The position numbers were made by a program, and so were the translations under genes. Of a stretch of DNA of 64,000 nt, positions 1 to 64,000 are shown in pieces. Under the pieces are notes generated by a model, which did no database searches, had not been told where the DNA came from, and worked only from the letters and a program-made list of their open reading frames with translations. The stretch comes from Anaerolineaceae bacterium. Its GTDB lineage: Bacteria > Chloroflexota > Anaerolineae > Aggregatilineales > Phototrophicaceae. The DNA lies in NCBI GenBank assembly GCA_016124855.1, contig WGMX01000027.1:1-64000 (forward strand). The letters run 5' to 3'. The number at the start of each line of letters is the position of its first letter. The stretch's first letter is position 1.

Positions 1-52
1 CCACTGCTTCTGCTTTGAATGCTTCGGTTTGGTGCTTTCTGTGTTTGCTCAT
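1..52 (-). CDS. IS3-family OrfA transposase, N-terminal 17 residues only
   Basis: The ATG is at 50-52 on the minus strand, and the frame is open to the window edge. The visible N-terminus reads MSKHRKHQTEAFKAEAV. Its basic start followed by a (Y/E)-F-K-A-E-A-V segment is the usual opening of IS3-type OrfA helix-turn-helix proteins. An AAGGAG Shine-Dalgarno sits 6 bases upstream of the start. Only 17 codons are visible, so the family call rests on this motif and on the IS-like end just upstream. Confidence 0.5.
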   Translation of the reverse strand, partial: MSKHRKHQTEAFKAEAV

Positions 53-126
53 CGTTTTCTCCTTGCTCCTTCATTAAGCGTACCTGTGCAATTTCATACT
101 CTCCACTTAATCGGGGCAAGTCCACA
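1..126 (-). mobile_element. Left end of an IS3-like insertion sequence (partial)
   Basis: Read on the minus strand, the segment begins near position 126 with a TGTGGACTTGCCCCG-type end. About 70 bases later comes a good Shine-Dalgarno (AAGGAG) and then a transposase-like start at 52. A short terminal sequence followed by an orfA start is the normal arrangement of IS3-family elements. The rest of the element lies outside the window, so the other inverted repeat and the target duplication cannot be checked. The exact outer boundary (about 120-130) is inferred from the layout. Confidence 0.5.
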
Positions 127-327
127 GTTGTTGCAAATGTTGTTGTTGAGAATCGGCGATTTTTGTCACATTTACAACAATTGATGGTTGTTAAGATGCG
201 TATGTCGTGAGGGTTTGCCAGCGGCACCCCCTACGAGTCCTATCACTATTATATTTGAGATAGGGAGCAAACGGGTTACCATTTGGAAGAACATTTTGTA
301 ACTGTTTTCGAGTGTTGGCGCTAACAG

Positions 328-402
328 TTTTGAGGGAGCAGGTAGGTGTGAGAGGTTGGCGGATAGTTGGTGAGCGGTTTGTCGGGTTAACCGAAAGTAA
401 AC
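328..402 (+). repeat. Intergenic repeat, copy 1 (partner at 31285-31359)
   Basis: These 75 bases align without gaps to 31285-31359. Identity is only moderate over the first 50 bases, but the last 25 (TTTGTCGGGTTAACC and the following GAAAGTAAAC) are identical. A second shared block, GGAGCTTA(C/G)GATT, follows at 483-495 here and at 31424-31436 in the partner. Both copies lie downstream of the 3' end of a minus-strand gene. The remainder of 127-521 shows no convincing gene. A 95-codon minus-strand frame (191-478) crosses the repeat but has no Shine-Dalgarno or recognisable motif. Confidence 0.6.
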
Positions 403-521
403 CTAGAAAATAGTACTGAGTTAAATGCAAAACGAAAAGCACAGGAGCTAGGTAGGTGCGTAGTGACGCACCCATCAAGATTGGAGCTTACGATTCACAA
501 TCTAAAGACACCTGTAATCGC

Positions 522-3500
522 TTACTGTGCGGGCGATGGACTACTTGTGATAGGAATTATGGGTGTCCATACGGGTATGGTTGGTAATGGATAGGGCGTA
601 CGAGTTGATATCAGCGCTGATGCGGGTGGTGGCGTTTGATCTACGCACAAATTTGGAAGGCCGAAACTACTCCGTTGAGAGCAACTTAGTTCAGGCAGAT
701 AACGATTGGCAATTGTCCATGCTTGCAATTGGTCGAGCGAATCATTGCGCCAATAGACCAAGGTACCAAACGCAGAACCTGTAACAAACGACTGACCGTC
801 AGGGCTAAATGCCATTCCACGAACCCCATCTGTCTGCTGTTCAAAACGTCTAATTATTTCTCCTGTAGACGCATCCCACAAGATCAAGTTTCCATCCTCG
901 TAACCGGTCAGTATCATCCGATTATCAACACTAAAGATCGCATTGTTGATTCGGTTGCCCTGACCTTCAAAACGAGTTAACACTTGCCCTGTAGTAATAT
1001 CCCATAAGGTCATATTTCCCGTTTGATCTGTGGATAAAAGCTGCTTCGTATTGGGGTTATAGACAGATCGGGACGAACCATACTTTTGATCTTCGGCGAG
1101 GCGCGTTATTTCTCCTGTGGTTGGATTCCAGAAAACCAATTTACCATCATAGGATGTCGCAAAGACCTGCTGAACATCCGGGGTAAAAAAAAGCGTACTT
1201 GCATTTTCCATAACCGCATTGACCCGTTTTAGGATCGTTCCAGCGGCCACATCCCATAGGACGAAATCTCCGTTACTACTTGCAGCAATAATATATTGAC
1301 CGTTCGGACTATTGGCTACCCTATCCACACCGGAATTGGGGTCGTACAAGCGTCTTAGCAGGTTTCCATTCACAGTATCATAAATGGTTATTTCGCCCTC
1401 GCTGCAATATTTTTTACCGGAAAGACAACCTCCAACGATATACATGTGACCATCAAAACTAAATGCTACGTCTCGAGCGTCAAAGTTCTGGGGATGGACA
1501 TTTTGGAGCACTGTATTGGTGGGAATATCCCAAAGTGTCGTATCGCCGCTCGAACTCCCGTAAAGAATACTTTGTCCATCAGGGCTAAATGCAACGTCCA
1601 TAATGGTCGCGCCATAGAGATTGGAACTTAGTAGCATACTGCCGTTTGACACATCAGCTAGTATTAGCGTGCTGTCGTAGCCAGCAATGATAATGTTTTG
1701 CCCATTTGGGCTAAAAGCCACTGTGTTTAGCGTAGATGGATTCCATCGAAAACGGCGCAGAATATTACCAGTGGCGACATCCCATAGAATAATCTCACCC
1801 CCCGCTTGACATCCTTCTGCTATAGCAAGACACGAAGCTGAAGCTAAAATTTTGGCATCCGGGCTGAAAGAAACGCTGGTTGTCCAAGAAATTGCTCCTT
1901 GAAAGCTCCGCAATTGACTGCCGGACTCAATATCCCAAAGCGTAAGGCTTCCATCTAATGAAGGAATGGCAATACTACGACCATCGGGATTAAATGCAAC
2001 ACTGAAAACAGCAGAATTCGCGGTAAAAGTGCGTAGTATGTTCCCGGTTGCAACTTCTGAAAGAACGACTTGCCTATTAGAAGAAGCGGAGACGAGCGTC
2101 TGACCATCAGGACTAAACGCAAGGCTGGTAATCCCTTGCTCGTCTCCTGAAAGAGCGCGAATATTGCTGCCATTGGTGCTTTCCCATAAGGCAAGTTCAC
2201 CTTCCGGGCATATGAAATCGGCAGTGTTGCATGCACCAGAGGCAATCATCGAGCCATCAGGACTAAAGGCTACGCTGGTTATATAATTGTATTGTGTTAC
2301 AAAGTGTTGAAGAATTTGTCCGCTGGCGACGTCCCACATTATTAAATTTTTGGAGCCTGCTACAATCGTTTTTCCATCAGGGCTAAAGGCTACCGCGTAT
2401 ACCGCCCCATTGTACCCTTCGAATTTGCGTAAGATTGTACCGCTAGCAGCATCCCATAAGAATAATTCCCCATCCGTACAGGTGCTATCAATCGTTGAGC
2501 AACCGCCTGAAATGATCTTTGACCCATCAGGGCTAAAAACAGCCAAATTCACAGTACCGTTGTGACCGACAAAACGACGACGTGCGCCGGGTTGATAGGC
2601 CAATTCACTCAATATGCGTTCGGTTTGTGGAAGCGGATCGATATAACTGGCATCAAGCGCAAGTCGTAAACTGAGTGACTGATCGCCGTTGTTATGCATC
2701 TCTTGCGCGCGCGCCGCAAGCTGAAGGGCACTGGCAAAATTTTGAGCGGATCGGATATCGGTTGCTACGGCATTGAAAGTACTCTTCGCCTCCACTACTT
2801 GCCTACTGGTATCGGACACGATAGTTACACTAAGAGTGCCTCCAGCAAGGAGTACCAGCGCTAATACGGCAATTGAAATCTGGGCGCTACGCGTTAAAAG
2901 CCGACGGCGTTGTTCGGCCTTACGGGAACGCTGAATAAAATCACGATGGAGTGATTGTGGTAACGGATTAACCACATCCACGGGATCATTTTTCCGGTGC
3001 GCTTGCTGCTGGATATAATTTTCGGCCTGCTTGAGCCACGCTTCGGCGCGGTCAATTTCACTCCCAAAGAGCAGTAAATCTTCACGCTGGTTTTCGCGCT
3101 GCCATTCTTGAGCGCGGGTGAGGTAGCGGGTGTGTGCGCGGACGTAGGGCAGATCAGTTTCGACGGTGGTCAATAGACGGTCAAACGATTTGTCAAAATT
3201 GTCTTCAGGACGAAAGAAAACCCAATTGATATGGCTAAGGCGCTGCCAGTTGTCGCGGGCGATAATGAGGGGGTCTTTACCGTCAAGACGTTCTTGCATG
3301 GCTTCGTCAGGTTCAAAGTCGGCAACCGAAGCAAAGGCATCACGAGTGACGACATTCTGATAAACCACAGGCACAAGGCGCTTATGGAGTTCAATAGCGT
3401 AATCCAGTTCCATATTGCAGACGACCGAGGCCATCGAATCCGGACTCATGATAAAGACAAAACTGTCGGTGGCTTCAATGCCGGATTTGATTTCATTCCA

Positions 3501-3632
3501 CCAATTGGGTGAGGTCAGTGGAATGCCTTCCCAATCGACCCACGCATCCTTGCCACGCTGATTGAGGCGGTCAATGAGGCGGCGGGCGAAGTCGCTGTTC
3601 TTGCGTGAGTAGGAAATGAACACATCAGTCAT
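522..3632 (-). CDS. TIR domain-membrane segment-WD40 (14 blades) protein
   Basis: This is a 1036-residue protein starting at the ATG at 3632; the longer open frame upstream has no support. Residues 1-130 are a TIR domain (DVFISYSRKN) with the WN/IxSGI helix and a glutamate in CNMELDYA (E75), placed like the NADase glutamate of catalytic TIR domains. Residues about 251-271 form one hydrophobic helix preceded by RSRKAEQRRR. The positive-inside rule therefore puts the TIR in the cytoplasm and the rest outside. I count 14 WD40-type blades (FSPDG...LWD) from about residue 355, enough for two seven-bladed propellers, then a Pro/Thr-rich tail. Blades 1, 3, 6 and 9 each carry an extra C-x6-C loop. 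Related TIR-WD40 proteins are thought to act as sensors; the ligand here is unknown. Confidence 0.85.
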   Translation of the reverse strand: MTDVFISYSRKNSDFARRLIDRLNQRGKDAWVDWEGIPLTSPNWWNEIKSGIEATDSFVFIMSPDSMASVVCNMELDYAIELHKRLVPVVYQNVVTRDAFASVADFEPDEAMQERLDGKDPLIIARDNWQRLSHINWVFFRPEDNFDKSFDRLLTTVETDLPYVRAHTRYLTRAQEWQRENQREDLLLFGSEIDRAEAWLKQAENYIQQQAHRKNDPVDVVNPLPQSLHRDFIQRSRKAEQRRRLLTRSAQISIAVLALVLLAGGTLSVTIVSDTSRQVVEAKSTFNAVATDIRSAQNFASALQLAARAQEMHNNGDQSLSLRLALDASYIDPLPQTERILSELAYQPGARRRFVGHNGTVNLAVFSPDGSKIISGGCSTIDSTCTDGELFLWDAASGTILRKFEGYNGAVYAVAFSPDGKTIVAGSKNLIMWDVASGQILQHFVTQYNYITSVAFSPDGSMIASGACNTADFICPEGELALWESTNGSNIRALSGDEQGITSLAFSPDGQTLVSASSNRQVVLSEVATGNILRTFTANSAVFSVAFNPDGRSIAIPSLDGSLTLWDIESGSQLRSFQGAISWTTSVSFSPDAKILASASCLAIAEGCQAGGEIILWDVATGNILRRFRWNPSTLNTVAFSPNGQNIIIAGYDSTLILADVSNGSMLLSSNLYGATIMDVAFSPDGQSILYGSSSGDTTLWDIPTNTVLQNVHPQNFDARDVAFSFDGHMYIVGGCLSGKKYCSEGEITIYDTVNGNLLRRLYDPNSGVDRVANSPNGQYIIAASSNGDFVLWDVAAGTILKRVNAVMENASTLFFTPDVQQVFATSYDGKLVFWNPTTGEITRLAEDQKYGSSRSVYNPNTKQLLSTDQTGNMTLWDITTGQVLTRFEGQGNRINNAIFSVDNRMILTGYEDGNLILWDASTGEIIRRFEQQTDGVRGMAFSPDGQSFVTGSAFGTLVYWRNDSLDQLQAWTIANRYLPELSCSQRSSFGLPNLCVDQTPPPASALISTRTPYPLPTIPVWTPIIPITSSPSPAQ

Positions 3633-3736
3633 ATAGGTTAATTTCTGAATGCTTGTTATATGGTTGTGCGTATTATTATAGATTGATTTTTGGGCGGAGA
3701 GCAATGAGTAAGTCGTAGTTGGTTAAGTGTGATTCA

Positions 3737-3765
3737 TTGTGAACAAATATTCCGGTCGCTATAAT
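3737..3765 (+). promoter_or_regulatory. Promoter of the ycaQ-like gene with a near-match SOS box
   Basis: TTGTGA (3737-3742), a 17-base spacer and TATAAT (3760-3765) make a good sigma-70-type promoter 36 bases before the ATG at 3802. GAACAAATATTC (3741-3752) overlaps the -35. It differs by one base from the palindrome GAAC-N4-GTTC, the LexA box of Gram-positive bacteria. SOS control is inference; it fits because the gene is a DNA-repair glycosylase type. Confidence 0.6.
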
Positions 3766-3801
3766 TTATGTTCTACTGGCTGGTTATCAGAGGACAAGAT
3801 T

Positions 3802-5004
3802 ATGACCAAACTCACACAAGCCGCCGCGCGGGGATTACTGGTCGCCGCGCAGGGATTACAGCAGCAAAAGCCCCGTAAAGCCACCGAGAAAAGTGTACGC
3901 GAAATCATCCGGCAGATGCATGTGCTTCAGATTGATACGATTAGTGTGGTGGCGCGGAGTCCATATCTGGTATTGTGGAGCCGCTTAGGACATTATGAAC
4001 CGCGCTGGCTGGATAATCTGCTGGAAAAAGGGGCGTTATTCGAGTATTGGTCACATGCGGCCTGCTTCCTGCCGATTGAGGACTTCGCCTACTATTGGTT
4101 GGGGATGATGGAGCGCGGCAGCACAGATAACGGCTGGCGCAAATGGCTGCAAGATAATCAAGAAGTGGCTGAACGGGTGATGGACTATGTGCGCGAGAAC
4201 GGCGATGTACGCTCGTCCGATTTTGAGAATACCAAAGGACTCAAAGGCGGCTGGTGGAATCATAAAGACGAAAAGATTGCGCTGGAAGCCTTATTCAACG
4301 GTGGTCAGTTGATGATCCGCAAGCGGCATAACTTCCAGCGGGTTTATGATTTGCGCGAACGGATACTGCCGGATTGGGATGTGGCGCAGGCAGCGACCAA
4401 AGAACAAATTCACGAACAATTTGTGTTGAATACGATTAAGGCGCTGGGTGTGACCAAAGCGGACTGGATCGCGGATTACTTCCGGCTGAAAAAAGCGGAT
4501 ACGATGAAAGCGCTCAAAATCCTTGAACAAGAGGATAAGGTCGGGCGCATCGAGGTCGAAGGCTGGTCGACACCGGGCTATTTTCATTTTGACAATGAGG
4601 CGATGGTGATGGCGGCGGCCAAAGGGAAAATCCCACAGTCGAAAACCACGCTGCTTTCGCCATTTGATCCGATTGTGTGGGATCGCAAACGGGCAAGTGA
4701 GCTGTTTAACTTCGATTACAAAATTGAAGTGTATACGCCAGAACCCAAGCGCAAATATGGTTATTTTACGCTGCCGATTCTCTATAAGAATCAGTTGATC
4801 GGGCGGCTTGACCCCAAAGCGCACCGCAAAGAGGGCATCTTTGAAGTGCGGGCGCTGCATCTGGAAGCAGGGGCCGAGGTTGATGACGCGATGGTGGCAA
4901 GTCTAAAGGAAACTATCAAAGCCTGCGCCGAGTGGCACAAAACGCCTCAGGTTATTGTACGGACGGCGAGCGTACCGGGGTTAGCCGAACAATTAGCCGA
5001 TTGA
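3802..5004 (+). CDS. Winged-helix DNA glycosylase, YcaQ/AlkX family
   Basis: A 400-residue protein from the ATG at 3802 (GAGGA Shine-Dalgarno just upstream). The sequence fits the HTH_42 family of DNA glycosylases that unhook interstrand crosslinks and remove alkylated bases. The N-terminal helices carry RQMHVLQIDTISVV. The Q-x-D there (QID) matches the catalytic motif of YcaQ-type enzymes rather than the Q-x-Q of AlkZ. Tandem winged-helix segments and the conserved LLSPFDPIVWDR block follow in the C-terminal half. Length is normal for the family. The 3' end overlaps the end of the convergent small membrane gene by 12 bases. The promoter has a LexA-like palindrome, so damage induction is plausible. 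Confidence 0.8.
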   Translation: MTKLTQAAARGLLVAAQGLQQQKPRKATEKSVREIIRQMHVLQIDTISVVARSPYLVLWSRLGHYEPRWLDNLLEKGALFEYWSHAACFLPIEDFAYYWLGMMERGSTDNGWRKWLQDNQEVAERVMDYVRENGDVRSSDFENTKGLKGGWWNHKDEKIALEALFNGGQLMIRKRHNFQRVYDLRERILPDWDVAQAATKEQIHEQFVLNTIKALGVTKADWIADYFRLKKADTMKALKILEQEDKVGRIEVEGWSTPGYFHFDNEAMVMAAAKGKIPQSKTTLLSPFDPIVWDRKRASELFNFDYKIEVYTPEPKRKYGYFTLPILYKNQLIGRLDPKAHRKEGIFEVRALHLEAGAEVDDAMVASLKETIKACAEWHKTPQVIVRTASVPGLAEQLAD

Positions 5005-5346
5005 GAGCAGTAAATTCACGACTAAAACGATCAGGCTGACGACGAACAGACCGCCGCAAACAAGCGGTATCTTGGGTGCAAAGCGCGCCGGCAAGAAGAT
5101 GTCGGCAATCCAATCGTTTCCGGAGGCATCGCCATAGTATCGCGCCCATTTGGTCAGCGGGCAGCGGCGACCATTGGCAACGAATACCACGCATTCAAGG
5201 ATGACCATCGCTAAGGCCACGCCGAGCCATCTATTATAGGTGCGGGTTAGGCCGCAGTAGAGGACATAGAGGATGGCGGCGGACATGCCCAGAAAAATGA
5301 TGGTGTGTACGGTCTTGATGCCGACTAAGATTCGATGGTTCACCAT
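4993..5346 (-). CDS. Small four-helix membrane protein, unknown function
   Basis: A 117-residue protein with four hydrophobic segments (about residues 12-32, 38-58, 80-88 as a weak one, 92-115). A conserved-looking loop NGRRCPLTKWARYYGD lies after helix 2. I recognise that loop from small uncharacterised bacterial membrane proteins but cannot name the function. Its ATG overlaps the stop of the upstream methyltransferase-like gene (ATGGTGA), so the two are probably translated together. The 3' end overlaps the convergent ycaQ-like gene by 12 bases. Confidence 0.65.
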   Translation of the reverse strand: MVNHRILVGIKTVHTIIFLGMSAAILYVLYCGLTRTYNRWLGVALAMVILECVVFVANGRRCPLTKWARYYGDASGNDWIADIFLPARFAPKIPLVCGGLFVVSLIVLVVNLLLSIG

Positions 5347-6056
5347 ACCCCCGGAATGAGGCGATAACGGGTTTGTTGGGTGAAGGTGGTGTAGCCGGGA
5401 AGTTCGGCTTGCAGCGTGCGATCTTCAAGCGCTGTACGAATCACCATCGTGATGAGTCCGACTAAACCCATCAGTGCGGCAGGCCACGATCCAAGTGCTA
5501 ATGGCATCCCAAAATAGAATGCCAAAATCACGCCGCTGTAACCCGGATGCCGCACAAAACGATAAGGGCCGGTGCTAATGACATGATGGTCGCGATCATC
5601 TTGAATGCGTACTGTGACTTCAAAATGGCGGTTTACGGCCATCGCCCACGTCGTGAGGGCGAAACCGAGCAGAATCAAGATATTACCGAGAATATGCCAG
5701 AACGGAGCAATCGGCGCCGTCCAGCCATAGCGAACATCCAACGCGCCGAGAACCAGCATCAAAATCCATGCGATGCCATAGATGGAAACCAGCACAAAAT
5801 CCCACGTCTTGTCATTGGCTTGTCGTCTGCCGCGCCGGTTCAGGAGTTCGGGATTATAGCGGACTAGAACGACGGTCATCATCAGCCACGCCAAAAAATG
5901 GACGATCTGAAACACCCAACCCCACAGCCAATCGGTGGTTTCGGCCAGCGCGAACATGAATATCGCCAGTAGAACCGGCGCAATCACTTGCTTGGCAATG
6001 GTGTTCATTCCCCATTTATCGAGCCGAACCGTGTCTTGTTGAATATGCGCGGTCAT
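5340..6056 (-). CDS. Isoprenylcysteine carboxyl methyltransferase-like membrane protein
   Basis: A 238-residue integral membrane protein with several hydrophobic helices. The C-terminal third holds the hallmark of the ICMT/PEMT superfamily: a HFEVTVRIQDDRDHHVISTGPY segment, then RFVRHPGYSG and a final ALEDRTLQ...LPGYTTFTQQTRYRLIPG. These residues form the S-adenosylmethionine and acceptor site in the family. Bacterial members methylate small lipids or are uncharacterised, so the substrate is unknown. The ATG at 6056 has an AAGGTGG Shine-Dalgarno. The gene is coupled to the small membrane gene downstream. Confidence 0.8.
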   Translation of the reverse strand: MTAHIQQDTVRLDKWGMNTIAKQVIAPVLLAIFMFALAETTDWLWGWVFQIVHFLAWLMMTVVLVRYNPELLNRRGRRQANDKTWDFVLVSIYGIAWILMLVLGALDVRYGWTAPIAPFWHILGNILILLGFALTTWAMAVNRHFEVTVRIQDDRDHHVISTGPYRFVRHPGYSGVILAFYFGMPLALGSWPAALMGLVGLITMVIRTALEDRTLQAELPGYTTFTQQTRYRLIPGVW

Positions 6057-6260
6057 AGACCACCTTCAAAGAGATTACGTTTTATCTTAATTTTAGTGGT
6101 TCTGGCAAAAATCTACGCCCCATAGAATTAGGGGTTTCGGCATGACGAATGTCACTTATCGACCAACTAGCCCATTGATAACCAGCTAGATGCATCATGT
6201 CGAAGCGAGCTGCCCTACGTATGCTTAGGTCACAGTATGTAACTCAATAAGGATTACAAG

Positions 6261-6533
6261 ATGACTGACAAACAAAAAACTGATCTTGCTCAAAACGCGA
6301 GCATTGATGATAAAGACCGCAAAGATCGTCCCGGTGCGACAAACGGGCAGCCTGCGATGAATGCCGATTATGACTATCGACCGGATTTTGGGGATACGGG
6401 CGGCGCGGAAAATAAAGAAGGTCAAATGTTGGACGGTAAGCCAGCAGCCAACCAGAAACCCAAGCAAGAGGGTGATAATCCCAAAGACCTGAAGAAGCCG
6501 GAAGAAAAGTTTGCGGCTGACAAGGCAAAGTAG
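6261..6533 (+). CDS. Small hydrophilic, probably disordered protein
   Basis: A 90-residue protein with no hydrophobic segment, rich in Lys, Asp, Gly, Asn and Pro and low in aromatic residues. This composition is like small stress or desiccation proteins, but no named motif is visible. An AAGGAT Shine-Dalgarno lies 6 bases before the ATG, and the gene stands alone with its own leader. A GC-stem followed by a T-run comes right after the stop. Existence as a gene is likely; function is unknown. Confidence 0.6.
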   Translation: MTDKQKTDLAQNASIDDKDRKDRPGATNGQPAMNADYDYRPDFGDTGGAENKEGQMLDGKPAANQKPKQEGDNPKDLKKPEEKFAADKAK

Positions 6534-6560
6534 TAAATGAGTCTGTGCTGGTTTTAAAAG

Positions 6561-6597
6561 AGCCGAGCGTCCATGATAAGGTTGCACCCGGCTTTTT
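6561..6597 (+). terminator. Terminator after the small hydrophilic gene
   Basis: AGCCG (6561-6565) and CGGCT (6589-6593) can pair, followed by TTTTG. The stem is short and the loop long (23 bases). It lies between two convergent genes, where a terminator is expected. Confidence 0.4.
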
Positions 6598-6601
6598 GTT
6601 T

Positions 6602-7477
6602 TTAGCTACGGACTAAGCTTGGCGCTTTGCGTTTGAGATGTTCCAGACCGATAGCGGCACGGCGCACCCGCTCGATGCCACAGTTGATGGCGACGGCTTC
6701 CAAGTGCTTGCCGGATGGATAGAGTGCGGGGGTATTGCGTAAGCCGAACTTGAGATAAATCGGCGCGGCGACCCGCACTAAATCAGCAATGTCATGATGA
6801 CGGATGAAGCCGCCAACATCATCCGGCGCTTCGATGTAGAAGTCGATCCACGCGCTGGTGGCCGCGCGGATTTCAGCAACTTCGGCAATCGACAAATCTG
6901 ACGGGACGTTGAGAGAATTTGCACCAAGTTGCGCTAAAACGGAGGCGGTCGCGGGATTGGATGGGGCGCTGAGAACCGAAACTTTGATGATGAAGTCAGC
7001 GGGAATTTGACCTGCAATGCGCTTCTGGTTGAGGATTGCCAGCAAGCCGACATCGGCGACGAGGACGCTGTGACAGCCTAAGCTGATGGCACGGTCAATG
7101 TCTTCCAGCGCTTGTGAGAGCTGACGTGCGCCGCGCAATGCCCCTTTGAGCGCGCCACCGTTGGAGGCTAAAGCCGCCGCCCCAATGTCGAACGATCCGC
7201 GCGGGCCGACGAACAAGCAGCATTCGACATTGCGTGCCGCGCACTGCTGCACCATATCGGTGATTTCGGCATCAGTCAGCAGTTGGATGCCGCTGCCCTG
7301 TGAGATGCGGTCTATGGGCACGCCGTATTTATCCGCTTCGGCGAAAACGGCTGCCAGCACAGCAGGCCCTTCGACGCTGGGGATTTCCAAGCGCCACGCT
7401 TTGCCATCGGGGAAGGTTTGCGTCGAGGTGGGAATGTTCAGGACATAGGGAATATCAGGGACGGTGATTTCGGACAT
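6602..7477 (-). CDS. Peptidase U32-like TIM-barrel protein
   Basis: A 291-residue cytoplasmic protein without signal or membrane segments. The alternating pattern (ISQGSGIQLLTDAEI, CCLFVGPRG, SLGCHSVLVADVGLL, IKVSVLSAPSN, LGANSLNVPSDLS, FYIEAPDDVGG) looks like the barrel of the U32 peptidase/collagenase-like group. Many members of that group are not proteases but RNA or cofactor modification enzymes. The catalytic assignment is open. The gene is flanked by a convergent small gene on one side and a HAD gene 51 bases upstream on the same strand. Confidence 0.5.
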   Translation of the reverse strand: MSEITVPDIPYVLNIPTSTQTFPDGKAWRLEIPSVEGPAVLAAVFAEADKYGVPIDRISQGSGIQLLTDAEITDMVQQCAARNVECCLFVGPRGSFDIGAAALASNGGALKGALRGARQLSQALEDIDRAISLGCHSVLVADVGLLAILNQKRIAGQIPADFIIKVSVLSAPSNPATASVLAQLGANSLNVPSDLSIAEVAEIRAATSAWIDFYIEAPDDVGGFIRHHDIADLVRVAAPIYLKFGLRNTPALYPSGKHLEAVAINCGIERVRRAAIGLEHLKRKAPSLVRS

Positions 7478-7528
7478 GATGCTGCCTATCTCGCGTTGAT
7501 CAGTAAGCGATACAACGCATACTATAAC

Positions 7529-8152
7529 TCAAGGCAGCACCAAACCAAATGTGTCGAGGACTGCTTTGGTCGTAGGCACATCAATATAGTGCAGGCCGAT
7601 AATGTTGAGGGTCTGGGCGACCTCCACAAACATGGGACGATCTTCAATGTAGACGATTTCTTCGGGGGCAACCTGCGCCACATCGAGTGCCAAGCGGTAC
7701 AAATCGGGGTCTGGTTTGCGGAAGTGGACAAAGCAGGACATGATAAAAAAGTCCACGAACTTGCCCAATTCAAAGGTTTTCACACGGTGATGCGTCAGCT
7801 CACGGCCTTCGTTGCTGACGACCACAATTTTCAGATGGTATTTGGCCTTAAGCGCTTGAATGTAGGCGATCATTTCTGGATACGGCTGTGACTGGGCGAA
7901 CATATAGGCTCGAAATTCTTCGCGGCTGAAGGGACGGTCTTCGTAAAAAATGACGCGGTTCAAATACTCGTCCATGTCCATTTTGCCTTCTTCGTAGGTG
8001 TCGAAGGTCAAATGGTGGCGCTCGTCCATTTCGGCATAATCCAGCTTAAAGAGTTCGGCGGCTTTCATGCGAATCTTGCGATCCCATGCGTTGGTAAGCA
8101 GCACGCCGCCAATATCCAAGAACAAAGTGGTGATGGGTAAAGAATTAGTCAT
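7529..8152 (-). CDS. HAD-superfamily hydrolase (subfamily IA type)
   Basis: A 207-residue protein when started at the ATG at 8152 (MTNSLPITTLFLDIGGVLL). The longer open frame upstream crosses a hairpin and is unlikely. Motif I is DIGGVL, with the nucleophile Asp. The usual second Asp of DxDxT is replaced by Gly, as is common in the YihX-like branch. Motif II is VVVSN, motif III the Lys in FRKPDPDLY, and motif IV EEIVYIEDRP. The helical cap lies between motifs I and II (about residues 20-95). The likely substrate is a phosphosugar or nucleotide; the sequence does not say which. Confidence 0.8.
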   Translation of the reverse strand: MTNSLPITTLFLDIGGVLLTNAWDRKIRMKAAELFKLDYAEMDERHHLTFDTYEEGKMDMDEYLNRVIFYEDRPFSREEFRAYMFAQSQPYPEMIAYIQALKAKYHLKIVVVSNEGRELTHHRVKTFELGKFVDFFIMSCFVHFRKPDPDLYRLALDVAQVAPEEIVYIEDRPMFVEVAQTLNIIGLHYIDVPTTKAVLDTFGLVLP

Positions 8153-8267
8153 AAAATGCCTGCTTTTGTAATAAATTAAATCATTGACAAGATTGTAGGC
8201 ACAAACAAGCAGTGTATCAACCAAGATTCTCGAGTCTCTCATGCGGTTCGGTGGTAGATGTGTTTGC

Positions 8268-8296
8268 AGCCCTCCCTGTCTTAACAAGGAGGGGCT
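8268..8296 (-). terminator. Hairpin downstream of the eRF1-like gene
   Basis: GCCCTCC (8269-8275) pairs with GGAGGGGC (8288-8295) across a 12-base loop. It lies between the stop of the minus-strand gene at 8316 and the start of the next at 8152. On the plus strand it is followed by TTT; on the minus strand no T-run is present. It is a likely terminator or 3'-end stabiliser. Confidence 0.5.
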
Positions 8297-8315
8297 TTAG
8301 TATTAAACGATCAGG

Positions 8316-8732
8316 TTATTCGTGGATATGCCGCTCGAAACTCTGGCGGACTCGCGCGGCGATCTGGGCATCGGTCAACTTGTCAGCCGGTTCGACACGG
8401 AGGATGGCCGCGGGAAGTTTTTGCGCTTCGACATATTTTTGGAACTCGGTTTTGGCTTGACCCGGCCCCATAATATACAAATCCGTCGCGTCCTTGATGT
8501 GGCTGGTGACCTCGCTATAGTAGTGGTTGACCATTTCCTGCGTATGGCGTTCGTATTTATCTTCGGCACGGTCAATCTTCAACGACGCCTGGCTCGGTGT
8601 CTGTACATCACTGGTGTAATGGCCGCGTTTTTCAAAATTCGCCGTAACACGCTCGACAGATTCGGTACCGTCATGCAAGGTGACAATAACGGCTTGGCGG
8701 CGGTCAATCCATAGGCCAACTTCTTTTTTCAT
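8316..8732 (-). CDS. eRF1/host-attachment-like (baeRF-type) protein
   Basis: A 138-residue soluble protein. The opening KKEVGLWIDRRQAVIVTL and the later DLYIMGPGQAKTEFQKYVE resemble the bacterial members of the eRF1 domain-2/Vms1-like superfamily, some of which are annotated host attachment or translational machinery proteins. Family members act near the ribosome or as RNA-cleaving release factors. A GGQ-like loop is not visible here, so activity is unclear. The ATG at 8732 is preceded by a purine-rich AGGAGCGATCT leader. Confidence 0.55.
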   Translation of the reverse strand: MKKEVGLWIDRRQAVIVTLHDGTESVERVTANFEKRGHYTSDVQTPSQASLKIDRAEDKYERHTQEMVNHYYSEVTSHIKDATDLYIMGPGQAKTEFQKYVEAQKLPAAILRVEPADKLTDAQIAARVRQSFERHIHE

Positions 8733-8952
8733 AGATCGCTCCTATTTCTAGCGGCTGCTCTTTCGCAATCAAACAGCCATTTGATGATGTAAGCGAAACC
8801 CAGTTCTATGGTACAGCCGTGAGCATCTTATTTGCGTTAGAGCTGCTTTTGCCACCGATAATCGTGCTCTATATCACGCAATTTCAGTATCTAGCCTCCG
8901 TGTTCAGGGTTACAATAGATTGAGCAGAAGCGCAGGGAGAAAATAAATTATT

Positions 8953-11211
8953 ATGGCGGTTACGAAACAAGATGCATTGGATTATCACCGCAGCGGGCGA
9001 CCGGGTAAGATCGAGGTGGTGGCGACCAAGCCGCTGGCGACACAGCGCGATTTGTCGCTGGCTTATACACCCGGTGTTGCCGACGCGGTACTGGAAATTG
9101 AAAGCGATCCACTGACGGCTTATGAGCTGACGGCCAAAGCCAATCTGGTGGGTGTCATCAGCAATGGCTCGGCTATTTTGGGCTTGGGCAACCGCGGCGC
9201 GTTGGCCTCCAAGCCAGTCATGGAAGGCAAAGGCGTGTTGTTCAAGCGCTTTGCCGATATTGATGTGTTCGACATTGAACTCAACGCGCCGACCGTTGAG
9301 GCAGTCATCTCGACAGTCAAGGCTCTCGCGCCCACTTTTGGCGGCATCAACTTGGAGGACATCAAAGCGCCGGAATGCTTCGAGATTGAAACGCGCTTGC
9401 GGGCGGAACTGGATATTCCGGTGTTTCATGATGACCAGCACGGCACGGCGATTATTTCGGGCGCGGCGCTGCTTAATGCAGTCGAAGTCACCGGACGGCG
9501 TATTCAAGAGATGCGGTTGGTGGTGGCGGGCGCTGGCGCAGCGGCCCTTTCAACCGTAGCCTTTTATGTCCAATTGGGGATGCGCCAAGAAAATATCATC
9601 ATGTGTGATGAATATGGTGTCATCTATCAAGGCCGCGAGAAGGCAATGGATCCTTACAAATCGCGCTACGCCAGCGATACACATCTGCGCACTCTAGAAG
9701 AAGCTCTTGTTGGTGCGGATATGTTCCTCGGCTTGAGTGTGGCGGGCGCTTGTGGACAATCCATGATTAAGACCATGAATCCTGACCCGATCATTTTCCC
9801 GATGGCGAATCCGACGCCGGAAATTATGCCGGAAGAAATATTGGCGGTGCGCCCCGATGCGATTATCGGAACAGGACGCAGTGATTATCCCAACCAGATT
9901 AACAACGTGCTGGGCTTTCCGTTTATCTTTCGCGGGGCGTTGGATGTTTACGCCACTACCATCAACGAGGAGATGAAGCTGGCGGCTTCCCACGCGCTGG
10001 CGGCTTTAGCACACGAGGATGTGCCAGACAGCGTGTTGACGGCTTATGGACTGACCGCCTTGAAGTTTGGCAAGGATTATCTGATTCCCAAGCCGCTTGA
10101 TCCCCGTGTGCTGCTGTGGCTCGCGCCCGCCGTAGCCGATGCGGCTATGAAAAGTGGTGTCGCGCGGCGGAAGATTGACCTTGAACAATACCGGCATGAC
10201 CTGATCCAGCGGCAAGGCGTGGGACAGCAGGTTCGCGCCAATATCATCAACAAGGCACGGATGGGACCCAAGCAGCGGATTGTTTATCCCGAAGGTGATG
10301 ACCCCAAAATTATCCGTGCGGCGGCACAGGTGCAAGAAGATGGCATCGGCACACCGATTTTGCTGGGCAAGCCGGAATTGATTAAAGGCACTATTCAGGA
10401 GTTGGGACTGAACTTTAATCCGCAGATTATTGAACCACAGTCTGATATATCGCGGCGGCAGCGCTATGAAATCGCCTTCCATGAACTGCGTCAGCGCAAA
10501 GGGGTGACGCGCGAAACAGCGGCCCGATTGGTCGGCAGCCGCATGACTTACGGCTTGATGATGCTCAAACAGGGGGATGCTGATGCGTATGTGAATGGTC
10601 GTCAGCATGAGTATCCTGATGTGATTCGTCCGGCGCTGCAAATCTTCCACACCCGTCCCGGTGTCAAAGTGACCAGCGGCGTATATATCATGATCGTCAA
10701 ACGGCGGGTTTATTTCTTCACCGATGCCACTGTCAATATTGACCCTGATGCTGACACACTTTCCGAGATTGCTATCCTCGCGGCAGACTTCGCCCGAACA
10801 TTGGACATTGAACCGCGCGTTGCCATGCTCTCGTTCTCCAACTTCGGCAGCTCACCCCATCCACTTTCGGATAAGGTGCGCAACGCGGTCGAGTTGGTAC
10901 GGCACAAACGGCCTGATATCGCTGTTGATGGTGAAATGCAGGCGGATACGGCTGTCATCCCCGAACTGATTGAGGCGCGTTTCCCCTTTAGCCGTGTCAA
11001 GGATGCCAACGTTTTGGTGTTCCCGGATTTGCAATCGGCAAACGTAGCCTATAAGCTGCTGGACCGTTTGGGGCAGGCACAAACCATCGGGCCAATTTTG
11101 TTGGGCATGGGCGCACCGGTTCACGTTCTGCAAGCGGGTGATGATGTTGAGGATATTGTGGCTATGAGCGCCGTGGCCGCGATGGATGCCCAAAGCCGCA
11201 GAAGATATTAG
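8953..11211 (+). CDS. maeB: NADP-type malic enzyme with C-terminal phosphotransacetylase-like domain
   Basis: A 752-residue protein of the full MaeB length. Residues 1-430 are malic enzyme: AYTPGVADA, NGSAILGLGNRGALASKPVMEGK, VFHDDQHGTA, the dinucleotide-binding VVAGAGAAALS and MANPTPEI blocks. The C-terminal 320 residues resemble phosphate acetyltransferase (PEGDDPKIIRAA, SRMTYGLMMLKQGDADAYVNG, VGGLP-like LLGMGAPVHVL). In known MaeB proteins that domain is regulatory and binds acetyl-CoA. The enzyme makes pyruvate, CO2 and NAD(P)H from malate. It is monocistronic and followed by a strong hairpin. Confidence 0.92.
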   Translation: MAVTKQDALDYHRSGRPGKIEVVATKPLATQRDLSLAYTPGVADAVLEIESDPLTAYELTAKANLVGVISNGSAILGLGNRGALASKPVMEGKGVLFKRFADIDVFDIELNAPTVEAVISTVKALAPTFGGINLEDIKAPECFEIETRLRAELDIPVFHDDQHGTAIISGAALLNAVEVTGRRIQEMRLVVAGAGAAALSTVAFYVQLGMRQENIIMCDEYGVIYQGREKAMDPYKSRYASDTHLRTLEEALVGADMFLGLSVAGACGQSMIKTMNPDPIIFPMANPTPEIMPEEILAVRPDAIIGTGRSDYPNQINNVLGFPFIFRGALDVYATTINEEMKLAASHALAALAHEDVPDSVLTAYGLTALKFGKDYLIPKPLDPRVLLWLAPAVADAAMKSGVARRKIDLEQYRHDLIQRQGVGQQVRANIINKARMGPKQRIVYPEGDDPKIIRAAAQVQEDGIGTPILLGKPELIKGTIQELGLNFNPQIIEPQSDISRRQRYEIAFHELRQRKGVTRETAARLVGSRMTYGLMMLKQGDADAYVNGRQHEYPDVIRPALQIFHTRPGVKVTSGVYIMIVKRRVYFFTDATVNIDPDADTLSEIAILAADFARTLDIEPRVAMLSFSNFGSSPHPLSDKVRNAVELVRHKRPDIAVDGEMQADTAVIPELIEARFPFSRVKDANVLVFPDLQSANVAYKLLDRLGQAQTIGPILLGMGAPVHVLQAGDDVEDIVAMSAVAAMDAQSRRRY

Positions 11212-11259
11212 GGTTAGAAGGGGCAAGTTTCAAGTCGCAAGCCCCACTATGAATCTTAT

Positions 11260-11283
11260 AGGGTTGTGCGTTCACACAACCCT
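11260..11283 (+). terminator. Bidirectional hairpin between convergent genes
   Basis: AGGGTTGTG (11260-11268) and CACAACCCT (11275-11283) form a perfect 9-base stem with a 6-base loop and TTTCT after it. It separates maeB (+) from the dioxygenase-like gene (-). Confidence 0.75.
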
Positions 11284-11304
11284 TTCTAGTATCATCTAAT
11301 GGGA

Positions 11305-12279
11305 TTAGTTCGCGGTAACGGTCGTATCCAACGGCTTCAGATTGCGCTCGATCTGTTCACGGTGGGGTTCGAGGAAAGGTGGCAGTGCCAACCGTTCACC
11401 CAATGTCTCCACATTTTCGTCAGTGGCGAAACCGGGGCCATCGGTCGCCAGTTCAAACAGAATGCCGCCCGAAACGCGGAAGTAGAGCGATTGGAAATAG
11501 TACCGGTCAACGTGTCCTGAGTTCCGCAGCCCGCGACGGTTCAGCACATCTTCCCATGCGTCCTTCTCCGCCGTATCCTTGACGCGGAAGGCCACATGAT
11601 GGACACCACCGCTGCCCAAGAAAGCACGTTGAAGTTTCGGCTGAACTATGACCTGCACTTCTTTGCCGGGGCCGCCGCCATCCATCGCATAAATGACCAC
11701 TTCTTCTTTTGGATCATCAAGGCCTGGTTGACGACCAACCTCCTCGAAGCCCAATATTTCTCTGAGGATATAGTCAAGCTGCCCCAAAATGGGAATGGAG
11801 AGTTGGACACCATAGAACCCATGAATGGCGTATTCCTCCGGCACGCCTGCACCATCCCAAACCTGAGCTTCAAAGGGTGCGCCACCGTCATCCACCAGCG
11901 TCAAACGCTGACCTTCGGGGTCTTCAAAACGCAGAATGCTGCGACCGGCAAAGGTTTCAATCGGTTGATGCTTGACGTTGTTTTCGTCCAAGCGCTTGAC
12001 CCAATATTCGAGCGCTGCCTGTCCGTTAACGCGGAACAGCGTATTCACGATGCTGTCTGTGCCTCGATTATCCGGGCCGGTTTGAGGCCAATCGAAGAAG
12101 GTCATATCCGTGCCGGGGCTGCCCATCTTATCAGCATAAAACAGGTGGTAAGCCGAGGTGTCATCCTGATTAACTGACTTCTTGACCAGTCGCAGACCTA
12201 AGATTTTCGTGTAGAAGTTCAGGTTATCGCGGATTTGTCCGGTGACTGCTGTGACGTGATGTAAACCGTGTAATTGCAT
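11305..12279 (-). CDS. Ring-cleaving dioxygenase, MhqO/MhqA-like (VOC fold)
   Basis: A 324-residue protein built of two glyoxalase/VOC modules. The first starts LHGLHHVTAVTGQIRDNLNFYTKILGLRLVKK and the second is around GVQLSIPILGQLDYILREILGF. Metal-ligand candidates are His in LHHVTA, His in GGVHHVAFRV and Glu in GGILFELATDGPG. Bacillus MhqO/MhqA and the hydroquinone dioxygenases of the LinE/PcpA type share this plan. They open hydroquinone-type rings during quinone stress. The gene is a paralogue of the next one upstream (18-base gap), and both are divergent from a MarR gene. Confidence 0.82.
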   Translation of the reverse strand: MQLHGLHHVTAVTGQIRDNLNFYTKILGLRLVKKSVNQDDTSAYHLFYADKMGSPGTDMTFFDWPQTGPDNRGTDSIVNTLFRVNGQAALEYWVKRLDENNVKHQPIETFAGRSILRFEDPEGQRLTLVDDGGAPFEAQVWDGAGVPEEYAIHGFYGVQLSIPILGQLDYILREILGFEEVGRQPGLDDPKEEVVIYAMDGGGPGKEVQVIVQPKLQRAFLGSGGVHHVAFRVKDTAEKDAWEDVLNRRGLRNSGHVDRYYFQSLYFRVSGGILFELATDGPGFATDENVETLGERLALPPFLEPHREQIERNLKPLDTTVTAN

Positions 12280-12297
12280 GATGGTTCTCCTTATTCG

Positions 12298-13266
12298 TTA
12301 CCCAATTTGGGGAAGTGTGATCGGTTTCAGTTGTGACTCGATTTGCGCCCGCTGCGATTCTAAGAAAGGTGGCAGGCTTAATGTCTCGCCAATCGTGTCG
12401 GGATTGTCACCCGCTGCCAAAGCCTGTCCGGCGGTTGCCAGTTCAAATAACGTGCCGCCGGGAATACGGACATAAACCGAGTCGAAGTAATAACGCCGCA
12501 CAATGTCGGTGACTTTTAGACCTGTTTTCAGTAAGCGTTCGTGCCATGCCTCAATCGAGTCGTTCGGATCAATGGTCAGTGCTACATGATGCACGCTGCC
12601 GATGGCGCGAAAGCCATCGAGTTTTTCAGTGCGCTCCACCACAACCAGTTCGCTGCCAATGCCGCTTTCGGGCGTTTCTAAGATCATGCCATTGGCTTCG
12701 TTTTCATGACTTGACTGAAAGGCTTGCACAACTTGGTATCCAAAAATGTCCGTCAAGAAATCGACGGTTGGCTGCAATTGCCGTACACCCAGAACAACGC
12801 TGTGTATCCCTTGGATAGCGGAGGATTCACTCACCGGATTGTGTGCCCAATGTTGATAAGCCCGATTGTCACCGGCTGCGACCAGTCCCAAGCGCTGATT
12901 ATCCGAGTCCACAAAATGAAGCTGATTCCGTCCGAGCGAATCGGTGTGGTGAGTGTAATTTACATTGAATATATCAAAGCGTGCTGCCCAACTTTCTAAG
13001 GCGGCTTGATCACGCACGTATAAAAGGGTGCGTATGACATTGCGAGCGCCAATCCGATCATGACCGAGATGAGGCCAATCAAAAAAGGTCATGTCTGTGC
13101 CAACCGTGCCAACCGCATCCCCGTAAAACAGGTGATAAGTGTTGGGTTCTTCCTGAATGACTGTCTGTTTGACCAAGCGCAAGCCGAGTACGCGGATATA
13201 GAAATCAAGGTTGGCTTGAAGATCGCCCGTAACCACTGTGATGTGATGGATGCCTCTGGTCTTCAT
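12298..13266 (-). CDS. Ring-cleaving dioxygenase, MhqO/MhqA-like, second copy
   Basis: A 322-residue paralogue of the neighbouring gene. The start at 13266 (MKTRGIHHITVVTG) has a GAGG Shine-Dalgarno 6 bases upstream; the longer frame that reaches the divergent promoter is not needed. Metal-ligand candidates are His in GIHHITV, His in GSVHHVALTI and Glu in GTLFELATAG. It is probably co-transcribed with the downstream copy from the shared intergenic region with the MarR gene. Substrate is not readable from the sequence; hydroquinone or chlorohydroquinone is the family expectation. Confidence 0.8.
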   Translation of the reverse strand: MKTRGIHHITVVTGDLQANLDFYIRVLGLRLVKQTVIQEEPNTYHLFYGDAVGTVGTDMTFFDWPHLGHDRIGARNVIRTLLYVRDQAALESWAARFDIFNVNYTHHTDSLGRNQLHFVDSDNQRLGLVAAGDNRAYQHWAHNPVSESSAIQGIHSVVLGVRQLQPTVDFLTDIFGYQVVQAFQSSHENEANGMILETPESGIGSELVVVERTEKLDGFRAIGSVHHVALTIDPNDSIEAWHERLLKTGLKVTDIVRRYYFDSVYVRIPGGTLFELATAGQALAAGDNPDTIGETLSLPPFLESQRAQIESQLKPITLPQIG

Positions 13267-13301
13267 ATCAACCTCATCAAATAAATTCGATGTTAAATCA
13301 T

Positions 13302-13331
13302 TTGACATTGAACAGTTTAACATTGTATAAT
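13302..13331 (+). promoter_or_regulatory. marR promoter with operator-like palindrome in the spacer
   Basis: TTGACA (13302-13307), an 18-base spacer and TATAAT (13326-13331) point to the MarR gene. The spacer contains TTGAACAGTTTAA (13308-13320), an imperfect palindrome (TTGAAC-A-GTTTAA). An outer inverted pair GTTAAA...TTTAAC also surrounds the -35. A repressor bound here would block marR and probably the divergent dioxygenases too. Autorepression by the adjacent MarR protein is inference. Confidence 0.65.
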
Positions 13332-13373
13332 TGAGTTGTCAAATCAGAAACGTATTAGAAAGCGTCAGAAATC

Positions 13374-13820
13374 ATGGGAACGAAGTATCAAGGTACGGAG
13401 GCCGAAGTGCTGGCACTCGACACCTATATTAAAGTCACGCGGGCGGCACAAAGTGTTACGGACCGCGCAATGGAACATCTCGGCGAATCCAACCTCACAC
13501 CGAGTCAATTTGCTATTTTGGAAGCGCTGTATCATCTCGGCACGCTGTCACAGGTCGAACTGGCGCAAAAACTGCTGCTGAGTACCGGCAACATCACCAC
13601 TGTGATCCAAAATTTGGAAAAGCGGAATCTGGTTTGTCGCCAGCGCAGCACCAGCGACCAACGATATATGCAGGTGTCGATTACTGACGAGGGACGCCAA
13701 TTGATCGCCCGCATTTTTCCGTCGCATGTCGCGGGCATCGTGGACATCATGAACGTTTTAACAGCCGAAGAACAACAAACACTCGCCCAACTTTCGCGCA
13801 AATTGGGATTGGGACAATAG
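13374..13820 (+). CDS. MarR-family regulator, MhqR-like
   Basis: A 148-residue protein with the MarR winged-helix plan. Dimerisation helices come first (about 10-40), then LTPSQFAILEALYHLGTLSQVELAQKLLLSTGNITTVIQNLEKRNLV, followed by the wing CRQRSTSDQRYMQVSITDEG. No clear reactive N-terminal Cys is present; the one Cys is in the wing. Placement between divergent ring-cleavage dioxygenases and a MhqD-like esterase mirrors the Bacillus MhqR regulon, where the repressor is released by quinones. The Shine-Dalgarno before 13374 is weak. Confidence 0.82.
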   Translation: MGTKYQGTEAEVLALDTYIKVTRAAQSVTDRAMEHLGESNLTPSQFAILEALYHLGTLSQVELAQKLLLSTGNITTVIQNLEKRNLVCRQRSTSDQRYMQVSITDEGRQLIARIFPSHVAGIVDIMNVLTAEEQQTLAQLSRKLGLGQ

Positions 13821-13835
13821 AAAGGACATGACATC

Positions 13836-14471
13836 ATGACAACCAAGAGCTTTTTCCATCATTATGAGGCAGGCAGCAGTGCGGACGCGCCAACGCTCTT
13901 GCTGCTGCACGGCACGGGAGGCGACGAACACTCGCTGGTAAGCATCGGTAAGCAGCTTGCGCCAGAGGCGGCAATACTCAGTCCACGCGGCAAAGTGATG
14001 GAAAATGGAAACCCGCGTTTCTTCCGCCGACTAGCGGAAGGCGTTTTCGATCAAGAGGATTTGGTGGCGCGGACGCATGAACTGGCAGAGTTCATTCAAG
14101 CGGCAGCGGATGAATACGGTTTCGCACTGTCGTCAGTGATTGCGGTGGGATACTCGAACGGGGCGAACATGGCGGCAAGTTTAATGCTGCTTCATCCCGG
14201 CCTCGTCACCAAGGCGGTATTGTTTCGCTCGATGCTGCCCTTTCAGCTAAACGCGACGATTGATCTGACCGGAACGAGCGCTTTACTATTGGCTGGTCGC
14301 TATGACACTCTAATTCTGGGCAAGTCGGTGGAAGCACTGGCAGGCGTCCTTGAAAATGCTGGCGCGACGGTCACATTGGATTGGCAGGAAGCTGACCATC
14401 GTTTGACCAGCGATGACTTCAAAGCGGCGCAAGCGTGGATCGCACAGATACAGTCGGTTTCACAACACTAA
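13836..14471 (+). CDS. Alpha/beta-hydrolase, MhqD-like carboxylesterase
   Basis: A 211-residue esterase of the phospholipase/carboxylesterase family. The oxyanion region is LLLLHGTGGDEHS. The nucleophile Ser is in VGYSNGAN, and the His is in ADHRLTSDD near the end. It begins 15 bases after the MarR stop with an AAGGACATG leader, so the two form one operon. In Bacillus, MhqD is induced by quinones together with MhqO; the same role is inferred here. Confidence 0.85.
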   Translation: MTTKSFFHHYEAGSSADAPTLLLLHGTGGDEHSLVSIGKQLAPEAAILSPRGKVMENGNPRFFRRLAEGVFDQEDLVARTHELAEFIQAAADEYGFALSSVIAVGYSNGANMAASLMLLHPGLVTKAVLFRSMLPFQLNATIDLTGTSALLLAGRYDTLILGKSVEALAGVLENAGATVTLDWQEADHRLTSDDFKAAQAWIAQIQSVSQH

Positions 14472-14482
14472 ATCATGATTGA

Positions 14483-14513
14483 AGTAGGGAAAGGGCAGCG
14501 CTTTTTCCCTACT
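14483..14513 (+). terminator. Hairpin between convergent genes
   Basis: AGTAGGGAAA (14483-14492) and TTTCCCTACT (14504-14513) form a perfect 10-base stem. It lies between the MhqD-like gene (+) and the roadblock-like gene (-) and can serve both directions. Confidence 0.7.
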
Positions 14514-14538
14514 ATAATGACGTTGGAAATCAAGGTGC

Positions 14539-14931
14539 TTAGAACGTTTTTTGTTCCAGTTGTGCTAAATCGTCAACGACCTTAGGCAAAACCTGAAGGG
14601 CATTCATCAAGACAGTCAAGTTTGCTTCTGTAAACTTAAGGCACAACACCCATTTATGACCTGTAAATGCCGTGACAACAAATCCTTTGTTAGCATAAGT
14701 CAAACCAAAGCGCAATGTTCCAAGATTATATTCGTCAGCATACCGTTCATGATGCCCGGCCCCGGCTGCTACAAGGGCTATAACACGATCAAGCTCAATT
14801 GATGTATCAGCCTGAACCAAATGCCCGACATAATCACCGTGAATGGTGGCTATAACTAACCACTGTGGCTTATCTGTAAAAGAGTCATGACTTTGGTGCA
14901 ATATCCGGTCAATTTCGCTATTCATGTCCAT
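14539..14931 (-). CDS. Roadblock/LC7-like small protein
   Basis: A 130-residue soluble protein. The pattern WLVIATIHGDYVGHL...SIELDRVIALVAAGAGHHERYADEYNLGTLRFGLTYANKGFVVTAF fits the roadblock/LC7 fold, in which beta-strands sandwich a helix and dimerise. Bacterial members often partner small Ras-like GTPases (MglB type) or sit in sensory operons. No GTPase gene is next to it. It follows the last GH43 gene by 31 bases on the same strand, so it may be the tail of the arabinan operon or have its own promoter. Confidence 0.5.
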   Translation of the reverse strand: MDMNSEIDRILHQSHDSFTDKPQWLVIATIHGDYVGHLVQADTSIELDRVIALVAAGAGHHERYADEYNLGTLRFGLTYANKGFVVTAFTGHKWVLCLKFTEANLTVLMNALQVLPKVVDDLAQLEQKTF

Positions 14932-14962
14932 TGCGCCCTCCTCGCATGATGCACAAGCTAAT

Positions 14963-16471
14963 TTATTCCTTCACATCGGACATGACGAAGGTGGCGGCGG
15001 CTTTTTCGGCATCGGTGGTCGGTGCTTTGACGTTGAGGAAACCGTTGACGTTGATGAGATAGGCATCAGGTTTGACAAACGACTCGAATGACAACGCATC
15101 GGGGCTGGCAAGTCCCGGTTTCTGCCACCATGTCGCCGCTGTGTTGAAATCATCGGTACCATCAAATTGCGCCAACCAGACGTTACCATTGCGGTTGAGT
15201 AGATAGGAATTGGGATGATTCTTGGACTCAATCGACACCGCTTTGGGGTCGGCCAAACCCTCGCGAATCACAAACTCAAAATCCCCGGCAGGTTCGCCTA
15301 ATTTACTGACACGCGCGCGCTGGCTGAAATGGTTAATGAACTTGGTCGGGTCGGCAAATGAGGCAAAGCGAACACCGGGAACAGGCAAGCGCTGTGGCAG
15401 CGGATCATTGCCCGTATCACCAGACGGATTGGTTATATCAGTCGTGATGGATACCGGAACGCCAAAATTGGGCGTGCCGTCGGCGTTCCAAGTGAACTTT
15501 TGGACGCGGGTGGTGCGCTTGCCGGCGCAGCCATCACCGGGGTTATCGTTGGCATGGTAGACAATCCAATCTTCCGTGCCATCGGGAGACTTGAAAAACC
15601 CATTATGACCGGGGGCGTAAACACTGTTTTCATCCGAGCGCTGGAACACCGGCTCAGGGCTTTTATCCCAAGATTTCGTATCCAGCACGTCACCGCCGTT
15701 GTAGGTCAGCATACCGAGTTTATAGTCATCAGTCGCACAAAAACTGGCGGAATAAATGATGAAAGTTTTATCGCCATGTTGCAGTGCTTCGGGTCCTTCA
15801 GTCACGTTTAAGCCGACCTTCTCCCAAGAATATTGGGATTGGGTGAGCAGATGACGACTGCCACTCAACGTCCACGGGTTGCTCATGGGCGCGATGTAGA
15901 GTTTTTGGAAATCACCCGTCCACGATGAGAATAGGAAGTAGAGGTTGTCGTTCAACTGCATGACGCTGCCATCAATCGAATAGCCGTCGTTTGCTGGATC
16001 AAAAATCCGTGCTTTGTAAGTGTATGGCCCCATCGGGTCGGTTCCGGCGCTTTCGAGGACGTGTGAGTGCTGGTTATCCAGTGTGCCGTTGGTTCCGGCG
16101 GTGTAGTAAAAATACCAGCGCTTGCCATCCGGCCCATCCAACAAATGAAATTCGGGAGCCCACATATTACAGCAGCGGCTGGGATCGGTTTCGGCATAAA
16201 TCAGTTCTTGTTTAGCGACTTTTAAGCCGGACAAGGTAGCCGATTTTTGCATGTAAAGCTGAGATGTTCCGCTGGTGGTCGAAAGATAATAGAAACCATC
16301 GTAATAGGTCAGCCAAGGGTCAGCGCCTTCGAAAGTGTTTAACGGATTGTGGAAACTGCCATCGGGCGTTTGAGCGGTGGTTGGTTGATACGCCACGCTC
16401 AAAATCGCGAATCCAGCGATTAACCACAGACCTGATTTTACAACCGTTGAAATGAGCTGTTGTTTTTTCAT
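14963..16471 (-). CDS. Secreted GH43-family arabinan-active enzyme with C-terminal CBM42-like domain (copy 2)
   Basis: A 502-residue protein. A signal peptide (residues about 1-33, ending TTAQT) is followed by a five-bladed GH43 domain: FEGADPWLTYYDGFYYL with the catalytic-base Asp in ADPW, CCNMWAPEFHLLDG, YSIDGSVM and WEKVGLNVTEGPEAL with a candidate acid Glu. From about residue 370 a beta-trefoil-like segment (FINHFSQRARVS, VSIESKNHPNSYLLNRNGNVWLAQFDG) resembles AbfB/CBM42 arabinose-binding modules. It is a tandem paralogue of the next gene upstream, 21 bases away. It likely removes arabinose side chains or cuts arabinan outside the cell. Confidence 0.8.
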   Translation of the reverse strand: MKKQQLISTVVKSGLWLIAGFAILSVAYQPTTAQTPDGSFHNPLNTFEGADPWLTYYDGFYYLSTTSGTSQLYMQKSATLSGLKVAKQELIYAETDPSRCCNMWAPEFHLLDGPDGKRWYFYYTAGTNGTLDNQHSHVLESAGTDPMGPYTYKARIFDPANDGYSIDGSVMQLNDNLYFLFSSWTGDFQKLYIAPMSNPWTLSGSRHLLTQSQYSWEKVGLNVTEGPEALQHGDKTFIIYSASFCATDDYKLGMLTYNGGDVLDTKSWDKSPEPVFQRSDENSVYAPGHNGFFKSPDGTEDWIVYHANDNPGDGCAGKRTTRVQKFTWNADGTPNFGVPVSITTDITNPSGDTGNDPLPQRLPVPGVRFASFADPTKFINHFSQRARVSKLGEPAGDFEFVIREGLADPKAVSIESKNHPNSYLLNRNGNVWLAQFDGTDDFNTAATWWQKPGLASPDALSFESFVKPDAYLINVNGFLNVKAPTTDAEKAAATFVMSDVKE

Positions 16472-16492
16472 GGATTCTACCTTTTCGTTCGT

Positions 16493-17986
16493 CTAATCTT
16501 TGACCGGTTCAATGATGAAGGTGGCGGCGGCTTTCTCTTCATCGGTTGTGATTACTTTGACGTTGAGCAGGTTGCCTTGATGAAACAGATACGCACCTGT
16601 TTGCCCGAAGGCTTCAAATGATACGCCGTCCGTACTAGCCAGTCCCGGTTTCTGGACATAGGTCGCTATGGCGCGATAATCATCCGTATCTTCAAACATG
16701 GCTAACCAAACCGTGCCGTTGCGATTGATGAGGTAATAACCGGGTCTGCCTACTGACTCGATGGACACGGCATTGGGGTCAGCCAGACCTTTGACCAGCG
16801 CGAACTGGAAATCCAGCGCAGGTTCACCCAACGGACTCAATTTACCGCGTCCGGTGAAGTGGTTGATATATTTTGCAGGCGCATCGAAGGCTTTGAAACG
16901 CAGCGCGGGTTCTCTCACAAACTGCGGCAGCGGGTCAACACCTTCGTCACCGGATGGATTGGGAATGTCCATTTTGGTTGAGACAGGAACACCAAAATTG
17001 GGTGAACCGTCCGCATTCCAAGTGAACTTTTGGACGCGGGTAGTACGTGTCGGCAGGCAGACATCACCTACGCGGTCGTTGGCGTGGTAAACAATCCAAT
17101 CCTCTTTACCATCGGGGGATTTAAAGAAGCCATTGTGACCGGGGCCGAATACACTGTTTTCATCCGAGCGCTGAAAAACCGGATCGGGATTTTTGACCCA
17201 CGAATCGGCATTCAAAACATCACCGCCATTATAGGTCAGCAGACCGAGTTTATAATCGGGTGTGCCACAAAAACTGGCACTGTAGACAATGAAGGTTTTA
17301 CCGTCATGCTGAAGCGCGACCGGCCCTTCGTTTACAGGCGAACCCACCTGTTCCCATGACAGAGTGGGCTTGGAGATGACAACACGACTGCCACTGATCG
17401 TCCATGGATTGCTCATGGGCGCGATGAAAATGGATTGCAGGTTGCCAACCCACGCGGAGAACAAAAAGTACAACTTGTCATTGAGCTGCAAAACGCCGCC
17501 ATCAATTGACCAACCGTCATTGGCGGGGTCGAACAGGCGGCCTTTATAGGTGTATGGCCCCATCGGGTCTGTTCCGGCACTTTCGAGAACATGACTGTGC
17601 TGATTATCGAATGATCCGGCTGTGCCAGCCGTGTAGTAAAAATACCAGTGTTTGCCATCGGGGCCATCGAGCAGATCAAACTCTGGAGCCCACATGTTGC
17701 AGCAGCGGCTTGGCTCGGTTTCCTTATAAATCAATTCAGGTTTGGCGACTTTCAAGCCAGAAAGGGTTTTCGATTTCCGCATGAACAGTTCGCTCGTCCA
17801 TGTGGTATTGGCGAGGTAATAGTAGCCATCGTAATAGGTTAACCACGGATCGTCACCGGCGGTGGCATTGAGCGGATTATGGAAGGTATGCGGTTCATCT
17901 TGAGCAATGGTTGTGGATAGGGATAACCCTGTTAAGGTGAGCAGTAAGATTACTGAAGCCATCACCCTTAAATGTATTTTTTTCAT
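16493..17986 (-). CDS. Secreted GH43-family arabinan-active enzyme with C-terminal CBM42-like domain (copy 1)
   Basis: A 497-residue protein from the ATG at 17986 (MKKIHLRVMASVILLLTLTG), preceded by AGGAAACACC. The longer frame adds only ten polar residues before this signal peptide. The domain order matches the neighbouring copy: GH43 propeller (AGDDPWLTYYDGYYYL, CCNMWAPEFDLLDG, WSIDGGVL, VNEGPVAL) and then a CBM42-like trefoil from about residue 370. The two proteins are clearly alike along their whole length, indicating a tandem duplication that has since diverged. Different side-chain linkages are a reasonable guess but cannot be read here. Confidence 0.8.
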   Translation of the reverse strand: MKKIHLRVMASVILLLTLTGLSLSTTIAQDEPHTFHNPLNATAGDDPWLTYYDGYYYLANTTWTSELFMRKSKTLSGLKVAKPELIYKETEPSRCCNMWAPEFDLLDGPDGKHWYFYYTAGTAGSFDNQHSHVLESAGTDPMGPYTYKGRLFDPANDGWSIDGGVLQLNDKLYFLFSAWVGNLQSIFIAPMSNPWTISGSRVVISKPTLSWEQVGSPVNEGPVALQHDGKTFIVYSASFCGTPDYKLGLLTYNGGDVLNADSWVKNPDPVFQRSDENSVFGPGHNGFFKSPDGKEDWIVYHANDRVGDVCLPTRTTRVQKFTWNADGSPNFGVPVSTKMDIPNPSGDEGVDPLPQFVREPALRFKAFDAPAKYINHFTGRGKLSPLGEPALDFQFALVKGLADPNAVSIESVGRPGYYLINRNGTVWLAMFEDTDDYRAIATYVQKPGLASTDGVSFEAFGQTGAYLFHQGNLLNVKVITTDEEKAAATFIIEPVKD

Positions 17987-18066
17987 AGCGGTGTTTCCTG
18001 ATGCATTTTCGTTCAAAGGAAGATTCGAAGATTAAGGTTGCGCGGAAAAGGATGGTCATAGATGAA

Positions 18067-18146
18067 TTTACCCCCACCCTAATCCTACATCCCCAACGCT
18101 CGCAGGCTCACTCTGGTGATAGCCCGCAAGCGAGGGAGGGAATAAA
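18067..18146. repeat. Intergenic hairpin repeat of the CCCTCCC...GGGAGGG type
   Basis: The segment between araA and the GH43 pair holds CCCCCACCCTAATCC at 18069 and GCGAGGGAGGGAATAAA near 18130. The two outer parts read like the outer parts of 54661-54736 (CTCCCTCGTTTACGG...AGGGAGGGTTAGGGTGGGGG) on the opposite strand. It is an intra-operon member of a dispersed hairpin family. Confidence 0.55.
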
Positions 18147-18172
18147 ATGCTGAGAGGGTAATTGGCTAATCG

Positions 18173-19681
18173 TTAGCCGGTGATACTCTTGAGGCCGTAG
18201 GCCACCTCGTTCCATCGCAGTTCATTCTTGAGGTCATGAATGCGCGTGTCCTCGTTAATCAACACACATTCGATGTCCGCCATTTCGGCGAAGTCCGCCA
18301 CGTATTCGGCGTTGATCGCTTGACTGAAAACGGTGTGATGTGCGCCACCGGCGTAAATCCACGCGGCGAGACCCGTCTTGAAGTCGGGCTTGGGTATCCA
18401 GAGGGCGCGTGCAACGGGCAGTTTGGGCAGCGGGGCTTCGGGCGGCACAACATCCACATCATTGATGAGGATGCGGAAGCGGTTGCCCATGTCGATGATT
18501 GAGGCATTGATGGCTGCACCAGAAGGCACATTGAACACCAGACGCGCCGGATCGGCTTTACCGCCGATACCCAACGGATGGACTTCCAAGCTGGGCTTGC
18601 CTTCGGCGATGGTCGGGCAAACTTCCAACATGTGCGAACCCAAAACCTTCATTCCGTTGGGATTGAGGTGATAGGTGTAATCTTCCATAAACGATGTACC
18701 GCCGGGAAGTCCGCTAGCCATGACCTTCATCGCACGCAGCAGGAAAGAGGTTTTCCAATCACCTTCACCACCGAAGCCGTAACCATCTGCCATCAAGCGC
18801 TGAACGGCTAAACCGGGAAGCTGTACCAAGCCGTGCAAATCCTCAAAGCTGGTGGTGAAACCTTTGAAATCTCCGGCTTCTAAGAAGCGTCGTAAACCAA
18901 GTTCGATGCGGGCAGCTTCACGAACGGATGAATGACGCGCGCCACCTTTTTGGAGGTCGGCGGCAATGGTGTATTCGGAGGCATACTGCTGAACGAGGGC
19001 ATCAATTTCGCTGTCGCTGACCTGATTGACGAGATCGACCAGATCACCCACACCATAACCTGATACGGTGTAGCCGACACGCATCTGGGCTTCGACTTTG
19101 TCACCTTCGGTCACAGCGACCGAGCGCATGTTGTCACCAAAGCGGGCGATCTTGCCAGTTTGGGCATCATGCCAGCCGCAGGCTGCCCGCGCCCAGACGG
19201 CTATACGGGTATGCACTTCGGGGTCTTGCCAGTGACCGACGATCACTTTACGGTTGAGGCGCATACGGGTCATCATGAAGCCGAATTCGCGGTCACCATG
19301 TGCCGCTTGATTCAGGTTCATGAAGTCCATGTCGATGTCTGCCCAAGGAATGTCTCTGTTATATTGGGTGTGCAGATGAGCAATCGGCTTCTTGAGCGCT
19401 GCCAAGCCTTTAATCCAGTTACGGGCAGGCGAAAAGGTGTGCATCCATGTGATGACACCGATGCAGTTGGAAGCCGCGTTGGCCTCCATACAGACCTTGT
19501 GGATTTCCTCAGAGGTGGTCAGCACCGGTTTATAGACAATTTTGACCGGAATGCTTGGGGCATTGTCTAAAGCGCGGACTATTTCCTGAGAATGCTGTCC
19601 AACCTGTTCAATGGCTTCCGGGCCATATAAATGTTGGCTGCCGGTCAGGAACCAAACTTCGAACTGCTTGAGATTAATCAT
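18173..19681 (-). CDS. araA: L-arabinose isomerase
   Basis: A 502-residue protein of normal AraA length. It shows the family opening [17 protein letters not shown], the [19 protein letters not shown] block, the [18 protein letters not shown] segment and C-terminal [11 protein letters not shown] and [12 protein letters not shown]. Metal-binding acidic and His residues typical of the enzyme are present ([41 protein letters not shown]... with GGAHHTVFS). The enzyme converts L-arabinose to L-ribulose in the cytoplasm. It sits within a long arabinan operon; araB and araD are not in the window. Confidence 0.95.
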
Positions 19682-19711
19682 GCGAATAACGTCCTTGTTA
19701 AATGTGATCGG

Positions 19712-20743
19712 TTAAGTGTCGGTTGTGAAAGGCCAGCCGTCTTCATCCCACTGAAGCGGCACAATGCGTAAGGTGGGCGTGCCACCATTTACCGCATCAT
19801 AGGCGTGATAGACAATCCAATATTTGCCATCCTCTTGCAGAATGCTGTTGTGACCGGGACCACGATAACGGCTGCTTGGGAAAGTGATCTGCGTGCCGCC
19901 GCCCTTGAGCATTTCTTTGTCATCTTTATCGACATAGGGGCCGGTGACATTTTCGGAGCGCCCGACGCGCACGTTATAGGTGCTATCAACACCCCGACAG
20001 CAGAAATCAAAAGAGGCAAACAGATAATAGTAATCATCTTTGTGGATGATGAACGCGCCTTCTATCGAGCCGGAATTTTCAAAGCGTGTGGCTAGCGAAT
20101 AGAGTTTGGTATCCTCGTCCGAAAGCAAACCCGTTTCGTTGTTCAGACGGCGCATTTTGATGCCTGACCAAAAACTGCCGAACGCCAGCCACGCGTTACC
20201 ATCGGTATCCATCACCCAATTGGGGTCGATGCAGTTGTAGTTATTGGGATTATCGGAGGCGATGACCATGCCTTGATCTTCCCACTTGTAGTCTTTGTCT
20301 TCGGGATTGAGGGTGACATTGGTTTCCAAGCCGATGCAGGAATGGTTCGAGCCGAAGGTCGAAACGGAATAATACAAATAGTATTTCCCGTTGTGAAATG
20401 AAATATCGGGAGCCCAAATGGAATCGGCTTTGGGAACGTAATCTTTTGCCCACTGCGGCGTTTCGGGCAGCGGGCCGGGTCGAACGCCTTGCCAATCATG
20501 TAAGTCTTTAGAGGAACGAGTCGGGATACGTGCGCCGGTACAATACAGGTAATAGGTATCGCCTTGTTTGATGATGACCGGATCATGGACGTTTCTAAAA
20601 TTTCCGGTGAGTTCCAAAGCATTTCCCTCCGTCGCTGCTGTTGCTTCAGCGGTCGCATCTTGTGCGCTGACGAAAGAGTTGGTCAGCACTCCGAAGCCAA
20701 CTGCGGCGGCGGAATGAAGAAATTGGCGGCGGTTAATCTTCAT
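19712..20743 (-). CDS. Endo-1,5-alpha-L-arabinanase-type GH43, Tat-exported
   Basis: A 343-residue protein from the ATG at 20743. The N-terminus has a twin-arginine motif (NRRQFLHSAAAVGFGVL) and a cleavage region near FVSAQD, so export in folded form is likely. The GH43 domain shows NVHDPVIIKQGDTYYLYCTG with the base Asp, ADSIWAPDISFHNGKYYLYYS, CIDPNWVMDTDGNAWLAFGSFWSG and ENSGSIEGAFII with the acid Glu. These match arabinanases of the AbnA type. It would cut the arabinan backbone outside the membrane. Confidence 0.85.
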   Translation of the reverse strand: MKINRRQFLHSAAAVGFGVLTNSFVSAQDATAEATAATEGNALELTGNFRNVHDPVIIKQGDTYYLYCTGARIPTRSSKDLHDWQGVRPGPLPETPQWAKDYVPKADSIWAPDISFHNGKYYLYYSVSTFGSNHSCIGLETNVTLNPEDKDYKWEDQGMVIASDNPNNYNCIDPNWVMDTDGNAWLAFGSFWSGIKMRRLNNETGLLSDEDTKLYSLATRFENSGSIEGAFIIHKDDYYYLFASFDFCCRGVDSTYNVRVGRSENVTGPYVDKDDKEMLKGGGTQITFPSSRYRGPGHNSILQEDGKYWIVYHAYDAVNGGTPTLRIVPLQWDEDGWPFTTDT

Positions 20744-20790
20744 GGTGTTGGCCTTTCTCATCGGTTGCTTGCTTGTGCAGCCAAACTCTG

Positions 20791-21729
20791 TTAATGGGCA
20801 TTATCCAAACGCTGCATCTGGTCGGCGGATAGTTTGACATCCAACGCGCCGAGATTTTCTTGCAACTGTTCGTGGCTGCTGGCGGCGATCAACGGAATGG
20901 TCGGGTAAGCACTGTGCAGCATCCATGCGATTACGACTTGGTTGATGGTCGCGCCGGTTTCAGCGGCAATGGTTTTGAGTATCGCCAGCCGCGCGTCGCT
21001 ATCTGCCCCTTTATAGTCCTCAGGAATAGAACGATCTGGTTGGGTATAAGCACCACCGAGCAGTACCGAATAAGCCACAATCGGGAAGTTGCGGCGGCGT
21101 GAGTAATCAAACAGATCGGGATTGGAAGTGACTTGTGGTGCGGTGCTGCCACCGGGTTTGACGCGTAGATAGGTATGGCGCTGCTGAACACAGCAGAAGT
21201 TCGCCCAACCATTCGCTTGACTTAAGCCGCGTGCTTCTTCCAAACGCCACGCCAGATAATTACTCGCGCCGATGTAACGGACTTTGCCGGCCTTCACCAA
21301 CTTATCGAAGGCTGCCATTGTTTCTTCGAGCGGCGTATCGTAATCATCTACATGGGCATAGTACAAATCAATGGTGTCGATACCCAAGCGTTTGAGACTC
21401 TTGTTGCACTCTTCTTCGATGGTTCTGGCTGAAAGTTCTTTTTCGACACCGGGATAACCAAAACCAACTTTGGAGGCGATAATATGTTGGGTGCGACTGC
21501 CGCGTTTCCGCAGCCATTCTCCCAAGAGGATTTCGCTTTCGCCGCCTTTAAAGCCGGATATCCAATGGGCATAGATGTTGGCGGTATCAATGAAGTTTCC
21601 GCCAGCAGCGACATATTCATCCAGCAGTTGATAAGAGGTTTCGGTGGCGGTGCGTGTTCCAAAGTACATTGCACCTAAACCGAGTGCGCTCACCTGCAAT
21701 TCGCTCGAACCCAATTGAACGGTTTTCAT
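20791..21729 (-). CDS. Aldo/keto reductase
   Basis: A 312-residue protein from the ATG at 21729 (MKTVQLGSSELQVSALGLG). The longer frame runs through an intergenic hairpin and is not used. Active-site residues are Asp in NFIDTANIYAHW, Tyr in NIYAHW, Lys in IIASKVGFG and His in DLYYAHVDDYDTPLEETM. The C-terminal NADP-binding stretch is present. It is in the arabinan operon between GH43 and GH2 genes, so a sugar aldehyde or ketone substrate is plausible but unproven. Confidence 0.88.
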   Translation of the reverse strand: MKTVQLGSSELQVSALGLGAMYFGTRTATETSYQLLDEYVAAGGNFIDTANIYAHWISGFKGGESEILLGEWLRKRGSRTQHIIASKVGFGYPGVEKELSARTIEEECNKSLKRLGIDTIDLYYAHVDDYDTPLEETMAAFDKLVKAGKVRYIGASNYLAWRLEEARGLSQANGWANFCCVQQRHTYLRVKPGGSTAPQVTSNPDLFDYSRRRNFPIVAYSVLLGGAYTQPDRSIPEDYKGADSDARLAILKTIAAETGATINQVVIAWMLHSAYPTIPLIAASSHEQLQENLGALDVKLSADQMQRLDNAH

Positions 21730-21752
21730 GTGACACGCTCCATACGAAATTT

Positions 21753-21774
21753 GGGGCGCACAGCCGTGCGCCCC
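21753..21774 (-). repeat. Perfect GC-rich hairpin (GGGGCGCAC stem)
   Basis: GGGGCGCAC (21753-21761) and GTGCGCCCC (21766-21774) make a perfect 9-base stem with a 4-base loop between the GH2 stop and the AKR start. No T-run follows on the minus strand. It looks like a dispersed palindromic repeat and could attenuate or stabilise the operon mRNA. Confidence 0.65.
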
Positions 21775-21795
21775 TACTAAACTCATTTAACCGTG

Positions 21796-23577
21796 CTAGG
21801 TAGTTGGTTTCTGGTCGTTAATCTGTTTGATGATTTCCAGCGACACTTTGGGCTGACGGTCATAAGTCAACAAGCCGTTGATTTCCTGCTCGACATCGGT
21901 GATCTGGGTATAGCAGAAACCGGAAATCGTGTCCGAGGCATAAATCGACTCGACGACTGCCTTATAGCGTTCAATGTAGTCCTCGTCATCGCTGGCGGTG
22001 GTATAACCCCAACCTTCCTGCGCATCCTTCTTGTAACCGATACCGCCAAATTCAGTCACCATAATCGGCTGGCCTTCATAGGGAAAACCGGGCAGCGCTA
22101 GATCACGTTTGGCTGGTCGCGAAGCTAAGGTCGATTCTTTGGTAGCATAGCGCGGAGTCAATACATCACGGCTGCCTTCGTAATCATGCATGGTCAAGAT
22201 GTCGGTCTTGGCATGTTCCCAACCGTCATTGGAGATTACCGGACGAATGGGGTCAATTGATTTGGTGATGGCGTACATGGCAACCAAGTGCTGCGCTTGG
22301 CGTGGGTCGGTGGTCAGATTGGGGACACCCCAGCTCTCATTCATGGGAGTCCATGCAATCACTGACGGGTGGTTATAGTCACGGCGAACGGCGGCCTGCC
22401 ACTCGGTGGCGACGCGCTGAATAGCGGTTTCGGAGTAGATGTAAACGTTCGCCATCTCGCCCCAGAGCAGGAAGCCCATCTTATCCGCCCAGTAATGGAA
22501 GCGCTGTTCTTCGACCTTCTGATGTTTACGCGCACCGTTGAAACCCATCGCTTTTGTCAGCTCGATGTCTTTCTTGATGTATTCGTCGCTGGGGAAAGTC
22601 AGGATGCCATCGGGGTTATAACCTTGATCGAGGACGAATTTCAGGTAATAAGGTTTGCCATTGAGCAGCAGTTTGCCATCTTTGAGTTCCACCGAGCGCA
22701 ACCCGAAGTAGCTGTTGACATCATCCAGTACCTTGCCGCCGCGCTTAATCTTGACGTTGACATCATACAGGTTGGGTGTCTCGGGACTCCAAACTTTCAA
22801 ATCCGAGCCGAGGGAGAAGGTGGGGGTGATGCTGGATACGGCATGAGGATTGGTCGCCCATTTGCCTTTGTTGGCGTTGGCATCCACCGTTTGGCTTTCG
22901 CTGGTGACCTCTTTGCCGTCATAGCTGATGGTCGTTTCAAGTTCATAAGGTGTGCTGATGTCACCGACGATTTCGTACTCAACACGCACACTGCCGCTTT
23001 CAAGCTGTGGGGTGATGACAACCCGTTCGAGGTGCAAGTCGGACACGGGTTCGAGCCACACGGTTTGCCAGATACCTGTGGTTCGGGTGTAGAAAATCGA
23101 AGCCGAGTCTTTTTCCCAATACTGCTTGCCGCGCGGCTGTCCTTTATCGCCAGTGATGTCCTCGGCGCGTAAAACAATTGTGTTGCTGCCACTCTTGAGC
23201 AGTTTGGCGGTGTTCACGCTGAAGGGTGTGTGACCACCTTCATGGAAGGCCGCGAACACGCCGTTAATCCAGACCGAAGCGCGGTAATCGACCGCTTCAA
23301 AGTTCAGCAATATTTGCTGACCGTTCCAGTCTGAGGGAACAGTGAACTCGCGGCGATACCAGACCACTTCGTGAATCTCATTGGTACCGATTCCGCTGAG
23401 TTTGGATTGGAAAACAAACGGGACCTCAATCGACTTGGAAAAAGTATGCTGGTCGAACCAGCGTTCGGCTAACCCATTATCCGCATCATCAAAGTCGAAC
23501 TGCCATGTGCCGTTCAGGTTCAGCCATTGTTCGCGTACAAACTGTGGGCGTGGATATTCGGGGCGTGGAATAGACAT
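21796..23577 (-). CDS. Glycoside hydrolase family 2 protein
   Basis: A 593-residue protein, shorter than LacZ, with the GH2 order: jelly-roll sugar-binding domain (residues 1-180, RPEYPRPQFVREQWLNLNGTWQF), immunoglobulin-like domain (about 180-275) and TIM barrel (about 280-590). The acid/base Glu is in IAWTPMNESWG and the nucleophile Glu in IMVTEFGGIGY. There is no signal peptide, so it is cytoplasmic. Beta-galactosidase, beta-glucuronidase and related activities share this layout. In an arabinan locus, hydrolysis of imported arabinogalactan-type fragments is a reasonable guess. Confidence 0.85.
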   Translation of the reverse strand: MSIPRPEYPRPQFVREQWLNLNGTWQFDFDDADNGLAERWFDQHTFSKSIEVPFVFQSKLSGIGTNEIHEVVWYRREFTVPSDWNGQQILLNFEAVDYRASVWINGVFAAFHEGGHTPFSVNTAKLLKSGSNTIVLRAEDITGDKGQPRGKQYWEKDSASIFYTRTTGIWQTVWLEPVSDLHLERVVITPQLESGSVRVEYEIVGDISTPYELETTISYDGKEVTSESQTVDANANKGKWATNPHAVSSITPTFSLGSDLKVWSPETPNLYDVNVKIKRGGKVLDDVNSYFGLRSVELKDGKLLLNGKPYYLKFVLDQGYNPDGILTFPSDEYIKKDIELTKAMGFNGARKHQKVEEQRFHYWADKMGFLLWGEMANVYIYSETAIQRVATEWQAAVRRDYNHPSVIAWTPMNESWGVPNLTTDPRQAQHLVAMYAITKSIDPIRPVISNDGWEHAKTDILTMHDYEGSRDVLTPRYATKESTLASRPAKRDLALPGFPYEGQPIMVTEFGGIGYKKDAQEGWGYTTASDDEDYIERYKAVVESIYASDTISGFCYTQITDVEQEINGLLTYDRQPKVSLEIIKQINDQKPTT

Positions 23578-23637
23578 TTTAATTTCCTAAATGGGTATGA
23601 TGGTTGGGTTGAATAGTTGGGTGGATAAAAATCAACC

Positions 23638-23660
23638 GGGGAGAGGATAATCCCCTCCCC
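23638..23660 (-). repeat. GGGGAG/CTCCCC hairpin between GH51 and GH2
   Basis: GGGGAG (23638-23643) pairs with CTCCCC (23655-23660) in the 94-base gap between the two glycosidase genes. It is similar in type to the other intergenic G/C hairpins and has no T-run on the minus strand, so partial termination or mRNA processing is more likely than full termination. Confidence 0.45.
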
Positions 23661-23671
23661 ACAGCACTTAT

Positions 23672-25174
23672 TTAGAGTGATGTTTCAATAGCAGTGAACG
23701 ACAGCGGTGGCAGTGTGATGGTGGATGTTTTACCGTTGATGGTTGGTGACGCAACCTTAACCGAGATGACGTTATTGGGTGACTCGTAAGTGTTCGCCAG
23801 CTTGGGATCTGTGCCTGCCAGTTGATAAACATTGTTGATCGACTTGGGCGCGCGGTCTTGCCAATTCAAATCAACAGTGATGCTTTCGGTCTGGCTGCGG
23901 TTGACGATGAAAATAGCATGACCATTGGTGGCTTCGTCGTATGAAGCGGAAACATCCAACAGCGGCATGTCACCAAATAACTTGGTGTTGTATTCAGGCG
24001 CTTTCACGGCCACATCCAATGCCGTGCCGCTGGCTAACTTGCTGAACAGCATAAACGGATAGTAAATCGACTGCTTGAGCATGGCATCTTTGGTCGTCAA
24101 AATTGGGGCGATGACGTTGACGGCTTGGGCGAGGCAGGCGATCTTCAGCACGTCGGATTTACGCAGGAACACGTTCATCCATTGGGCGACGACCAGCGCA
24201 TCTTCCAAGTTGTAGATTTCTTCGATCAAGTGCGGTGCTTTACCCCAACCACCTTCAACATCATGGACGAGGCGTGCTTTGTACCAGACATTCCATTCGT
24301 CCCATGAGAGGTAAACATCATGTTTGGAACGGCGCTTGGCTTTGACGTAGCGCAGTGTTCCTTCTAATGTTCCGACGAAGGCTTCAAACTCGGCGCTCAT
24401 GGCGAGGAAGCTGGCGGTGTCGTTCTCATTGTTACCCGCATAATAATGGAGCGAGTGATAGTCGATGTTTTCCCATGCGTACTCAAGGACGGTGCGATCC
24501 CATTCGGGGTAAGTGGGCATTTGTGAGTTGGACGAACCACACAGCACCAGCTTAATATCACGGTCATGCCAGCGCATCATCTTAGCGGCTTCGCGGGCTT
24601 TTGCTCCATATTCGGGGGCATCCAAGTGACCGATTTGCCACGGGCCGTCCATTTCGTTACCGACACACCAATACTTCACTTTGTGCGGTTCTTTGTAACC
24701 GTGTGAGGCGCGGAGATCAGCATATTTTGTGCCGACGGGCGCGTTGCAGTATTCGACGAGGTTAGCGGCATCTTGAATTGTGCCGGTTCCCATGTTGACT
24801 CCGAACATCGGCTCGGTCTTTATCTTCTTGCAAAATTCGATGAATTCGTTGGTGCCAAATTCATTGGTTTCGGTTGACTGCCACGCCAGATCACGGCGTT
24901 TCGGGCGCTGATCTTTAGGGCCAACGCCATCTTCCCAGCGGTAGCCGCTAAGAAAATTACCACCGGGGTAACGAATGGCGCGGTAGTTTAATTCGCGCAG
25001 GGCTTCTAATACGTCTTTACGTAGGCCATTCTCATCTGCGTGAGGTGAATCAGGTTCGTAAATGCCTTCGTAAATCATGCGTCCCATGTGTTCAGCGAAA
25101 CCGCTGAACAGCAGTGGTGAAATCGGACTGATGACGCGGTTCGTGTCCAGATATATGGTTGCTTTGGATGCCAT
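23672..25174 (-). CDS. abfA: Alpha-L-arabinofuranosidase, GH51
   Basis: A 500-residue cytoplasmic enzyme of standard GH51 length. The opening [27 protein letters not shown], then [19 protein letters not shown], is diagnostic. The acid/base Glu is in [12 protein letters not shown] and the nucleophile Glu in [12 protein letters not shown]. The C-terminal beta-sandwich ends [15 protein letters not shown]. It releases arabinofuranose from imported arabino-oligosaccharides, feeding araA in the same operon. Confidence 0.95.
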
Positions 25175-25231
25175 GAGTCTTTTACCTTACCCAATCAAGA
25201 TAAATGAGAGTTACCAAATGTATAGATGCGC

Positions 25232-25261
25232 GAGTCAACATAAAGCTATCTATGTTGACTC
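25232..25261. promoter_or_regulatory. Perfect 11-bp inverted repeat upstream of abfA
   Basis: GAGTCAACATA (25232-25242) and TATGTTGACTC (25251-25261) are exact inverted copies separated by 8 bases, 58 bases before the GH51 start. A second hairpin, GGGAGC/GCTCCC (25344-25365), lies nearer the upstream permease stop. The 235-base gap is the longest inside the locus, so a secondary promoter or operator for the glycosidase half is plausible. The regulator is not known. Confidence 0.55.
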
Positions 25262-25343
25262 TATTCAACACAGGCGTGTTTGGTCGTTTCCAAATAAATC
25301 GTCCTGCGAGACGAAAGCCCCGTAACCGTTCAATTTTATGTAC

Positions 25344-25365
25344 GGGAGCATTTATCACTGCTCCC
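25344..25365 (-). terminator. Hairpin after the second permease gene
   Basis: GGGAGC (25344-25349) and GCTCCC (25360-25365) form a 6-base stem with a 10-base loop, 45 bases past the permease stop on the minus strand. It could lower read-through from the transporter genes into the glycosidase genes. Confidence 0.45.
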
Positions 25366-25409
25366 TTTCGAGTCCTAAGTTTCAGTCAACCGACTGACAT
25401 ACTAGCCTT

Positions 25410-26255
25410 TTAACGTCCACCCATACCGGTCATCGTCACGCCTTTGATAATGCGGCGCTGGAAGATGATGTAAAAGACGACGACGGGAACCGTAGCAAAT
25501 ACTGAACCCGCCAAGACGATTGGTCGGAACGAACCAGCATAGGCCGAATTCAAAATCTGCAAACCGACGGGCAGCGTTCGCTTCTCCAGACTATTCATGG
25601 TGATGAACGGCCAGAGCAAATCGTTGTAATGACCCAAAAATACCAAGATCGCCAGCGCTGTTATGGCATTGGTTGACAGCGGCAGGATGACGTAACGGAA
25701 ACGCCCCCAGTAAGTCGCCCCATCGAGAATGGCGGCTTCTTCCAGTTCGGTGGGAATTTGCTGAATGAATTGGCGCAGTAAAAAGACACCGAAAACGTTC
25801 GCTGCCCCCGGCCAAATGAGGGCATTAAAGGTGTCGAGGAACTTCAAATCTTTCATGACCAAGAAGTTCGGGATAAGCGTTACCTGTGAAGGGATCATCA
25901 CGGTAATCAGAAGCAGTCCAAACAGGACATTTCTGCCGGGGAACTTCAGCCGTCCAAAAGCATAAGCGGCTGGCGTGCAAATGACCAACACCGCTATCGT
26001 GTAGCAAGTGGCGGCATAAATGCTGTTGCCAAGCCATTGCACCAGCCGCAGGTCAGGCTGCGAGAAAACGGTATTGTAGGCATCTAGGGTAGGTGTCGCC
26101 GGTAGAATAGGCGGAGGCCAGCGGTTCACCTGCTGGTTGGTCATTAATGACTGCGAGAAGGTTATCACCAAAGGGAACAAAACAATGATACCCATGATAC
26201 CTAAGAATATATATGTCCCCAGATGGCGATAGATATGACTTTGTCTGATACTCAT
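25410..26255 (-). CDS. Sugar ABC transporter permease (MalG/AraQ type)
   Basis: A 281-residue inner-membrane protein with six hydrophobic helices. The conserved cytoplasmic EAA loop reads ELEEAAILDGATYWGRFRYVILPL and contacts the ATPase. The C-terminus RRIIKGVTMTGMGGR is typical of MalG-like permeases. It pairs with the adjacent permease (15-base gap) and the binding protein. No ATPase gene is present nearby, so a shared MsmX-like ATPase elsewhere is expected. Confidence 0.92.
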   Translation of the reverse strand: MSIRQSHIYRHLGTYIFLGIMGIIVLFPLVITFSQSLMTNQQVNRWPPPILPATPTLDAYNTVFSQPDLRLVQWLGNSIYAATCYTIAVLVICTPAAYAFGRLKFPGRNVLFGLLLITVMIPSQVTLIPNFLVMKDLKFLDTFNALIWPGAANVFGVFLLRQFIQQIPTELEEAAILDGATYWGRFRYVILPLSTNAITALAILVFLGHYNDLLWPFITMNSLEKRTLPVGLQILNSAYAGSFRPIVLAGSVFATVPVVVFYIIFQRRIIKGVTMTGMGGR

Positions 26256-26270
26256 CTCAGCATTCCTTCA

Positions 26271-27206
26271 TTAATATTCGACGCGCTGACCGAGAAAACG
26301 GAATTGCACAAGGGTGAAAACGGCCATGATAACAGCCAACGCTACAGCAACCGCCGAACCATAACCCATGCGGAAACTCGTCCACGCGATTTGATATAAG
26401 TAATAAATAACCGTGTATGAGGCACGCCCCGGACCGCCGGTTGTCATGATGAAGGGTTGTCCGAAGACTTGGAATTGAGCAATGACACCGGTCACGGTCA
26501 CAAAAAGCATCGTGGGACGCAGCAGCGGTAACGTGATGTAAAGGAAAAGCTGACGACCGTTAGCACCGTCAATTTTGGCGGCTTCGTAAAGATGATCGGG
26601 TATACCCTGTAACCCGGCGATGAAAATCAACATCGGGAAACCGAAACCCCACCAGATCGTGGTCAGACTAAGCGCCGGAATAACGGTATTTTCGTCACCG
26701 AGCCAGTTGACTTGCTGGATTCCGAAAAAGCTAAGCCCATAATTGATGACACCAAATTGGGTACTTAACAACCACACCCAGATGAGGCCGACTACGCCGA
26801 CGGATAGCAACTGGGGCATATAGAGTAAAACGCGGAAGAAACCTGCACCTTTGACCGGCTGCGTGACCGCTACCGCTGACAGTAGTGCTACAGTCGTAGT
26901 TCCTGCAACCGTCAATATGGTGAATACAATCGTGTTTTTGACCGCAATCCACCAGACATAGTCGCTAAACAACTCTTTATAGTTATTGATTCCGACATAC
27001 GGGTGAACGGGTTTAAGAATAGCCCAATCATAAAAGCTCATGCCCACCGCTGTGATGATGGCACGAATTACAAAAATACCAAAGAAGATCACAAAAGGAG
27101 CCAGAAACACATATGCGGCTAGTGCTTCGCGGGTGCTAAGTCGCATCTGGAAGGAACCGCGTTTTGAACCCGCAGCCCCAGATGTCGTCGTATCAATAGT
27201 AGACAT
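26271..27206 (-). CDS. Sugar ABC transporter permease (MalF/AraP type)
   Basis: A 311-residue protein from the ATG at 27206, with GAGGA upstream. The longer frame begins with a TTG that overlaps this Shine-Dalgarno. Six helices follow a short polar N-terminus, with the EAA loop HLYEAAKIDGANGRQLFLYITLPLL. It forms the heterodimeric channel with the second permease. The lack of a long periplasmic loop is normal for this family. Confidence 0.92.
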   Translation of the reverse strand: MSTIDTTTSGAAGSKRGSFQMRLSTREALAAYVFLAPFVIFFGIFVIRAIITAVGMSFYDWAILKPVHPYVGINNYKELFSDYVWWIAVKNTIVFTILTVAGTTTVALLSAVAVTQPVKGAGFFRVLLYMPQLLSVGVVGLIWVWLLSTQFGVINYGLSFFGIQQVNWLGDENTVIPALSLTTIWWGFGFPMLIFIAGLQGIPDHLYEAAKIDGANGRQLFLYITLPLLRPTMLFVTVTGVIAQFQVFGQPFIMTTGGPGRASYTVIYYLYQIAWTSFRMGYGSAVAVALAVIMAVFTLVQFRFLGQRVEY

Positions 27207-27360
27207 AGTGGGTGTTTTCCTCAACTGCTTTCTGGCTGCGAATGCGCCATCACAATGCCTTTAGAGCATTTTTGGGTGAATGGTTACACCAAACCCTGTA
27301 CTGTTTGTCACCAAATAATTTTAATTTTATAGGCTTAAAAAAAGTTCTAAAAATTTTTGT

Positions 27361-27387
27361 TAGGGGCAAGTTATTCACCTGCCCCTA
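27361..27387 (-). terminator. Hairpin after the binding-protein gene
   Basis: TAGGGGCA (27361-27368) and TGCCCCTA (27380-27387) form a perfect 8-base stem. On the minus strand it is followed by AACAAAAATTTTT. It sits in the 215 bases between the binding protein and the first permease. Partial termination here would give extra binding protein over permease, the usual ratio for such operons. Confidence 0.65.
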
Positions 27388-27421
27388 AAATTTCAAACTA
27401 CTGTGAAAACCGGGCTACGTA

Positions 27422-28789
27422 TTAGCCACCAGCGTTGGCACGATCCAGAGCCTGCTGCATACGGGATGCGGCATCGTCCAGAGCTTGCTTAGCTGATTTC
27501 TGATTGTTCAACGCAGCACTCAGTTCAGGATCCAAAGCTGCGTACATTTCCTGAATAGCGGTGCTCTTGAAGTCCAGAACGCCGTATTCCGAGAAGCCCT
27601 TACCAAACAGAATGTTGGAAGGATAGTTTGCAGGATCCAATTCAGCCTGTACCGAGAGACGTGCAGGAACCTGACCAGAAGCAGCCCATGCCTTCTGGTT
27701 GTCGCTGACCCAACGAACGAGGGTTTCTACTGCTGCCAGCTTGTCGCCTTCTTCAGAAGCAGGAACCATCCATGTGTGAGCGCCGAACCATGTAGCGTTC
27801 TTTTCGCCGAACTGGGGCTGCGGCCAAGGCTTGCTGTCAACATCGGTGAAGGTTGCAGCTTGGTTACGGAACCAGCTACCGGTGGGGAGGACTGCGAGTG
27901 TACCCGCACCGAAACCTTGCCATGTGTCAAAACCGGCTTCTTGGGGAGAAACATGATACTTGTAGACCAAGTCAACAGCCTGTTGCAGAGCCATAACACC
28001 AGCATCAGAGTTAACGGTGATGGTCTTGCCATCTTCGCTGGCGAAGCTGCCACCATTTTGAACCAAAGCGGCGAGGAAGTTCACACGCGGCCATTCACCG
28101 ACTGCATAACCCCACTGAGCAACGCTCTTGGGATCAAACGCGGGATCAGCAGCGTTCTTGCCATTGGTGTCGATGGTCAGTTGTTGGAACAGCTTGACCC
28201 AGTTGTCATAGCCGACTGGTGGTTCCATTTCGGGATCGAGGCCGGCCTTCTTGAAGGCATCCTTGCTGATCCACAAACCACGACCATGATTGTCCAGAGG
28301 AATACCATAGGTCACACCGTTGTACTTCATACCGTCAGCAGTGATGGCCGAAATATCATCATCGGGGAACCAACCGCCACCAGAGGTATACCAACCGCTC
28401 AGGTCTTTCAACACACCGTAGCTGGCGAATTGAGGAATTTCTGAAGCGTGGAGAATGATAACATCCGGGGGTTGACCGGCGACGAAAGCTGCCTGCAGCT
28501 TGGTGTACAGTGTATTCCAAGGAATTTGTTCAACAGTTACGGAAATATCTGGATGATCCTTGGTGAAGGGTGTGAGCATGTCAATGAGGGTGACACCATC
28601 GGAACCCGTCAAACCATTCCAGAAGGAAATGTGAGTGCCACCAGTACCGAGTTCAACTGGAGGAATATCGGTTGCTGTTGGTAGAGGAACGGGAGTGGCA
28701 TCTTGCGCGCTGATGGGAGCGGCAACAAGCGCCAACATGGAGATAAATAGGGCTAGGACTAAACCGAATAGAGCCGGACGTTTTAACAT
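27422..28789 (-). CDS. ABC transporter extracellular sugar-binding protein
   Basis: A 455-residue protein from the ATG at 28789 (AAGGAG Shine-Dalgarno 7 bases upstream). Residues 1-30 are a signal peptide (FGLVLALFISMLALVAAPISAQ) with no lipobox Cys, followed by a short Pro/Thr spacer. The solute-binding fold of the family-1 type starts GTHISFWNGLTGSDGVTLIDMLTPF and includes WNTLYTKLQAAFVAGQPPDVIILH. It is the first gene of the arabinan locus. The ligand is inferred to be arabino-oligosaccharide from the neighbours. Confidence 0.92.
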   Translation of the reverse strand: MLKRPALFGLVLALFISMLALVAAPISAQDATPVPLPTATDIPPVELGTGGTHISFWNGLTGSDGVTLIDMLTPFTKDHPDISVTVEQIPWNTLYTKLQAAFVAGQPPDVIILHASEIPQFASYGVLKDLSGWYTSGGGWFPDDDISAITADGMKYNGVTYGIPLDNHGRGLWISKDAFKKAGLDPEMEPPVGYDNWVKLFQQLTIDTNGKNAADPAFDPKSVAQWGYAVGEWPRVNFLAALVQNGGSFASEDGKTITVNSDAGVMALQQAVDLVYKYHVSPQEAGFDTWQGFGAGTLAVLPTGSWFRNQAATFTDVDSKPWPQPQFGEKNATWFGAHTWMVPASEEGDKLAAVETLVRWVSDNQKAWAASGQVPARLSVQAELDPANYPSNILFGKGFSEYGVLDFKSTAIQEMYAALDPELSAALNNQKSAKQALDDAASRMQQALDRANAGG

Positions 28790-29163
28790 ATCGAATCTCC
28801 TTAAAGGCAAAAAACATCATTTATTGAGTCATTCAATTTAGGTTTACTGGCAGATTTAACTCCTTAATTTAGACTACACGTGACAGGGCAAAACGCGCTT
28901 CAGTGCGGTTCGAAACAAGACGCGCTGCACCACACGTTTTTATGATCCTAAATATCGTTTCCCGACAATTGACTAAACCGTTTGTAGTCGGGAGCTATCT
29001 TCACGCACTGCTGCAAAAACACATGCCCGTGCGCAATAGATAAACCGGTTATGGCAAAGATGCAGATTACGATGTATGGACGAGCCAAACGTTGAAATAT
29101 TAAGTTACTATTTCGGTTAACATAATCAGACTAATTGCCAAAATAAGTTCATCTATAAAATTG

Positions 29164-29192
29164 AGTATATCGCCTTGTTCTTGTTTGTCAAG
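29164..29192 (-). promoter_or_regulatory. Promoter of the arabinan/ABC operon
   Basis: On the minus strand TTGACA (29192-29187), 16 bases, then TATACT (29169-29164). It is about 375 bases upstream of the binding-protein start, giving a long leader. Its -35 overlaps that of the divergent plus-strand promoter, so one bound regulator could block both. Confidence 0.65.
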
Positions 29193-29213
29193 TAAACAGT
29201 TCATGTATATAAT
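29185..29213 (+). promoter_or_regulatory. Promoter of the lacI-family regulator gene
   Basis: TTGTCA (29185-29190), exactly 17 bases, then TATAAT (29208-29213), pointing to the regulator gene 330 bases on. The -10 lies in GTATATAATAC, a near-palindrome that could be an operator. The rest of the 752-base intergenic stretch (28790-29541) is AT-rich. It includes a CCCGAC/GTCGGG hairpin near 28975-29000, and I see no gene in it. Confidence 0.65.
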
Positions 29214-29541
29214 ACAAATTGTTCAGTAGGTTTTTGAGTGCGATGAGTGTAAGGGATTTGCAAAGTTGTTTTGATTATTGTTGAGAAGAGATGTAATAAC
29301 CAACCAGATTATAAAAATATTGTTTAAAAACCCTGTAGCATTAATTGCCAAGTCGGCAAATAGTAGAAGGTTGCTGTCGTAGACGACTGCTTCTGAACAG
29401 ACTACCGCGATTTCGCAATTGATACTTGTGATATTTGTCATGAAAAATAGTGATGCCCTACTTCAGATACGGCGATGTTTCTTCATCAGCCTGAACTGAA
29501 TGTATGTGCGCCGTTTTCAATAAAGGTTATTAAGGTTTTTT

Positions 29542-30582
29542 ATGAGGAAACAACGACCGAATATGCGGGATGTGGCTCGCCAAGCGGGTGTGTCGTTATC
29601 AGCGGTGTCGCTGGTGGTGAACGGCAAACCGGGTGTTTCACCTGAAATCCGCGAACATGTCCAGCAAATTATTTCCAATTTAGGCTACAAAAATACCCAG
29701 ACGAATGACAGCGCAGCGTCGCAAGCGGTCGGGCTGTTGATCGAAAAAAGCTCCATGCCGGTGATCGTTGACTCGTTTTACGGCGAGATTATTCGCGGTT
29801 TTCAGACCGAAGCGCAGCGGATGGGTTACCATATTGTTCTGTCGATGTTTGACCGGAATGTTGATAATTTGGACGAGCTTTGTTCCAGCCTTGAGTCGAA
29901 AGTTAAAGGGTTGGTGATCGCAAACGACGGCGATATTACGGCAGAGATGATCGGGCAGCTTCAGGCAATTCGGATTCCGCTGGTGCTGGTGGAAAACCAC
30001 ATTCTGAACCAGAAAATTCCTACCGTTATCGGTGATAATTTCATGGCAGGCTATAAGATTATGCGCCATGTGCTGGACTGTGGTCACGAGTCGATTGCGG
30101 TATTAAGAGGGCCGACCAAATACAGCAGTTTGGTTCACCGTTTGCTGGGCATTTACGCGGCGGCGGGCGAAGCCGGAAAGGTTATCCCACCCGAATGGAT
30201 GCCAAAACCGGTTTCCGGTCATCCACATAAGGGTTATATGCAGATGCAGGAAATTTTGCGTCTGCCTGAGCGTCCCACAGCGGTGGTGGCGATTAGCGAT
30301 AAGACGGCGCTGGGGGCGATGGAAGCGGTTAAAGAACATGGGCTGCGTATCCCTGAGGATATATCCATCGTGAGCATAGATGATATTGCCGAGAGCGCTT
30401 ATACCCGTCCGCCGCTGACCACTATTCGTATCCCCAAGTATGAAATGGGCGTGGTGGCGTTTGATAAGCTGCAACGGCTGATGCTGGGTGAGTCGGAACT
30501 GCCGGTACAAAGTGTGGTGTACAGTGATTTGATCGTGCGCGAGTCGTGTTTGAACATCAAACAATTGGCGACTGAAAGCTAA
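29542..30582 (+). CDS. LacI-family transcriptional regulator
   Basis: A 346-residue protein. The N-terminal helix-turn-helix and hinge read NMRDVARQAGVSLSAVSLVVNGKPGVSPEIREHVQQIISNLGY, the classic LacI signature. The periplasmic-binding-protein-like core (residues about 62-335) includes PTAVVAISDKTALGAMEAVKEHGLRIPEDISIVSIDD. It is divergent from the arabinan transporter and glycosidase genes, so it most likely represses them until an arabinose-type sugar binds. Local autoregulation is likely because the promoters overlap. Confidence 0.92.
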   Translation: MRKQRPNMRDVARQAGVSLSAVSLVVNGKPGVSPEIREHVQQIISNLGYKNTQTNDSAASQAVGLLIEKSSMPVIVDSFYGEIIRGFQTEAQRMGYHIVLSMFDRNVDNLDELCSSLESKVKGLVIANDGDITAEMIGQLQAIRIPLVLVENHILNQKIPTVIGDNFMAGYKIMRHVLDCGHESIAVLRGPTKYSSLVHRLLGIYAAAGEAGKVIPPEWMPKPVSGHPHKGYMQMQEILRLPERPTAVVAISDKTALGAMEAVKEHGLRIPEDISIVSIDDIAESAYTRPPLTTIRIPKYEMGVVAFDKLQRLMLGESELPVQSVVYSDLIVRESCLNIKQLATES

Positions 30583-30973
30583 ATAGCGGTCGGTACTTAA
30601 AAACATCTTATTTTGTCTCGCCGAGGGCTACAGCCACACGGCTAACATAAAGACAAGCCGACTAAAGTGGCTTCAAAAGCGAACTCATGGGGCATAAAAA
30701 CACTCAATTTAATGTGTACATCGGTAAATCCTCATCTGAGCGTACATAAAAGCAGCAGCGGGCAAGCCTTAAATCTGATGTTGGACTTGATACTCTAAAC
30801 ATGTTTCGATTGTTCGTATTTTTGGCTATCTTTTCTTGCCTACCCCAAGACTGACCAGTTGACCCACCGATAAAACCACCGACTTTCTCAGGGTGTTAAC
30901 CCATTCATCCTTTACTATTGGAAGCATGTTTGCGAGAGCAAATGGTGCAATCAGAGTCAAGGAGATCATTTCC

Positions 30974-31141
30974 ATGTTGAACTTAGCCGTTTTATTTTTC
31001 GTTGTCGCTATCGTGGCCGCGATTTTCGGGTTTGGTGGTATCGCCGGTACAGCGGCAGGGTTAGCACAACTTCTATTCCTTGTGTTCGTTGTATTGTTTG
31101 TCATTTCACTCATATTCGGGCGGCGTGGCTTATCCCGCTAA
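30974..31141 (+). CDS. DUF1328-type small membrane protein
   Basis: A 55-residue protein from the ATG at 30974 (AAGGAG Shine-Dalgarno, 9-base spacing). It has two hydrophobic helices, [24 protein letters not shown] and [23 protein letters not shown], linked by a Gly/Ala turn. The length and the [11 protein letters not shown] centre match the YtjA/DUF1328 family. Function of the family is not established; it is often stress-related. Sequence 30583-30973 otherwise holds only a small AAGCC/GGCTT hairpin. Confidence 0.8.
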
Positions 31142-31284
31142 CGGGTGTTGGCAAGTGGAGGGAGGCTGATGCGTTCCCTCCTCTTCGGTCAAAATGTTCA
31201 AGAGGTGAGCAATCGCCTCTTTTTGATTCAAAATAGTGCAAATTCTGCAAAAACCACAACTGCAACGGATGATTTTGACGGCGG

Positions 31285-31359
31285 ATTTGAGGAAGCGAGA
31301 TTGTTCAGCAGGTTGGGTGATGTTTAGGGATGAGTTTGTCGGGTTAACCGAAAGTAAAC
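31285..31359 (+). repeat. Intergenic repeat, copy 2 (partner at 328-402)
   Basis: A 75-base ungapped match to 328-402, identical over the last 25 bases, with the GGAGCTTAGGATT block following at 31424-31436. Just before it, TGACGGCGGATTTGAGGAAGC resembles, in the opposite orientation, part of the two SOS-promoter elements (TGAC-GGCGGAT-T-AGGGAGC on their minus strands). The stretch 31142-31599 has no convincing gene. A minus-strand frame there (31130-31525) reads MARLDLRQKIVGMSDAKIAKLDLLVQ at its start and may be a decayed coding remnant. Confidence 0.55.
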
Positions 31360-31599
31360 TTCTATCATAATATGTGGTAGGCGTGTCACCAACTACACCT
31401 CGTATAATGCCATTAATCAGGTGGGAGCTTAGGATTTGTATAGGAGATTGAACCAGCAAATCCAGCTTGGCAATCTTGGCATCGGACATTCCAACAATCT
31501 TTTGCCGCAAATCCAGCCGAGCCATCCGCCGAAATTGCCTGAAAATGGGTCATTAAATTGGCGATATTGACACGTTTTGACAATCTTTCGCCATAAAGT

Positions 31600-33033
31600 C
31601 TACAGCGCGACATCAATTTGTTGAGGATTGCCAGCCTGTACATGGGCTAACGCCTCACAAATGCCAGAGAGCAATTGGACGGTCATACGATGGGAACTGA
31701 AATGCGATGGGCCGGGGCGACATTCCAGAAAATCAAGGAAGTGGAGTTCGCGGGCGCGTTCATTATGTCCCAAAAAGGTCTTGTCGTCGCCAGCCTCGTG
31801 CCGTGATTGCGCCCCGATGTTGAATGTCTCGAAGGGTTTGCCCCCGATCACACCGCTGTTGCGATAAATATCCACCTCAAAGTGATCTTCATGACCTGCG
31901 CCTTCAGTCTCGACATCGCGCTTGCCCACTTCATAACTCTGGTAAGAATGCACTTGGATATTGAGCAAGTTGCCGACCTGTAAGTTTAAACGTTCGTGGC
32001 GCACCCGACCATTTCCTTTATAAACGTCGCTGGCCTGCTTCATCCATGAACGGCGCGAAAACGAGTTCTGCTGTAGATTAATGGAACTGGTCGTTACCAC
32101 TACATCATCGCGCTTAAGCTGGCACATGACGAACACATCTTGTTCACCAAAATTTTTAAGGCCGCTTAGACGTTCCGGTGTGAACCACGCGCGGGGTAAA
32201 TTGGCGTCAAAGAGTGAGGTGTAATCTTCCTGCGTCATCTGGTTGAGGAAGTCATATGGCCCGAAGCGCCGTGCCGTGATTTCGGCCTTGTTGGGACGTT
32301 TATTTTCCAAATGCATATTGGTTTCCGCCAGCCATGCGAACAAATCAACAAAATGGTAACCGGAATGCATCAGTTTGCCGTAGCCGTACTTATAAGGGTG
32401 ATTCTCGCGACCATAAATTTCTTCAGGCATCACCCACATGCCATCACCATGATAAATATCCATATAGGACACGGGGATTGGATAACGTTGAACAAAATCT
32501 TCAAGATACTCTTTGATGAGTTTGTATCCCGCGTGGCTGCGGCGCTGTGCCTGCACAATGAAGTTGGACTTCGAAATTTTCAGGCAGCGTTCCAGATCAG
32601 CATAATCGGAGTAGACCTGCCGTGCGGCATGAATATCAATGGATGATCCGGGAGGCGCGGTGATCGGTTTATCCACCAGCACATGGATATTATTCAAAAC
32701 GGCCCACAGCGCATAAAACTTGTGGGCGCGCGGTTCGGTGGCAATGATGATGCCGCTGATATGCTGTTTACGGCTGAGGTCACGGAGCGTGGTTAGCAGC
32801 TCATCACCGGGCGATTCATCGACATTCTGGTTGTCGTCGATGAATAACAGGTGTTCCGGTTGTAGGCTGCGTCCAGCTAGATAATGGTTAATCGCCGCTG
32901 TCTGTTCACGCCGATCAATCACCAGCAGCAGGCGAATGTTGTACTGTGCGGCATATTTTTCCAGCAGCGGGTAATAAATGCGGCGAGCGTGTGGGCCTAA
33001 CCCCGCCAAGACAATATTTTTCGTCGGTGTCAT
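31600..33033 (-). CDS. Gfo/Idh/MocA-type oxidoreductase
   Basis: A 477-residue protein. The Rossmann opening is KNIVLAGLGPHARRIYYPLL. Later NNIHVLVDKPITAPP gives the conserved DKP lysine, and KYGYGKLMHSGYHFVDLFAWLAE supplies a likely catalytic His. The protein is longer than usual (about 350), with an extra block around residues 170-330. No ligand can be assigned; sugar or inositol derivatives are typical of the family. The gene has no partner on its strand. A divergent sugar-type MFS gene lies 266 bases away. Confidence 0.8.
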   Translation of the reverse strand: MTPTKNIVLAGLGPHARRIYYPLLEKYAAQYNIRLLLVIDRREQTAAINHYLAGRSLQPEHLLFIDDNQNVDESPGDELLTTLRDLSRKQHISGIIIATEPRAHKFYALWAVLNNIHVLVDKPITAPPGSSIDIHAARQVYSDYADLERCLKISKSNFIVQAQRRSHAGYKLIKEYLEDFVQRYPIPVSYMDIYHGDGMWVMPEEIYGRENHPYKYGYGKLMHSGYHFVDLFAWLAETNMHLENKRPNKAEITARRFGPYDFLNQMTQEDYTSLFDANLPRAWFTPERLSGLKNFGEQDVFVMCQLKRDDVVVTTSSINLQQNSFSRRSWMKQASDVYKGNGRVRHERLNLQVGNLLNIQVHSYQSYEVGKRDVETEGAGHEDHFEVDIYRNSGVIGGKPFETFNIGAQSRHEAGDDKTFLGHNERARELHFLDFLECRPGPSHFSSHRMTVQLLSGICEALAHVQAGNPQQIDVAL

Positions 33034-33069
33034 ACCGCTATTGCTCCCAACATAAAATCATAAATACAG

Positions 33070-33098
33070 TTGAACCGCAGATACGCAGAGTGCGCTAA
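33070..33098 (+). repeat. Dispersed GAACCGCAGAxACGCAGAG repeat
   Basis: TTGAACCGCAGATACGCAGAG is one of several short related sequences in the window. Others are at 47053-47077, 55986-56015 (minus), 52538-52563 and, more distantly, 45431-45462. All are intergenic. Such sequences are scattered in many environmental bacterial genomes and have no proven role. Confidence 0.55.
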
Positions 33099-33299
33099 GC
33101 TAGAAGAGAATAGTTCAATCTGTTTTGTGTTCTCTCCTTTAGTGTAGGACGAAATGGCAAGGTTAGTTGTACAGAAATCTTTTCGGTTGGATTTAGTGCC
33201 AGTTTAAATGGCGAAAATGGTGCGGCTATTGAGAAATAACATAAAGCCGTTGATAATAAACCCAAATCTTTATGTCCACTTAATGCAGGAGTTAGCCGC

Positions 33300-34562
33300 G
33301 TGACCTCATCCGCAACCGCCCCCAAAACGGATTATTTAGTGGTGTTTATTTCTTACTTGAGTTTCGTGGTGCTGGGAATGCCCGGTGCCATGCTCGGTAT
33401 TGCGTGGGCATCCATCGAACGACCTTCAATACAAAAGACCTTCGAGTTGGGACTGAGTGATGTCGGGGCGTTGTTCATCACCACCACTATTGGTTACTCC
33501 CTTGCCAGTGTGTTTGGTGGCCGTTTATTCGGGCGTTTTAGTTCATGGTCGTTGTTTCTAGGCGGCTCGATTTTAGCGGCTGTGGCACTTTTGGGATATG
33601 CATTTTTACCTGCTTGGTGGATGATCGTTGCGGCTGGTTTGCTGGCGGGCTTTGGCTCAGGAATGCTTGATTCGGGTATGAACATCTACTTCGCGGCGGT
33701 TTTCAACGCCCGTTTGATGAATTGGCTCCATGCCAGTTTCGGTGTGGGTACGTTAGTGGGCATCTTTGTTATCCAAACGGTGCTGAGTAACGCTGGCGGC
33801 ACATGGCAAACGGGTTACATCGTTGCGGCGATCATCTATTTTATTGTGGCGGTGTTGTTTTTCTTGACGCGTTCACGCTGGGTCAATGTCGGGCGTGGTT
33901 CGCATGAAGAAGGCACACATGCCGGTATTTCTGCCCGTTTGACGCTGCGTTTGCCGCTGGTATGGATTGGTCTGGTGATCTTTTTATGCTATGCCGGTTT
34001 GGAAGCGGTCGGAACAGCGTGGACATCCCCGCTGCTGAACATCGGTCGTGGATTTGATGCCGTCACCGCGGGCTTAGCCTTAGGTATTTTGCAGGGCAGC
34101 TTCACCGCAGGACGCATTTTCTTTGGCATTATCCTGCCTTACTTTAAGCCAAGCACACTCATCCGTGCTTGTTCGGTTGTTTTAATAGTGACGACCTTTT
34201 TGCTCATCATTAATCCGCTGCCGAATACGCTGCTGGTTGAAATTCTCAATGGCAAAATTTACTTCGTGATGATCGTATTGGCGTTCTACGGCTTTTGCCT
34301 CGCTCCAATCTGGGCGCTGATGGTCACCTACTTGCAAGAACGGCTTGGCCCGCTGCACGGCGCAAATGCTATTGGCTTCATGGTAGCAGCGGCAGGTATC
34401 GGTGTCGGTATTCTACCGGGTATCGCTGGCAAATTGGCTGAGATCAGCAGTTTGGAAGTTGTTCCTGTTATTCTGTTGGTGCTGTCGATTGTCATTGCCG
34501 GACTTTACGAACTCACGGTCAGCCGCCGCCTGCAAGCGCGTCTCGTCCCCGCGACGACCTGA
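33300..34562 (+). CDS. MFS transporter, sugar/fucose-permease-like
   Basis: A 420-residue membrane protein with about twelve hydrophobic helices, starting at a GTG (33300) with GCAGGAG upstream. Features include GAMLGIAWASIERPSIQKTF, a loop-2 GGRLFGRFS, and LLAGFGSGMLDSGMNIYFAA, which resembles FucP/NagP-type carriers in which that helix lines the sugar site. Substrate is not fixed by sequence. It is divergent from the oxidoreductase. Confidence 0.8.
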   Translation: MTSSATAPKTDYLVVFISYLSFVVLGMPGAMLGIAWASIERPSIQKTFELGLSDVGALFITTTIGYSLASVFGGRLFGRFSSWSLFLGGSILAAVALLGYAFLPAWWMIVAAGLLAGFGSGMLDSGMNIYFAAVFNARLMNWLHASFGVGTLVGIFVIQTVLSNAGGTWQTGYIVAAIIYFIVAVLFFLTRSRWVNVGRGSHEEGTHAGISARLTLRLPLVWIGLVIFLCYAGLEAVGTAWTSPLLNIGRGFDAVTAGLALGILQGSFTAGRIFFGIILPYFKPSTLIRACSVVLIVTTFLLIINPLPNTLLVEILNGKIYFVMIVLAFYGFCLAPIWALMVTYLQERLGPLHGANAIGFMVAAAGIGVGILPGIAGKLAEISSLEVVPVILLVLSIVIAGLYELTVSRRLQARLVPATT

Positions 34563-34709
34563 TGACAATCACAAAACTGTAACGTCGATAACACGCTCGG
34601 TTAAATAGGTTCGAGGTGTGCAAGTTGCCACAAAGAATTTGTATCAAAAACGGCTAGGTCTGGCGCTAGATTTATCTCCGTTGTCTCTGAATCCCTTCAA
34701 TCCCTGTTT

Positions 34710-34735
34710 AACAATAGGCAATTTTGTCTATTGTT
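34710..34735 (+). terminator. AT-rich hairpin downstream of the MFS gene
   Basis: AACAATAG (34710-34717) and CTATTGTT (34728-34735) form a perfect 8-base stem followed by AATTTTGA. It is 150 bases past the MFS stop. The 278-base gap shows nothing else. Confidence 0.5.
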
Positions 34736-34840
34736 AATTTTGATATGCCATTCAAGAATAATCTCAACTATTTATTAACTTTAAATCGACGAACTGACTT
34801 TATAGTGAAAAATGAAGTTGAAACTAGTTGAGAGCTGTAC

Positions 34841-35548
34841 ATGAATCGAATCATCTATTCGCCCCGTTTGACACGCGTTTTTTACTACGGTTTTGTTGTG
34901 CTCATGTTCTTATCCGGTTACTATGTGTTTCCGGCTAAAGCGGATAATGACCTGACCCTCAATCTGAACGGCAACAAACAAATTCGCGCGGCGCTTTTGA
35001 GCCTCGAAACTTTTACTCGTCAAGCGGATTGGGAAGAATATTCCAGCCCTAAAGGTGTGCAGCTTGGAATTGAAAACGGTGTCTACCGCATGTCAACTAT
35101 TAATCAGGGTTATGTATGGGGACTCAACAAAGAACAGCATGATAATGTTGTCCTCGAAGTCGAAGTCACTCCCATGTCACCTGACGCGACCGCCAATGCT
35201 TACGGCGTCATGTGCCGCGCCGATGAATCCAATAACGGTGACGGTTACTATTTTATGATCAAAGGCGACGGTTACTACTCCATCAGCATGGGTCAAGGGG
35301 ATGACATTAAACCGCTGGTCGAATGGAAAGCCTCAAGAGCTATTCACACCGGCATCGACAAAAACAGGATGCGCGCTGTATGCGTGGATGACGTACTCGC
35401 TTTATACGTCAATGACAAGCTACTGATTGAAACCCAAGACGGCACTTATACAACTGGCTATGCCGGATTAGCGATTGCCGCTTCTCCTAAAACCGGCGCC
35501 GATGTCATCTTTGACAATCTCGCTACCTATAAAGTCACTAACCCCTAA
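34841..35548 (+). CDS. Secreted concanavalin-like (3-keto-disaccharide hydrolase fold) protein
   Basis: A 235-residue protein with a signal peptide (YYGFVVLMFLSGYYVFPAKA). The mature part resembles the beta-jelly-roll family of DUF1080-like domains: WEEYSSPKGVQLGIENGVYRMS, VVLEVEVTPMSPDATANAYGVMCRADESNNGDGYYFMI, RMRAVCVDDVLALYVND and a terminal GADVIFDNLATY. It is likely a carbohydrate- or matrix-binding protein. The gene stands alone and is followed by a good terminator. Confidence 0.7.
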   Translation: MNRIIYSPRLTRVFYYGFVVLMFLSGYYVFPAKADNDLTLNLNGNKQIRAALLSLETFTRQADWEEYSSPKGVQLGIENGVYRMSTINQGYVWGLNKEQHDNVVLEVEVTPMSPDATANAYGVMCRADESNNGDGYYFMIKGDGYYSISMGQGDDIKPLVEWKASRAIHTGIDKNRMRAVCVDDVLALYVNDKLLIETQDGTYTTGYAGLAIAASPKTGADVIFDNLATYKVTNP

Positions 35549-35567
35549 ACGTTTGACTAATCAAAAA

Positions 35568-35588
35568 GGAAGGCCCTCGGAGCCTTCC
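35568..35588 (+). terminator. Terminator between convergent genes
   Basis: GGAAGGC (35568-35574) and GCCTTCC (35582-35588) form a 7-base stem, with AAAAA before it and a nearby TTTTTG (35594-35600), so it can work on both strands. Confidence 0.7.
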
Positions 35589-35614
35589 CTACGATTTTTG
35601 TCGAGTGATCTCCG

Positions 35615-38600
35615 CTACTTGTTCTTAACTGGTGAGGGCAGCGTATCCTGCCGGCTGGCATTCTCTTCCGAAGGCGAGTCCAGTGGATATTGGTCTGAGG
35701 CAGGGTCGGATGTTAATTGGTTGGCCGACTGTTGGATATTGAGCGGTTGACCTGTAATCGGTAACACGCTGGCGCTGAAAATATTCGAGTCACCCGTAAT
35801 ATCCGATGTAAAGGCTACGATTGGTGCGTTGCAATACCACGTTGGCGCGTAATCATTGATTCCATTATCGGTCAATTTACGGGTAAGCTGCGTCGCCAAC
35901 TCATAGACATACACATCCTCATCCCCATCCACATCTGACTGATAAGCAATGAAACGGTTGTCTGGTGACCAAGCATGGTTAATGGCGTTTCCACCCGGAT
36001 CAGAGATAGGTGTCACATTGCCACCGTCTGCATCCATGATATAAACGACGCTGTTAAAACCTTCGCGCCATGAATGGAAAACGATATGCTGACCATCGTG
36101 GGCGAACTGCGGACCATGATCGTCACCAATACCATCACTCAGGCGATGATAAACCAGCGTGTTCACATCCAGTTCGTAAATCTGCCAGAAGCCGTCTTGA
36201 TCACTCTGGAAAACAATATTCTTGCCATCCGGTGACCAAGCCGCGTTGATTTCATTGTCTGCCCAATCGGTCAAACGCTTTTCGATGCCTGTCCTGACGT
36301 TAAACATATACAGGTTCCAGTTGCCGTCACGGTTGGATTCATAAACGATGTTGCCGCCAACCGGTGACCAGACCGGATCAAGTTCCACCGCATCCGGCGT
36401 GAACGTCACCCGTTGGATATCTGATTCTTCCACCGCCGAGATATAAATTTCCCAGTTGGTGTCGCGGTTGGAGGCGAATGCAATCCACATCTGGTCAGGT
36501 GAACGGCTGGGCATCAAATCATACACACCGCGTCCGACCCCGCGTGATAAGTTCGGATCGGCCTGAACACCGTCCGGCAGGTTTCCGAGCCGGAAAATCT
36601 CCCAATCGCCAGTCACATCCGTGTGGTAAATCAGCCAATCAGGGCAGACCTCACCGCCAACTGTGACCGGCTTCCATGCAGCGGGACGTTCCAAAACGGT
36701 GGGCTGTGGCGCACATAATGAGGCGCTGGACATGTCGATAACCGGAAAATTGTTATTGAGTGTTTGGTCAGCGCTGCCGCAAGCCATCTCTGGATTGGTA
36801 CTCGCTTCAGCTTGACCGGCGCTCGAACCGCTTGTGTTTGTGCTGCCGGATGCCACACCTGTGTTGTTTGAAACCACTGTGCGGGTAACAGTCACCGTTG
36901 GCATAGGGACATCAGTGGGATTAGGCGGAACCGAAGTCGGTTGAGATTGCTGGGGCGCCGGGGTATCCGTGTTTGTTGGTGTGAGCGTCGGTGTGTTGGT
37001 GCAGGTTCCGGTAACGCCCAATGTCACACTGGCAAAGACAAACGAACTGTACACGATATTGATCTCGGCGTCACCGGCTGCAACTATGTCAAAAACTTGG
37101 CCTCCAACCATCGAGAAGGGTTGGGTCTGAAGCGGCTTACCCGGTTCTTGCAGTGTATAGGTTCCCGGTGTCAGCATGTCACCACCCACATTGCGTAAGC
37201 GGAAGCGGGCTTGTGGTGACGTACCCGGTGGGACTGGCAAACAGGCTACGCTTAACTCAATCAACGGCGTTCCCGGCAGTAAGGTTGCGGTCGCGCTCGG
37301 CGTTGGTGTAACGGATGGTGTAAACGTCATGCTCGGTGTCGGTGTAATCGTCGGTGTATTAGAAGCCGTCGGCGTATTCGACGGTGTAAAAGTCATCGTT
37401 GGTGTAAACGTATTACTCGGCGTATAGGTTGCCGTCGCTGTAAAGGTATTCGACGGTGTAAAAGTAATCGACGGCGTCGGTGTAATGCTGGGTGTGAGGG
37501 TGATGGTTGGTGTCGGTGTAATCGTCGGTGTATTGGAAGCCGTCGGCGTGTTCGACGGTGTGGGGGTATTGCTCGGTGTCTGCGTCGGACCCGTCGTAGC
37601 CGTGGCGGTCGGTGTTGCTGTGGGAATCGGTTGGCATTGCCCGGTTGCGCTTAAAGTAATCGGAGCGCCCGTACTGGTTGTATAGTCGGCGGATACTGTC
37701 GCGTCACCGGCTGCATTGAAGCTGACCGAAGTGCCTCCGGCCAACTGGAATGTGGCACTTCCCGCTGGATTACTCACTGTATAGGTTCCCGGTGCTAGCA
37801 TGTCACCACCCACATTACGCAGCGTGAATGAAGCCACGCCGGGACTCGGGCAGGTAACCCCTAATTCGATATCTGGTTCGGTTGCCAATGGTACAGCTTG
37901 AATGGCGGCCAACGGCACGACCGCCTCGACCTCTGCCGTTGCTTCTGAAGTGGGTTGCGTAGCAACCAGCGCAGCCGTTTCAGTGATCGAAATGGTCGCC
38001 TCCACTGTGGACTCTGGTTCTATGGTCGGCTCGGATGTGACCTCATTCGTCGCTTCGGCATTGAGTGTCGGCTCAGCCGTTGGCTCGGACGCTGCTTCGC
38101 TGGTTACGTCAGCCGTTGCCTCGGCATTGAGTGTTGGCTCATCACTTGCGACAAGTGTTGGCTCGATCGTCGCTTCGGCATTGAGGGTCGGTTCGGATGT
38201 TGGCTCATCACTTGGGACAAGTGTCGGCTCGGACGTTACTTCGGTTATTACATCAGCCGTCGCTTCGGCATTGAGGGTCGGTTCGGATGTTGGCTCATCA
38301 CTTGGGACAAATGTTGGCTCGGTCGTTACTTCGGTTATTACATCAGCCGTCGCTTCGGCATTGAGTGTCGGTTCGGATGTTGGCTCATCACTTGCGACAA
38401 ATGTTGGCTCGGTCGTTGTTTCAGTTATTACGTCAGCCGTTGGCTCATCACTTGGGACAAGGGTTGACTCGGTCGGCACTATGGTCGTCTGAGCGGGAAC
38501 TGTTCCGCTTACGTCGTTAGTGGCTTGACTTGTCGCCGCATCCGTAGCCGATAATGGTGTATTGGCAGGGGCATTCGTCGCCACAACTTCTGTACCCGAC

Positions 38601-38848
38601 TCGACATCTGTGGCTTGCTGTGGCGCGGAAGTTGACTCAACGTTAGGGGGTTCTGCTGTAATTTGTTCTTCATTATGAGCAGGTGTTGCGGGTGGGGGTT
38701 GATTGTCATCTGCGAGGATGGCTGTCGGTGGTGGAGAGGGTTCATCTTGGGCGCGGGTGGGTTGTTGGAAGAAGAGATAAAAATCGAACATCAATAGCGA
38801 TAGCCCGATTACAAAAAGCCATCGAGCCTTCACATATTTTCTAACCAT
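35615..38848 (-). CDS. Large anchored protein: PT-rich repeats, two CARDB/Ig-like segments, TolB-like propeller
   Basis: A 1077-residue protein from the ATG at 38848 (GGAGG Shine-Dalgarno). Residues 12-28 form a membrane anchor or signal. Residues 30-300 are low-complexity Thr/Glu/Ala/Pro, including three exact-period 30-residue repeats (…SEPTLNAEATADVITE…). Two related 90-residue modules (ELGVTCPSPG…SFTLRNVGGDMLAPGTYTV and ELSVACLPVP…RFRLRNVGGDMLTPGTYTL) flank a long TPSNTPT linker. The C-terminal 320 residues contain about six PD40/TolB blades (WSPDGKNIVFQSDQDGFWQIYELD). It is probably an extracellular binding or stalk protein. Confidence 0.8.
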   Translation of the reverse strand: MVRKYVKARWLFVIGLSLLMFDFYLFFQQPTRAQDEPSPPPTAILADDNQPPPATPAHNEEQITAEPPNVESTSAPQQATDVESGTEVVATNAPANTPLSATDAATSQATNDVSGTVPAQTTIVPTESTLVPSDEPTADVITETTTEPTFVASDEPTSEPTLNAEATADVITEVTTEPTFVPSDEPTSEPTLNAEATADVITEVTSEPTLVPSDEPTSEPTLNAEATIEPTLVASDEPTLNAEATADVTSEAASEPTAEPTLNAEATNEVTSEPTIEPESTVEATISITETAALVATQPTSEATAEVEAVVPLAAIQAVPLATEPDIELGVTCPSPGVASFTLRNVGGDMLAPGTYTVSNPAGSATFQLAGGTSVSFNAAGDATVSADYTTSTGAPITLSATGQCQPIPTATPTATATTGPTQTPSNTPTPSNTPTASNTPTITPTPTITLTPSITPTPSITFTPSNTFTATATYTPSNTFTPTMTFTPSNTPTASNTPTITPTPSMTFTPSVTPTPSATATLLPGTPLIELSVACLPVPPGTSPQARFRLRNVGGDMLTPGTYTLQEPGKPLQTQPFSMVGGQVFDIVAAGDAEINIVYSSFVFASVTLGVTGTCTNTPTLTPTNTDTPAPQQSQPTSVPPNPTDVPMPTVTVTRTVVSNNTGVASGSTNTSGSSAGQAEASTNPEMACGSADQTLNNNFPVIDMSSASLCAPQPTVLERPAAWKPVTVGGEVCPDWLIYHTDVTGDWEIFRLGNLPDGVQADPNLSRGVGRGVYDLMPSRSPDQMWIAFASNRDTNWEIYISAVEESDIQRVTFTPDAVELDPVWSPVGGNIVYESNRDGNWNLYMFNVRTGIEKRLTDWADNEINAAWSPDGKNIVFQSDQDGFWQIYELDVNTLVYHRLSDGIGDDHGPQFAHDGQHIVFHSWREGFNSVVYIMDADGGNVTPISDPGGNAINHAWSPDNRFIAYQSDVDGDEDVYVYELATQLTRKLTDNGINDYAPTWYCNAPIVAFTSDITGDSNIFSASVLPITGQPLNIQQSANQLTSDPASDQYPLDSPSEENASRQDTLPSPVKNK
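38169..38438 (-). repeat. 90-bp in-frame tandem repeat, three copies
   Basis: The block beginning GTCGCTTCGGCATTGA recurs at 38169, 38259 and 38349, an exact 90-base period with only a few substitutions per copy. It encodes a 30-residue Thr/Glu/Pro unit. More diverged half-copies lie on both sides (about 38040-38170 and 38440-38470). The high identity suggests recent slippage and length variation between strains. Confidence 0.9.
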
Positions 38849-39163
38849 CTCGACCTCCAAACAAAAAGTTCATTTCTCCTACTGTAACGAAATCGTTATA
38901 AAATCATTAATATTGGGTTTGACCTCTACTTTTAATACTACGGTGGCAGGGGCGGCAAACATCCCCGAAATGGCCTATATTGAAATAGGTCAAATGGACA
39001 GTCTTAGCATGTTTACATTTAAACCTACAATGGAGGGTAAATTTGCTGCGCACATCGTCGGTTTCGCCTGTTTAGATCCAATACCCTTAATGCAGACAAA
39101 GCGGCTTCCGAAGCGATTTCATACATGAATCCCTCGTCTTAACCACGAAAAGGTTCGCTCAAC

Positions 39164-40021
39164 ATGACAAATGCCGACTATGCTTTCCAGCTTGTTCCAA
39201 CCAGCCAGTTCAACACACAGGAATTGGCTGACATTTATAATGCCGGACGTGCAGATTACATCGTGCCGATGCTGACAGATGCTGAACATCTCCGGCGTTA
39301 TATCCACATCTATGATGTCGATTTGGATGCTTCGGTAGTCGTTCTCGATTCAAAGCAGGTTCCGGCTGGCATCGGTATGTTAGGTGTGCGTGGAGATCGG
39401 TGCTGGATTACGCGTTTGGGCATTGCGGCGGAACATCGCGAAGCAGGCATGGGTATGTGTATGATGCAAGCGCTAATGGCCACTGCGCGTGAACGTCATG
39501 CCCGATTGGTTCAACTGGAGGTTATCGAAGGCAATGAGCCAGCACATCGCTTATTTCTGCGCTGTGGATTCAAAGAAACGCGGCGTTTGATGGTCGTCAA
39601 ACGTCTGGCAGAGGCACGACCTGATGAGCCAACATCAGCATTAAAAGTCGAGAGGCTTAACCGCGATGACATTTGGAAATGTTTAGCCCGACGTGATCCA
39701 ACTGAATCGTGGGTGAATGAGAATGCTACACTGGGAAAACTAGAGTCGTTAGAAGGACTGAAAGTTACCTTACCGTCAGATGACAGCGGCTGGATTGTTT
39801 TTCACCGCCATGAGGCTGAGATTACCCATATCATCTGGCAGACAGGCATAACGCAATCAGCAGCTTTAATGGCTGCTTTGTTAAACCAATTACACTACCT
39901 ATATCCTGACTTCACTACCAAGATTGAAAACGTTCCGGTTACAAGTAACGCATGGACAACGTTACAACAATTTAATTACGACGAGGAATTTCGGCGTATT
40001 GAGATGTTTTTGCATTTATAG
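39164..40021 (+). CDS. GNAT-family N-acetyltransferase
   Basis: A 285-residue protein, start ATG at 39164. The N-terminal half is a GNAT domain: CWITRLGIAAEHREAGMGMCMMQALMATARERHARLVQLEV with the acetyl-CoA loop (R/Q-x-x-G-x-G/A form, EHREAGMGM) and EGNEPAHRLFLRCGFKETRRLMVVKR. The C-terminal 130 residues form a second, less clear domain, perhaps a degenerate GNAT copy. Substrate unknown. The gene before the sensor kinase is 50 bases upstream on the same strand. Confidence 0.8.
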   Translation: MTNADYAFQLVPTSQFNTQELADIYNAGRADYIVPMLTDAEHLRRYIHIYDVDLDASVVVLDSKQVPAGIGMLGVRGDRCWITRLGIAAEHREAGMGMCMMQALMATARERHARLVQLEVIEGNEPAHRLFLRCGFKETRRLMVVKRLAEARPDEPTSALKVERLNRDDIWKCLARRDPTESWVNENATLGKLESLEGLKVTLPSDDSGWIVFHRHEAEITHIIWQTGITQSAALMAALLNQLHYLYPDFTTKIENVPVTSNAWTTLQQFNYDEEFRRIEMFLHL

Positions 40022-40070
40022 TGTCTATAATAGGCTTAGTAACAGATTATTCCGGTTAAACCACTGACGC

Positions 40071-41960
40071 ATGTACTGGCAATTCAACCCCTATGTAATC
40101 CTTATCCTTCTAGGTTTAGTTCCGCTAGTTTATTTCGCCTACCGTGCTAATCAATATCGTTCGACATTGGCGGCACGGTTGTTTATCGCTTGTGCGCTGG
40201 CTTCGGTTTGGACGTTCTTGGTTTACATCCTCGAATTACTGTCTGCTGATCCAACCAGTTTGCTGCTGTGGGTACGGATGCGCTTTATATTTTCCATTTT
40301 TGTGCCGCCATTAGGACTGCTGTTTATCCTTGCCTATGTGGGCATGGATGAATGGGTCACATGGCGGAATTTTTTGCTGCTGAGCATCCTGCCAGTCGTC
40401 CGTTTATTTGCGGTAATGACAAATGATTCTTTTCATTTGCAGTGGGTATCCTATGACACCGTTCGGGTGGGTTCCTTACTTTTTTCGCGTTATCAAGATG
40501 CCACGGGCAGCGCGGTCTATTGGATGGGGCAGCTCTATTTTCTAGTTGTAGTTGCCATCATGATCGGTGTCATTCGGGCAGCAATGGTTCGTTCACCGGG
40601 TTTGCTGCGAGGACAAATATTTTATGTGTTGGTAGCCATTTTGCTACCAACAGGCGGCATTGTCTTAGAGGTGATCGGTATTCATCCGATACCTAACCTT
40701 AACCTGCCTGTTTTTACGTTGTGTTTGGCGGCTGTTCCCTTGGGTTTGGCCTTATTTCGATATCGTCTGCTGGATATTGTACCGGCGGCACAAAGCCTAG
40801 TTTTGCAAAGTATGCAAGATGCGGTCATGGTGCTGGATTTACAGAGCCGCATTGTTCAGGCTAATCCGGCTGCGATTGCGCTGCGGTCAAGCCACACAGA
40901 AGGCATCGTCGGACGTACAGCCGAGGACGTGTTCAGTGATTTACCACATTTGGTCGAACGGTTTGACAAAGTTTTTGATGCACAAGAAATTCTTGAGGTC
41001 AAAGGCGAAGAACATACATCCCGTTATTTTGACCTTCGCATTTCACCGCTGCGTAATGCCGATAAGGATATCAGCGGACGAATTCTGGTGCTGCGGGACG
41101 TAACAGCGGCTAAACGTGCCGAAGAACATGCGCTTGATCTGGCTTTGGAGCGTGAACGAACCCATTTACTCAAGAGTTTTATCAGCGACACGTCACATGA
41201 CATCATGACACCAATTTCAGCGATGCGCATTTCGACCTATTTGCTGCGGACGTTGACTGACAAAATCAGCCATGCGACAGCCGAGGCAAAATCCAATCCT
41301 GAGAGTGCGGTCGAAGCCTTATCCATGTTAGAAACAACCGTGAATGCCATGCGGGAAAAAAGCACCAATCTGGATGCCAGTGCTTTACGGCTGCAAACAT
41401 TGGTCGAAGGCATGTTAGAAATGGTCAAACTGGATAAACAAGTTTTTGCTTTTAAGTCCTGCGATTTGAATATCTTGGCGGAACAAGCCGTAAATTTACA
41501 GCGGTTTTTAGCGGAGGATAAAGGTATCCAACTGCAATTATATCTCGAATCAGATCTGCCCAAAGTCGCCTTGGACAGCAACCAGTTTATCCGTGTCATC
41601 CAAAATTTGCTGACCAATGCTTTGAAATATACGCCTAAAGGCGGGACTGTGACGGTTCATACAAAGCAGTACGGTGAAGATGTTGCCTTAGAAATTCACG
41701 ATACGGGTGAAGGTATTCCGGCGGCAGATTTACCGCATATTTTTGACCGGATGTACCGTGTCGATAAAACCAGAACGACCGACAAAAGTGGCGTTGGGCT
41801 TGGTTTGGGCTTGGCGATTGTCAAAACCATTGTAACAGCTCATCATGGTACGATTGAGGTGGAAAGTAAGATAGGTCAGGGCAGTACATTTCGGGTGATT
41901 GTGCCAGCCATTGAGTCCAATGGTCAGCCGGATTTGCCTTCAACATTGCACATTGCCTAA
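40071..41960 (+). CDS. Sensor histidine kinase with 7TM N-terminus and PAS domain
   Basis: A 629-residue protein. Residues 1-225 hold seven hydrophobic helices of the histidine-kinase N-terminal 7TM type. A PAS domain (about 240-345) follows, then HisKA with the phospho-acceptor His in SFISDTSHDIMTPIS. The ATPase has the N box QFIRVIQNLLTNALKYTP, the G1 box DTGEGIP and the G2 box GVGLGLGLAIVK. No response-regulator gene is adjacent, so it is an orphan kinase. Input from a membrane-soluble ligand is a reasonable guess from the 7TM region. Confidence 0.92.
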   Translation: MYWQFNPYVILILLGLVPLVYFAYRANQYRSTLAARLFIACALASVWTFLVYILELLSADPTSLLLWVRMRFIFSIFVPPLGLLFILAYVGMDEWVTWRNFLLLSILPVVRLFAVMTNDSFHLQWVSYDTVRVGSLLFSRYQDATGSAVYWMGQLYFLVVVAIMIGVIRAAMVRSPGLLRGQIFYVLVAILLPTGGIVLEVIGIHPIPNLNLPVFTLCLAAVPLGLALFRYRLLDIVPAAQSLVLQSMQDAVMVLDLQSRIVQANPAAIALRSSHTEGIVGRTAEDVFSDLPHLVERFDKVFDAQEILEVKGEEHTSRYFDLRISPLRNADKDISGRILVLRDVTAAKRAEEHALDLALERERTHLLKSFISDTSHDIMTPISAMRISTYLLRTLTDKISHATAEAKSNPESAVEALSMLETTVNAMREKSTNLDASALRLQTLVEGMLEMVKLDKQVFAFKSCDLNILAEQAVNLQRFLAEDKGIQLQLYLESDLPKVALDSNQFIRVIQNLLTNALKYTPKGGTVTVHTKQYGEDVALEIHDTGEGIPAADLPHIFDRMYRVDKTRTTDKSGVGLGLGLAIVKTIVTAHHGTIEVESKIGQGSTFRVIVPAIESNGQPDLPSTLHIA

Positions 41961-42196
41961 AAAACAGGTCATAACAGGTAACATTACGTAGAAACATTAC
42001 AAGTTTAAGCCTGCAATGCTGGTGAGAGCAGGCAAATAGACCCCTTGTGACCCCAATTTATGAAGTTATCGTTTGAAATCCCAAGCCCAATTCAAACATT
42101 CACAAACCACGTGGCATTAGCCAAACGCTCATGTTGCCAAAGTACAATCCTCATGGATGCCATTTTCCTTATACTCAAGAAAGGTCTAGTGGCAAT

Positions 42197-43033
42197 ATGA
42201 TGCGACGACTATTTTCGATCACGCTGGGCGTGTTGATAATGGCTAGCGGGATTGCTTGGATGCAGTCGCCTACACCAACCTTACAGGCGAATGCTGCTGA
42301 AACGATAACGGTTACAGCCATGACCTTAGGGGCAGTCACGACAGCTACCCCAACGCCCTTTCCGACCAAAACTGAAGACCCGCGTCCGGCGATATGCGCG
42401 GCTCCTTATCAAGAAAATTGGCAGCCGTATGTGGTGAAGGCAGGCGACACGCTGCCCGCACTGCTGCAAAACATTCGTGATTTGAGCGTGACTCAAGCAG
42501 CGGCGCTGAACTGTGTGGATGATCCGATGGCGCTGCCGGTTGGGTCAGTAATATGGCTGCCGTCGGCGTCTTCAAACAGCGATGCCAACAAATCAGCCTG
42601 TCAGCAGCTTGTTCAATCATTGGATTGTGCGGTGCAATCGGTGGGGATTGTGGGCGCACAGCAGTTGTTTCAAAACGGGATGATGCTCTGGCGCGAAGAC
42701 ACCCGCGAAATTTGGGTTATCGTGAATGACAGCACTCAACTACAGGTATTCGAAGACACTTATACGGAAGGCGAAGCCGATCCTACAGCTTCACCTCCCA
42801 ACACCTTTTTTGTGCCTAAGCGCGGTTTCGGCAAAGTGTGGGCTGAACTCGGCGGCCAGAACAGTGTACTCGGCTGGGCAACTGCCCCCGAAAGCCAGAT
42901 CAGCTTGACGGTTCAACCTGCCGGACGTGTGTCTTACACCACGTATGTCCAAACACCTGACGGCTCGATCTATGCCGCAACCGTTTTGCCCCATCAAGTT
43001 AACGGTTGGTGGGTGAAAATCGGCACCACTTAG
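42197..43033 (+). CDS. Exported LysM-like protein
   Basis: A 278-residue protein if started at the ATG at 42197, which gives a signal peptide (MMRRLFSITLGVLIMASGIAW). The longer frame from 42131 puts 22 polar residues before it. A short TPTP spacer leads to a LysM-like module YVVKAGDTLPALLQNIRDLSVTQAAALN...LPVGSVIWLP. The C-terminal half contains GFGKVWAELGGQNSVLGWATAPE, resembling LGFP-type wall-binding repeats. A role in envelope or peptidoglycan binding is likely. Confidence 0.65.
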   Translation: MMRRLFSITLGVLIMASGIAWMQSPTPTLQANAAETITVTAMTLGAVTTATPTPFPTKTEDPRPAICAAPYQENWQPYVVKAGDTLPALLQNIRDLSVTQAAALNCVDDPMALPVGSVIWLPSASSNSDANKSACQQLVQSLDCAVQSVGIVGAQQLFQNGMMLWREDTREIWVIVNDSTQLQVFEDTYTEGEADPTASPPNTFFVPKRGFGKVWAELGGQNSVLGWATAPESQISLTVQPAGRVSYTTYVQTPDGSIYAATVLPHQVNGWWVKIGTT

Positions 43034-43057
43034 CGTGCGACCGTCTCTAAAACCGCG

Positions 43058-43522
43058 TCAAACAATCTCGGCGGAGAGAATCGTGCGCGTCCCGGGAGTG
43101 TAATACAGCCGGTAGTGGAGACTTTCGTTAAAGGCGCTCTTGAGCTGCTTGGACAGCCGGAAAGATTGTCCGTTTATGACCGCCGCGTATCGTCCCAGCG
43201 GTAATGGTTGGAATGCTAGTTTGCCGGCGACCATCTCGACCGGTACATCCAAGTCCTCTTGGTAACGCTGCCAAGTCGCCAGCATAATGGTGATAAAACA
43301 GGCCGCGAAGAACGCAATTAGCAGCCACTGCATTTCAAAGACAAAACCGAGCAGCACCAGAAACAGAATCAACCCCGCCGACCAAGCCAGTGTTCGTGAC
43401 CGCTGACCCGAAAGCAGTTGACGCTGGTACGGGGTGAGTACGCCTAAGCGGTTGGCATTTAAATCGGCTGCGGAAAATCCCAGCGCACCGGAGAGCATCA
43501 TGTACGGATTGGGGTTCAGCAT
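43058..43522 (-). CDS. Two-helix membrane protein, unknown function
   Basis: A 154-residue protein with two adjacent helices (LAWSAGLILFLVLLGFVFEMQ and LLIAFFAACFITIMLATWQ, residues about 48-90) and a soluble C-terminal part (FQPLPLGRYAAVINGQSFRLSKQLKSAFNESLHYRLYYTPGTRTILSAE). The tail looks like a small beta domain seen in uncharacterised envelope proteins. No catalytic motif is visible. It converges on the LysM-like gene with a 24-base gap. Confidence 0.6.
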   Translation of the reverse strand: MLNPNPYMMLSGALGFSAADLNANRLGVLTPYQRQLLSGQRSRTLAWSAGLILFLVLLGFVFEMQWLLIAFFAACFITIMLATWQRYQEDLDVPVEMVAGKLAFQPLPLGRYAAVINGQSFRLSKQLKSAFNESLHYRLYYTPGTRTILSAEIV

Positions 43523-43704
43523 GACTCGTTGTAATACTCCGTAATCTCAATGTCTTCAATCACGCGTTCATTCTAGGATGGTTCATCAGCCGATAATCCC
43601 CCATAAAGTGGGGGTGTCCCACCGACCTCGCCTAGCATCACATGAATGTAATATTCGAGGTACAATAAGGATTAATAACACATCCAGAATAATGGGGTAC
43701 ATTC

Positions 43705-44793
43705 ATGGATTTCGGACCAATTGTGCTGGTGGTGGTGATACTGGTACTGGTGGTCGCGGCGGCACTGTTCTGGCGGCGGCTGAATGCAGCATCACCCGAG
43801 AATACGCGCGAAGCCAACACGGTTTCGGAAAAATCGAACGCTGTCACGGACAGTCTGCGGGCAAACGCCAGCCGCGAGGCAACCGAGGTTTTGCCCATAC
43901 CCTTATCTGATGTGTCACCCGGTGTAATGGCGGCCTTAGACATCGAGCAGGGGCCGGATGCTTTTGTTGACAGCGTGAATGTTGGCCGGCATATCGAAAT
44001 ACGCGACCAGCGGGTGACGATTGGACGCAGTCCCAAGACGGCAACCATCCAACTGTATAACGTCGATGAAGTGAGCAGCGTCAGCCGTCTGCACTGCACG
44101 CTGGAATTTCATAAAACCCTGCGCTGCTTCATGATTACGGACGAAGGTTCTTCATCCGGCACAAAAGTCGCGGGAAAGATCATCCCCCCGCGCAAGGCAC
44201 ATTCCCTCAAAGATGGTGATCTCATTGAGTTAGGCATGATTGATCAGGCTGGCGCGATTTTGCGTTTTCGTACCACTTACGATGCGCTGCCGGAACGCCT
44301 GAGCATCGAGCCTTTGGTTGAACAGAAGGATACAGTCAAGCAGGCGGTGGGACGGCCAACTGCTCCGATCCGGCAGGATGTTTTCCTGAGTTACAGCCGC
44401 CGCGACAAAACGGTCATGCGGATGGTGCGCGACGCATTGTTGGATGCCAGTTACACCGTGTGGAGTGACGAAAGTGTAGAACCGGGAAGCCCATCATGGA
44501 AAAACGATGTTCAGCAGGCCATTGAAGGCGCAGGCTGTGTCATCGCGATTCTGTCGCCGGATGCCAAAGAGTCGGAATGGGTGAGCGAGGAATTAAATTA
44601 CGCCCGTATTCACAAAAAGCGCATGTTTACCGTGCTGGTACGCGGCGACGAGAGCAACGCCATTCCCTTTGGCTTAACCGGTATGCAGTGGGTTGATATG
44701 CGCATGGACTACGACGACGGCATGAAAGAACTGATGCAGCAGTCCGCCTTGGAGCAGTTGGTTGCGACCGTCCGTGAGCATTTAGGCAAATAG
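43705..44793 (+). CDS. Membrane-anchored FHA-TIR protein
   Basis: A 362-residue protein. Residues 5-22 form one anchor helix (GPIVLVVVILVLVVAAALFW) followed by RR, so the rest is cytoplasmic. An FHA domain covers about 90-190: VTIGRSPKTATIQL, SSVSRLHCTLEF, DEGSSSGTKVAGK and LKDGDLIELG. These contain the R, S, H and N/T-type phosphothreonine-binding residues. A TIR domain (about 225-355) reads DVFLSYSRRDKTVMRMVRDALLDASYTVW and WVSEELNYA. Its E296 lies where catalytic TIR domains carry the NADase Glu. The pairing suggests phospho-signal input and TIR output. Confidence 0.85.
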   Translation: MDFGPIVLVVVILVLVVAAALFWRRLNAASPENTREANTVSEKSNAVTDSLRANASREATEVLPIPLSDVSPGVMAALDIEQGPDAFVDSVNVGRHIEIRDQRVTIGRSPKTATIQLYNVDEVSSVSRLHCTLEFHKTLRCFMITDEGSSSGTKVAGKIIPPRKAHSLKDGDLIELGMIDQAGAILRFRTTYDALPERLSIEPLVEQKDTVKQAVGRPTAPIRQDVFLSYSRRDKTVMRMVRDALLDASYTVWSDESVEPGSPSWKNDVQQAIEGAGCVIAILSPDAKESEWVSEELNYARIHKKRMFTVLVRGDESNAIPFGLTGMQWVDMRMDYDDGMKELMQQSALEQLVATVREHLGK

Positions 44794-45001
44794 GCGTGAT
44801 TTAAATCACTGGTGCGCCGGTATACCCCAATTTATTATTTGAATACCTGATATTCACCATCAATTTCTTTATATTATTTTATTACTGAAGATATATCTGT
44901 CCTACTACATAGATTGTGAATTTTGCGTTTGTTTTGTAGACCGATTCGCACAAATAGATTTAGAATAGTTAAAGACTGCTTAATATTTGGAAGGTCAAAA
45001 A

Positions 45002-45394
45002 ATGGGTCACTTTATTAAATGGGATAATGCCGAAAAGACCGTTGTGTTTCAGACATACACCGATACCCCTGTCAAAGACGATCTTTATTACTTGGCGAAA
45101 GAGTCCGCAGCGATGCTTGGCAGCGTTTTGCACACCGTTCATCTCATCATTGACGAGAGCAACGCCAAACTGAACTTGAACTCCGCCGATATGAAATTTC
45201 TGGAAAAGAATGTGCCGCCGAATCAGGGTGCGGTCATCATGATCGTGAATAAAAACGACGCGACCTATAAGAAGCTGCTGCAAGGGATCGGCAAGACAGT
45301 AGCGCCCACGGCATTCGGTCAGCCCTATTTCGCTGCGTCAATCGAAGCGGCGCGAGAACTGCTGCAAAAAGACTTTGGCGTGCATTATCCGTAG
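45002..45394 (+). CDS. Small soluble protein, STAS/SpoIIAA-like fold suspected
   Basis: A 130-residue protein from the ATG at 45002, with GGAAGG upstream; a TTG 15 bases earlier is the only alternative. The pattern (GHFIKWDNAEKTVVFQTYTDTPVKDDLYYLAKESAAMLGSV, VHLIIDESNAKLNLNSADMKFLEKN, QGAVIMIVNKN) alternates beta-strands and helices like small STAS or SpoIIAA-like domains. I cannot name a function. It is alone, 200 bases after the FHA-TIR gene. Confidence 0.6.
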   Translation: MGHFIKWDNAEKTVVFQTYTDTPVKDDLYYLAKESAAMLGSVLHTVHLIIDESNAKLNLNSADMKFLEKNVPPNQGAVIMIVNKNDATYKKLLQGIGKTVAPTAFGQPYFAASIEAARELLQKDFGVHYP

Positions 45395-45485
45395 TGGTAG
45401 TACGAAAAACGAATCGCCAAGTCATTTTTAACACAAAGACTCAATGACTCTAAGGCACAGAGCATTTTTAGATAATCAGGTTGAT

Positions 45486-45512
45486 ATAAGTACATCAATT
45501 TGATGTACTTAT
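45486..45512. terminator. Perfect 12-bp hairpin between convergent genes
   Basis: ATAAGTACATCA (45486-45497) and TGATGTACTTAT (45501-45512) pair perfectly around a 3-base loop. It lies between the stops of two convergent genes. No T-run follows, so it could equally be a protein-binding palindrome. Confidence 0.55.
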
Positions 45513-45519
45513 CTGTAGA

Positions 45520-46242
45520 TTAATTCGCGGGTTTTATGCCAGTGGCGGCGTAGAAGAAGCCAAAAAATACCGGTTCACGCCAGTAATTTTGAGCGCGGGC
45601 AGCCAACCATTCCCACGGATGGCGGGTGCTGTCGGTGATAATGAACAGGTCGAGGACGTTCATAATCCAGCCGATAGGACGGGCATACCACAGGTCGCTT
45701 TCGCAAATGTCGGCGATGGCATATGTACCTCCGGGTTTGAGGGCATCCCACGCCTGCTGCATGGCCTGTTCGTGGCGCGGAATGACGATTAACCCCAACG
45801 TACACAACACCACATCAAAATCAGTACCGGGCTGCATGGTGGCGGCATCGGATTGAATCAGTTCGACGTTTGTCCAACCGTTTTTATCGATGACCCGCTG
45901 CGCCGCCGCCAGCATTTCCGGGCTGTAATCAACCGCTACCAATTTACCGGTCGGGCCGATGCGCTCCATGATATAAGGGAAATTCGCCCCTGCGCCACAG
46001 GCGAAATCCAGCACTTTATCCCCTTCTTTGAGGTTGGCAAGGCGCATGATGGCATCACGCATCTCAAGCCGGGGCCAACGTCCAAAGATATTGACCTGAA
46101 GATCAGTGTCGTTATAGTTTTCGGCGCGACGTTTGTAATACGCATCCAGACGCGATTGTGTGAGGGCAGTCTTGCTGGTTTGGCGCAGTACCGAGGCGAG
46201 CGCCATCCCCGCAAAAAGCCCGAACCAAAATTGTCGCTTCAA
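45520..46242 (-). CDS. Class I SAM methyltransferase, possible phospholipid N-methyltransferase
   Basis: A 240-residue protein starting at a TTG that overlaps the stop of the phosphatidylserine synthase gene (TTGA). A short hydrophobic N-terminus (FWFGLFAGMALASVL) suggests membrane attachment. The SAM fold reads VLDFACGAGANFPYIMERI, KLVAVDYSPEMLAAAQ, DFDVVLCTLGLIVIPRH and LKPGGTYAIAD. Overlap with pssA and membrane attachment suggest a PmtA-like enzyme that methylates phosphatidylethanolamine. That is inference; many UbiE-like enzymes look the same. Confidence 0.75.
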   Translation of the reverse strand: MKRQFWFGLFAGMALASVLRQTSKTALTQSRLDAYYKRRAENYNDTDLQVNIFGRWPRLEMRDAIMRLANLKEGDKVLDFACGAGANFPYIMERIGPTGKLVAVDYSPEMLAAAQRVIDKNGWTNVELIQSDAATMQPGTDFDVVLCTLGLIVIPRHEQAMQQAWDALKPGGTYAIADICESDLWYARPIGWIMNVLDLFIITDSTRHPWEWLAARAQNYWREPVFFGFFYAATGIKPAN

Positions 46243-46961
46243 ACGGTTTTCCTCAGTTCTAAGTCACGGATATTCTGTAAGAGGCTGCGAAATAAGCCGT
46301 AGGTCACGTAAAGGGCGACCCACGCGAACAACGCTCGACCTTGAAACAAAAACAACGTCAGCACCGCCAGCAGCAGGAGCAAGCCCTTCCAACCGCGTCG
46401 GGTGATGATGCTGTTGTGTTCATAGGGTACGGCACTAATCATGAGTAAAGAAGAAATCGCCATTAAACCGGCTGCGATTGTTGGAGAACCGTAGCTTTTC
46501 ATGAGTTCGTTCATGAAGATGACGAAGCTGGCGAGCAAACCGGCTGCAACCGTGGTTGGCAGTCCCACGAAGAACCCATCTTTTTCTTCTTCTTCACTCA
46601 GAACATTAAAACGGGCAAGCCGGATGGCGCTGCATACAATCGGCAGAAAAGTAACAACGCTGCCTAAAATTGTCCAATCCGAAAAGTAAGCTTGTTGAAA
46701 AAGAAGCGCCGGCGCGACACCATAATTGATGGCATCGGCCAATGAGTCGAAGTAGCTGCCGAATTTTGTACAGGCATTCACTTTGCGCGCGATTTTGCCA
46801 TCCATCGAGTCGAGGATACCCGCCAGTACAATCAGCCACGCCGCCGTGACGAAATATCCCTGAAAGGTATACATGATCGACAAATAACCGAAGAATACGC
46901 TCAACGCGGTGACGCTGTTGGGTATCCATGTGCGGTTCATGGGTAAACGTCGTGCTTTCAT
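46239..46961 (-). CDS. pssA: CDP-diacylglycerol-serine O-phosphatidyltransferase
   Basis: A 240-residue membrane protein with about six helices. It carries the CDP-alcohol phosphatidyltransferase signature D-G-x2-A-R-x8-G-x3-D-x3-D as DGKIARKVNACTKFGSYFDSLAD. The opening NRTWIPNSVTALSVFFGYLSI and YGVAPALLF are typical of the PssA branch rather than PgsA. It condenses CDP-diacylglycerol with serine to give phosphatidylserine. The downstream methyltransferase overlaps it by four bases, so the two are co-translated. Confidence 0.9.
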   Translation of the reverse strand: MKARRLPMNRTWIPNSVTALSVFFGYLSIMYTFQGYFVTAAWLIVLAGILDSMDGKIARKVNACTKFGSYFDSLADAINYGVAPALLFQQAYFSDWTILGSVVTFLPIVCSAIRLARFNVLSEEEEKDGFFVGLPTTVAAGLLASFVIFMNELMKSYGSPTIAAGLMAISSLLMISAVPYEHNSIITRRGWKGLLLLLAVLTLFLFQGRALFAWVALYVTYGLFRSLLQNIRDLELRKTV

Positions 46962-47052
46962 AGCTGGTTATTATAACCCGACTTTTAACAGCACATGATT
47001 GACGTAGGTTATTCTTAACAATATCAGTAATGTGATTAAGAGATGCGAAGGC

Positions 47053-47077
47053 ATTGAACCGCCGAGAGACGCGGAGT
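47053..47077 (+). repeat. Dispersed GAACCGCxGAGxGACGCGGAG repeat
   Basis: ATTGAACCGCCGAGAGACGCGGAG belongs to the same short family as 33070-33098 and 55986-56015. It lies between the end of the MFS gene and the start of pssA. Confidence 0.5.
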
Positions 47078-47092
47078 GGGCCAAGATACGCT

Positions 47093-48442
47093 CTAGTCAG
47101 CCGACTGTGTACGAGTGATGCGCTGTTCTGAGGCGACCATTGTGGTTTCCGAGATATGGAATCGGCCACCAGCTGTGATTAGTCCCCAGAATACGCCGTA
47201 TATGGCAAAAATTGCTGCACCCACAACAGCCAGTGCCATGGGCGAACTACCCGCTTGCAGCGCAAGCCCGAAGAACAGTGTTGAGATCCCCGCTCCCAGC
47301 GTGCCAAGCCCGCCATTGACGGACAATACTCGCCCCCGCAGCCGATCCGGTGTCGTGATCTGGAGCAGAATGCTGCCGACTGCCCAAGCGACTCCGCCGC
47401 CGAAATGTGCGACTATCATCCCTAAGAATGCCAACCAGATTGTATCGATCCAACCGGCATAGGCGACGATTACGTAGCCAATGCCAGCGGACAGAAATGA
47501 CAGCCAGACCGCATGACGCAGCTTTTTGATGTCGTTTCCAGCAAGGACGGGCACCACAAAAGGGCCAATGAGCACACCCAGTCCGCGCCCGGCGTAAAGA
47601 ATCCCAATTCCTGCATCACCCGCGTGGAAAATCTGTGTTCCTAACACACTCAACAGAACCACGACCCCAACGCCAAAACCCCAACCTAACTCGATTCCGA
47701 CCAGTGCCATTGACGGCAGATACTCGCGCAGATAACGCATTCCTTCGATAAAATCCTTGACTGGAGTAATCTGTTTGCCTGTCCCTTTCGGACTGGGCAC
47801 CTCGATCAGCGCAATCAGGCCAGCAGAAACCAAGAAAGACAGGGCGTTGATGACAAACGCCAGATCGCGGCCCAAAAGTGTCGAGACAATACCGCCCAAG
47901 GCTGAACCGACCATCACCATGATTCCCCAAGACGAACCGCTTAGCGCGTTGGCGGCGAACAACTCGCCGCGCGTCACGATGTTGGGGATACTCGCCGAAC
48001 TCGCCGGATTAAAGAAGGAGGCCGAGACGATCAGTAAAACATTGGCGACGTACAGCAGCCAGACCATATCTTCTGTTTTGACGAGGATGAATAGCAAGGC
48101 AACCCCTGCCGAAAATAGATTTGCGAGGATCATCAAGGTCCGGCGGTCAAAACGATCCGCCACAGGTCCGGCGATGGGCATTAGAAAGAACATGGGGACT
48201 GAGTTTGCCAGCAGTACAAAGCTCGCTCCGAGCCCGCTGCGCGTAAGCTGTAAGACCAAACCCAGTAGGGCGACACTATTGAACCAGTCGCCTCCCGACG
48301 AGATAAGCTGGGCTATCCACAACGTCCGGAAGCGTGGATTCTGTTTGAGAAGCTGCCAGTAACCAACAGGCCGATTCGGATCATAAGCTGGATGATGCGC
48401 TGCAAACATAAAAGCTCGGCTTTCATGAATTTCCCATAACAT
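47093..48442 (-). CDS. MFS exporter, MFS_3/EntS-like
   Basis: A 449-residue protein with about twelve helices. QNPRFRTLWIAQLISSGGDWFNSVALLGLVLQLTRSGLGAS followed by GPVADRFDRRTLMILANL is the usual start of the EntS/MFS_3 branch of multidrug or siderophore exporters. An internal PSPKGTGKQITPVKDFIEGMRYLRE loop marks the middle. An alternative start at 48409 is possible, as neither has a strong Shine-Dalgarno. No siderophore genes are near, so substrate is open. Confidence 0.85.
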   Translation of the reverse strand: MLWEIHESRAFMFAAHHPAYDPNRPVGYWQLLKQNPRFRTLWIAQLISSGGDWFNSVALLGLVLQLTRSGLGASFVLLANSVPMFFLMPIAGPVADRFDRRTLMILANLFSAGVALLFILVKTEDMVWLLYVANVLLIVSASFFNPASSASIPNIVTRGELFAANALSGSSWGIMVMVGSALGGIVSTLLGRDLAFVINALSFLVSAGLIALIEVPSPKGTGKQITPVKDFIEGMRYLREYLPSMALVGIELGWGFGVGVVVLLSVLGTQIFHAGDAGIGILYAGRGLGVLIGPFVVPVLAGNDIKKLRHAVWLSFLSAGIGYVIVAYAGWIDTIWLAFLGMIVAHFGGGVAWAVGSILLQITTPDRLRGRVLSVNGGLGTLGAGISTLFFGLALQAGSSPMALAVVGAAIFAIYGVFWGLITAGGRFHISETTMVASEQRITRTQSAD

Positions 48443-48541
48443 GCTCTATTAAACAATATCGCATTCCAATGGACTTCACAGCATGAATAATACCAATTTC
48501 GAGAAGGGCAAAATGCTTATTTTACTGCATATGAGACTGGA

Positions 48542-49300
48542 TCAGCCGCGACCCAAGAAAGGCATCTGAGTCGCCATCACCGTCATAAACGGCACATTGA
48601 CCTCCAGTGGCAGGTTCGCCATATACAGAACCGCCTGTGCGATATGCTCGGCATCAATCGTCGGTTCGGGAATCACCACGCCGTTAGGTTGCAGCACACC
48701 CACTTTCATGCCCGCTGTCATATCCGTTTCCGCGTTACCAATGTCGATTTGTCCACAGGCGATGTTGAAGGCGCGACCATCGAGAGCCGTCGATTTGGTC
48801 AGGCCATTAAGGGCATGTTTAGCCGTGGAATAAGCCGCTGTATTCAGTCGCGGTCGTTGTGCCGAAAGTGAGCCATTGTTAATGATGCGTCCGCCGCGTG
48901 GATTTTGGGCTTTCATGATCCTGAAGGCGTGCTGTGTACACAAAAATGTACCGGTCACAATCGTGTCCAATACCGTGCGTAACTGCTGGTAACTGATCTC
49001 CTCAAGTGGCAGCGTGGGGATATTCACACCCGCGTTGTTGAACAGCACATCTAAACGTCCAAATTGGGCTTCGACCGCTGCGAATAAAGCCGCGACTGCG
49101 TCAGGGTCGCTGATGTCAGTGGATACAACCAGCGTGCGCGAGTCAGGTATACCCGCTTCTTGAACCAACTGTTGCAGCGGTTCAATCCGGCGGCCTGCCA
49201 GTACCACCGAATATCCGGCTTCCCACAAAAGCTGTGTCGTGCGTTTACCAATACCCGTTCCTGCGCCCGTCACCAGAGCAATACGATTGGTTGCGTTCAT
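48542..49300 (-). CDS. Short-chain dehydrogenase/reductase
   Basis: A 252-residue protein of classical SDR length. The cofactor motif is ALVTGAGTGIGKRT, followed by NNAGVN, a catalytic Ser in IINNGSLSAQRPR, and Tyr/Lys in YSTAKHAL. After the Rossmann strand 2, the AGRR basic residues suggest NADP preference. Substrate unknown. Upstream on the plus strand lies the SOS-promoter element, directed away from this gene. Confidence 0.9.
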   Translation of the reverse strand: MNATNRIALVTGAGTGIGKRTTQLLWEAGYSVVLAGRRIEPLQQLVQEAGIPDSRTLVVSTDISDPDAVAALFAAVEAQFGRLDVLFNNAGVNIPTLPLEEISYQQLRTVLDTIVTGTFLCTQHAFRIMKAQNPRGGRIINNGSLSAQRPRLNTAAYSTAKHALNGLTKSTALDGRAFNIACGQIDIGNAETDMTAGMKVGVLQPNGVVIPEPTIDAEHIAQAVLYMANLPLEVNVPFMTVMATQMPFLGRG

Positions 49301-49369
49301 TCGGTTATGTTCCTTAATAAGTTAAGTAAAAAATTTCTGTGATTGATATGTCGATTGTTCAGCGGCTTG

Positions 49370-49793
49370 GTTTGAAAACTCGAACCGATAGCGCTTTACT
49401 TTTGTGAACTTATGTTCTAAAATTAGATCATGTTTCTCTCAAATCGCATCTTCGACGGACTGGGCCTTTTAACTTATTTCTTGCCACTTGCATCTTAGTG
49501 GTTTGTCGAAAATATTAACAAATCAATCTTCTTCTTTACTCCCCTCTGCCATGAAATGGAGAGGGGCTGGGGGTGAGGATTTGATCTCACAACTTTTGAT
49601 AACCTACTTTGCAACTTTTGCACTGCGGTGGCTTTCTCCCTTCCATCCGCTGCAAAAGCGTCAATTCAGCGCCATCAGCCGAGCTTCCCGCCGACACAAA
49701 ATGTCAATTCAGCGCCTTGCTCCCTGAAATCCGCCAGTCATTTCGGCGGAAAATATGCAAATTATGCACAACTTGCGAATCATTTGCATCATT
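49370..49793 (+). repeat. SOS-promoter intergenic element, copy A
   Basis: The left module (49370-49445) starts GGTTTGAAAACTCGAACC and holds the promoter. The right module (about 49610-49793) is about 85-90 % identical by eye to about 56048-56252 and ends at AAATGATGCAAATGATTCGC on the minus strand. Between them is an unrelated CCCCTCT/AGAGGGG hairpin (49541-49566). The element fills the 488-base gap between the SDR and the endonuclease-like gene. No frame in it shows coding constraint. Confidence 0.75.
49395..49423 (+). promoter_or_regulatory. Promoter with perfect GAAC-N4-GTTC box (copy A)
   Basis: TTTACT (49395-49400), 17 bases, TAAAAT (49418-49423). GAACTTATGTTC (49406-49417) is a perfect palindrome of the LexA/DinR type that abuts the -10. 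A repressor bound there would exclude RNA polymerase. The transcript would run into the 3' end of the endonuclease-like gene on the other strand. Confidence 0.65.
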
Positions 49794-50847
49794 TGAGGGC
49801 GAGGTCAGCAAACATCGGTAAGTGATCGCTGCCATCAAAATCCCCTTTCCACGCGTTGACCGCTTGCAGTCCGGCGCTGTGCCAGATGTAATCGATGCGA
49901 ATGATCGGCGGTATAAAAGCAGGCCATCCAAAAGCGCGGGCGGCGGGCCAACTGCTGCCTAAACCAACACCTGCCTCGGCAAAGCTGTCCTGCATTCGGG
50001 CAGCAATTTGGGTGTAGGTCATACTGAAGTCACTGGTGTTGAAATCGCCAGCCACAATATACGGGTAAGGCTCGGTGGCGAGGTAAGCCAAGAGCGCATC
50101 AATTTGACTGTTACGGGTGGCATCATCAAAACCGAGGGCATAATGGACAAAATAATTATTGGTGAGATTTGTCCAACGGCCTGCGCCACCGGGACTCAGC
50201 AGATGAATATTATAAAGGGCGACACGCTGTCCCCTAAATTCGATGACATTGCGGTAAAGCGTCGGCATTCCGGGGATATGCGGATCAATTTCTTTAGAAA
50301 TGACAAAGGGGAAACGTGAATAGGTAATATTGACAGCCGAATACATGCCTGTTCGCATCTCGTCTTGCTGGCGGGTTTGATAGGGATAAGCATCATCCAG
50401 AGGCTTAAGTGCCTGCTCTTGATCCGATAACTGGACTTCCTGCAAAAAGATGATGTCAGGATTTTCGGCTAATGCTAACCGCGCAACACGTTCTGGATCG
50501 ATATTGAAGTGCGAAACATTATTGCTCATAACACGCAAGGGAATGGCTTGTGTAATCCGATTTTTAGGGAGAAAACGCGGGCCAATCCAGATGGCGACGA
50601 GGATGACAATCGGCAGTAAATAGAGCAGCGCACGACGAGAACGCACCCAAATCGACACCAGTGATAAAATCGGCAGCGGGATAAATAACAAAGGTGCGAA
50701 ACTGTTGATCTCGGACATGATCCAATGACGATCTTGAATCGTAAATCGGAGAACCAGATAGACAATCATCAGGATGAGATAGGACAGCGCAGCCGTGTTG
50801 GTGATGCGTCGCAGCAGTGATGGATGTGGGGATATTGAGCCAGCCAT
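49789..50847 (-). CDS. Membrane-anchored endonuclease/exonuclease/phosphatase-family protein
   Basis: A 352-residue protein. Three N-terminal hydrophobic helices (about 18-95) precede an EEP catalytic domain. Its active-site motifs are VMSNNVSHFN, IIFLQEVQL (metal Glu), ALYNIHLLSPGG (catalytic His), VAGDFNTSDFS (Asp/Asn) and a final SDHLPMFADLAL (Asp/His). Related proteins include membrane sphingomyelinase-like or lipid phosphatases and nucleases; the substrate cannot be chosen. The ATG at 50847 has a GAGG leader. The stop codon lies inside repeat copy A. Confidence 0.85.
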   Translation of the reverse strand: MAGSISPHPSLLRRITNTAALSYLILMIVYLVLRFTIQDRHWIMSEINSFAPLLFIPLPILSLVSIWVRSRRALLYLLPIVILVAIWIGPRFLPKNRITQAIPLRVMSNNVSHFNIDPERVARLALAENPDIIFLQEVQLSDQEQALKPLDDAYPYQTRQQDEMRTGMYSAVNITYSRFPFVISKEIDPHIPGMPTLYRNVIEFRGQRVALYNIHLLSPGGAGRWTNLTNNYFVHYALGFDDATRNSQIDALLAYLATEPYPYIVAGDFNTSDFSMTYTQIAARMQDSFAEAGVGLGSSWPAARAFGWPAFIPPIIRIDYIWHSAGLQAVNAWKGDFDGSDHLPMFADLALK

Positions 50848-51138
50848 AGCACCTCATTGGTAAACAGCACACCTATTTAAGCTGAGGTCACCTTGCGGAC
50901 ACCCATCATCTAAACACCTCAATAAGGCACGCCCCATTCGAAATGACCGGTTGCCATTAAGAATTAAGGGGTTCGTCGCTGGAATAGTCGCCTTAGCTAT
51001 TGCATTGAGAAGCGAGGTTAGGTTAATCTGAAAGGTAGAGTCACCGTCATTTATCAACCTTATCCCATTGGGCGCTTTGTTCGCTCGTGCGTCTTTCCAA
51101 ATCATAAGGTCAATCAAACATTCAGTCCGACGAATTGC

Positions 51139-52017
51139 ATGAACAACGCGCAAACCCAACTCTTTAAGAAACTGCTTCGAGATCAAATTGCCGGATTTGT
51201 CAGCGTCCAACGCTGCACCCTTGGGCAGCCGGCGATGGCTGCCGCTCCGGTGCGCGATGTCGATATTGTAGTGAAGATGTGGGCAGGCGTGGTCATCCAT
51301 ATTCATGTGATTGACGACCCCATCAAGGTGGGTAAGGTTCGCCGTATCATCGAGACTGCCACCGACACAGGCATTCCGGTTATGTTTCTGCTGGATGCGG
51401 ATTTGCTGCCAGCGGCCAAATCTCATATTCCTATTGACCAGTGGTATGTGCCGTTTCAATCGCTGGTCGATGATCGTGCCTATTGTTACCGCATAGAAGA
51501 TCATGCCCCAGTTATTCTGCCGGTGCAGTTTCGCCCCTACAGCCGCATCGAATTGGAAGTCAGTTACGGCGCACCCTTAGCCATCAGCCAGATTCAACAT
51601 TCGCGCGTCACCGTGCGTCAGAGTTCGCTCAAGGGATTCTGGCTGCTGGCGGACTTCGAAAGTGACCCGAGCGCCAACGCGCCACCCATACGGCGCACAG
51701 ATTACAGCGGTTACCAGTACACCGGGCCGCGCACATCGTTTCAAGATATGCCGCATTGGGAAAAAGTGCCACAGGGCGAAAAGTCCACGCCGCCGCCCAA
51801 CACCAGCCAGCCGCCAAAATCCAAACTGGAGCAGGCTTATGAAGTGCTGGGCGTGGCGACCAACGCCAGCCGTGAAGAGGTCAAGGCCGTTTTCCGTAAG
51901 TTAGCCTTTGAAGTTCACCCGGATGTGAGTACGCTGCCCAAACCAGAAGCCGAAGCCCGCTTCAAACTCTTAAGTGAGGCTTATGCGTTTATCAAAACAG
52001 CCAACCGCTGGGGATGA
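51139..52017 (+). CDS. J-domain protein with a large unknown N-terminal domain
   Basis: A 292-residue soluble protein. Residues 1-185 form an alpha/beta domain I do not recognise ([52 protein letters not shown]…[20 protein letters not shown]). A Pro-rich linker (about 195-225) leads to a C-terminal J domain (about 227-290) with an intact HPD in [13 protein letters not shown] domains stimulate DnaK, so this is probably a specialised co-chaperone. The downstream acetyltransferase starts only 8 bases after its stop. Confidence 0.7.
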
Positions 52018-52024
52018 GGAACGT

Positions 52025-52531
52025 TTGATAGTAAAAAATCAGCCTTTGGCTTTACAAGCACCACCAACCTCCATCACCATGCGGCAGGTACGACCAACCG
52101 ACAGTGACCGTTTACGCAGCAACTGCTGGCCTAATCGCACCTTCCTTACCGTTTATAATCTCATTACGCGGACGGTACGCAACACTGCCGATGGACGCGG
52201 TTTAGGCTTAGTGGTCGTAGGGGCGGATGACACCCCATTGGCTTACGGGCAGTTCACCTTATGGCCTACCTGCGCCGAAATTAGTGATTTGGTGGTGACC
52301 GAATCGCTGCGTGGGCAGGGTGTGGGTACAGCCTTAATTCAGGCTTTGGTCAAACGGGCGCGCTTGGACGGGGCTAAAGCCTTCGAAATCGGCGTGGCAA
52401 TGGATAATCCGCGCGCGGCAGCACTTTACCGCCGTTTAGGGTTTGAGGACAGCCATACGCTAATGATGGATTTAGAACGCGGCAAAGAGAAAATCTTATT
52501 CTTGCGCTTGGAAGCACCAAGAAGTCGATAA
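52025..52531 (+). CDS. GNAT-family N-acetyltransferase
   Basis: A 168-residue protein if started at TTG 52025, which has a GAGGA 5 bases upstream. An in-frame ATG at 52079 (MRQVRPTDSDRL) is the alternative. The overlapping longer frame into the J-domain gene is unlikely. GNAT motifs are AEISDLVVTESLRGQGVGTALIQALVKRA, with R-G-Q-G-V-G for acetyl-CoA, and MDNPRAAALYRRLGFEDSH. Substrate unknown. Confidence 0.75.
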   Translation: MIVKNQPLALQAPPTSITMRQVRPTDSDRLRSNCWPNRTFLTVYNLITRTVRNTADGRGLGLVVVGADDTPLAYGQFTLWPTCAEISDLVVTESLRGQGVGTALIQALVKRARLDGAKAFEIGVAMDNPRAAALYRRLGFEDSHTLMMDLERGKEKILFLRLEAPRSR

Positions 52532-52537
52532 AAACAA

Positions 52538-52563
52538 TTGAAGCGCCAAGACGCAAAGAGCGC
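52538..52563 (+). repeat. Dispersed AAGCGCCAAGACGCAAAGAGCGCCAAG repeat
   Basis: Short direct repeat of GCGCCAAGA units in the 62-base gap before the LysM-SGNH gene. It is of the same general type as the GACGCAGAG sequences elsewhere in the window. Confidence 0.4.
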
Positions 52564-52593
52564 CAAGATCAATGCAGAGAGTTTTCAGAGAAG

Positions 52594-53709
52594 ATGCAGA
52601 AGCGTTTGAGTCGTTCAGTCAGTCATTTTATATTCCGACTCACTGTGTGTACGACAATGTTGATGTTGGCATACAGCACCCGGGCACAGGATGTTCCACC
52701 CGCGACGCCTGCGCCGGTAACCTATACCGTGCAGCGTGGTGATATTTTATACCGCATCAGTAAGCAGTATGGCGTGACGGTGGCAGCCATCGCAGCCGCT
52801 AATGGCATAGTCGATGTCAACCGGATTAAGGTCGGGCAGGTATTGGTCATTCCGGCTGCCGGTACGACTGTCGAAGCGGCGAGTGTTCAACCACAGGCTA
52901 CACCGAATTCCCCGACCACCACCGCCATGGTGAACATCAGCGCGCCCTATGATGCGAACAGCATCAATGGTATACCCATGACTTCAATTGTGGTCATGCC
53001 GCCGCAAACTGTCCAAACTGTGCGCATGATTTATACGGTCGGGCAAGCCTTCAAGCGCAATCCGACCGCTTTTTCCAAACTCGGTGACAGCACAATCGAG
53101 AATCCCTATTTTCTCGCGCGCTTCGATACCACCGATTACAACCTCGGCAATTACAGTTATTTGCAGACGACCATTGATGCCTTTCGCGGTTCATTCGGAC
53201 GGGACAGCGTAGCCGTCCGGCGCGGTCTGCACAGTTGGTCGGTTTATGACCCGATGTGGACAGATACCAGCCAGTGCAGAATGGGTGAAACCATGCTTTT
53301 GTGCGAAATCCGCCTGAATAACCCCATGATGTTGATCATCAAATTAGGCTCAAATGATGTGGGTGTGCCGGATCAATTCGAGGCGAACATGCGGCGTTTG
53401 GTGGTGGATACGACCATGCAGGGTGTCATTCCGGTGCTGAGTACCAAAGCCGACCGCCATGAAGGCAGCGACATCAACAACGAGATTATCCGTAAGCTGG
53501 CGGCTGAATACAGTATTCCGTTATGGGATTTTGATCTGCTGGCGGGGACGCTGCCTGCGCGTGGTTTGGGTGAAGATCAGGTACATCTTACGACCTTTTA
53601 TGCCCACGATTGGCGTTTACCAGAGTCCCTGACACGCGGTTACGGCTTGATGGAATTGACGGGGTTGATGACGGTGAACACCGTCTGGCAGGCGGCGGTA
53701 GGTAATTAA
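52594..53709 (+). CDS. Exported LysM-SGNH/GDSL-like protein
   Basis: A 371-residue protein. A signal peptide (about 1-31, FRLTVCTTMLMLAYSTRA) is followed by a LysM domain, TYTVQRGDILYRISKQYGVTVAAIAAANGIVDVNRIKVGQVLVIP. The rest (about 110-370) looks like an SGNH hydrolase. IIKLGSNDVG gives the block-III G-x-N-D, and GEDQVHLTTFYA gives the block-V D-x-x-H. The block-I Ser is less clear: SKLGDSTIENPYFLARFD is the best GDS(T) candidate. It likely acts on cell-wall esters or surface polysaccharides. Confidence 0.75.
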   Translation: MQKRLSRSVSHFIFRLTVCTTMLMLAYSTRAQDVPPATPAPVTYTVQRGDILYRISKQYGVTVAAIAAANGIVDVNRIKVGQVLVIPAAGTTVEAASVQPQATPNSPTTTAMVNISAPYDANSINGIPMTSIVVMPPQTVQTVRMIYTVGQAFKRNPTAFSKLGDSTIENPYFLARFDTTDYNLGNYSYLQTTIDAFRGSFGRDSVAVRRGLHSWSVYDPMWTDTSQCRMGETMLLCEIRLNNPMMLIIKLGSNDVGVPDQFEANMRRLVVDTTMQGVIPVLSTKADRHEGSDINNEIIRKLAAEYSIPLWDFDLLAGTLPARGLGEDQVHLTTFYAHDWRLPESLTRGYGLMELTGLMTVNTVWQAAVGN

Positions 53710-54206
53710 AAGAATATTTGTAAAAAGACAAGTTACTCATTAGATGTTTTCTTTGAAGCAAATGTTATACCCCTACCCATTTTCCTGAATCGCTTGGCTG
53801 AGGGCTGGGTTCACATTTTATCAACACTGCACTTCGCGACCTATTATTCTCAAAATTGCCTCTAATTGCTTAGCGAAACCCAAACATTAGATTCTAGTAT
53901 TTGTGGTTAGATTTTATGGCTACCTGATAAAGCAATTGTAAACACTTTACTTTTTTGAACACCTAATATAATCTTTAAAAAATACACATTTACTTTCTTA
54001 ATTAAAATAAATGTTATGCCTCATAAATTATCTAATGACTCATCCAAGCATGAGAATAATTCTCTCCTTAGAACAATACGCTATAGGCGAAACCTCGCTT
54101 GCGCGATAAAGAAATTAGTGCCTGACGACATTAAAGATAGTGTGTACAAATTCGGTGATAACAAACTGAAACCTGTGAAACAAAAGCATATCTAGGAGAA
54201 ATGAAA
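53710..54206. other. AT-rich 497-base intergenic stretch, no gene seen
   Basis: No frame has a start with ribosome site and recognisable product. A perfect 13-base palindrome GAGAATAATTCTC is at 54052-54064, about 145 bases before the next gene, and could be an operator for a small repressor. The composition is AT-richer than the flanks. It may hold the promoter for the membrane protein downstream. Confidence 0.5.
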
Positions 54207-54623
54207 ATGGATTTCGCAACGTTTCTTGCACCACTGTTTGGGATCGCGTTTTTGGTCGAACGAGTACTTGAATCGGCATGGAATATCGTTGAGCTGATGC
54301 CAAACATTCAAAAGATGAAAATCGATCCGGCAACAGCCCCTAATTACTCGCGTATTAAACAAATCGTTAGCGTTCTTGCTGGAATTTTGATCGGCATGTT
54401 CGCCGCCAATGTTGTTAAATTGACCATGTTCGCCAAAATCGGCATTGTTGGATTAGACCCATCAACCGATGCCCTTATTTCCGGTGCGATTGCTGGTACG
54501 CTCGCGCCTTATGCCCATCAAATTCTGGAGGGCTTGCTCAACCTGCAAAAACTGCTCCAACAGCAGCAGCAGAAAATTGCGGCAGACACCCCACCCGTTG
54601 TGGATGTCCATCCGCTTCCATAA
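54207..54623 (+). CDS. Small membrane protein, unknown function
   Basis: A 138-residue protein. The ATG at 54207 is 8 bases from AGGAG; the ATG at 54201 is too close. There are three hydrophobic segments (FLAPLFGIAFLVERVL, VSVLAGILIGMFAANVV and ISGAIAGTLAPYAHQIL), a Gln-rich stretch (LLQQQQQKIAADTP) and a short polar tail. The layout resembles small membrane-scaffold or phage-holin-like proteins, but no motif is diagnostic. Confidence 0.65.
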   Translation: MDFATFLAPLFGIAFLVERVLESAWNIVELMPNIQKMKIDPATAPNYSRIKQIVSVLAGILIGMFAANVVKLTMFAKIGIVGLDPSTDALISGAIAGTLAPYAHQILEGLLNLQKLLQQQQQKIAADTPPVVDVHPLP

Positions 54624-54660
54624 AAAATGTGTGGGTTCAAAAGTTATTAGAAAACCGATT

Positions 54661-54736
54661 TTATTCCCTCCCTCGTTTACGGGCGACCTGCGACTGAGCG
54701 CAGCGCAAGGTAGCAGGGAGGGTTAGGGTGGGGGTT
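54661..54736. repeat. Intergenic hairpin repeat of the CCCTCCC...GGGAGGG type
   Basis: CCCTCCCTCGTTTACGGG at one side and GGGAGGGTTAGGGTGGGGG at the other enclose a 35-base GC-rich centre. The outer arms match the segment at 18067-18146 read on the other strand. It is located just after the small membrane-protein gene. Confidence 0.6.
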
Positions 54737-54890
54737 CTAATTTCTTTTAAGAACTTATTATCTGACCACTATCAAAAGATTTGATCCCAAGCACAGGCGC
54801 GAATATGGTTTGATGCAAAACCATGCCGCATGGTTTAAAATTGCCTCAAAATGAGCGCTTTTTGAATTGAATATTAAACAAGGGATCAAA

Positions 54891-55625
54891 ATGACCGAAA
54901 CAAACGATATTGTACGCCCTTCCAAAGAACTGATCGAAGGTTTAAAGCATATCAGCAGTGCCACCGCAACCGGTGAACTCAGCCGCTTAGGTGTTCGCGA
55001 TGCCCAGATTAAAGGGCCAAAATCGTGGACACCCGGCAAGGCTGTCGTTGGCCCGGCGCTGACACTTCAATTCATGCCCAAGCGTGAAGATTTGTACGGC
55101 GAAAACGAATACACCGATCCTGAGAAACAGCTTCACCGTCATGTTCTGTATCATACCCAACCCGGCGACATCGTGGTTGTGGATGCGCGTGGCAGCATGA
55201 ACAGTGGCATCTTCGGCGAAATGATGTTGACCTACTTTCATGGGCGTGGCGGCGCAGGCGTGGTCATTGACGGTTGCATCCGTGATTACCCCAAAGCCAA
55301 AGACATCGGCCTCGGTTTGTGGCTCAAAGGTGTGACTCCCAATTATCACACTCAGACCACACTCATGCCGTTCGCGGTCAATGTGCCGGTGGCTTGCGGC
55401 GATACGCTGGTGATGCCCGGTGACATTATTATCGCGGATGATGATGGCGTGGTTGTTGTGCCCATCAAACTTGCGCCCGAACTGCTGGCGAAGGCCAGTG
55501 AGCATCACGAATGGGAAGAATTTTCCAAGCTCAAGTTGTCCGAAGGCGGCGACCTGCGGAAGTATTATCCACTGCGTGAAGATGCCCAAGCCGAATATCA
55601 AGAATGGCGCAAGAACCACAAATAA
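54891..55625 (+). CDS. RraA-like / 4-hydroxy-4-methyl-2-oxoglutarate aldolase family protein
   Basis: A 244-residue protein from the ATG at 54891 with AAGGGATC upstream. The family core is GRGGAGVVIDGCIRDYPKAKDIGLGLWLKGVTPNYH, in which the Arg and Asp of DGCIRD bind pyruvate and metal in HMG aldolases. Then come VPVACGDTLVMPGDIIIADDDGVVVVP. Such proteins retro-aldol cleave HMG or decarboxylate oxaloacetate; RNase E inhibition is specific to true RraA. No pathway partner is adjacent. Confidence 0.85.
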   Translation: MTETNDIVRPSKELIEGLKHISSATATGELSRLGVRDAQIKGPKSWTPGKAVVGPALTLQFMPKREDLYGENEYTDPEKQLHRHVLYHTQPGDIVVVDARGSMNSGIFGEMMLTYFHGRGGAGVVIDGCIRDYPKAKDIGLGLWLKGVTPNYHTQTTLMPFAVNVPVACGDTLVMPGDIIIADDDGVVVVPIKLAPELLAKASEHHEWEEFSKLKLSEGGDLRKYYPLREDAQAEYQEWRKNHK

Positions 55626-55714
55626 AGCGCATGTATGTGTTTTCTCCCCTCCCTGATACTTCGGTTCAGGAGACGACACTTTTTCGACAACCCAGTAATT
55701 TCTCCCTCAAAATT

Positions 55715-55753
55715 CCCCCTCTCTGTACACGGAGAGGGGGCTAGGGGGTGAGG
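55715..55753. repeat. CCCCCTCTC/GAGAGGGGG hairpin repeat
   Basis: CCCCCTCTC (55715-55723) pairs with GAGAGGGGG (55732-55740), followed by CTAGGGGGTGAGG. The same arrangement occurs at 49541-49578 (CCCCTCT…AGAGGGG, CTGGGGGTGAGG). It is a dispersed intergenic hairpin. The part 55626-55852 has no gene. Confidence 0.7.
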
Positions 55754-55852
55754 TTCTTCCCCTCATTTCACAAAACTGTCGTGTGGTGAAGATACTTCGG
55801 GGTGGGGTTTCTGCTCTCTTCATCACCCCTTACATCTAACCACGACCAAAAA

Positions 55853-56252
55853 GGTTTGAAAACTCGAACCGAATCGCGTTGACAATAATGAACTTTCGTT
55901 CTATAATGAGGTGTGTTTTTCTCTCAAAATCTCGGTGTTTGCTTTGAAAACCCTTATGCGAAACGTGATAAACTCACTCTCCGATCTCTGCATTCTCCGC
56001 GTCTCTGCGGTTCAATTTTGTCTTTCCTCTGGACGGTTCAAAAGTATTGCAACTACAGCAGCGGCACACCCCAAATCTGCACGCGGTGGCATCAGCCGAG
56101 CGATCCGCTGCAAAAGCGTCATTTCAGTGGCATTGAGCGAGCTTCCCGCCGACACAAAATGTCAATTCAGCGCCTTGCTCCCTCACATCCGCCGGTCATT
56201 TCAGCGGAAAATATGCAAAATATGCAGCAGTTGCGAATCATTTGAATCATTT
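55853..56252 (+). repeat. SOS-promoter intergenic element, copy B
   Basis: The left module (55853-55932) matches copy A from GGTTTGAAAACTCGAACC through the promoter to TTTCTCTCAAA. The right module (about 56048-56252) matches copy A from GCGGTGGC to the end. The middle differs and carries the GACGCAGAG-type repeat (55986-56015). On the minus strand the element begins at the stop of the phosphatase gene: TAA, then ATGATTCAAATGATTCGC. Confidence 0.75.
55879..55907 (+). promoter_or_regulatory. Consensus promoter with perfect GAAC-N4-GTTC box (copy B)
   Basis: TTGACA (55879-55884), exactly 17 bases, TATAAT (55902-55907): both hexamers match the sigma-70 consensus. GAACTTTCGTTC (55890-55901) abuts the -10, the same placement as in copy A. 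No gene with a recognisable product follows on this strand. The transcript would be antisense to the end of the phosphatase gene. Confidence 0.7.
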
Positions 56253-56949
56253 ACTTTGCCTCGTATCCACGAATGACATCGGCATATTGACGTTGTAAAT
56301 CAGCCCAGTGATCTCCACGACTAGGAACACTAATCAGATCAAAGCCGGGGAGCATCAAGCCTGTTAGTGAGCCGCCATAAACACAGCGGGTATCAATCCC
56401 CCAAACACGGTCTTTGTAATTGAGTACCTGCATCTTATCGGTGTAATCGCGATGTCCCATAATCAGCGGTTTATCACCGTCGTAACGTTCATACCAAGGC
56501 CACGACCAGCGCTTGCGTAGATATTCCTCACCGCTTAACGTTCCGACGACGACGGTTTCACGCTGATCTTCCAGCGCCACACCCGGTTCATAAAAGCCAT
56601 GAACCAGCAACGCATCCGGCAAATCTATGTAGTGCGGCAGGTCACTCATATAGCCGATCACTTCAGGATAAATATCTTCGGTGATCTGCTTGCGCGTGAT
56701 AATTTGCGAGGCAGCCGGTTCAACTTGTTCATCAAACCAGCGGACGTGTTTACGCTCATGGTTGCCCATAATCGAGTCCGCATTGGGCGTGTCACGGAAG
56801 AACTCGATCACACTGGCAGAATCTAAACCACGATCTACCATGTCGCCTATCGAGATAATCTGGTCGTCGCTGTTTAGCGCGGCTTTATCGAGCAAATCTT
56901 GTAACTCAGCATAGCAGCCGTGAATGTCACCGATAATGAAGTAACGCAT
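56251..56949 (-). CDS. Metallophosphatase of the PrpE/ApaH-like calcineurin family
   Basis: A 232-residue protein with the binuclear-metal motifs IIGDIHGCYAELQ, ISIGDMVDRGLDS and SIMGNHERKH, then a distal His in LLVHGFY and PLIMGHRDY. Members act on phosphoproteins or dinucleoside polyphosphates. It follows the deoxyribosyltransferase-like gene by 9 bases on the same strand. Its stop codon lies at the boundary of repeat copy B. Confidence 0.88.
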   Translation of the reverse strand: MRYFIIGDIHGCYAELQDLLDKAALNSDDQIISIGDMVDRGLDSASVIEFFRDTPNADSIMGNHERKHVRWFDEQVEPAASQIITRKQITEDIYPEVIGYMSDLPHYIDLPDALLVHGFYEPGVALEDQRETVVVGTLSGEEYLRKRWSWPWYERYDGDKPLIMGHRDYTDKMQVLNYKDRVWGIDTRCVYGGSLTGLMLPGFDLISVPSRGDHWADLQRQYADVIRGYEAK

Positions 56950-56958
56950 GAGGATGAA

Positions 56959-57369
56959 TTATCCCTTCAACTCTTGTTTGACCAGTGGAATTAAAGCGTC
57001 GATGCTCGAAACAAGCGTCTTGCCGTCCTGACAAACGCCCCACACCATATTATTCAGGAAACGCCGGTCATCGGTCAGGCCGAAGCACGGTTTATGATGT
57101 GCGAACATGTAACCCAATTCCACGCATGTACCGGAGTCGTGGTCAGGGCCAGTGAGCAGTGCTACACAAGCACCGCACTCATCCAACGCCGCCAGATCAG
57201 CTTGGAAAACACGGTCGCGGGCTTCGAAAGTTGGTTCACCCAGATCACCGGCATCACGGTGCGGCAGGAAGGTACTGAATCCGGCAGCTTCCAACGCGGC
57301 AGCGATTTGTTCCAAGTACCAGCGTTCATGTGTATTGAACAGCGGCCCTGCCACATAAATTTTCGTCAC
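56959..57369 (-). CDS. Nucleoside 2-deoxyribosyltransferase-like protein
   Basis: A 136-residue protein. KIYVAGPLFNTHERWYLEQIAAALEAAGFSTFLPHRDAGD and the later DSGTCVELGYMFAHHKPCFGLTDD match the NDT/2-deoxyribosyltransferase fold. The Glu in CVELGYMFA is at the position of the catalytic nucleophile. Family members transfer deoxyribose or hydrolyse nucleotides. With the adjacent phosphatase it may form a small nucleotide-cleanup unit. Confidence 0.8.
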   Translation of the reverse strand: MTKIYVAGPLFNTHERWYLEQIAAALEAAGFSTFLPHRDAGDLGEPTFEARDRVFQADLAALDECGACVALLTGPDHDSGTCVELGYMFAHHKPCFGLTDDRRFLNNMVWGVCQDGKTLVSSIDALIPLVKQELKG

Positions 57370-57429
57370 ATCAAACTCCCGCTGACATTAGGTATAATAA
57401 GCGCTGATTATGGAATAAACGAGGACATT

Positions 57430-57858
57430 ATGACAGAGCGATCTCTCCCACCAGAAGACCCGACGACTGGTCTAACCCTGTTGGGGCAAACCATCAACCA
57501 TCCGTCTAAAATACTGGAAACGTTCCCGAACCAACATCCGGGACGGCATTATACCGTCACATTGGTGTGTCCGGAGTTCACCTGTGTGTGTCCGATGACC
57601 GGACAACCCGATTTTGCGACCATTACCATTCGTTATGTGCCGGATCAACGTATTGTCGAGTCAAAATCGCTCAAACTCTACCTGTGGTCATATCGTAATG
57701 AGGGTGTGTTTCACGAACATGTCACCAATCGCATCCTTGATGATTTGGTGGCAGCGCTCGACCCGATTGAATGTCATGTGACGGGCGCATTCGCGGTGCG
57801 CGGTGGCATTGCGCTGACGGTCGACGCACATCATCAGAAACAGCCTGTAACGAGCTGA
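57430..57858 (+). CDS. queF: 7-cyano-7-deazaguanine (preQ0) reductase
   Basis: A 142-residue protein, the short unimodular QueF form. The ATG at 57430 has GAGGA upstream; the longer frame is the complement of the neighbouring gene. The active site is EFTCVCPMTGQPDFATITI with the thioimide Cys before PMTGQPD, followed by the NADPH-binding ESKSLKLYLWSYRNEGVFHEHVTNRI. It reduces preQ0 to preQ1 for queuosine in tRNA. queC, queD and queE are not in the window. Confidence 0.95.
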   Translation: MTERSLPPEDPTTGLTLLGQTINHPSKILETFPNQHPGRHYTVTLVCPEFTCVCPMTGQPDFATITIRYVPDQRIVESKSLKLYLWSYRNEGVFHEHVTNRILDDLVAALDPIECHVTGAFAVRGGIALTVDAHHQKQPVTS

Positions 57859-57866
57859 GGCAATAT

Positions 57867-58442
57867 ATGTTCGACAACAACAAACCCACGCCCTTATTAC
57901 CCGGTGGCAGTTGGAACCGCACCTATGTATTGGGTAAGGTGCTAGGACTAAAAATCACGGCTGAGACATCGGCCTTTGTGGCGGGGTTTGTGTTGTGGGC
58001 AATCTTGGCGGTTATTGGCAAAGAATTTCTGGCGTTGACCGGGCCGGATGTAGTAGTCGGCGGCGGGTTGTTGGTGCTGCTGCATTATGGGTCGGAGTTT
58101 ATCCACCAATTTGGTCATGCGATTGCGGCAGCTCAAACCGGTTACGAAATGACTGGGATGCATTATTGGCTGCTGTTGGCACGCTCGATTTATCCCCCGC
58201 GCGAACCACGTTTGCCTGCGAAGATTCATATCAAACGGGCTATGGGCGGCCCAATCGCCAGCGCCATTTTATCAGGCATATTAGGCTTACTTGCTCTGCT
58301 GTTGATTCCAATAGGTGGATTAACCCTAGAGATTGTGCTGTTCCTGTTTCTCGATAATCTGTTGGTGTTTACCTTAGGGGCATTGCTGCCGCTGCCCTTT
58401 ACCGACGGCGGCACCATTAAAGAGTGGCGAAATAAATCTTAA
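57867..58442 (+). CDS. M50/S2P-like membrane protein with altered active site
   Basis: A 191-residue protein from the ATG at 57867, 8 bases after queF. There are about four or five hydrophobic helices. Helix 2-3 holds GSEFIHQFGHAIAA: the metalloprotease H-E-x-x-H is present as HQFGH, with Gln in place of the catalytic Glu. A later LPLPFTDGGTI corresponds to the distal Asp motif of site-2 proteases. Metal binding may persist but hydrolysis is doubtful, so a non-catalytic membrane role is suggested. Confidence 0.7.
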   Translation: MFDNNKPTPLLPGGSWNRTYVLGKVLGLKITAETSAFVAGFVLWAILAVIGKEFLALTGPDVVVGGGLLVLLHYGSEFIHQFGHAIAAAQTGYEMTGMHYWLLLARSIYPPREPRLPAKIHIKRAMGGPIASAILSGILGLLALLLIPIGGLTLEIVLFLFLDNLLVFTLGALLPLPFTDGGTIKEWRNKS

Positions 58443-58452
58443 AAGAGGCGAC

Positions 58453-59010
58453 ATGGAAGAATATCTACGCTCAACAGACATCATTGATTGGGATAATCCG
58501 GCAGTACTTGAATTGGCGCAGTTGCTCGGCACGGGAACGAAGATGGAAATTGCCCAACGCTGTTTCGAATGGGTACGCGACGAAATACGCCATAGTTATG
58601 ACTACAAAATGAATCCGGTAACCTGCACCGCTTCCGAAGTATTAGCCGCACGAACCGGTTACTGCTACGCCAAGAGTCATCTTCTGGCAGCGCTGCTGCG
58701 AGCCAACGGTATCCCAACCGGATTTTGTTACCAGCGGCTTACCGGCTATGATGATGCAACTTTCTGTCTGCACGGATTGAACAGCATTTACCTGCCAGAG
58801 TTTGGCTGGTATCGCGTCGATGCACGGGGTAACAAGCCAAACATAAACGCCCAATTTGTGCCACCGGTTGAACAGCTTGCCTATAAACCGGGCGAATATG
58901 AGCAGGATTTCCCTGAAGTTTGGGCAGACCCCATGCCCGAAGTCGTCAAAGCGCTGCGTACTTATAAAACCTACGATGCGTTATCTGAAAACTTGCCGGA
59001 TAGAGCGTGA
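58453..59010 (+). CDS. Transglutaminase-like cysteine protein
   Basis: A 185-residue soluble protein. The Cys-His-Asp triad appears as ARTGYCYAKSHLLAALLRANGIPTGF (Cys), FCLHGLNSIYL (His) and GWYRVDARGN (Asp), the usual transglutaminase-core/protease order. Bacterial members are mostly peptidases or amidases. It begins 10 bases after the M50-like gene and overlaps the next gene by 4 bases (GTGA), so it is co-translated with it. Confidence 0.85.
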   Translation: MEEYLRSTDIIDWDNPAVLELAQLLGTGTKMEIAQRCFEWVRDEIRHSYDYKMNPVTCTASEVLAARTGYCYAKSHLLAALLRANGIPTGFCYQRLTGYDDATFCLHGLNSIYLPEFGWYRVDARGNKPNINAQFVPPVEQLAYKPGEYEQDFPEVWADPMPEVVKALRTYKTYDALSENLPDRA

Positions 59011-60407
59011 ATGTGACGCACTTCGATCACGCTCAGGTCATCACCGGCGAAGTTGGAAAAGATCGCACACTGAGTTATGTGTTAGTTCCCTTCCATGTAC
59101 CGGAACATACCGGACGCATCGAAGTCACCTATGCCTATGATGCCGCTATCTCGTCTGACCCGGCCATCAGCGGTGGTAATGTGGTGGATATTGGGATTTT
59201 TGACCCGCGCGGCGCAGATTTTTTAGGTCATGGCTTTCGCGGATGGAGCGGCAGCGAACGGCTAACATTTTTCATCACGCCGGATGAAGCAACATCCGGT
59301 TATATCGCCGGGCCAATTCAAGCCGGAGAGTGGAATATCGTCCTCGGCTTTTATAAGGTCGCGCCGCAAGGCTGCCATTATCAAATCACGGTCAAATTAC
59401 AAGCGGCTGCCGAATCGGATAATGAGTCAGTCGCTTTCCGTCCTCGGTTGCCTGTACGTACATCTGCTCCGCGTCTGGCAAAGGCCAGCGGTTGGTATAA
59501 GGGTGAACTACACTGCCACAGTTTGCACAGTGACGGCGACTCCTCTCCTGAGGCGATTGTCCGTGCGGCTGAAAAGCTTGGCCTCGATTTTCTAGCCGTG
59601 ACTGACCACAACAATTACAGCCAGCAAATGGATTTAAATGCCGTTTCCACTAATCTTATCTTGATACCCGGTAGTGAAGTCACCACCTTTAAAGGCCATT
59701 GGAACATCTGGGGCGCTGACCGCTGGATTGACTTCAGAGTCACCTCTGAAGCTGATATGAGCGCCACTATCCAAGCGGCGAATGAAGCCGGTTATTTGAC
59801 CTCATGCAATCATCCGCGTCCTTACGGGCCGGATTGGATGTATCCGAATGTCGAAGGTTACGCCTGCGTCGAGGTCTGGAATGGGCCGTGGCAATTTTTG
59901 AACGAGGTTTGTTTAAACTTTTGGGAAACACGGCTCAAGCAAGGTAAACGATTGGTCGCGGTTGGTGGCAGTGATATGCACCGTATGTTATCCGAAAATG
60001 TGGTGCAGCTTGCCCATCCGACAAACTACATTTATTGTGAAGGGGAACCCTCGGCGGCGGCTTTGTTGAACGCATTACGAGCAGGACATGCTTTCATCAC
60101 CAATGCGCCGGATGGCCCGCAGCTTCATCTCCGTTCAGGTCAACATATGATGGGCGATAGTGTAGCTCGTGCCGCTGACAATAGGCTTCCGGTTGAGTTA
60201 TTCATCAAAGATGGAGCAGGCTTATCTGTGCAGTTGGTCGGCGCTCAAGGAATCATTTTCGAACAGGCCATCCAGCAAGCTGAAGAACACCTCAGCCTGA
60301 CAACCAACGTTCAGGACACAAGCTATATCTACGCGCGTCTAATCTCCGCAAACAACACGGATAATATGCTCATTACCTGTATCACAAACCCGTTGTATAT
60401 CGATTAA
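59007..60407 (+). CDS. PHP-domain phosphoesterase, CehA/McbA-like
   Basis: A 466-residue protein from a GTG that overlaps the previous stop. Residues 1-150 form a beta-rich N-terminal domain. The PHP domain follows with GELHCHSLHSDGDSSPEAIV, LDFLAVTDHNNYSQQ, LIPGSEVTTFKGHWNIWG, CNHPRP and VAVGGSDMHRM, supplying His, Asp and Glu metal ligands. Related proteins hydrolyse phosphoesters or carbaryl-type esters. No signal peptide is seen. A terminator follows. Confidence 0.85.
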   Translation: MNVTHFDHAQVITGEVGKDRTLSYVLVPFHVPEHTGRIEVTYAYDAAISSDPAISGGNVVDIGIFDPRGADFLGHGFRGWSGSERLTFFITPDEATSGYIAGPIQAGEWNIVLGFYKVAPQGCHYQITVKLQAAAESDNESVAFRPRLPVRTSAPRLAKASGWYKGELHCHSLHSDGDSSPEAIVRAAEKLGLDFLAVTDHNNYSQQMDLNAVSTNLILIPGSEVTTFKGHWNIWGADRWIDFRVTSEADMSATIQAANEAGYLTSCNHPRPYGPDWMYPNVEGYACVEVWNGPWQFLNEVCLNFWETRLKQGKRLVAVGGSDMHRMLSENVVQLAHPTNYIYCEGEPSAAALLNALRAGHAFITNAPDGPQLHLRSGQHMMGDSVARAADNRLPVELFIKDGAGLSVQLVGAQGIIFEQAIQQAEEHLSLTTNVQDTSYIYARLISANNTDNMLITCITNPLYID

Positions 60408-60500
60408 GTCCGCCCGCTTTGACTTGTTGATGTTAAATCCGTTAAACTGCATGTAATAGTGGGACATACCGACCCATCTATCTAATAGACGAGACCGACG

Positions 60501-60529
60501 CACGCACTTTGACCCCGTTCGAGTGCGTG
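60501..60529 (+). terminator. Terminator of the queF operon
   Basis: CACGCACT (60501-60508) and AGTGCGTG (60522-60529) form a perfect 8-base stem with a 13-base loop, followed by TATCTTTTCT. Confidence 0.8.
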
Positions 60530-60560
60530 TATCTTTTCTAGTACTTAGACTATTCTTAAA

Positions 60561-60596
60561 CTTTTCTTATTCTTTTGGACTTATGTTAAAGAAAAG
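60561..60596 (+). promoter_or_regulatory. Inverted repeat in front of the nad operon
   Basis: CTTTTCTT (60561-60568) and AAGAAAAG (60589-60596) are inverted copies 20 bases apart, ending 15 bases before the nadC ATG. It is in the place of an operator or leader hairpin. No match to a known NAD regulator site is claimed. A clear -10/-35 pair is not evident nearby. Confidence 0.4.
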
Positions 60597-60610
60597 ATGG
60601 ACAAGATTTA

Positions 60611-61456
60611 ATGTTTGATACTGAATCAGCGTCCCATTTAATCCAGCTTGCTCTGCGTGAAGATTTGGGCGAAGCCGGTGATTTAACCTCCAAAGCTACA
60701 CTTCCCGATGAAACCCGTTTGCGTGGTCGGATTGTCGCCAAAGCCAATGGTGTCATCGCGGGTTTGCCCTTGGTGGCGATGGTTTACGCACAAATAGACC
60801 CAACTGTCGAAGTCCGTTTGATCTGTCGTGATGGTGACACGGTTGAACAGGGTACGTTGGTCGCTGAAGTTGAAGGTAAAGGCCAATCAGTTCTCACGGG
60901 CGAACGGGTCGCGCTCAACTTTTTGCAGCGGCTCAGCGGCATCGCCACCTTAACCTCCCAGTTTGTGGGGGCTGCAAAAGGGACAAAAACCGCTATTCTG
61001 GATACCCGTAAAACCACGCCCGGTTGGCGTTTGCTGGAAAAATATGCAGTCACACAGGGTGGCGGACAAAATCATCGCATCGGTTTATACGATATGGTGA
61101 TGATTAAAGACAATCACATCGACGGCGCGGGCAGCATCACCGAAGCGGTGGAAGCCGTTCGTGCTTATCAACCTGCATCGGGTGTTCCGATTGAGGTTGA
61201 GGTTCGAAACTTAGACGAACTGCGGGAAGTACTGCCGCTGAATGTGGATCGCGTGTTACTGGATAACATGACTAACGAGCAGATGTGCGAAGCCGTTAAG
61301 TTAACCGCTGGACGTGTCAAATTGGAAGCATCCGGCAATATGAGTTTGGAACGTGTGCCAGCGGTAGCAGCTACAGGTGTGGATTATATCAGCGTTGGAG
61401 CGCTGACTCATTCGGCTCCCGCGCTCGACTTGTCAATGAAAATTGTCCGGCTGTAA
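60611..61456 (+). CDS. nadC: Nicotinate-nucleotide pyrophosphorylase (carboxylating)
   Basis: A 281-residue protein of standard length. Quinolinate phosphoribosyltransferase motifs are REDLGEAGDLTSKA, ERVALNFLQRLSGIATLT, the substrate-binding ILDTRKTTPGWRLLEKYAV, GGGQNHRIGLYDMVMIKDNHI, VEVRNLDEL and LEASGNMSLERV. It makes nicotinate mononucleotide from quinolinate and PRPP. It is the first gene of nadC-nadA-nadB, with gaps of 21 and 9 bases. Confidence 0.95.
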   Translation: MFDTESASHLIQLALREDLGEAGDLTSKATLPDETRLRGRIVAKANGVIAGLPLVAMVYAQIDPTVEVRLICRDGDTVEQGTLVAEVEGKGQSVLTGERVALNFLQRLSGIATLTSQFVGAAKGTKTAILDTRKTTPGWRLLEKYAVTQGGGQNHRIGLYDMVMIKDNHIDGAGSITEAVEAVRAYQPASGVPIEVEVRNLDELREVLPLNVDRVLLDNMTNEQMCEAVKLTAGRVKLEASGNMSLERVPAVAATGVDYISVGALTHSAPALDLSMKIVRL

Positions 61457-61477
61457 CGTCGGATAAAGGAGAAATAA

Positions 61478-62590
61478 ATGGCAGAAATGGTCATGCCGTT
61501 AGATGTGACGGCGAATGAGACATTGGTTCAGCAAGAGGCTGAAGCCATCGAACGTATTCAAGAACTGCGCCCCATACTCGGTGATGATGTCGTCATTCTG
61601 GGACATCATTATCAACGTGACGAAGTGGTGCGCTTTGCTGATTTTCAAGGCGACAGCTACCAACTGAGCCAAGAAGGCTCGAAGGTCAAAGCCAAGTACA
61701 TCCTGTTCGCGGGTGTGCATTTTATGGCGGAAAGTGCCGTCGTCTTAGGCCGTGAAGATCAGGTTGTCATCCTGCCCAACATGCAAGCCGGATGCAGCAT
61801 GGCGGATATGGCGAATTTGGAACAGGTGCTTACCGCGTGGTCAGAGTTAGAGGATGTTTTAGGCGCTGATCCTGAAAATGTGGTGATGCCTGTCACGTAC
61901 ATGAACAGCGCCGCCGATTTGAAGGCATTCGTTGGTGAACACGGTGGAACGGTTTGTACTTCGTCGAACGCGGATGGTGCGCTTAAATGGTCATTTGCCC
62001 AACGCGAGAAAGTGTTTTTCTTCCCCGACCAACACCTTGGACGCAACACCGGCAAGGCAATGGGCATTCCGTTGGAGCAAATGGTACTCTGGAATCCCTT
62101 CAAGCCTTATGGTGGATTGACCGACGACGAAATTCGCAACGCCAAGATCATTCTGTGGCGTGGTCATTGCAGTGTTCATCAGCAGTTCCGACCGGAACAT
62201 GTTGACCTGTGGCGCAAGCATCACCCTGATGTGAATGTCGTTGTCCATCCAGAGTGCATGATGCAGGTCGTCGATAAGGCCGATTTCGTTGGCTCAACCT
62301 CCTACATCGTCAAGAAAATTGACCAAGCGCCTGCCGGCAGCAAGTGGGCAGTCGGCACGGAGATGCATCTCGTCAACCGTCTGAAGAACAAGTACACCGA
62401 TAAAATGGTGGAATTGCTCTCGCCCTTTTCCTGCTTGTGCAGCACCATGTATCGCATTAGCCCGATTGATCTGGCGAATGTCATGGAAAATTTGGTTGAA
62501 GGCCGTGTTATTAACCAGATTACCGTGCCTGAAACCGTCAAACGGAATGCCAAGCTGTCACTTGACCGGATGCTTTCCATACCGAGGTAG
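61478..62590 (+). CDS. nadA: Quinolinate synthase
   Basis: A 370-residue protein, AAGGAG ribosome site 7 bases upstream. It shows VVILGHHYQRDEVVRFADFQGDSYQLS and FAGVHFMAESA. The three Cys that hold the [4Fe-4S] cluster are in QAGCSMADM, VVVHPECMMQV and LSPFSCLCSTMYRI. The longer, three-domain NadA form is evident. It condenses iminoaspartate from NadB with dihydroxyacetone phosphate. Confidence 0.96.
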   Translation: MAEMVMPLDVTANETLVQQEAEAIERIQELRPILGDDVVILGHHYQRDEVVRFADFQGDSYQLSQEGSKVKAKYILFAGVHFMAESAVVLGREDQVVILPNMQAGCSMADMANLEQVLTAWSELEDVLGADPENVVMPVTYMNSAADLKAFVGEHGGTVCTSSNADGALKWSFAQREKVFFFPDQHLGRNTGKAMGIPLEQMVLWNPFKPYGGLTDDEIRNAKIILWRGHCSVHQQFRPEHVDLWRKHHPDVNVVVHPECMMQVVDKADFVGSTSYIVKKIDQAPAGSKWAVGTEMHLVNRLKNKYTDKMVELLSPFSCLCSTMYRISPIDLANVMENLVEGRVINQITVPETVKRNAKLSLDRMLSIPR

Positions 62591-62599
62591 GCGCTGTAA

Positions 62600-64000
62600 G
62601 TGGATGATATACGAACGAATACCCTGATTATCGGCTGCGGGATTGCGGGTGCGGCAACCGCTTTACGGTTGAGCGATAACCCTAACCATCATGTGACGAT
62701 TATCACGCGGGCATCGGACGCGGCGGATACCAATTCCAGTTGGGCGCAGGGCGGCATCGTCACCCGCAGTTTGGATGACTCGCCCGATTTGCTGGTGCAT
62801 GACATCCTTGAAGCCGGCGCGGGGTTGAGTTCCCCCAAAGCCGCGCGATTGCTAGCCGAAATCGGGCCGGAGTTGGTGCGCTCGGTGTTGATGGATCGCT
62901 GTGGCGTGAAGTTCGACCGTGATGAGCGCGGCGAACTGGTCTACGGTTTGGAAGGCGCACACAGCGTCCGCCGTATTATCCATGTGGGTGATAAAACCGG
63001 CGGCGCGATTGTCAAAGGCATGTTGGATACCATGGCGACCCGTCCTAATGTGACACTTTTAGTCGATCACACAGCCGTTGACCTCATCACCTTCCCCCAT
63101 CACGCGCTTGATCCGGTCGCTGTTTATGACCCCATCACCTGTCAGGGTGCATACGTCCTCAACCGTGAGACTGGCAATATCATCCGCGTATTAGCCGCAC
63201 ATACCGTCCTCGCGACCGGCGGCCTCGGTCAGATTTTCCGTAACACCAGCAATCCAAAAGGTGCGCGTGGTGACGGTCTGGCGATGGCATGGCGAGCCGG
63301 TGCGCGTGTTGTGAATTCGGAGTACATCCAATTTCATCCCACCACTTTGAGCGTGCGCGGCGCACCCAATTTACTGATTAGTGAAGCCGTGCGCGGCGAA
63401 GGTGCGGTGCTGGTCACACCCGACGGTCAGCCATTTATGGAACGTTATGCGCCTGAATGGCGCGACCTTGCGCCCCGTGATGTCGTCGCCCGCGCCATTC
63501 ACATGGAAATGCTCGAACATGGTTATGAGCATGTCTATCTCGATATTGCCAGCAAACGTTCACCCGACTTTATTCGTCACCACTTCCCGCAGATGGTCGA
63601 ATCCTGTGCGGCCTACGGCATTGACGCAACCCACGACCTTATTCCCGTTGTGCCTGCGGCTCATTATTTCTGCGGTGGCGTACTTGTCGATGAATGGGGA
63701 CGCACGTCACTCAGCGATTTATATGCGGTCGGTGAAGTCAGTTGTACCGGACTGCATGGCGCGAATCGTCTCGCCAGTACCAGCTTGCTCGAAGGCTTAG
63801 TCTGGGGAGATCGTGCGGCGGAACACATTGAGCAAAATCCGCGCGAACCGGTTGATACAGCGCGGGTTCCAATGTGGGTTTATCGTGGTGAGAACGAACC
63901 CGATCCCGCCCTCATCGAAGTGGATATGATGACCATCAAAAATGTGATGTGGCATTATGTTGGCTTAATCCGTACTGCTGAGCGTCTCGCCCGCGCCGAG
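62600..64000 (+). CDS. nadB: L-aspartate oxidase (C-terminus cut by window end)
   Basis: Starts at a GTG (62600) 9 bases after nadA and stays open for 467 codons to the window end. The FAD dinucleotide motif is TLIIGCGIAGAATAL. TNSSWAQGGIV, LEGAHSVRRIIH, EYIQFHPTTL, ISEAVRGEGAVL, PAAHYFCGGV and GEVSCTGLHGANRLASTSLLEGLVWG are NadB signatures. It oxidises L-aspartate to iminoaspartate with FAD. The helical C-terminal domain has just begun at the edge (VGLIRTAERLARAE). Confidence 0.96.
   Translation, partial: MDDIRTNTLIIGCGIAGAATALRLSDNPNHHVTIITRASDAADTNSSWAQGGIVTRSLDDSPDLLVHDILEAGAGLSSPKAARLLAEIGPELVRSVLMDRCGVKFDRDERGELVYGLEGAHSVRRIIHVGDKTGGAIVKGMLDTMATRPNVTLLVDHTAVDLITFPHHALDPVAVYDPITCQGAYVLNRETGNIIRVLAAHTVLATGGLGQIFRNTSNPKGARGDGLAMAWRAGARVVNSEYIQFHPTTLSVRGAPNLLISEAVRGEGAVLVTPDGQPFMERYAPEWRDLAPRDVVARAIHMEMLEHGYEHVYLDIASKRSPDFIRHHFPQMVESCAAYGIDATHDLIPVVPAAHYFCGGVLVDEWGRTSLSDLYAVGEVSCTGLHGANRLASTSLLEGLVWGDRAAEHIEQNPREPVDTARVPMWVYRGENEPDPALIEVDMMTIKNVMWHYVGLIRTAERLARAE

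Follow-up and report, generated by a model that had tools for sequence, protein, structure and literature searches.

A dispersed intergenic repeat with a LexA-type promoter operator in an Anaerolineaceae genome and its relatives

Two copies of a bipartite element

The window, by which we mean the whole 64,000-nt stretch of contig WGMX01000027.1 that was analysed, contains two intergenic elements on its forward strand, here called copies A and B, and the right end of each meets an open reading frame (ORF) that runs towards it on the reverse strand. The features are as follows.

49369 to 49388, forward: copy A left-end motif, GGTTTGAAAACTCGAACCGA, an imperfect palindrome GTTTGA-N4-TCGAAC upstream of the -35
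49395 to 49400, forward: copy A -35, TTTACT
49406 to 49417, forward: copy A LexA-type operator, GAACTTATGTTC, abutting the -10; motif type also at lexA and recA
49418 to 49423, forward: copy A -10, TAAAAT
49424 to 49624, forward: copy A variable middle, not common to B
49625 to 49794, forward: copy A right module, units of about 44, 43 and 34 nt (GCGG ... CCGC) plus an A+T-rich TGC-repeat tail
49789 to 50847, reverse: convergent neighbour ORF, its stop codon within the last bases of copy A
55853 to 55872, forward: copy B left-end motif, a 20-mer identical to that of copy A
55879 to 55884, forward: copy B -35, TTGACA, consensus
55890 to 55901, forward: copy B LexA-type operator, GAACTTTCGTTC, abutting the -10
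55902 to 55907, forward: copy B -10, TATAAT, consensus
55908 to 56082, forward: copy B variable middle, not common to A
56083 to 56252, forward: copy B right module, the best match of the family model
56251 to 56949, reverse: convergent neighbour ORF, its stop codon touching the end of copy B

Comparison of A with B recovered the two-copy element where the first-pass annotation had placed it and confirmed both of the modules that it had described, the left one (A 49369-49426, B 55853-55910) being 74% identical without gaps and the right one (A 49625-49794, B 56083-56252) 86% identical over 170 nt. Only these 58 and 170 nt are common to the two copies; the stretch between them, about 200 nt in A and about 175 nt in B, is unshared, and the element of which A and B are copies is thus bipartite, its middle being variable. 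Both carry the sigma-70-type promoter that had been proposed, with GAAC-N4-GTTC abutting the -10 and a spacer of 17 nt, and the hexamers of copy B are indeed perfect consensus (12 of 12 positions, against 9 of 12 in copy A).

Family size, architecture and placement

That the element is dispersed had been inferred from these two sites, and searches of the genome and its relatives strongly support it, with left motif, box and right module in many genome copies and more than 100 copies overall, so that the modules are not unique to A and B. Within the window's own 7.1-Mb genome (G000), BLAST with the right module of B gave at least 41 matches (best 40 of 122 candidates scored), and a covariance model of the right module, built from 40 copies and applied at E≤0.001, gave at least 112 (best ≤150 candidates scored). 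The same model found matches in seven of the 16 other genus members compared, namely G003 (at least 150), G009 (125), G015 (115), G001 (39), G014 (32), G012 (16) and G010 (13), and it found none in the remaining nine among the best ≤150 candidates scored in each. A scan of 98 family genomes with stricter filters and the best 31 candidates per genome, in which absence is weak evidence, returned nine genomes with a match, namely the same eight genus genomes and G080, a member of another genus with 2 matches. BLAST among 61 relatives found the element in 4, and a strict left-module pattern run against 84,980 species genomes, as exact patterns only and on a collection from which records near the window's genome may be left out, gave 42 stretches, of which a single Anaerolineae MAG (MGR_bin408) accounts for 41. 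The left 20-mer had 40 matches in the genome at up to three mismatches against 1 for the reversed pattern, and GAACN4GTTCTANNAT had 30 exact sites against 1 in the control; the recurrence of left motif, box and module in this genome is far beyond chance. In size, spread and decay the family goes beyond what two copies could show.

A contig labelled Bacteroidetes (L124) also carries the full element, and we suspect mis-binning.

The architecture seen in A and B recurs across the family. Of 47 modules, 40 have a left-motif match (≤4 mismatches) on their own strand in the preceding 450 nt, 37 of these matching with ≤3 mismatches, and the middle ranges from well under 100 to more than 350 nt and by eye holds other small repeats. 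The right module, also by eye, is a series of units of about 44, 43 and 34 nt, each made of GCGG, an inner segment, CCGC and an A+T-rich link, and among copies the inner segments occur in either orientation (GCCGAGC or GCTCGGC; GAGGGAGC or GCTCCCTC), as would be expected if the palindromes flip by template switching, a process that we infer from these orientations. The geometry is otherwise rigid, the first 126 columns being free of indels in 44 of 46 modules; the exceptions, L042 (one base more) and L049 (one base fewer), were left out of alignment A2, which holds 40 of the 47 modules. High-copy intergenic palindromic units of this kind are what characterizes REP/BIME sequences.

Neighbour orientations, taken from simple ORF calls, revealed that the elements lie mostly between convergent genes, with G015 as the exception. 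Counting upstream/downstream genes as +/-, -/-, +/+ and -/+, the 43 G000 loci divide into 25, 11, 4 and 3, those of G003 into 13, 6, 2 and 2, those of G009 into 7, 0, 1 and 1 and those of G015 into 1, 4, 1 and 2, while G001 (4 loci), G014 (3) and G012 (3) offered too few; the downstream gene faces the element at 36 of 43 loci in G000 and 19 of 23 in G003. At the G003 sites that correspond to A and B, the orthologous flanks are joined by short unrelated intergenic DNA and the element is absent, so that there is no clean empty site and the insertion boundaries are unreadable. In eight cases an element locus of G003 and one of G000 have a neighbouring gene in common, with the element in the same orientation at five and the opposite one at three; the eight were kept from ten matched G003 loci after L100, which matched L064 a second time, and L134, which is distant from its element, were dropped, with L108, L111, L119 and L120 resting on one flank and the module itself not found on the contig for L108 and L119. 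The middles do not match in five aligned locus pairs of these two genomes. Such turnover would fit repeated insertion, or inversion, at favoured sites. By eye the left and right ends of the element differ and its tails vary. The three Y1_Tnp genes of G000, members of the one transposase family searched for, showed no linkage to the module, the best match in their flanks reaching E 0.02, and no autonomous partner was recognised by eye in five loci that have long gaps or only one module, whose ORFs look ordinary.

The LexA-type operator and its link to the array

The box and the module are closely tied in G000. Of 30 exact GAAC-N4-GTTC-TANNAT sites, 29 are followed on their own strand by a module no more than 800 nt away, and 31 boxes were found when one mismatch was allowed, of which the 30 that were fetched are all followed by a module in the same way. 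Starting from the module instead, 26 of 73 are preceded within 500 nt by an exact box and 47 of 73 by one with no more than one mismatch, where 11 permuted palindromes gave 0-3 and at most 18, respectively; this set, from which 7 of 80 modules with short upstream sequence were dropped, was partly fetched by the box or left pattern, and among copies fetched by the right module only (62 loci, yielding 55 counted modules) the box is exact in 16 and within one mismatch in 31. The box is thus degenerate in about half of the G000 copies.

Enrichment is weaker in G015 (exact box 3/24, within one mismatch 12/24; permuted maxima 0 and 6) and in G009 (5/18 and 10/18; permuted maxima 3 and 7). Among 26 model-found loci of G001, G010, G012, G014 and G080, a set that excludes seven G015 loci and the G001 locus L177 (its model match is elsewhere in the locus, and a box differing at one position lies 109 nt upstream), 22 are preceded by a box that is exact or has a single mismatch, against at most 9 for permuted palindromes, and 7 by an exact box, against at most 2; some of the 22 boxes (L325, L169) are at places that are not promoter-like. 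The G012 boxes stand immediately after the -35 TTGACA in all six loci, and because the box is present although the layout differs, the operator itself appears to have been kept. The promoter sets of G003 and G010 were largely chosen by the box pattern and were excluded from box enrichment.

The palindrome had been read as a LexA/DinR-type box, and the genome's own lexA and recA bear this out, since both carry a box of the same type rather than a different one. GAAC-N4-GTTC stands before the -10 of lexA in 16 of 17 genus genomes (the G002 locus gave no match in the scan), preceded by TTGACAACC (TTGACACC in one), with a second site, GAAC-N4-(A/T)TTC, downstream. The recA promoter, examined in G000, places 17 nt between TTGCCA and TAAAAT, and this spacer ends in GAACGTCTGTGC, one change from the palindrome, in a box/-10 layout identical to that of A and B. 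The operator of the elements therefore matches those of the genome's own lexA and recA, as members of a LexA regulon would by sequence, and the variants GAAC-N4-GTGC and GAAC-N4-ATTC that occur in elements have counterparts at recA and lexA. PMC3323433 gives GAAC-N4-GTTC as a motif described in Bacillus subtilis, with confirmation in Mycobacterium tuberculosis.

Conservation within the promoter was assessed in 43 G000 promoters with GTTC beside the -10, where GAAC carries 0.9-1.6 bits and the spacer just upstream 0.1-0.5 bits. The N4 is nearly as conserved as GAAC (1.0-1.6 bits for its first three bases, the fourth being fixed by the search), so that conservation of the box may partly reflect shared descent. 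Another 14 promoters, with GTGC instead of GTTC, are extended-10-like and have a weaker left half-site. LexA control is accordingly graded by copy on these sequence grounds, being likely for many and doubtful for others.

Interpretation and competing explanations

A and B are two copies of a high-copy dispersed intergenic element that, in our judgement, is probably switched by DNA damage and that consists of a promoter with a LexA-type operator, an unconserved stretch and a palindromic array of fixed geometry. LexA bound to the operator would overlap the RNA-polymerase site beside the -10 (beside the -35 in one sister species), and its occupancy would keep the copies silent. Upon DNA damage, LexA self-cleavage would switch on the copies with an intact operator together, and these would then yield short RNAs, a few hundred nt long, that extend into the palindromic array. 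As to their predicted 3' end, no intrinsic terminator was found at the right-module end of A or B, and the variable middle of each copy holds one terminator-like match, at about the level of shuffled sequence. RNA folding gave z-scores of -2.6 for copy A and -1.1 for copy B, the latter not exceptional, and a conserved fold was rejected, with two-sided change in only 1 of 17 pairs and no Rfam family (no gathering match in the window and none at E≤1 in 8 loci).

The first-pass annotation's dispersed element with an SOS-type promoter thus holds in outline, and its interpretation as a whole is partly supported; a part that stands less firmly is the non-coding RNA, which fits G000 best, whereas an SD and ATG are kept in two sister species. 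These starts motivate a different account, in which the family descends from a gene for a small protein under SOS induction, now present in many decaying copies, its ancestor having had a promoter, LexA box, RBS, ATG and a short ORF running into the array (N-terminus near MSPTAH) and most G000 copies being start-less relics. Among box-selected promoters, an SD and ATG follow the -10 by 35-39 nt in 13 of 19 in G010, often with N-termini of the MS..AH kind, and by 34-35 nt in 12 of 41 in G003, with starts of the MSP-AH kind in both genomes; L064, the only G000 copy to keep a similar ORF, encodes 66 aa with an SD. Yet SD-like starts are few elsewhere (6 of 53 G000 promoters, at scattered positions, 1 of 21 in G015 and 1 of 12 in G009), the complete G010 ORFs stop at differing places (60-102 aa), and the array is still conserved where the start has been lost. 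Over 126 nt of the G000 right module, forward frame 2 is open in 29 of 47 copies, but frames 0 and 1 in only 16 and 18, and the reverse frames in 0, 2 and 1. The synonymous fraction is below expectation in frames 0 (0.231 observed, 0.297 expected) and 2 (0.235, 0.298), which extends to the most open frame of the G000 modules the earlier remark that the peptide is not conserved between A and B; it exceeds expectation only in two frames that stops interrupt in most or all copies, forward frame 1 (0.369 observed, 0.285 expected) and reverse frame 0 (0.330, 0.288). We thus rejected a coding right module in G000, its most open frame being poor in synonymous changes and its synonymous-rich frames interrupted by stops, and the module there is probably non-coding. 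A conserved start, an RBS and an open frame, as of a small-protein gene, are not found together in G000 and are found in part in G010 and G003, so that the ancestral element may have had a small ORF under SOS control, or such an ORF may have arisen once and disappeared again. As an account of the whole family, the decaying gene strikes us as rather unlikely.

Also to be weighed is an ordinary MITE/REP-like repeat with an accidental promoter, spread by a DNA mechanism and inheriting its box without LexA control. Its patchy, high-copy, intergenic occurrence, the decay of boxes in many copies, the small repeats that fill the middle and the conserved N4 all suit this account, but the box stands out from its spacer and its association with the array persists in G010, G012 and G014 despite changed promoter layout and array sequence, and we consider it unlikely. 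Selection for a host function, whether as a LexA decoy array or as damage-induced antisense to the 3' ends of convergent neighbours, would agree with the downstream genes that so often face the element in G000 and G003; tolerance alone would also give convergent placement, however, only 1 of 8 G015 loci lies in a convergent pair, G003 has no element at the A and B sites and three of the eight shared loci differ in orientation, which makes any such use to the host very improbable. A mobile or formerly mobile element could also build its spread on the host SOS response, with dozens of LexA-repressed promoters, holders of nearly all perfect boxes of this layout in G000, firing at once upon damage and with transcription through the arrays giving RNA, or opening single-stranded hairpins, to feed amplification, and DNA damage and repeat spread would then be coupled; we offer this only tentatively, as somewhat improbable.

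Under the damage-switched reading that we prefer, the element is best described as a dispersed palindromic repeat distinguished by its conserved, putatively LexA-bound operator. MITEs and REP/BIME sequences are likewise short, high in copy number, mostly intergenic, palindromic, limited to a lineage and without a recognised transposase inside, but neither a terminal inverted repeat pair nor a target duplication could be made out in the present element, and a promoter with its operator forms one of the conserved ends. By eye, the element consensus shows no constant tag of the GTAG or CGTC kind that marks REP superfamilies (PMC3733652). LexA/DinR operators of the Gram-positive type have the same palindrome at the promoter, as at lexA in the genus and, with one change, at recA in G000, but here it sits on a repeated intergenic element and not on repair genes. 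In two sister species the element resembles the SOS-induced small proteins TisB, DinQ and SymE of Escherichia coli in that a promoter under LexA control, here a putative one, precedes a short ORF, which in some copies has an Ala-rich hydrophobic stretch (by eye); the element differs in having tens to more than 100 copies and in that the ORF is absent in most G000 copies. Integron integrases and phage GIL01 are LexA-controlled mobile elements that similarly tie mobile DNA to the SOS response, but no recombinase or phage gene was recognised in the element.

No such element is described in the literature searched, which comprised titles and abstract starts with most subscription journals outside its scope, and little SOS literature on Anaerolineae-type bacteria was found there. 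If the copies do respond to damage, the size of the regulon would change, and so, perhaps, would the LexA titration threshold and transcription around the convergent genes, and the family would offer a natural case for testing if the response to damage can be turned to a repeat's own advantage. A list of repair genes is how an SOS regulon is usually presented; in G000, a repeat accounts for 29 of the 30 perfect boxes found in one promoter layout.

Operators of lexA and two exceptional loci

Promoters of lexA with two operators were found in 16 members of the genus (loci L091 and L187-L202), such that the first operator, GAAC-N4-GTTC, is placed between the -35 and the -10, and the second, GAAC-N4-(A/T)TTC, lies 3' of the -10.

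A full copy of the dispersed element, with box and right module, occurs on a contig labelled Bacteroidetes (L124, JAPUDW010000411), which may be mis-binned. L308 (G000:C24, about 6282) carries the sole exact box of the GAAC-N4-GTTC-TANNAT layout in this genome (G000) that has no right module downstream.

Further palindromes and repeats

Beside the box, both window copies possess a second, imperfect palindrome, GTTTGA-N4-TCGAAC, a little 5' of the -35, and a repeat of the GAGAGGGGCTGGGGGTGAGG type lies close to each:

49370-49385, imperfect palindrome, copy A
55854-55869, imperfect palindrome, copy B
49559-49578, GAGAGGGGCTGGGGGTGAGG-type repeat, near copy A
55734-55753, GAGAGGGGCTGGGGGTGAGG-type repeat, near copy B

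By eye, this palindrome is altered and still near-palindromic in some copies of the congeners G009 and G015, and it is a possible site for another regulator. A stretch resembling the GAGAGGGGCTGGGGGTGAGG-type repeat is also present in intergenic DNA of G003, another congener, at the B site.

In the middle of L045/L076 and L069 in G000, and of several G003 copies (L111, L122, L123, L127), the promoter and the right module are separated by another small repeat, whose ends, GGTAGCACCACACTAAACGGTGGA ... TCCACCACTTAATGCAGTCCTACC, are nearly inverted. The variable middle of copy B (about 55990-56015) and of other copies holds degenerate low-complexity repeats, e.g. CTCTGTGTCTCTGTGGTTAA.

Short ORFs adjoining the promoter

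Immediately 3' of the LexA-type promoter, short ORFs with a ribosome-binding site (SD) and ATG were seen in G010, also of this genus (L310-L316, L344-L346, L348, L349 and L352, with the exception of L312, which lacks SD and ATG), and in G003 (L095, L104/L166, L109, L132, L136). Their N-terminus is often near MSPTAH, and some contain, by eye, an Ala-rich hydrophobic stretch.
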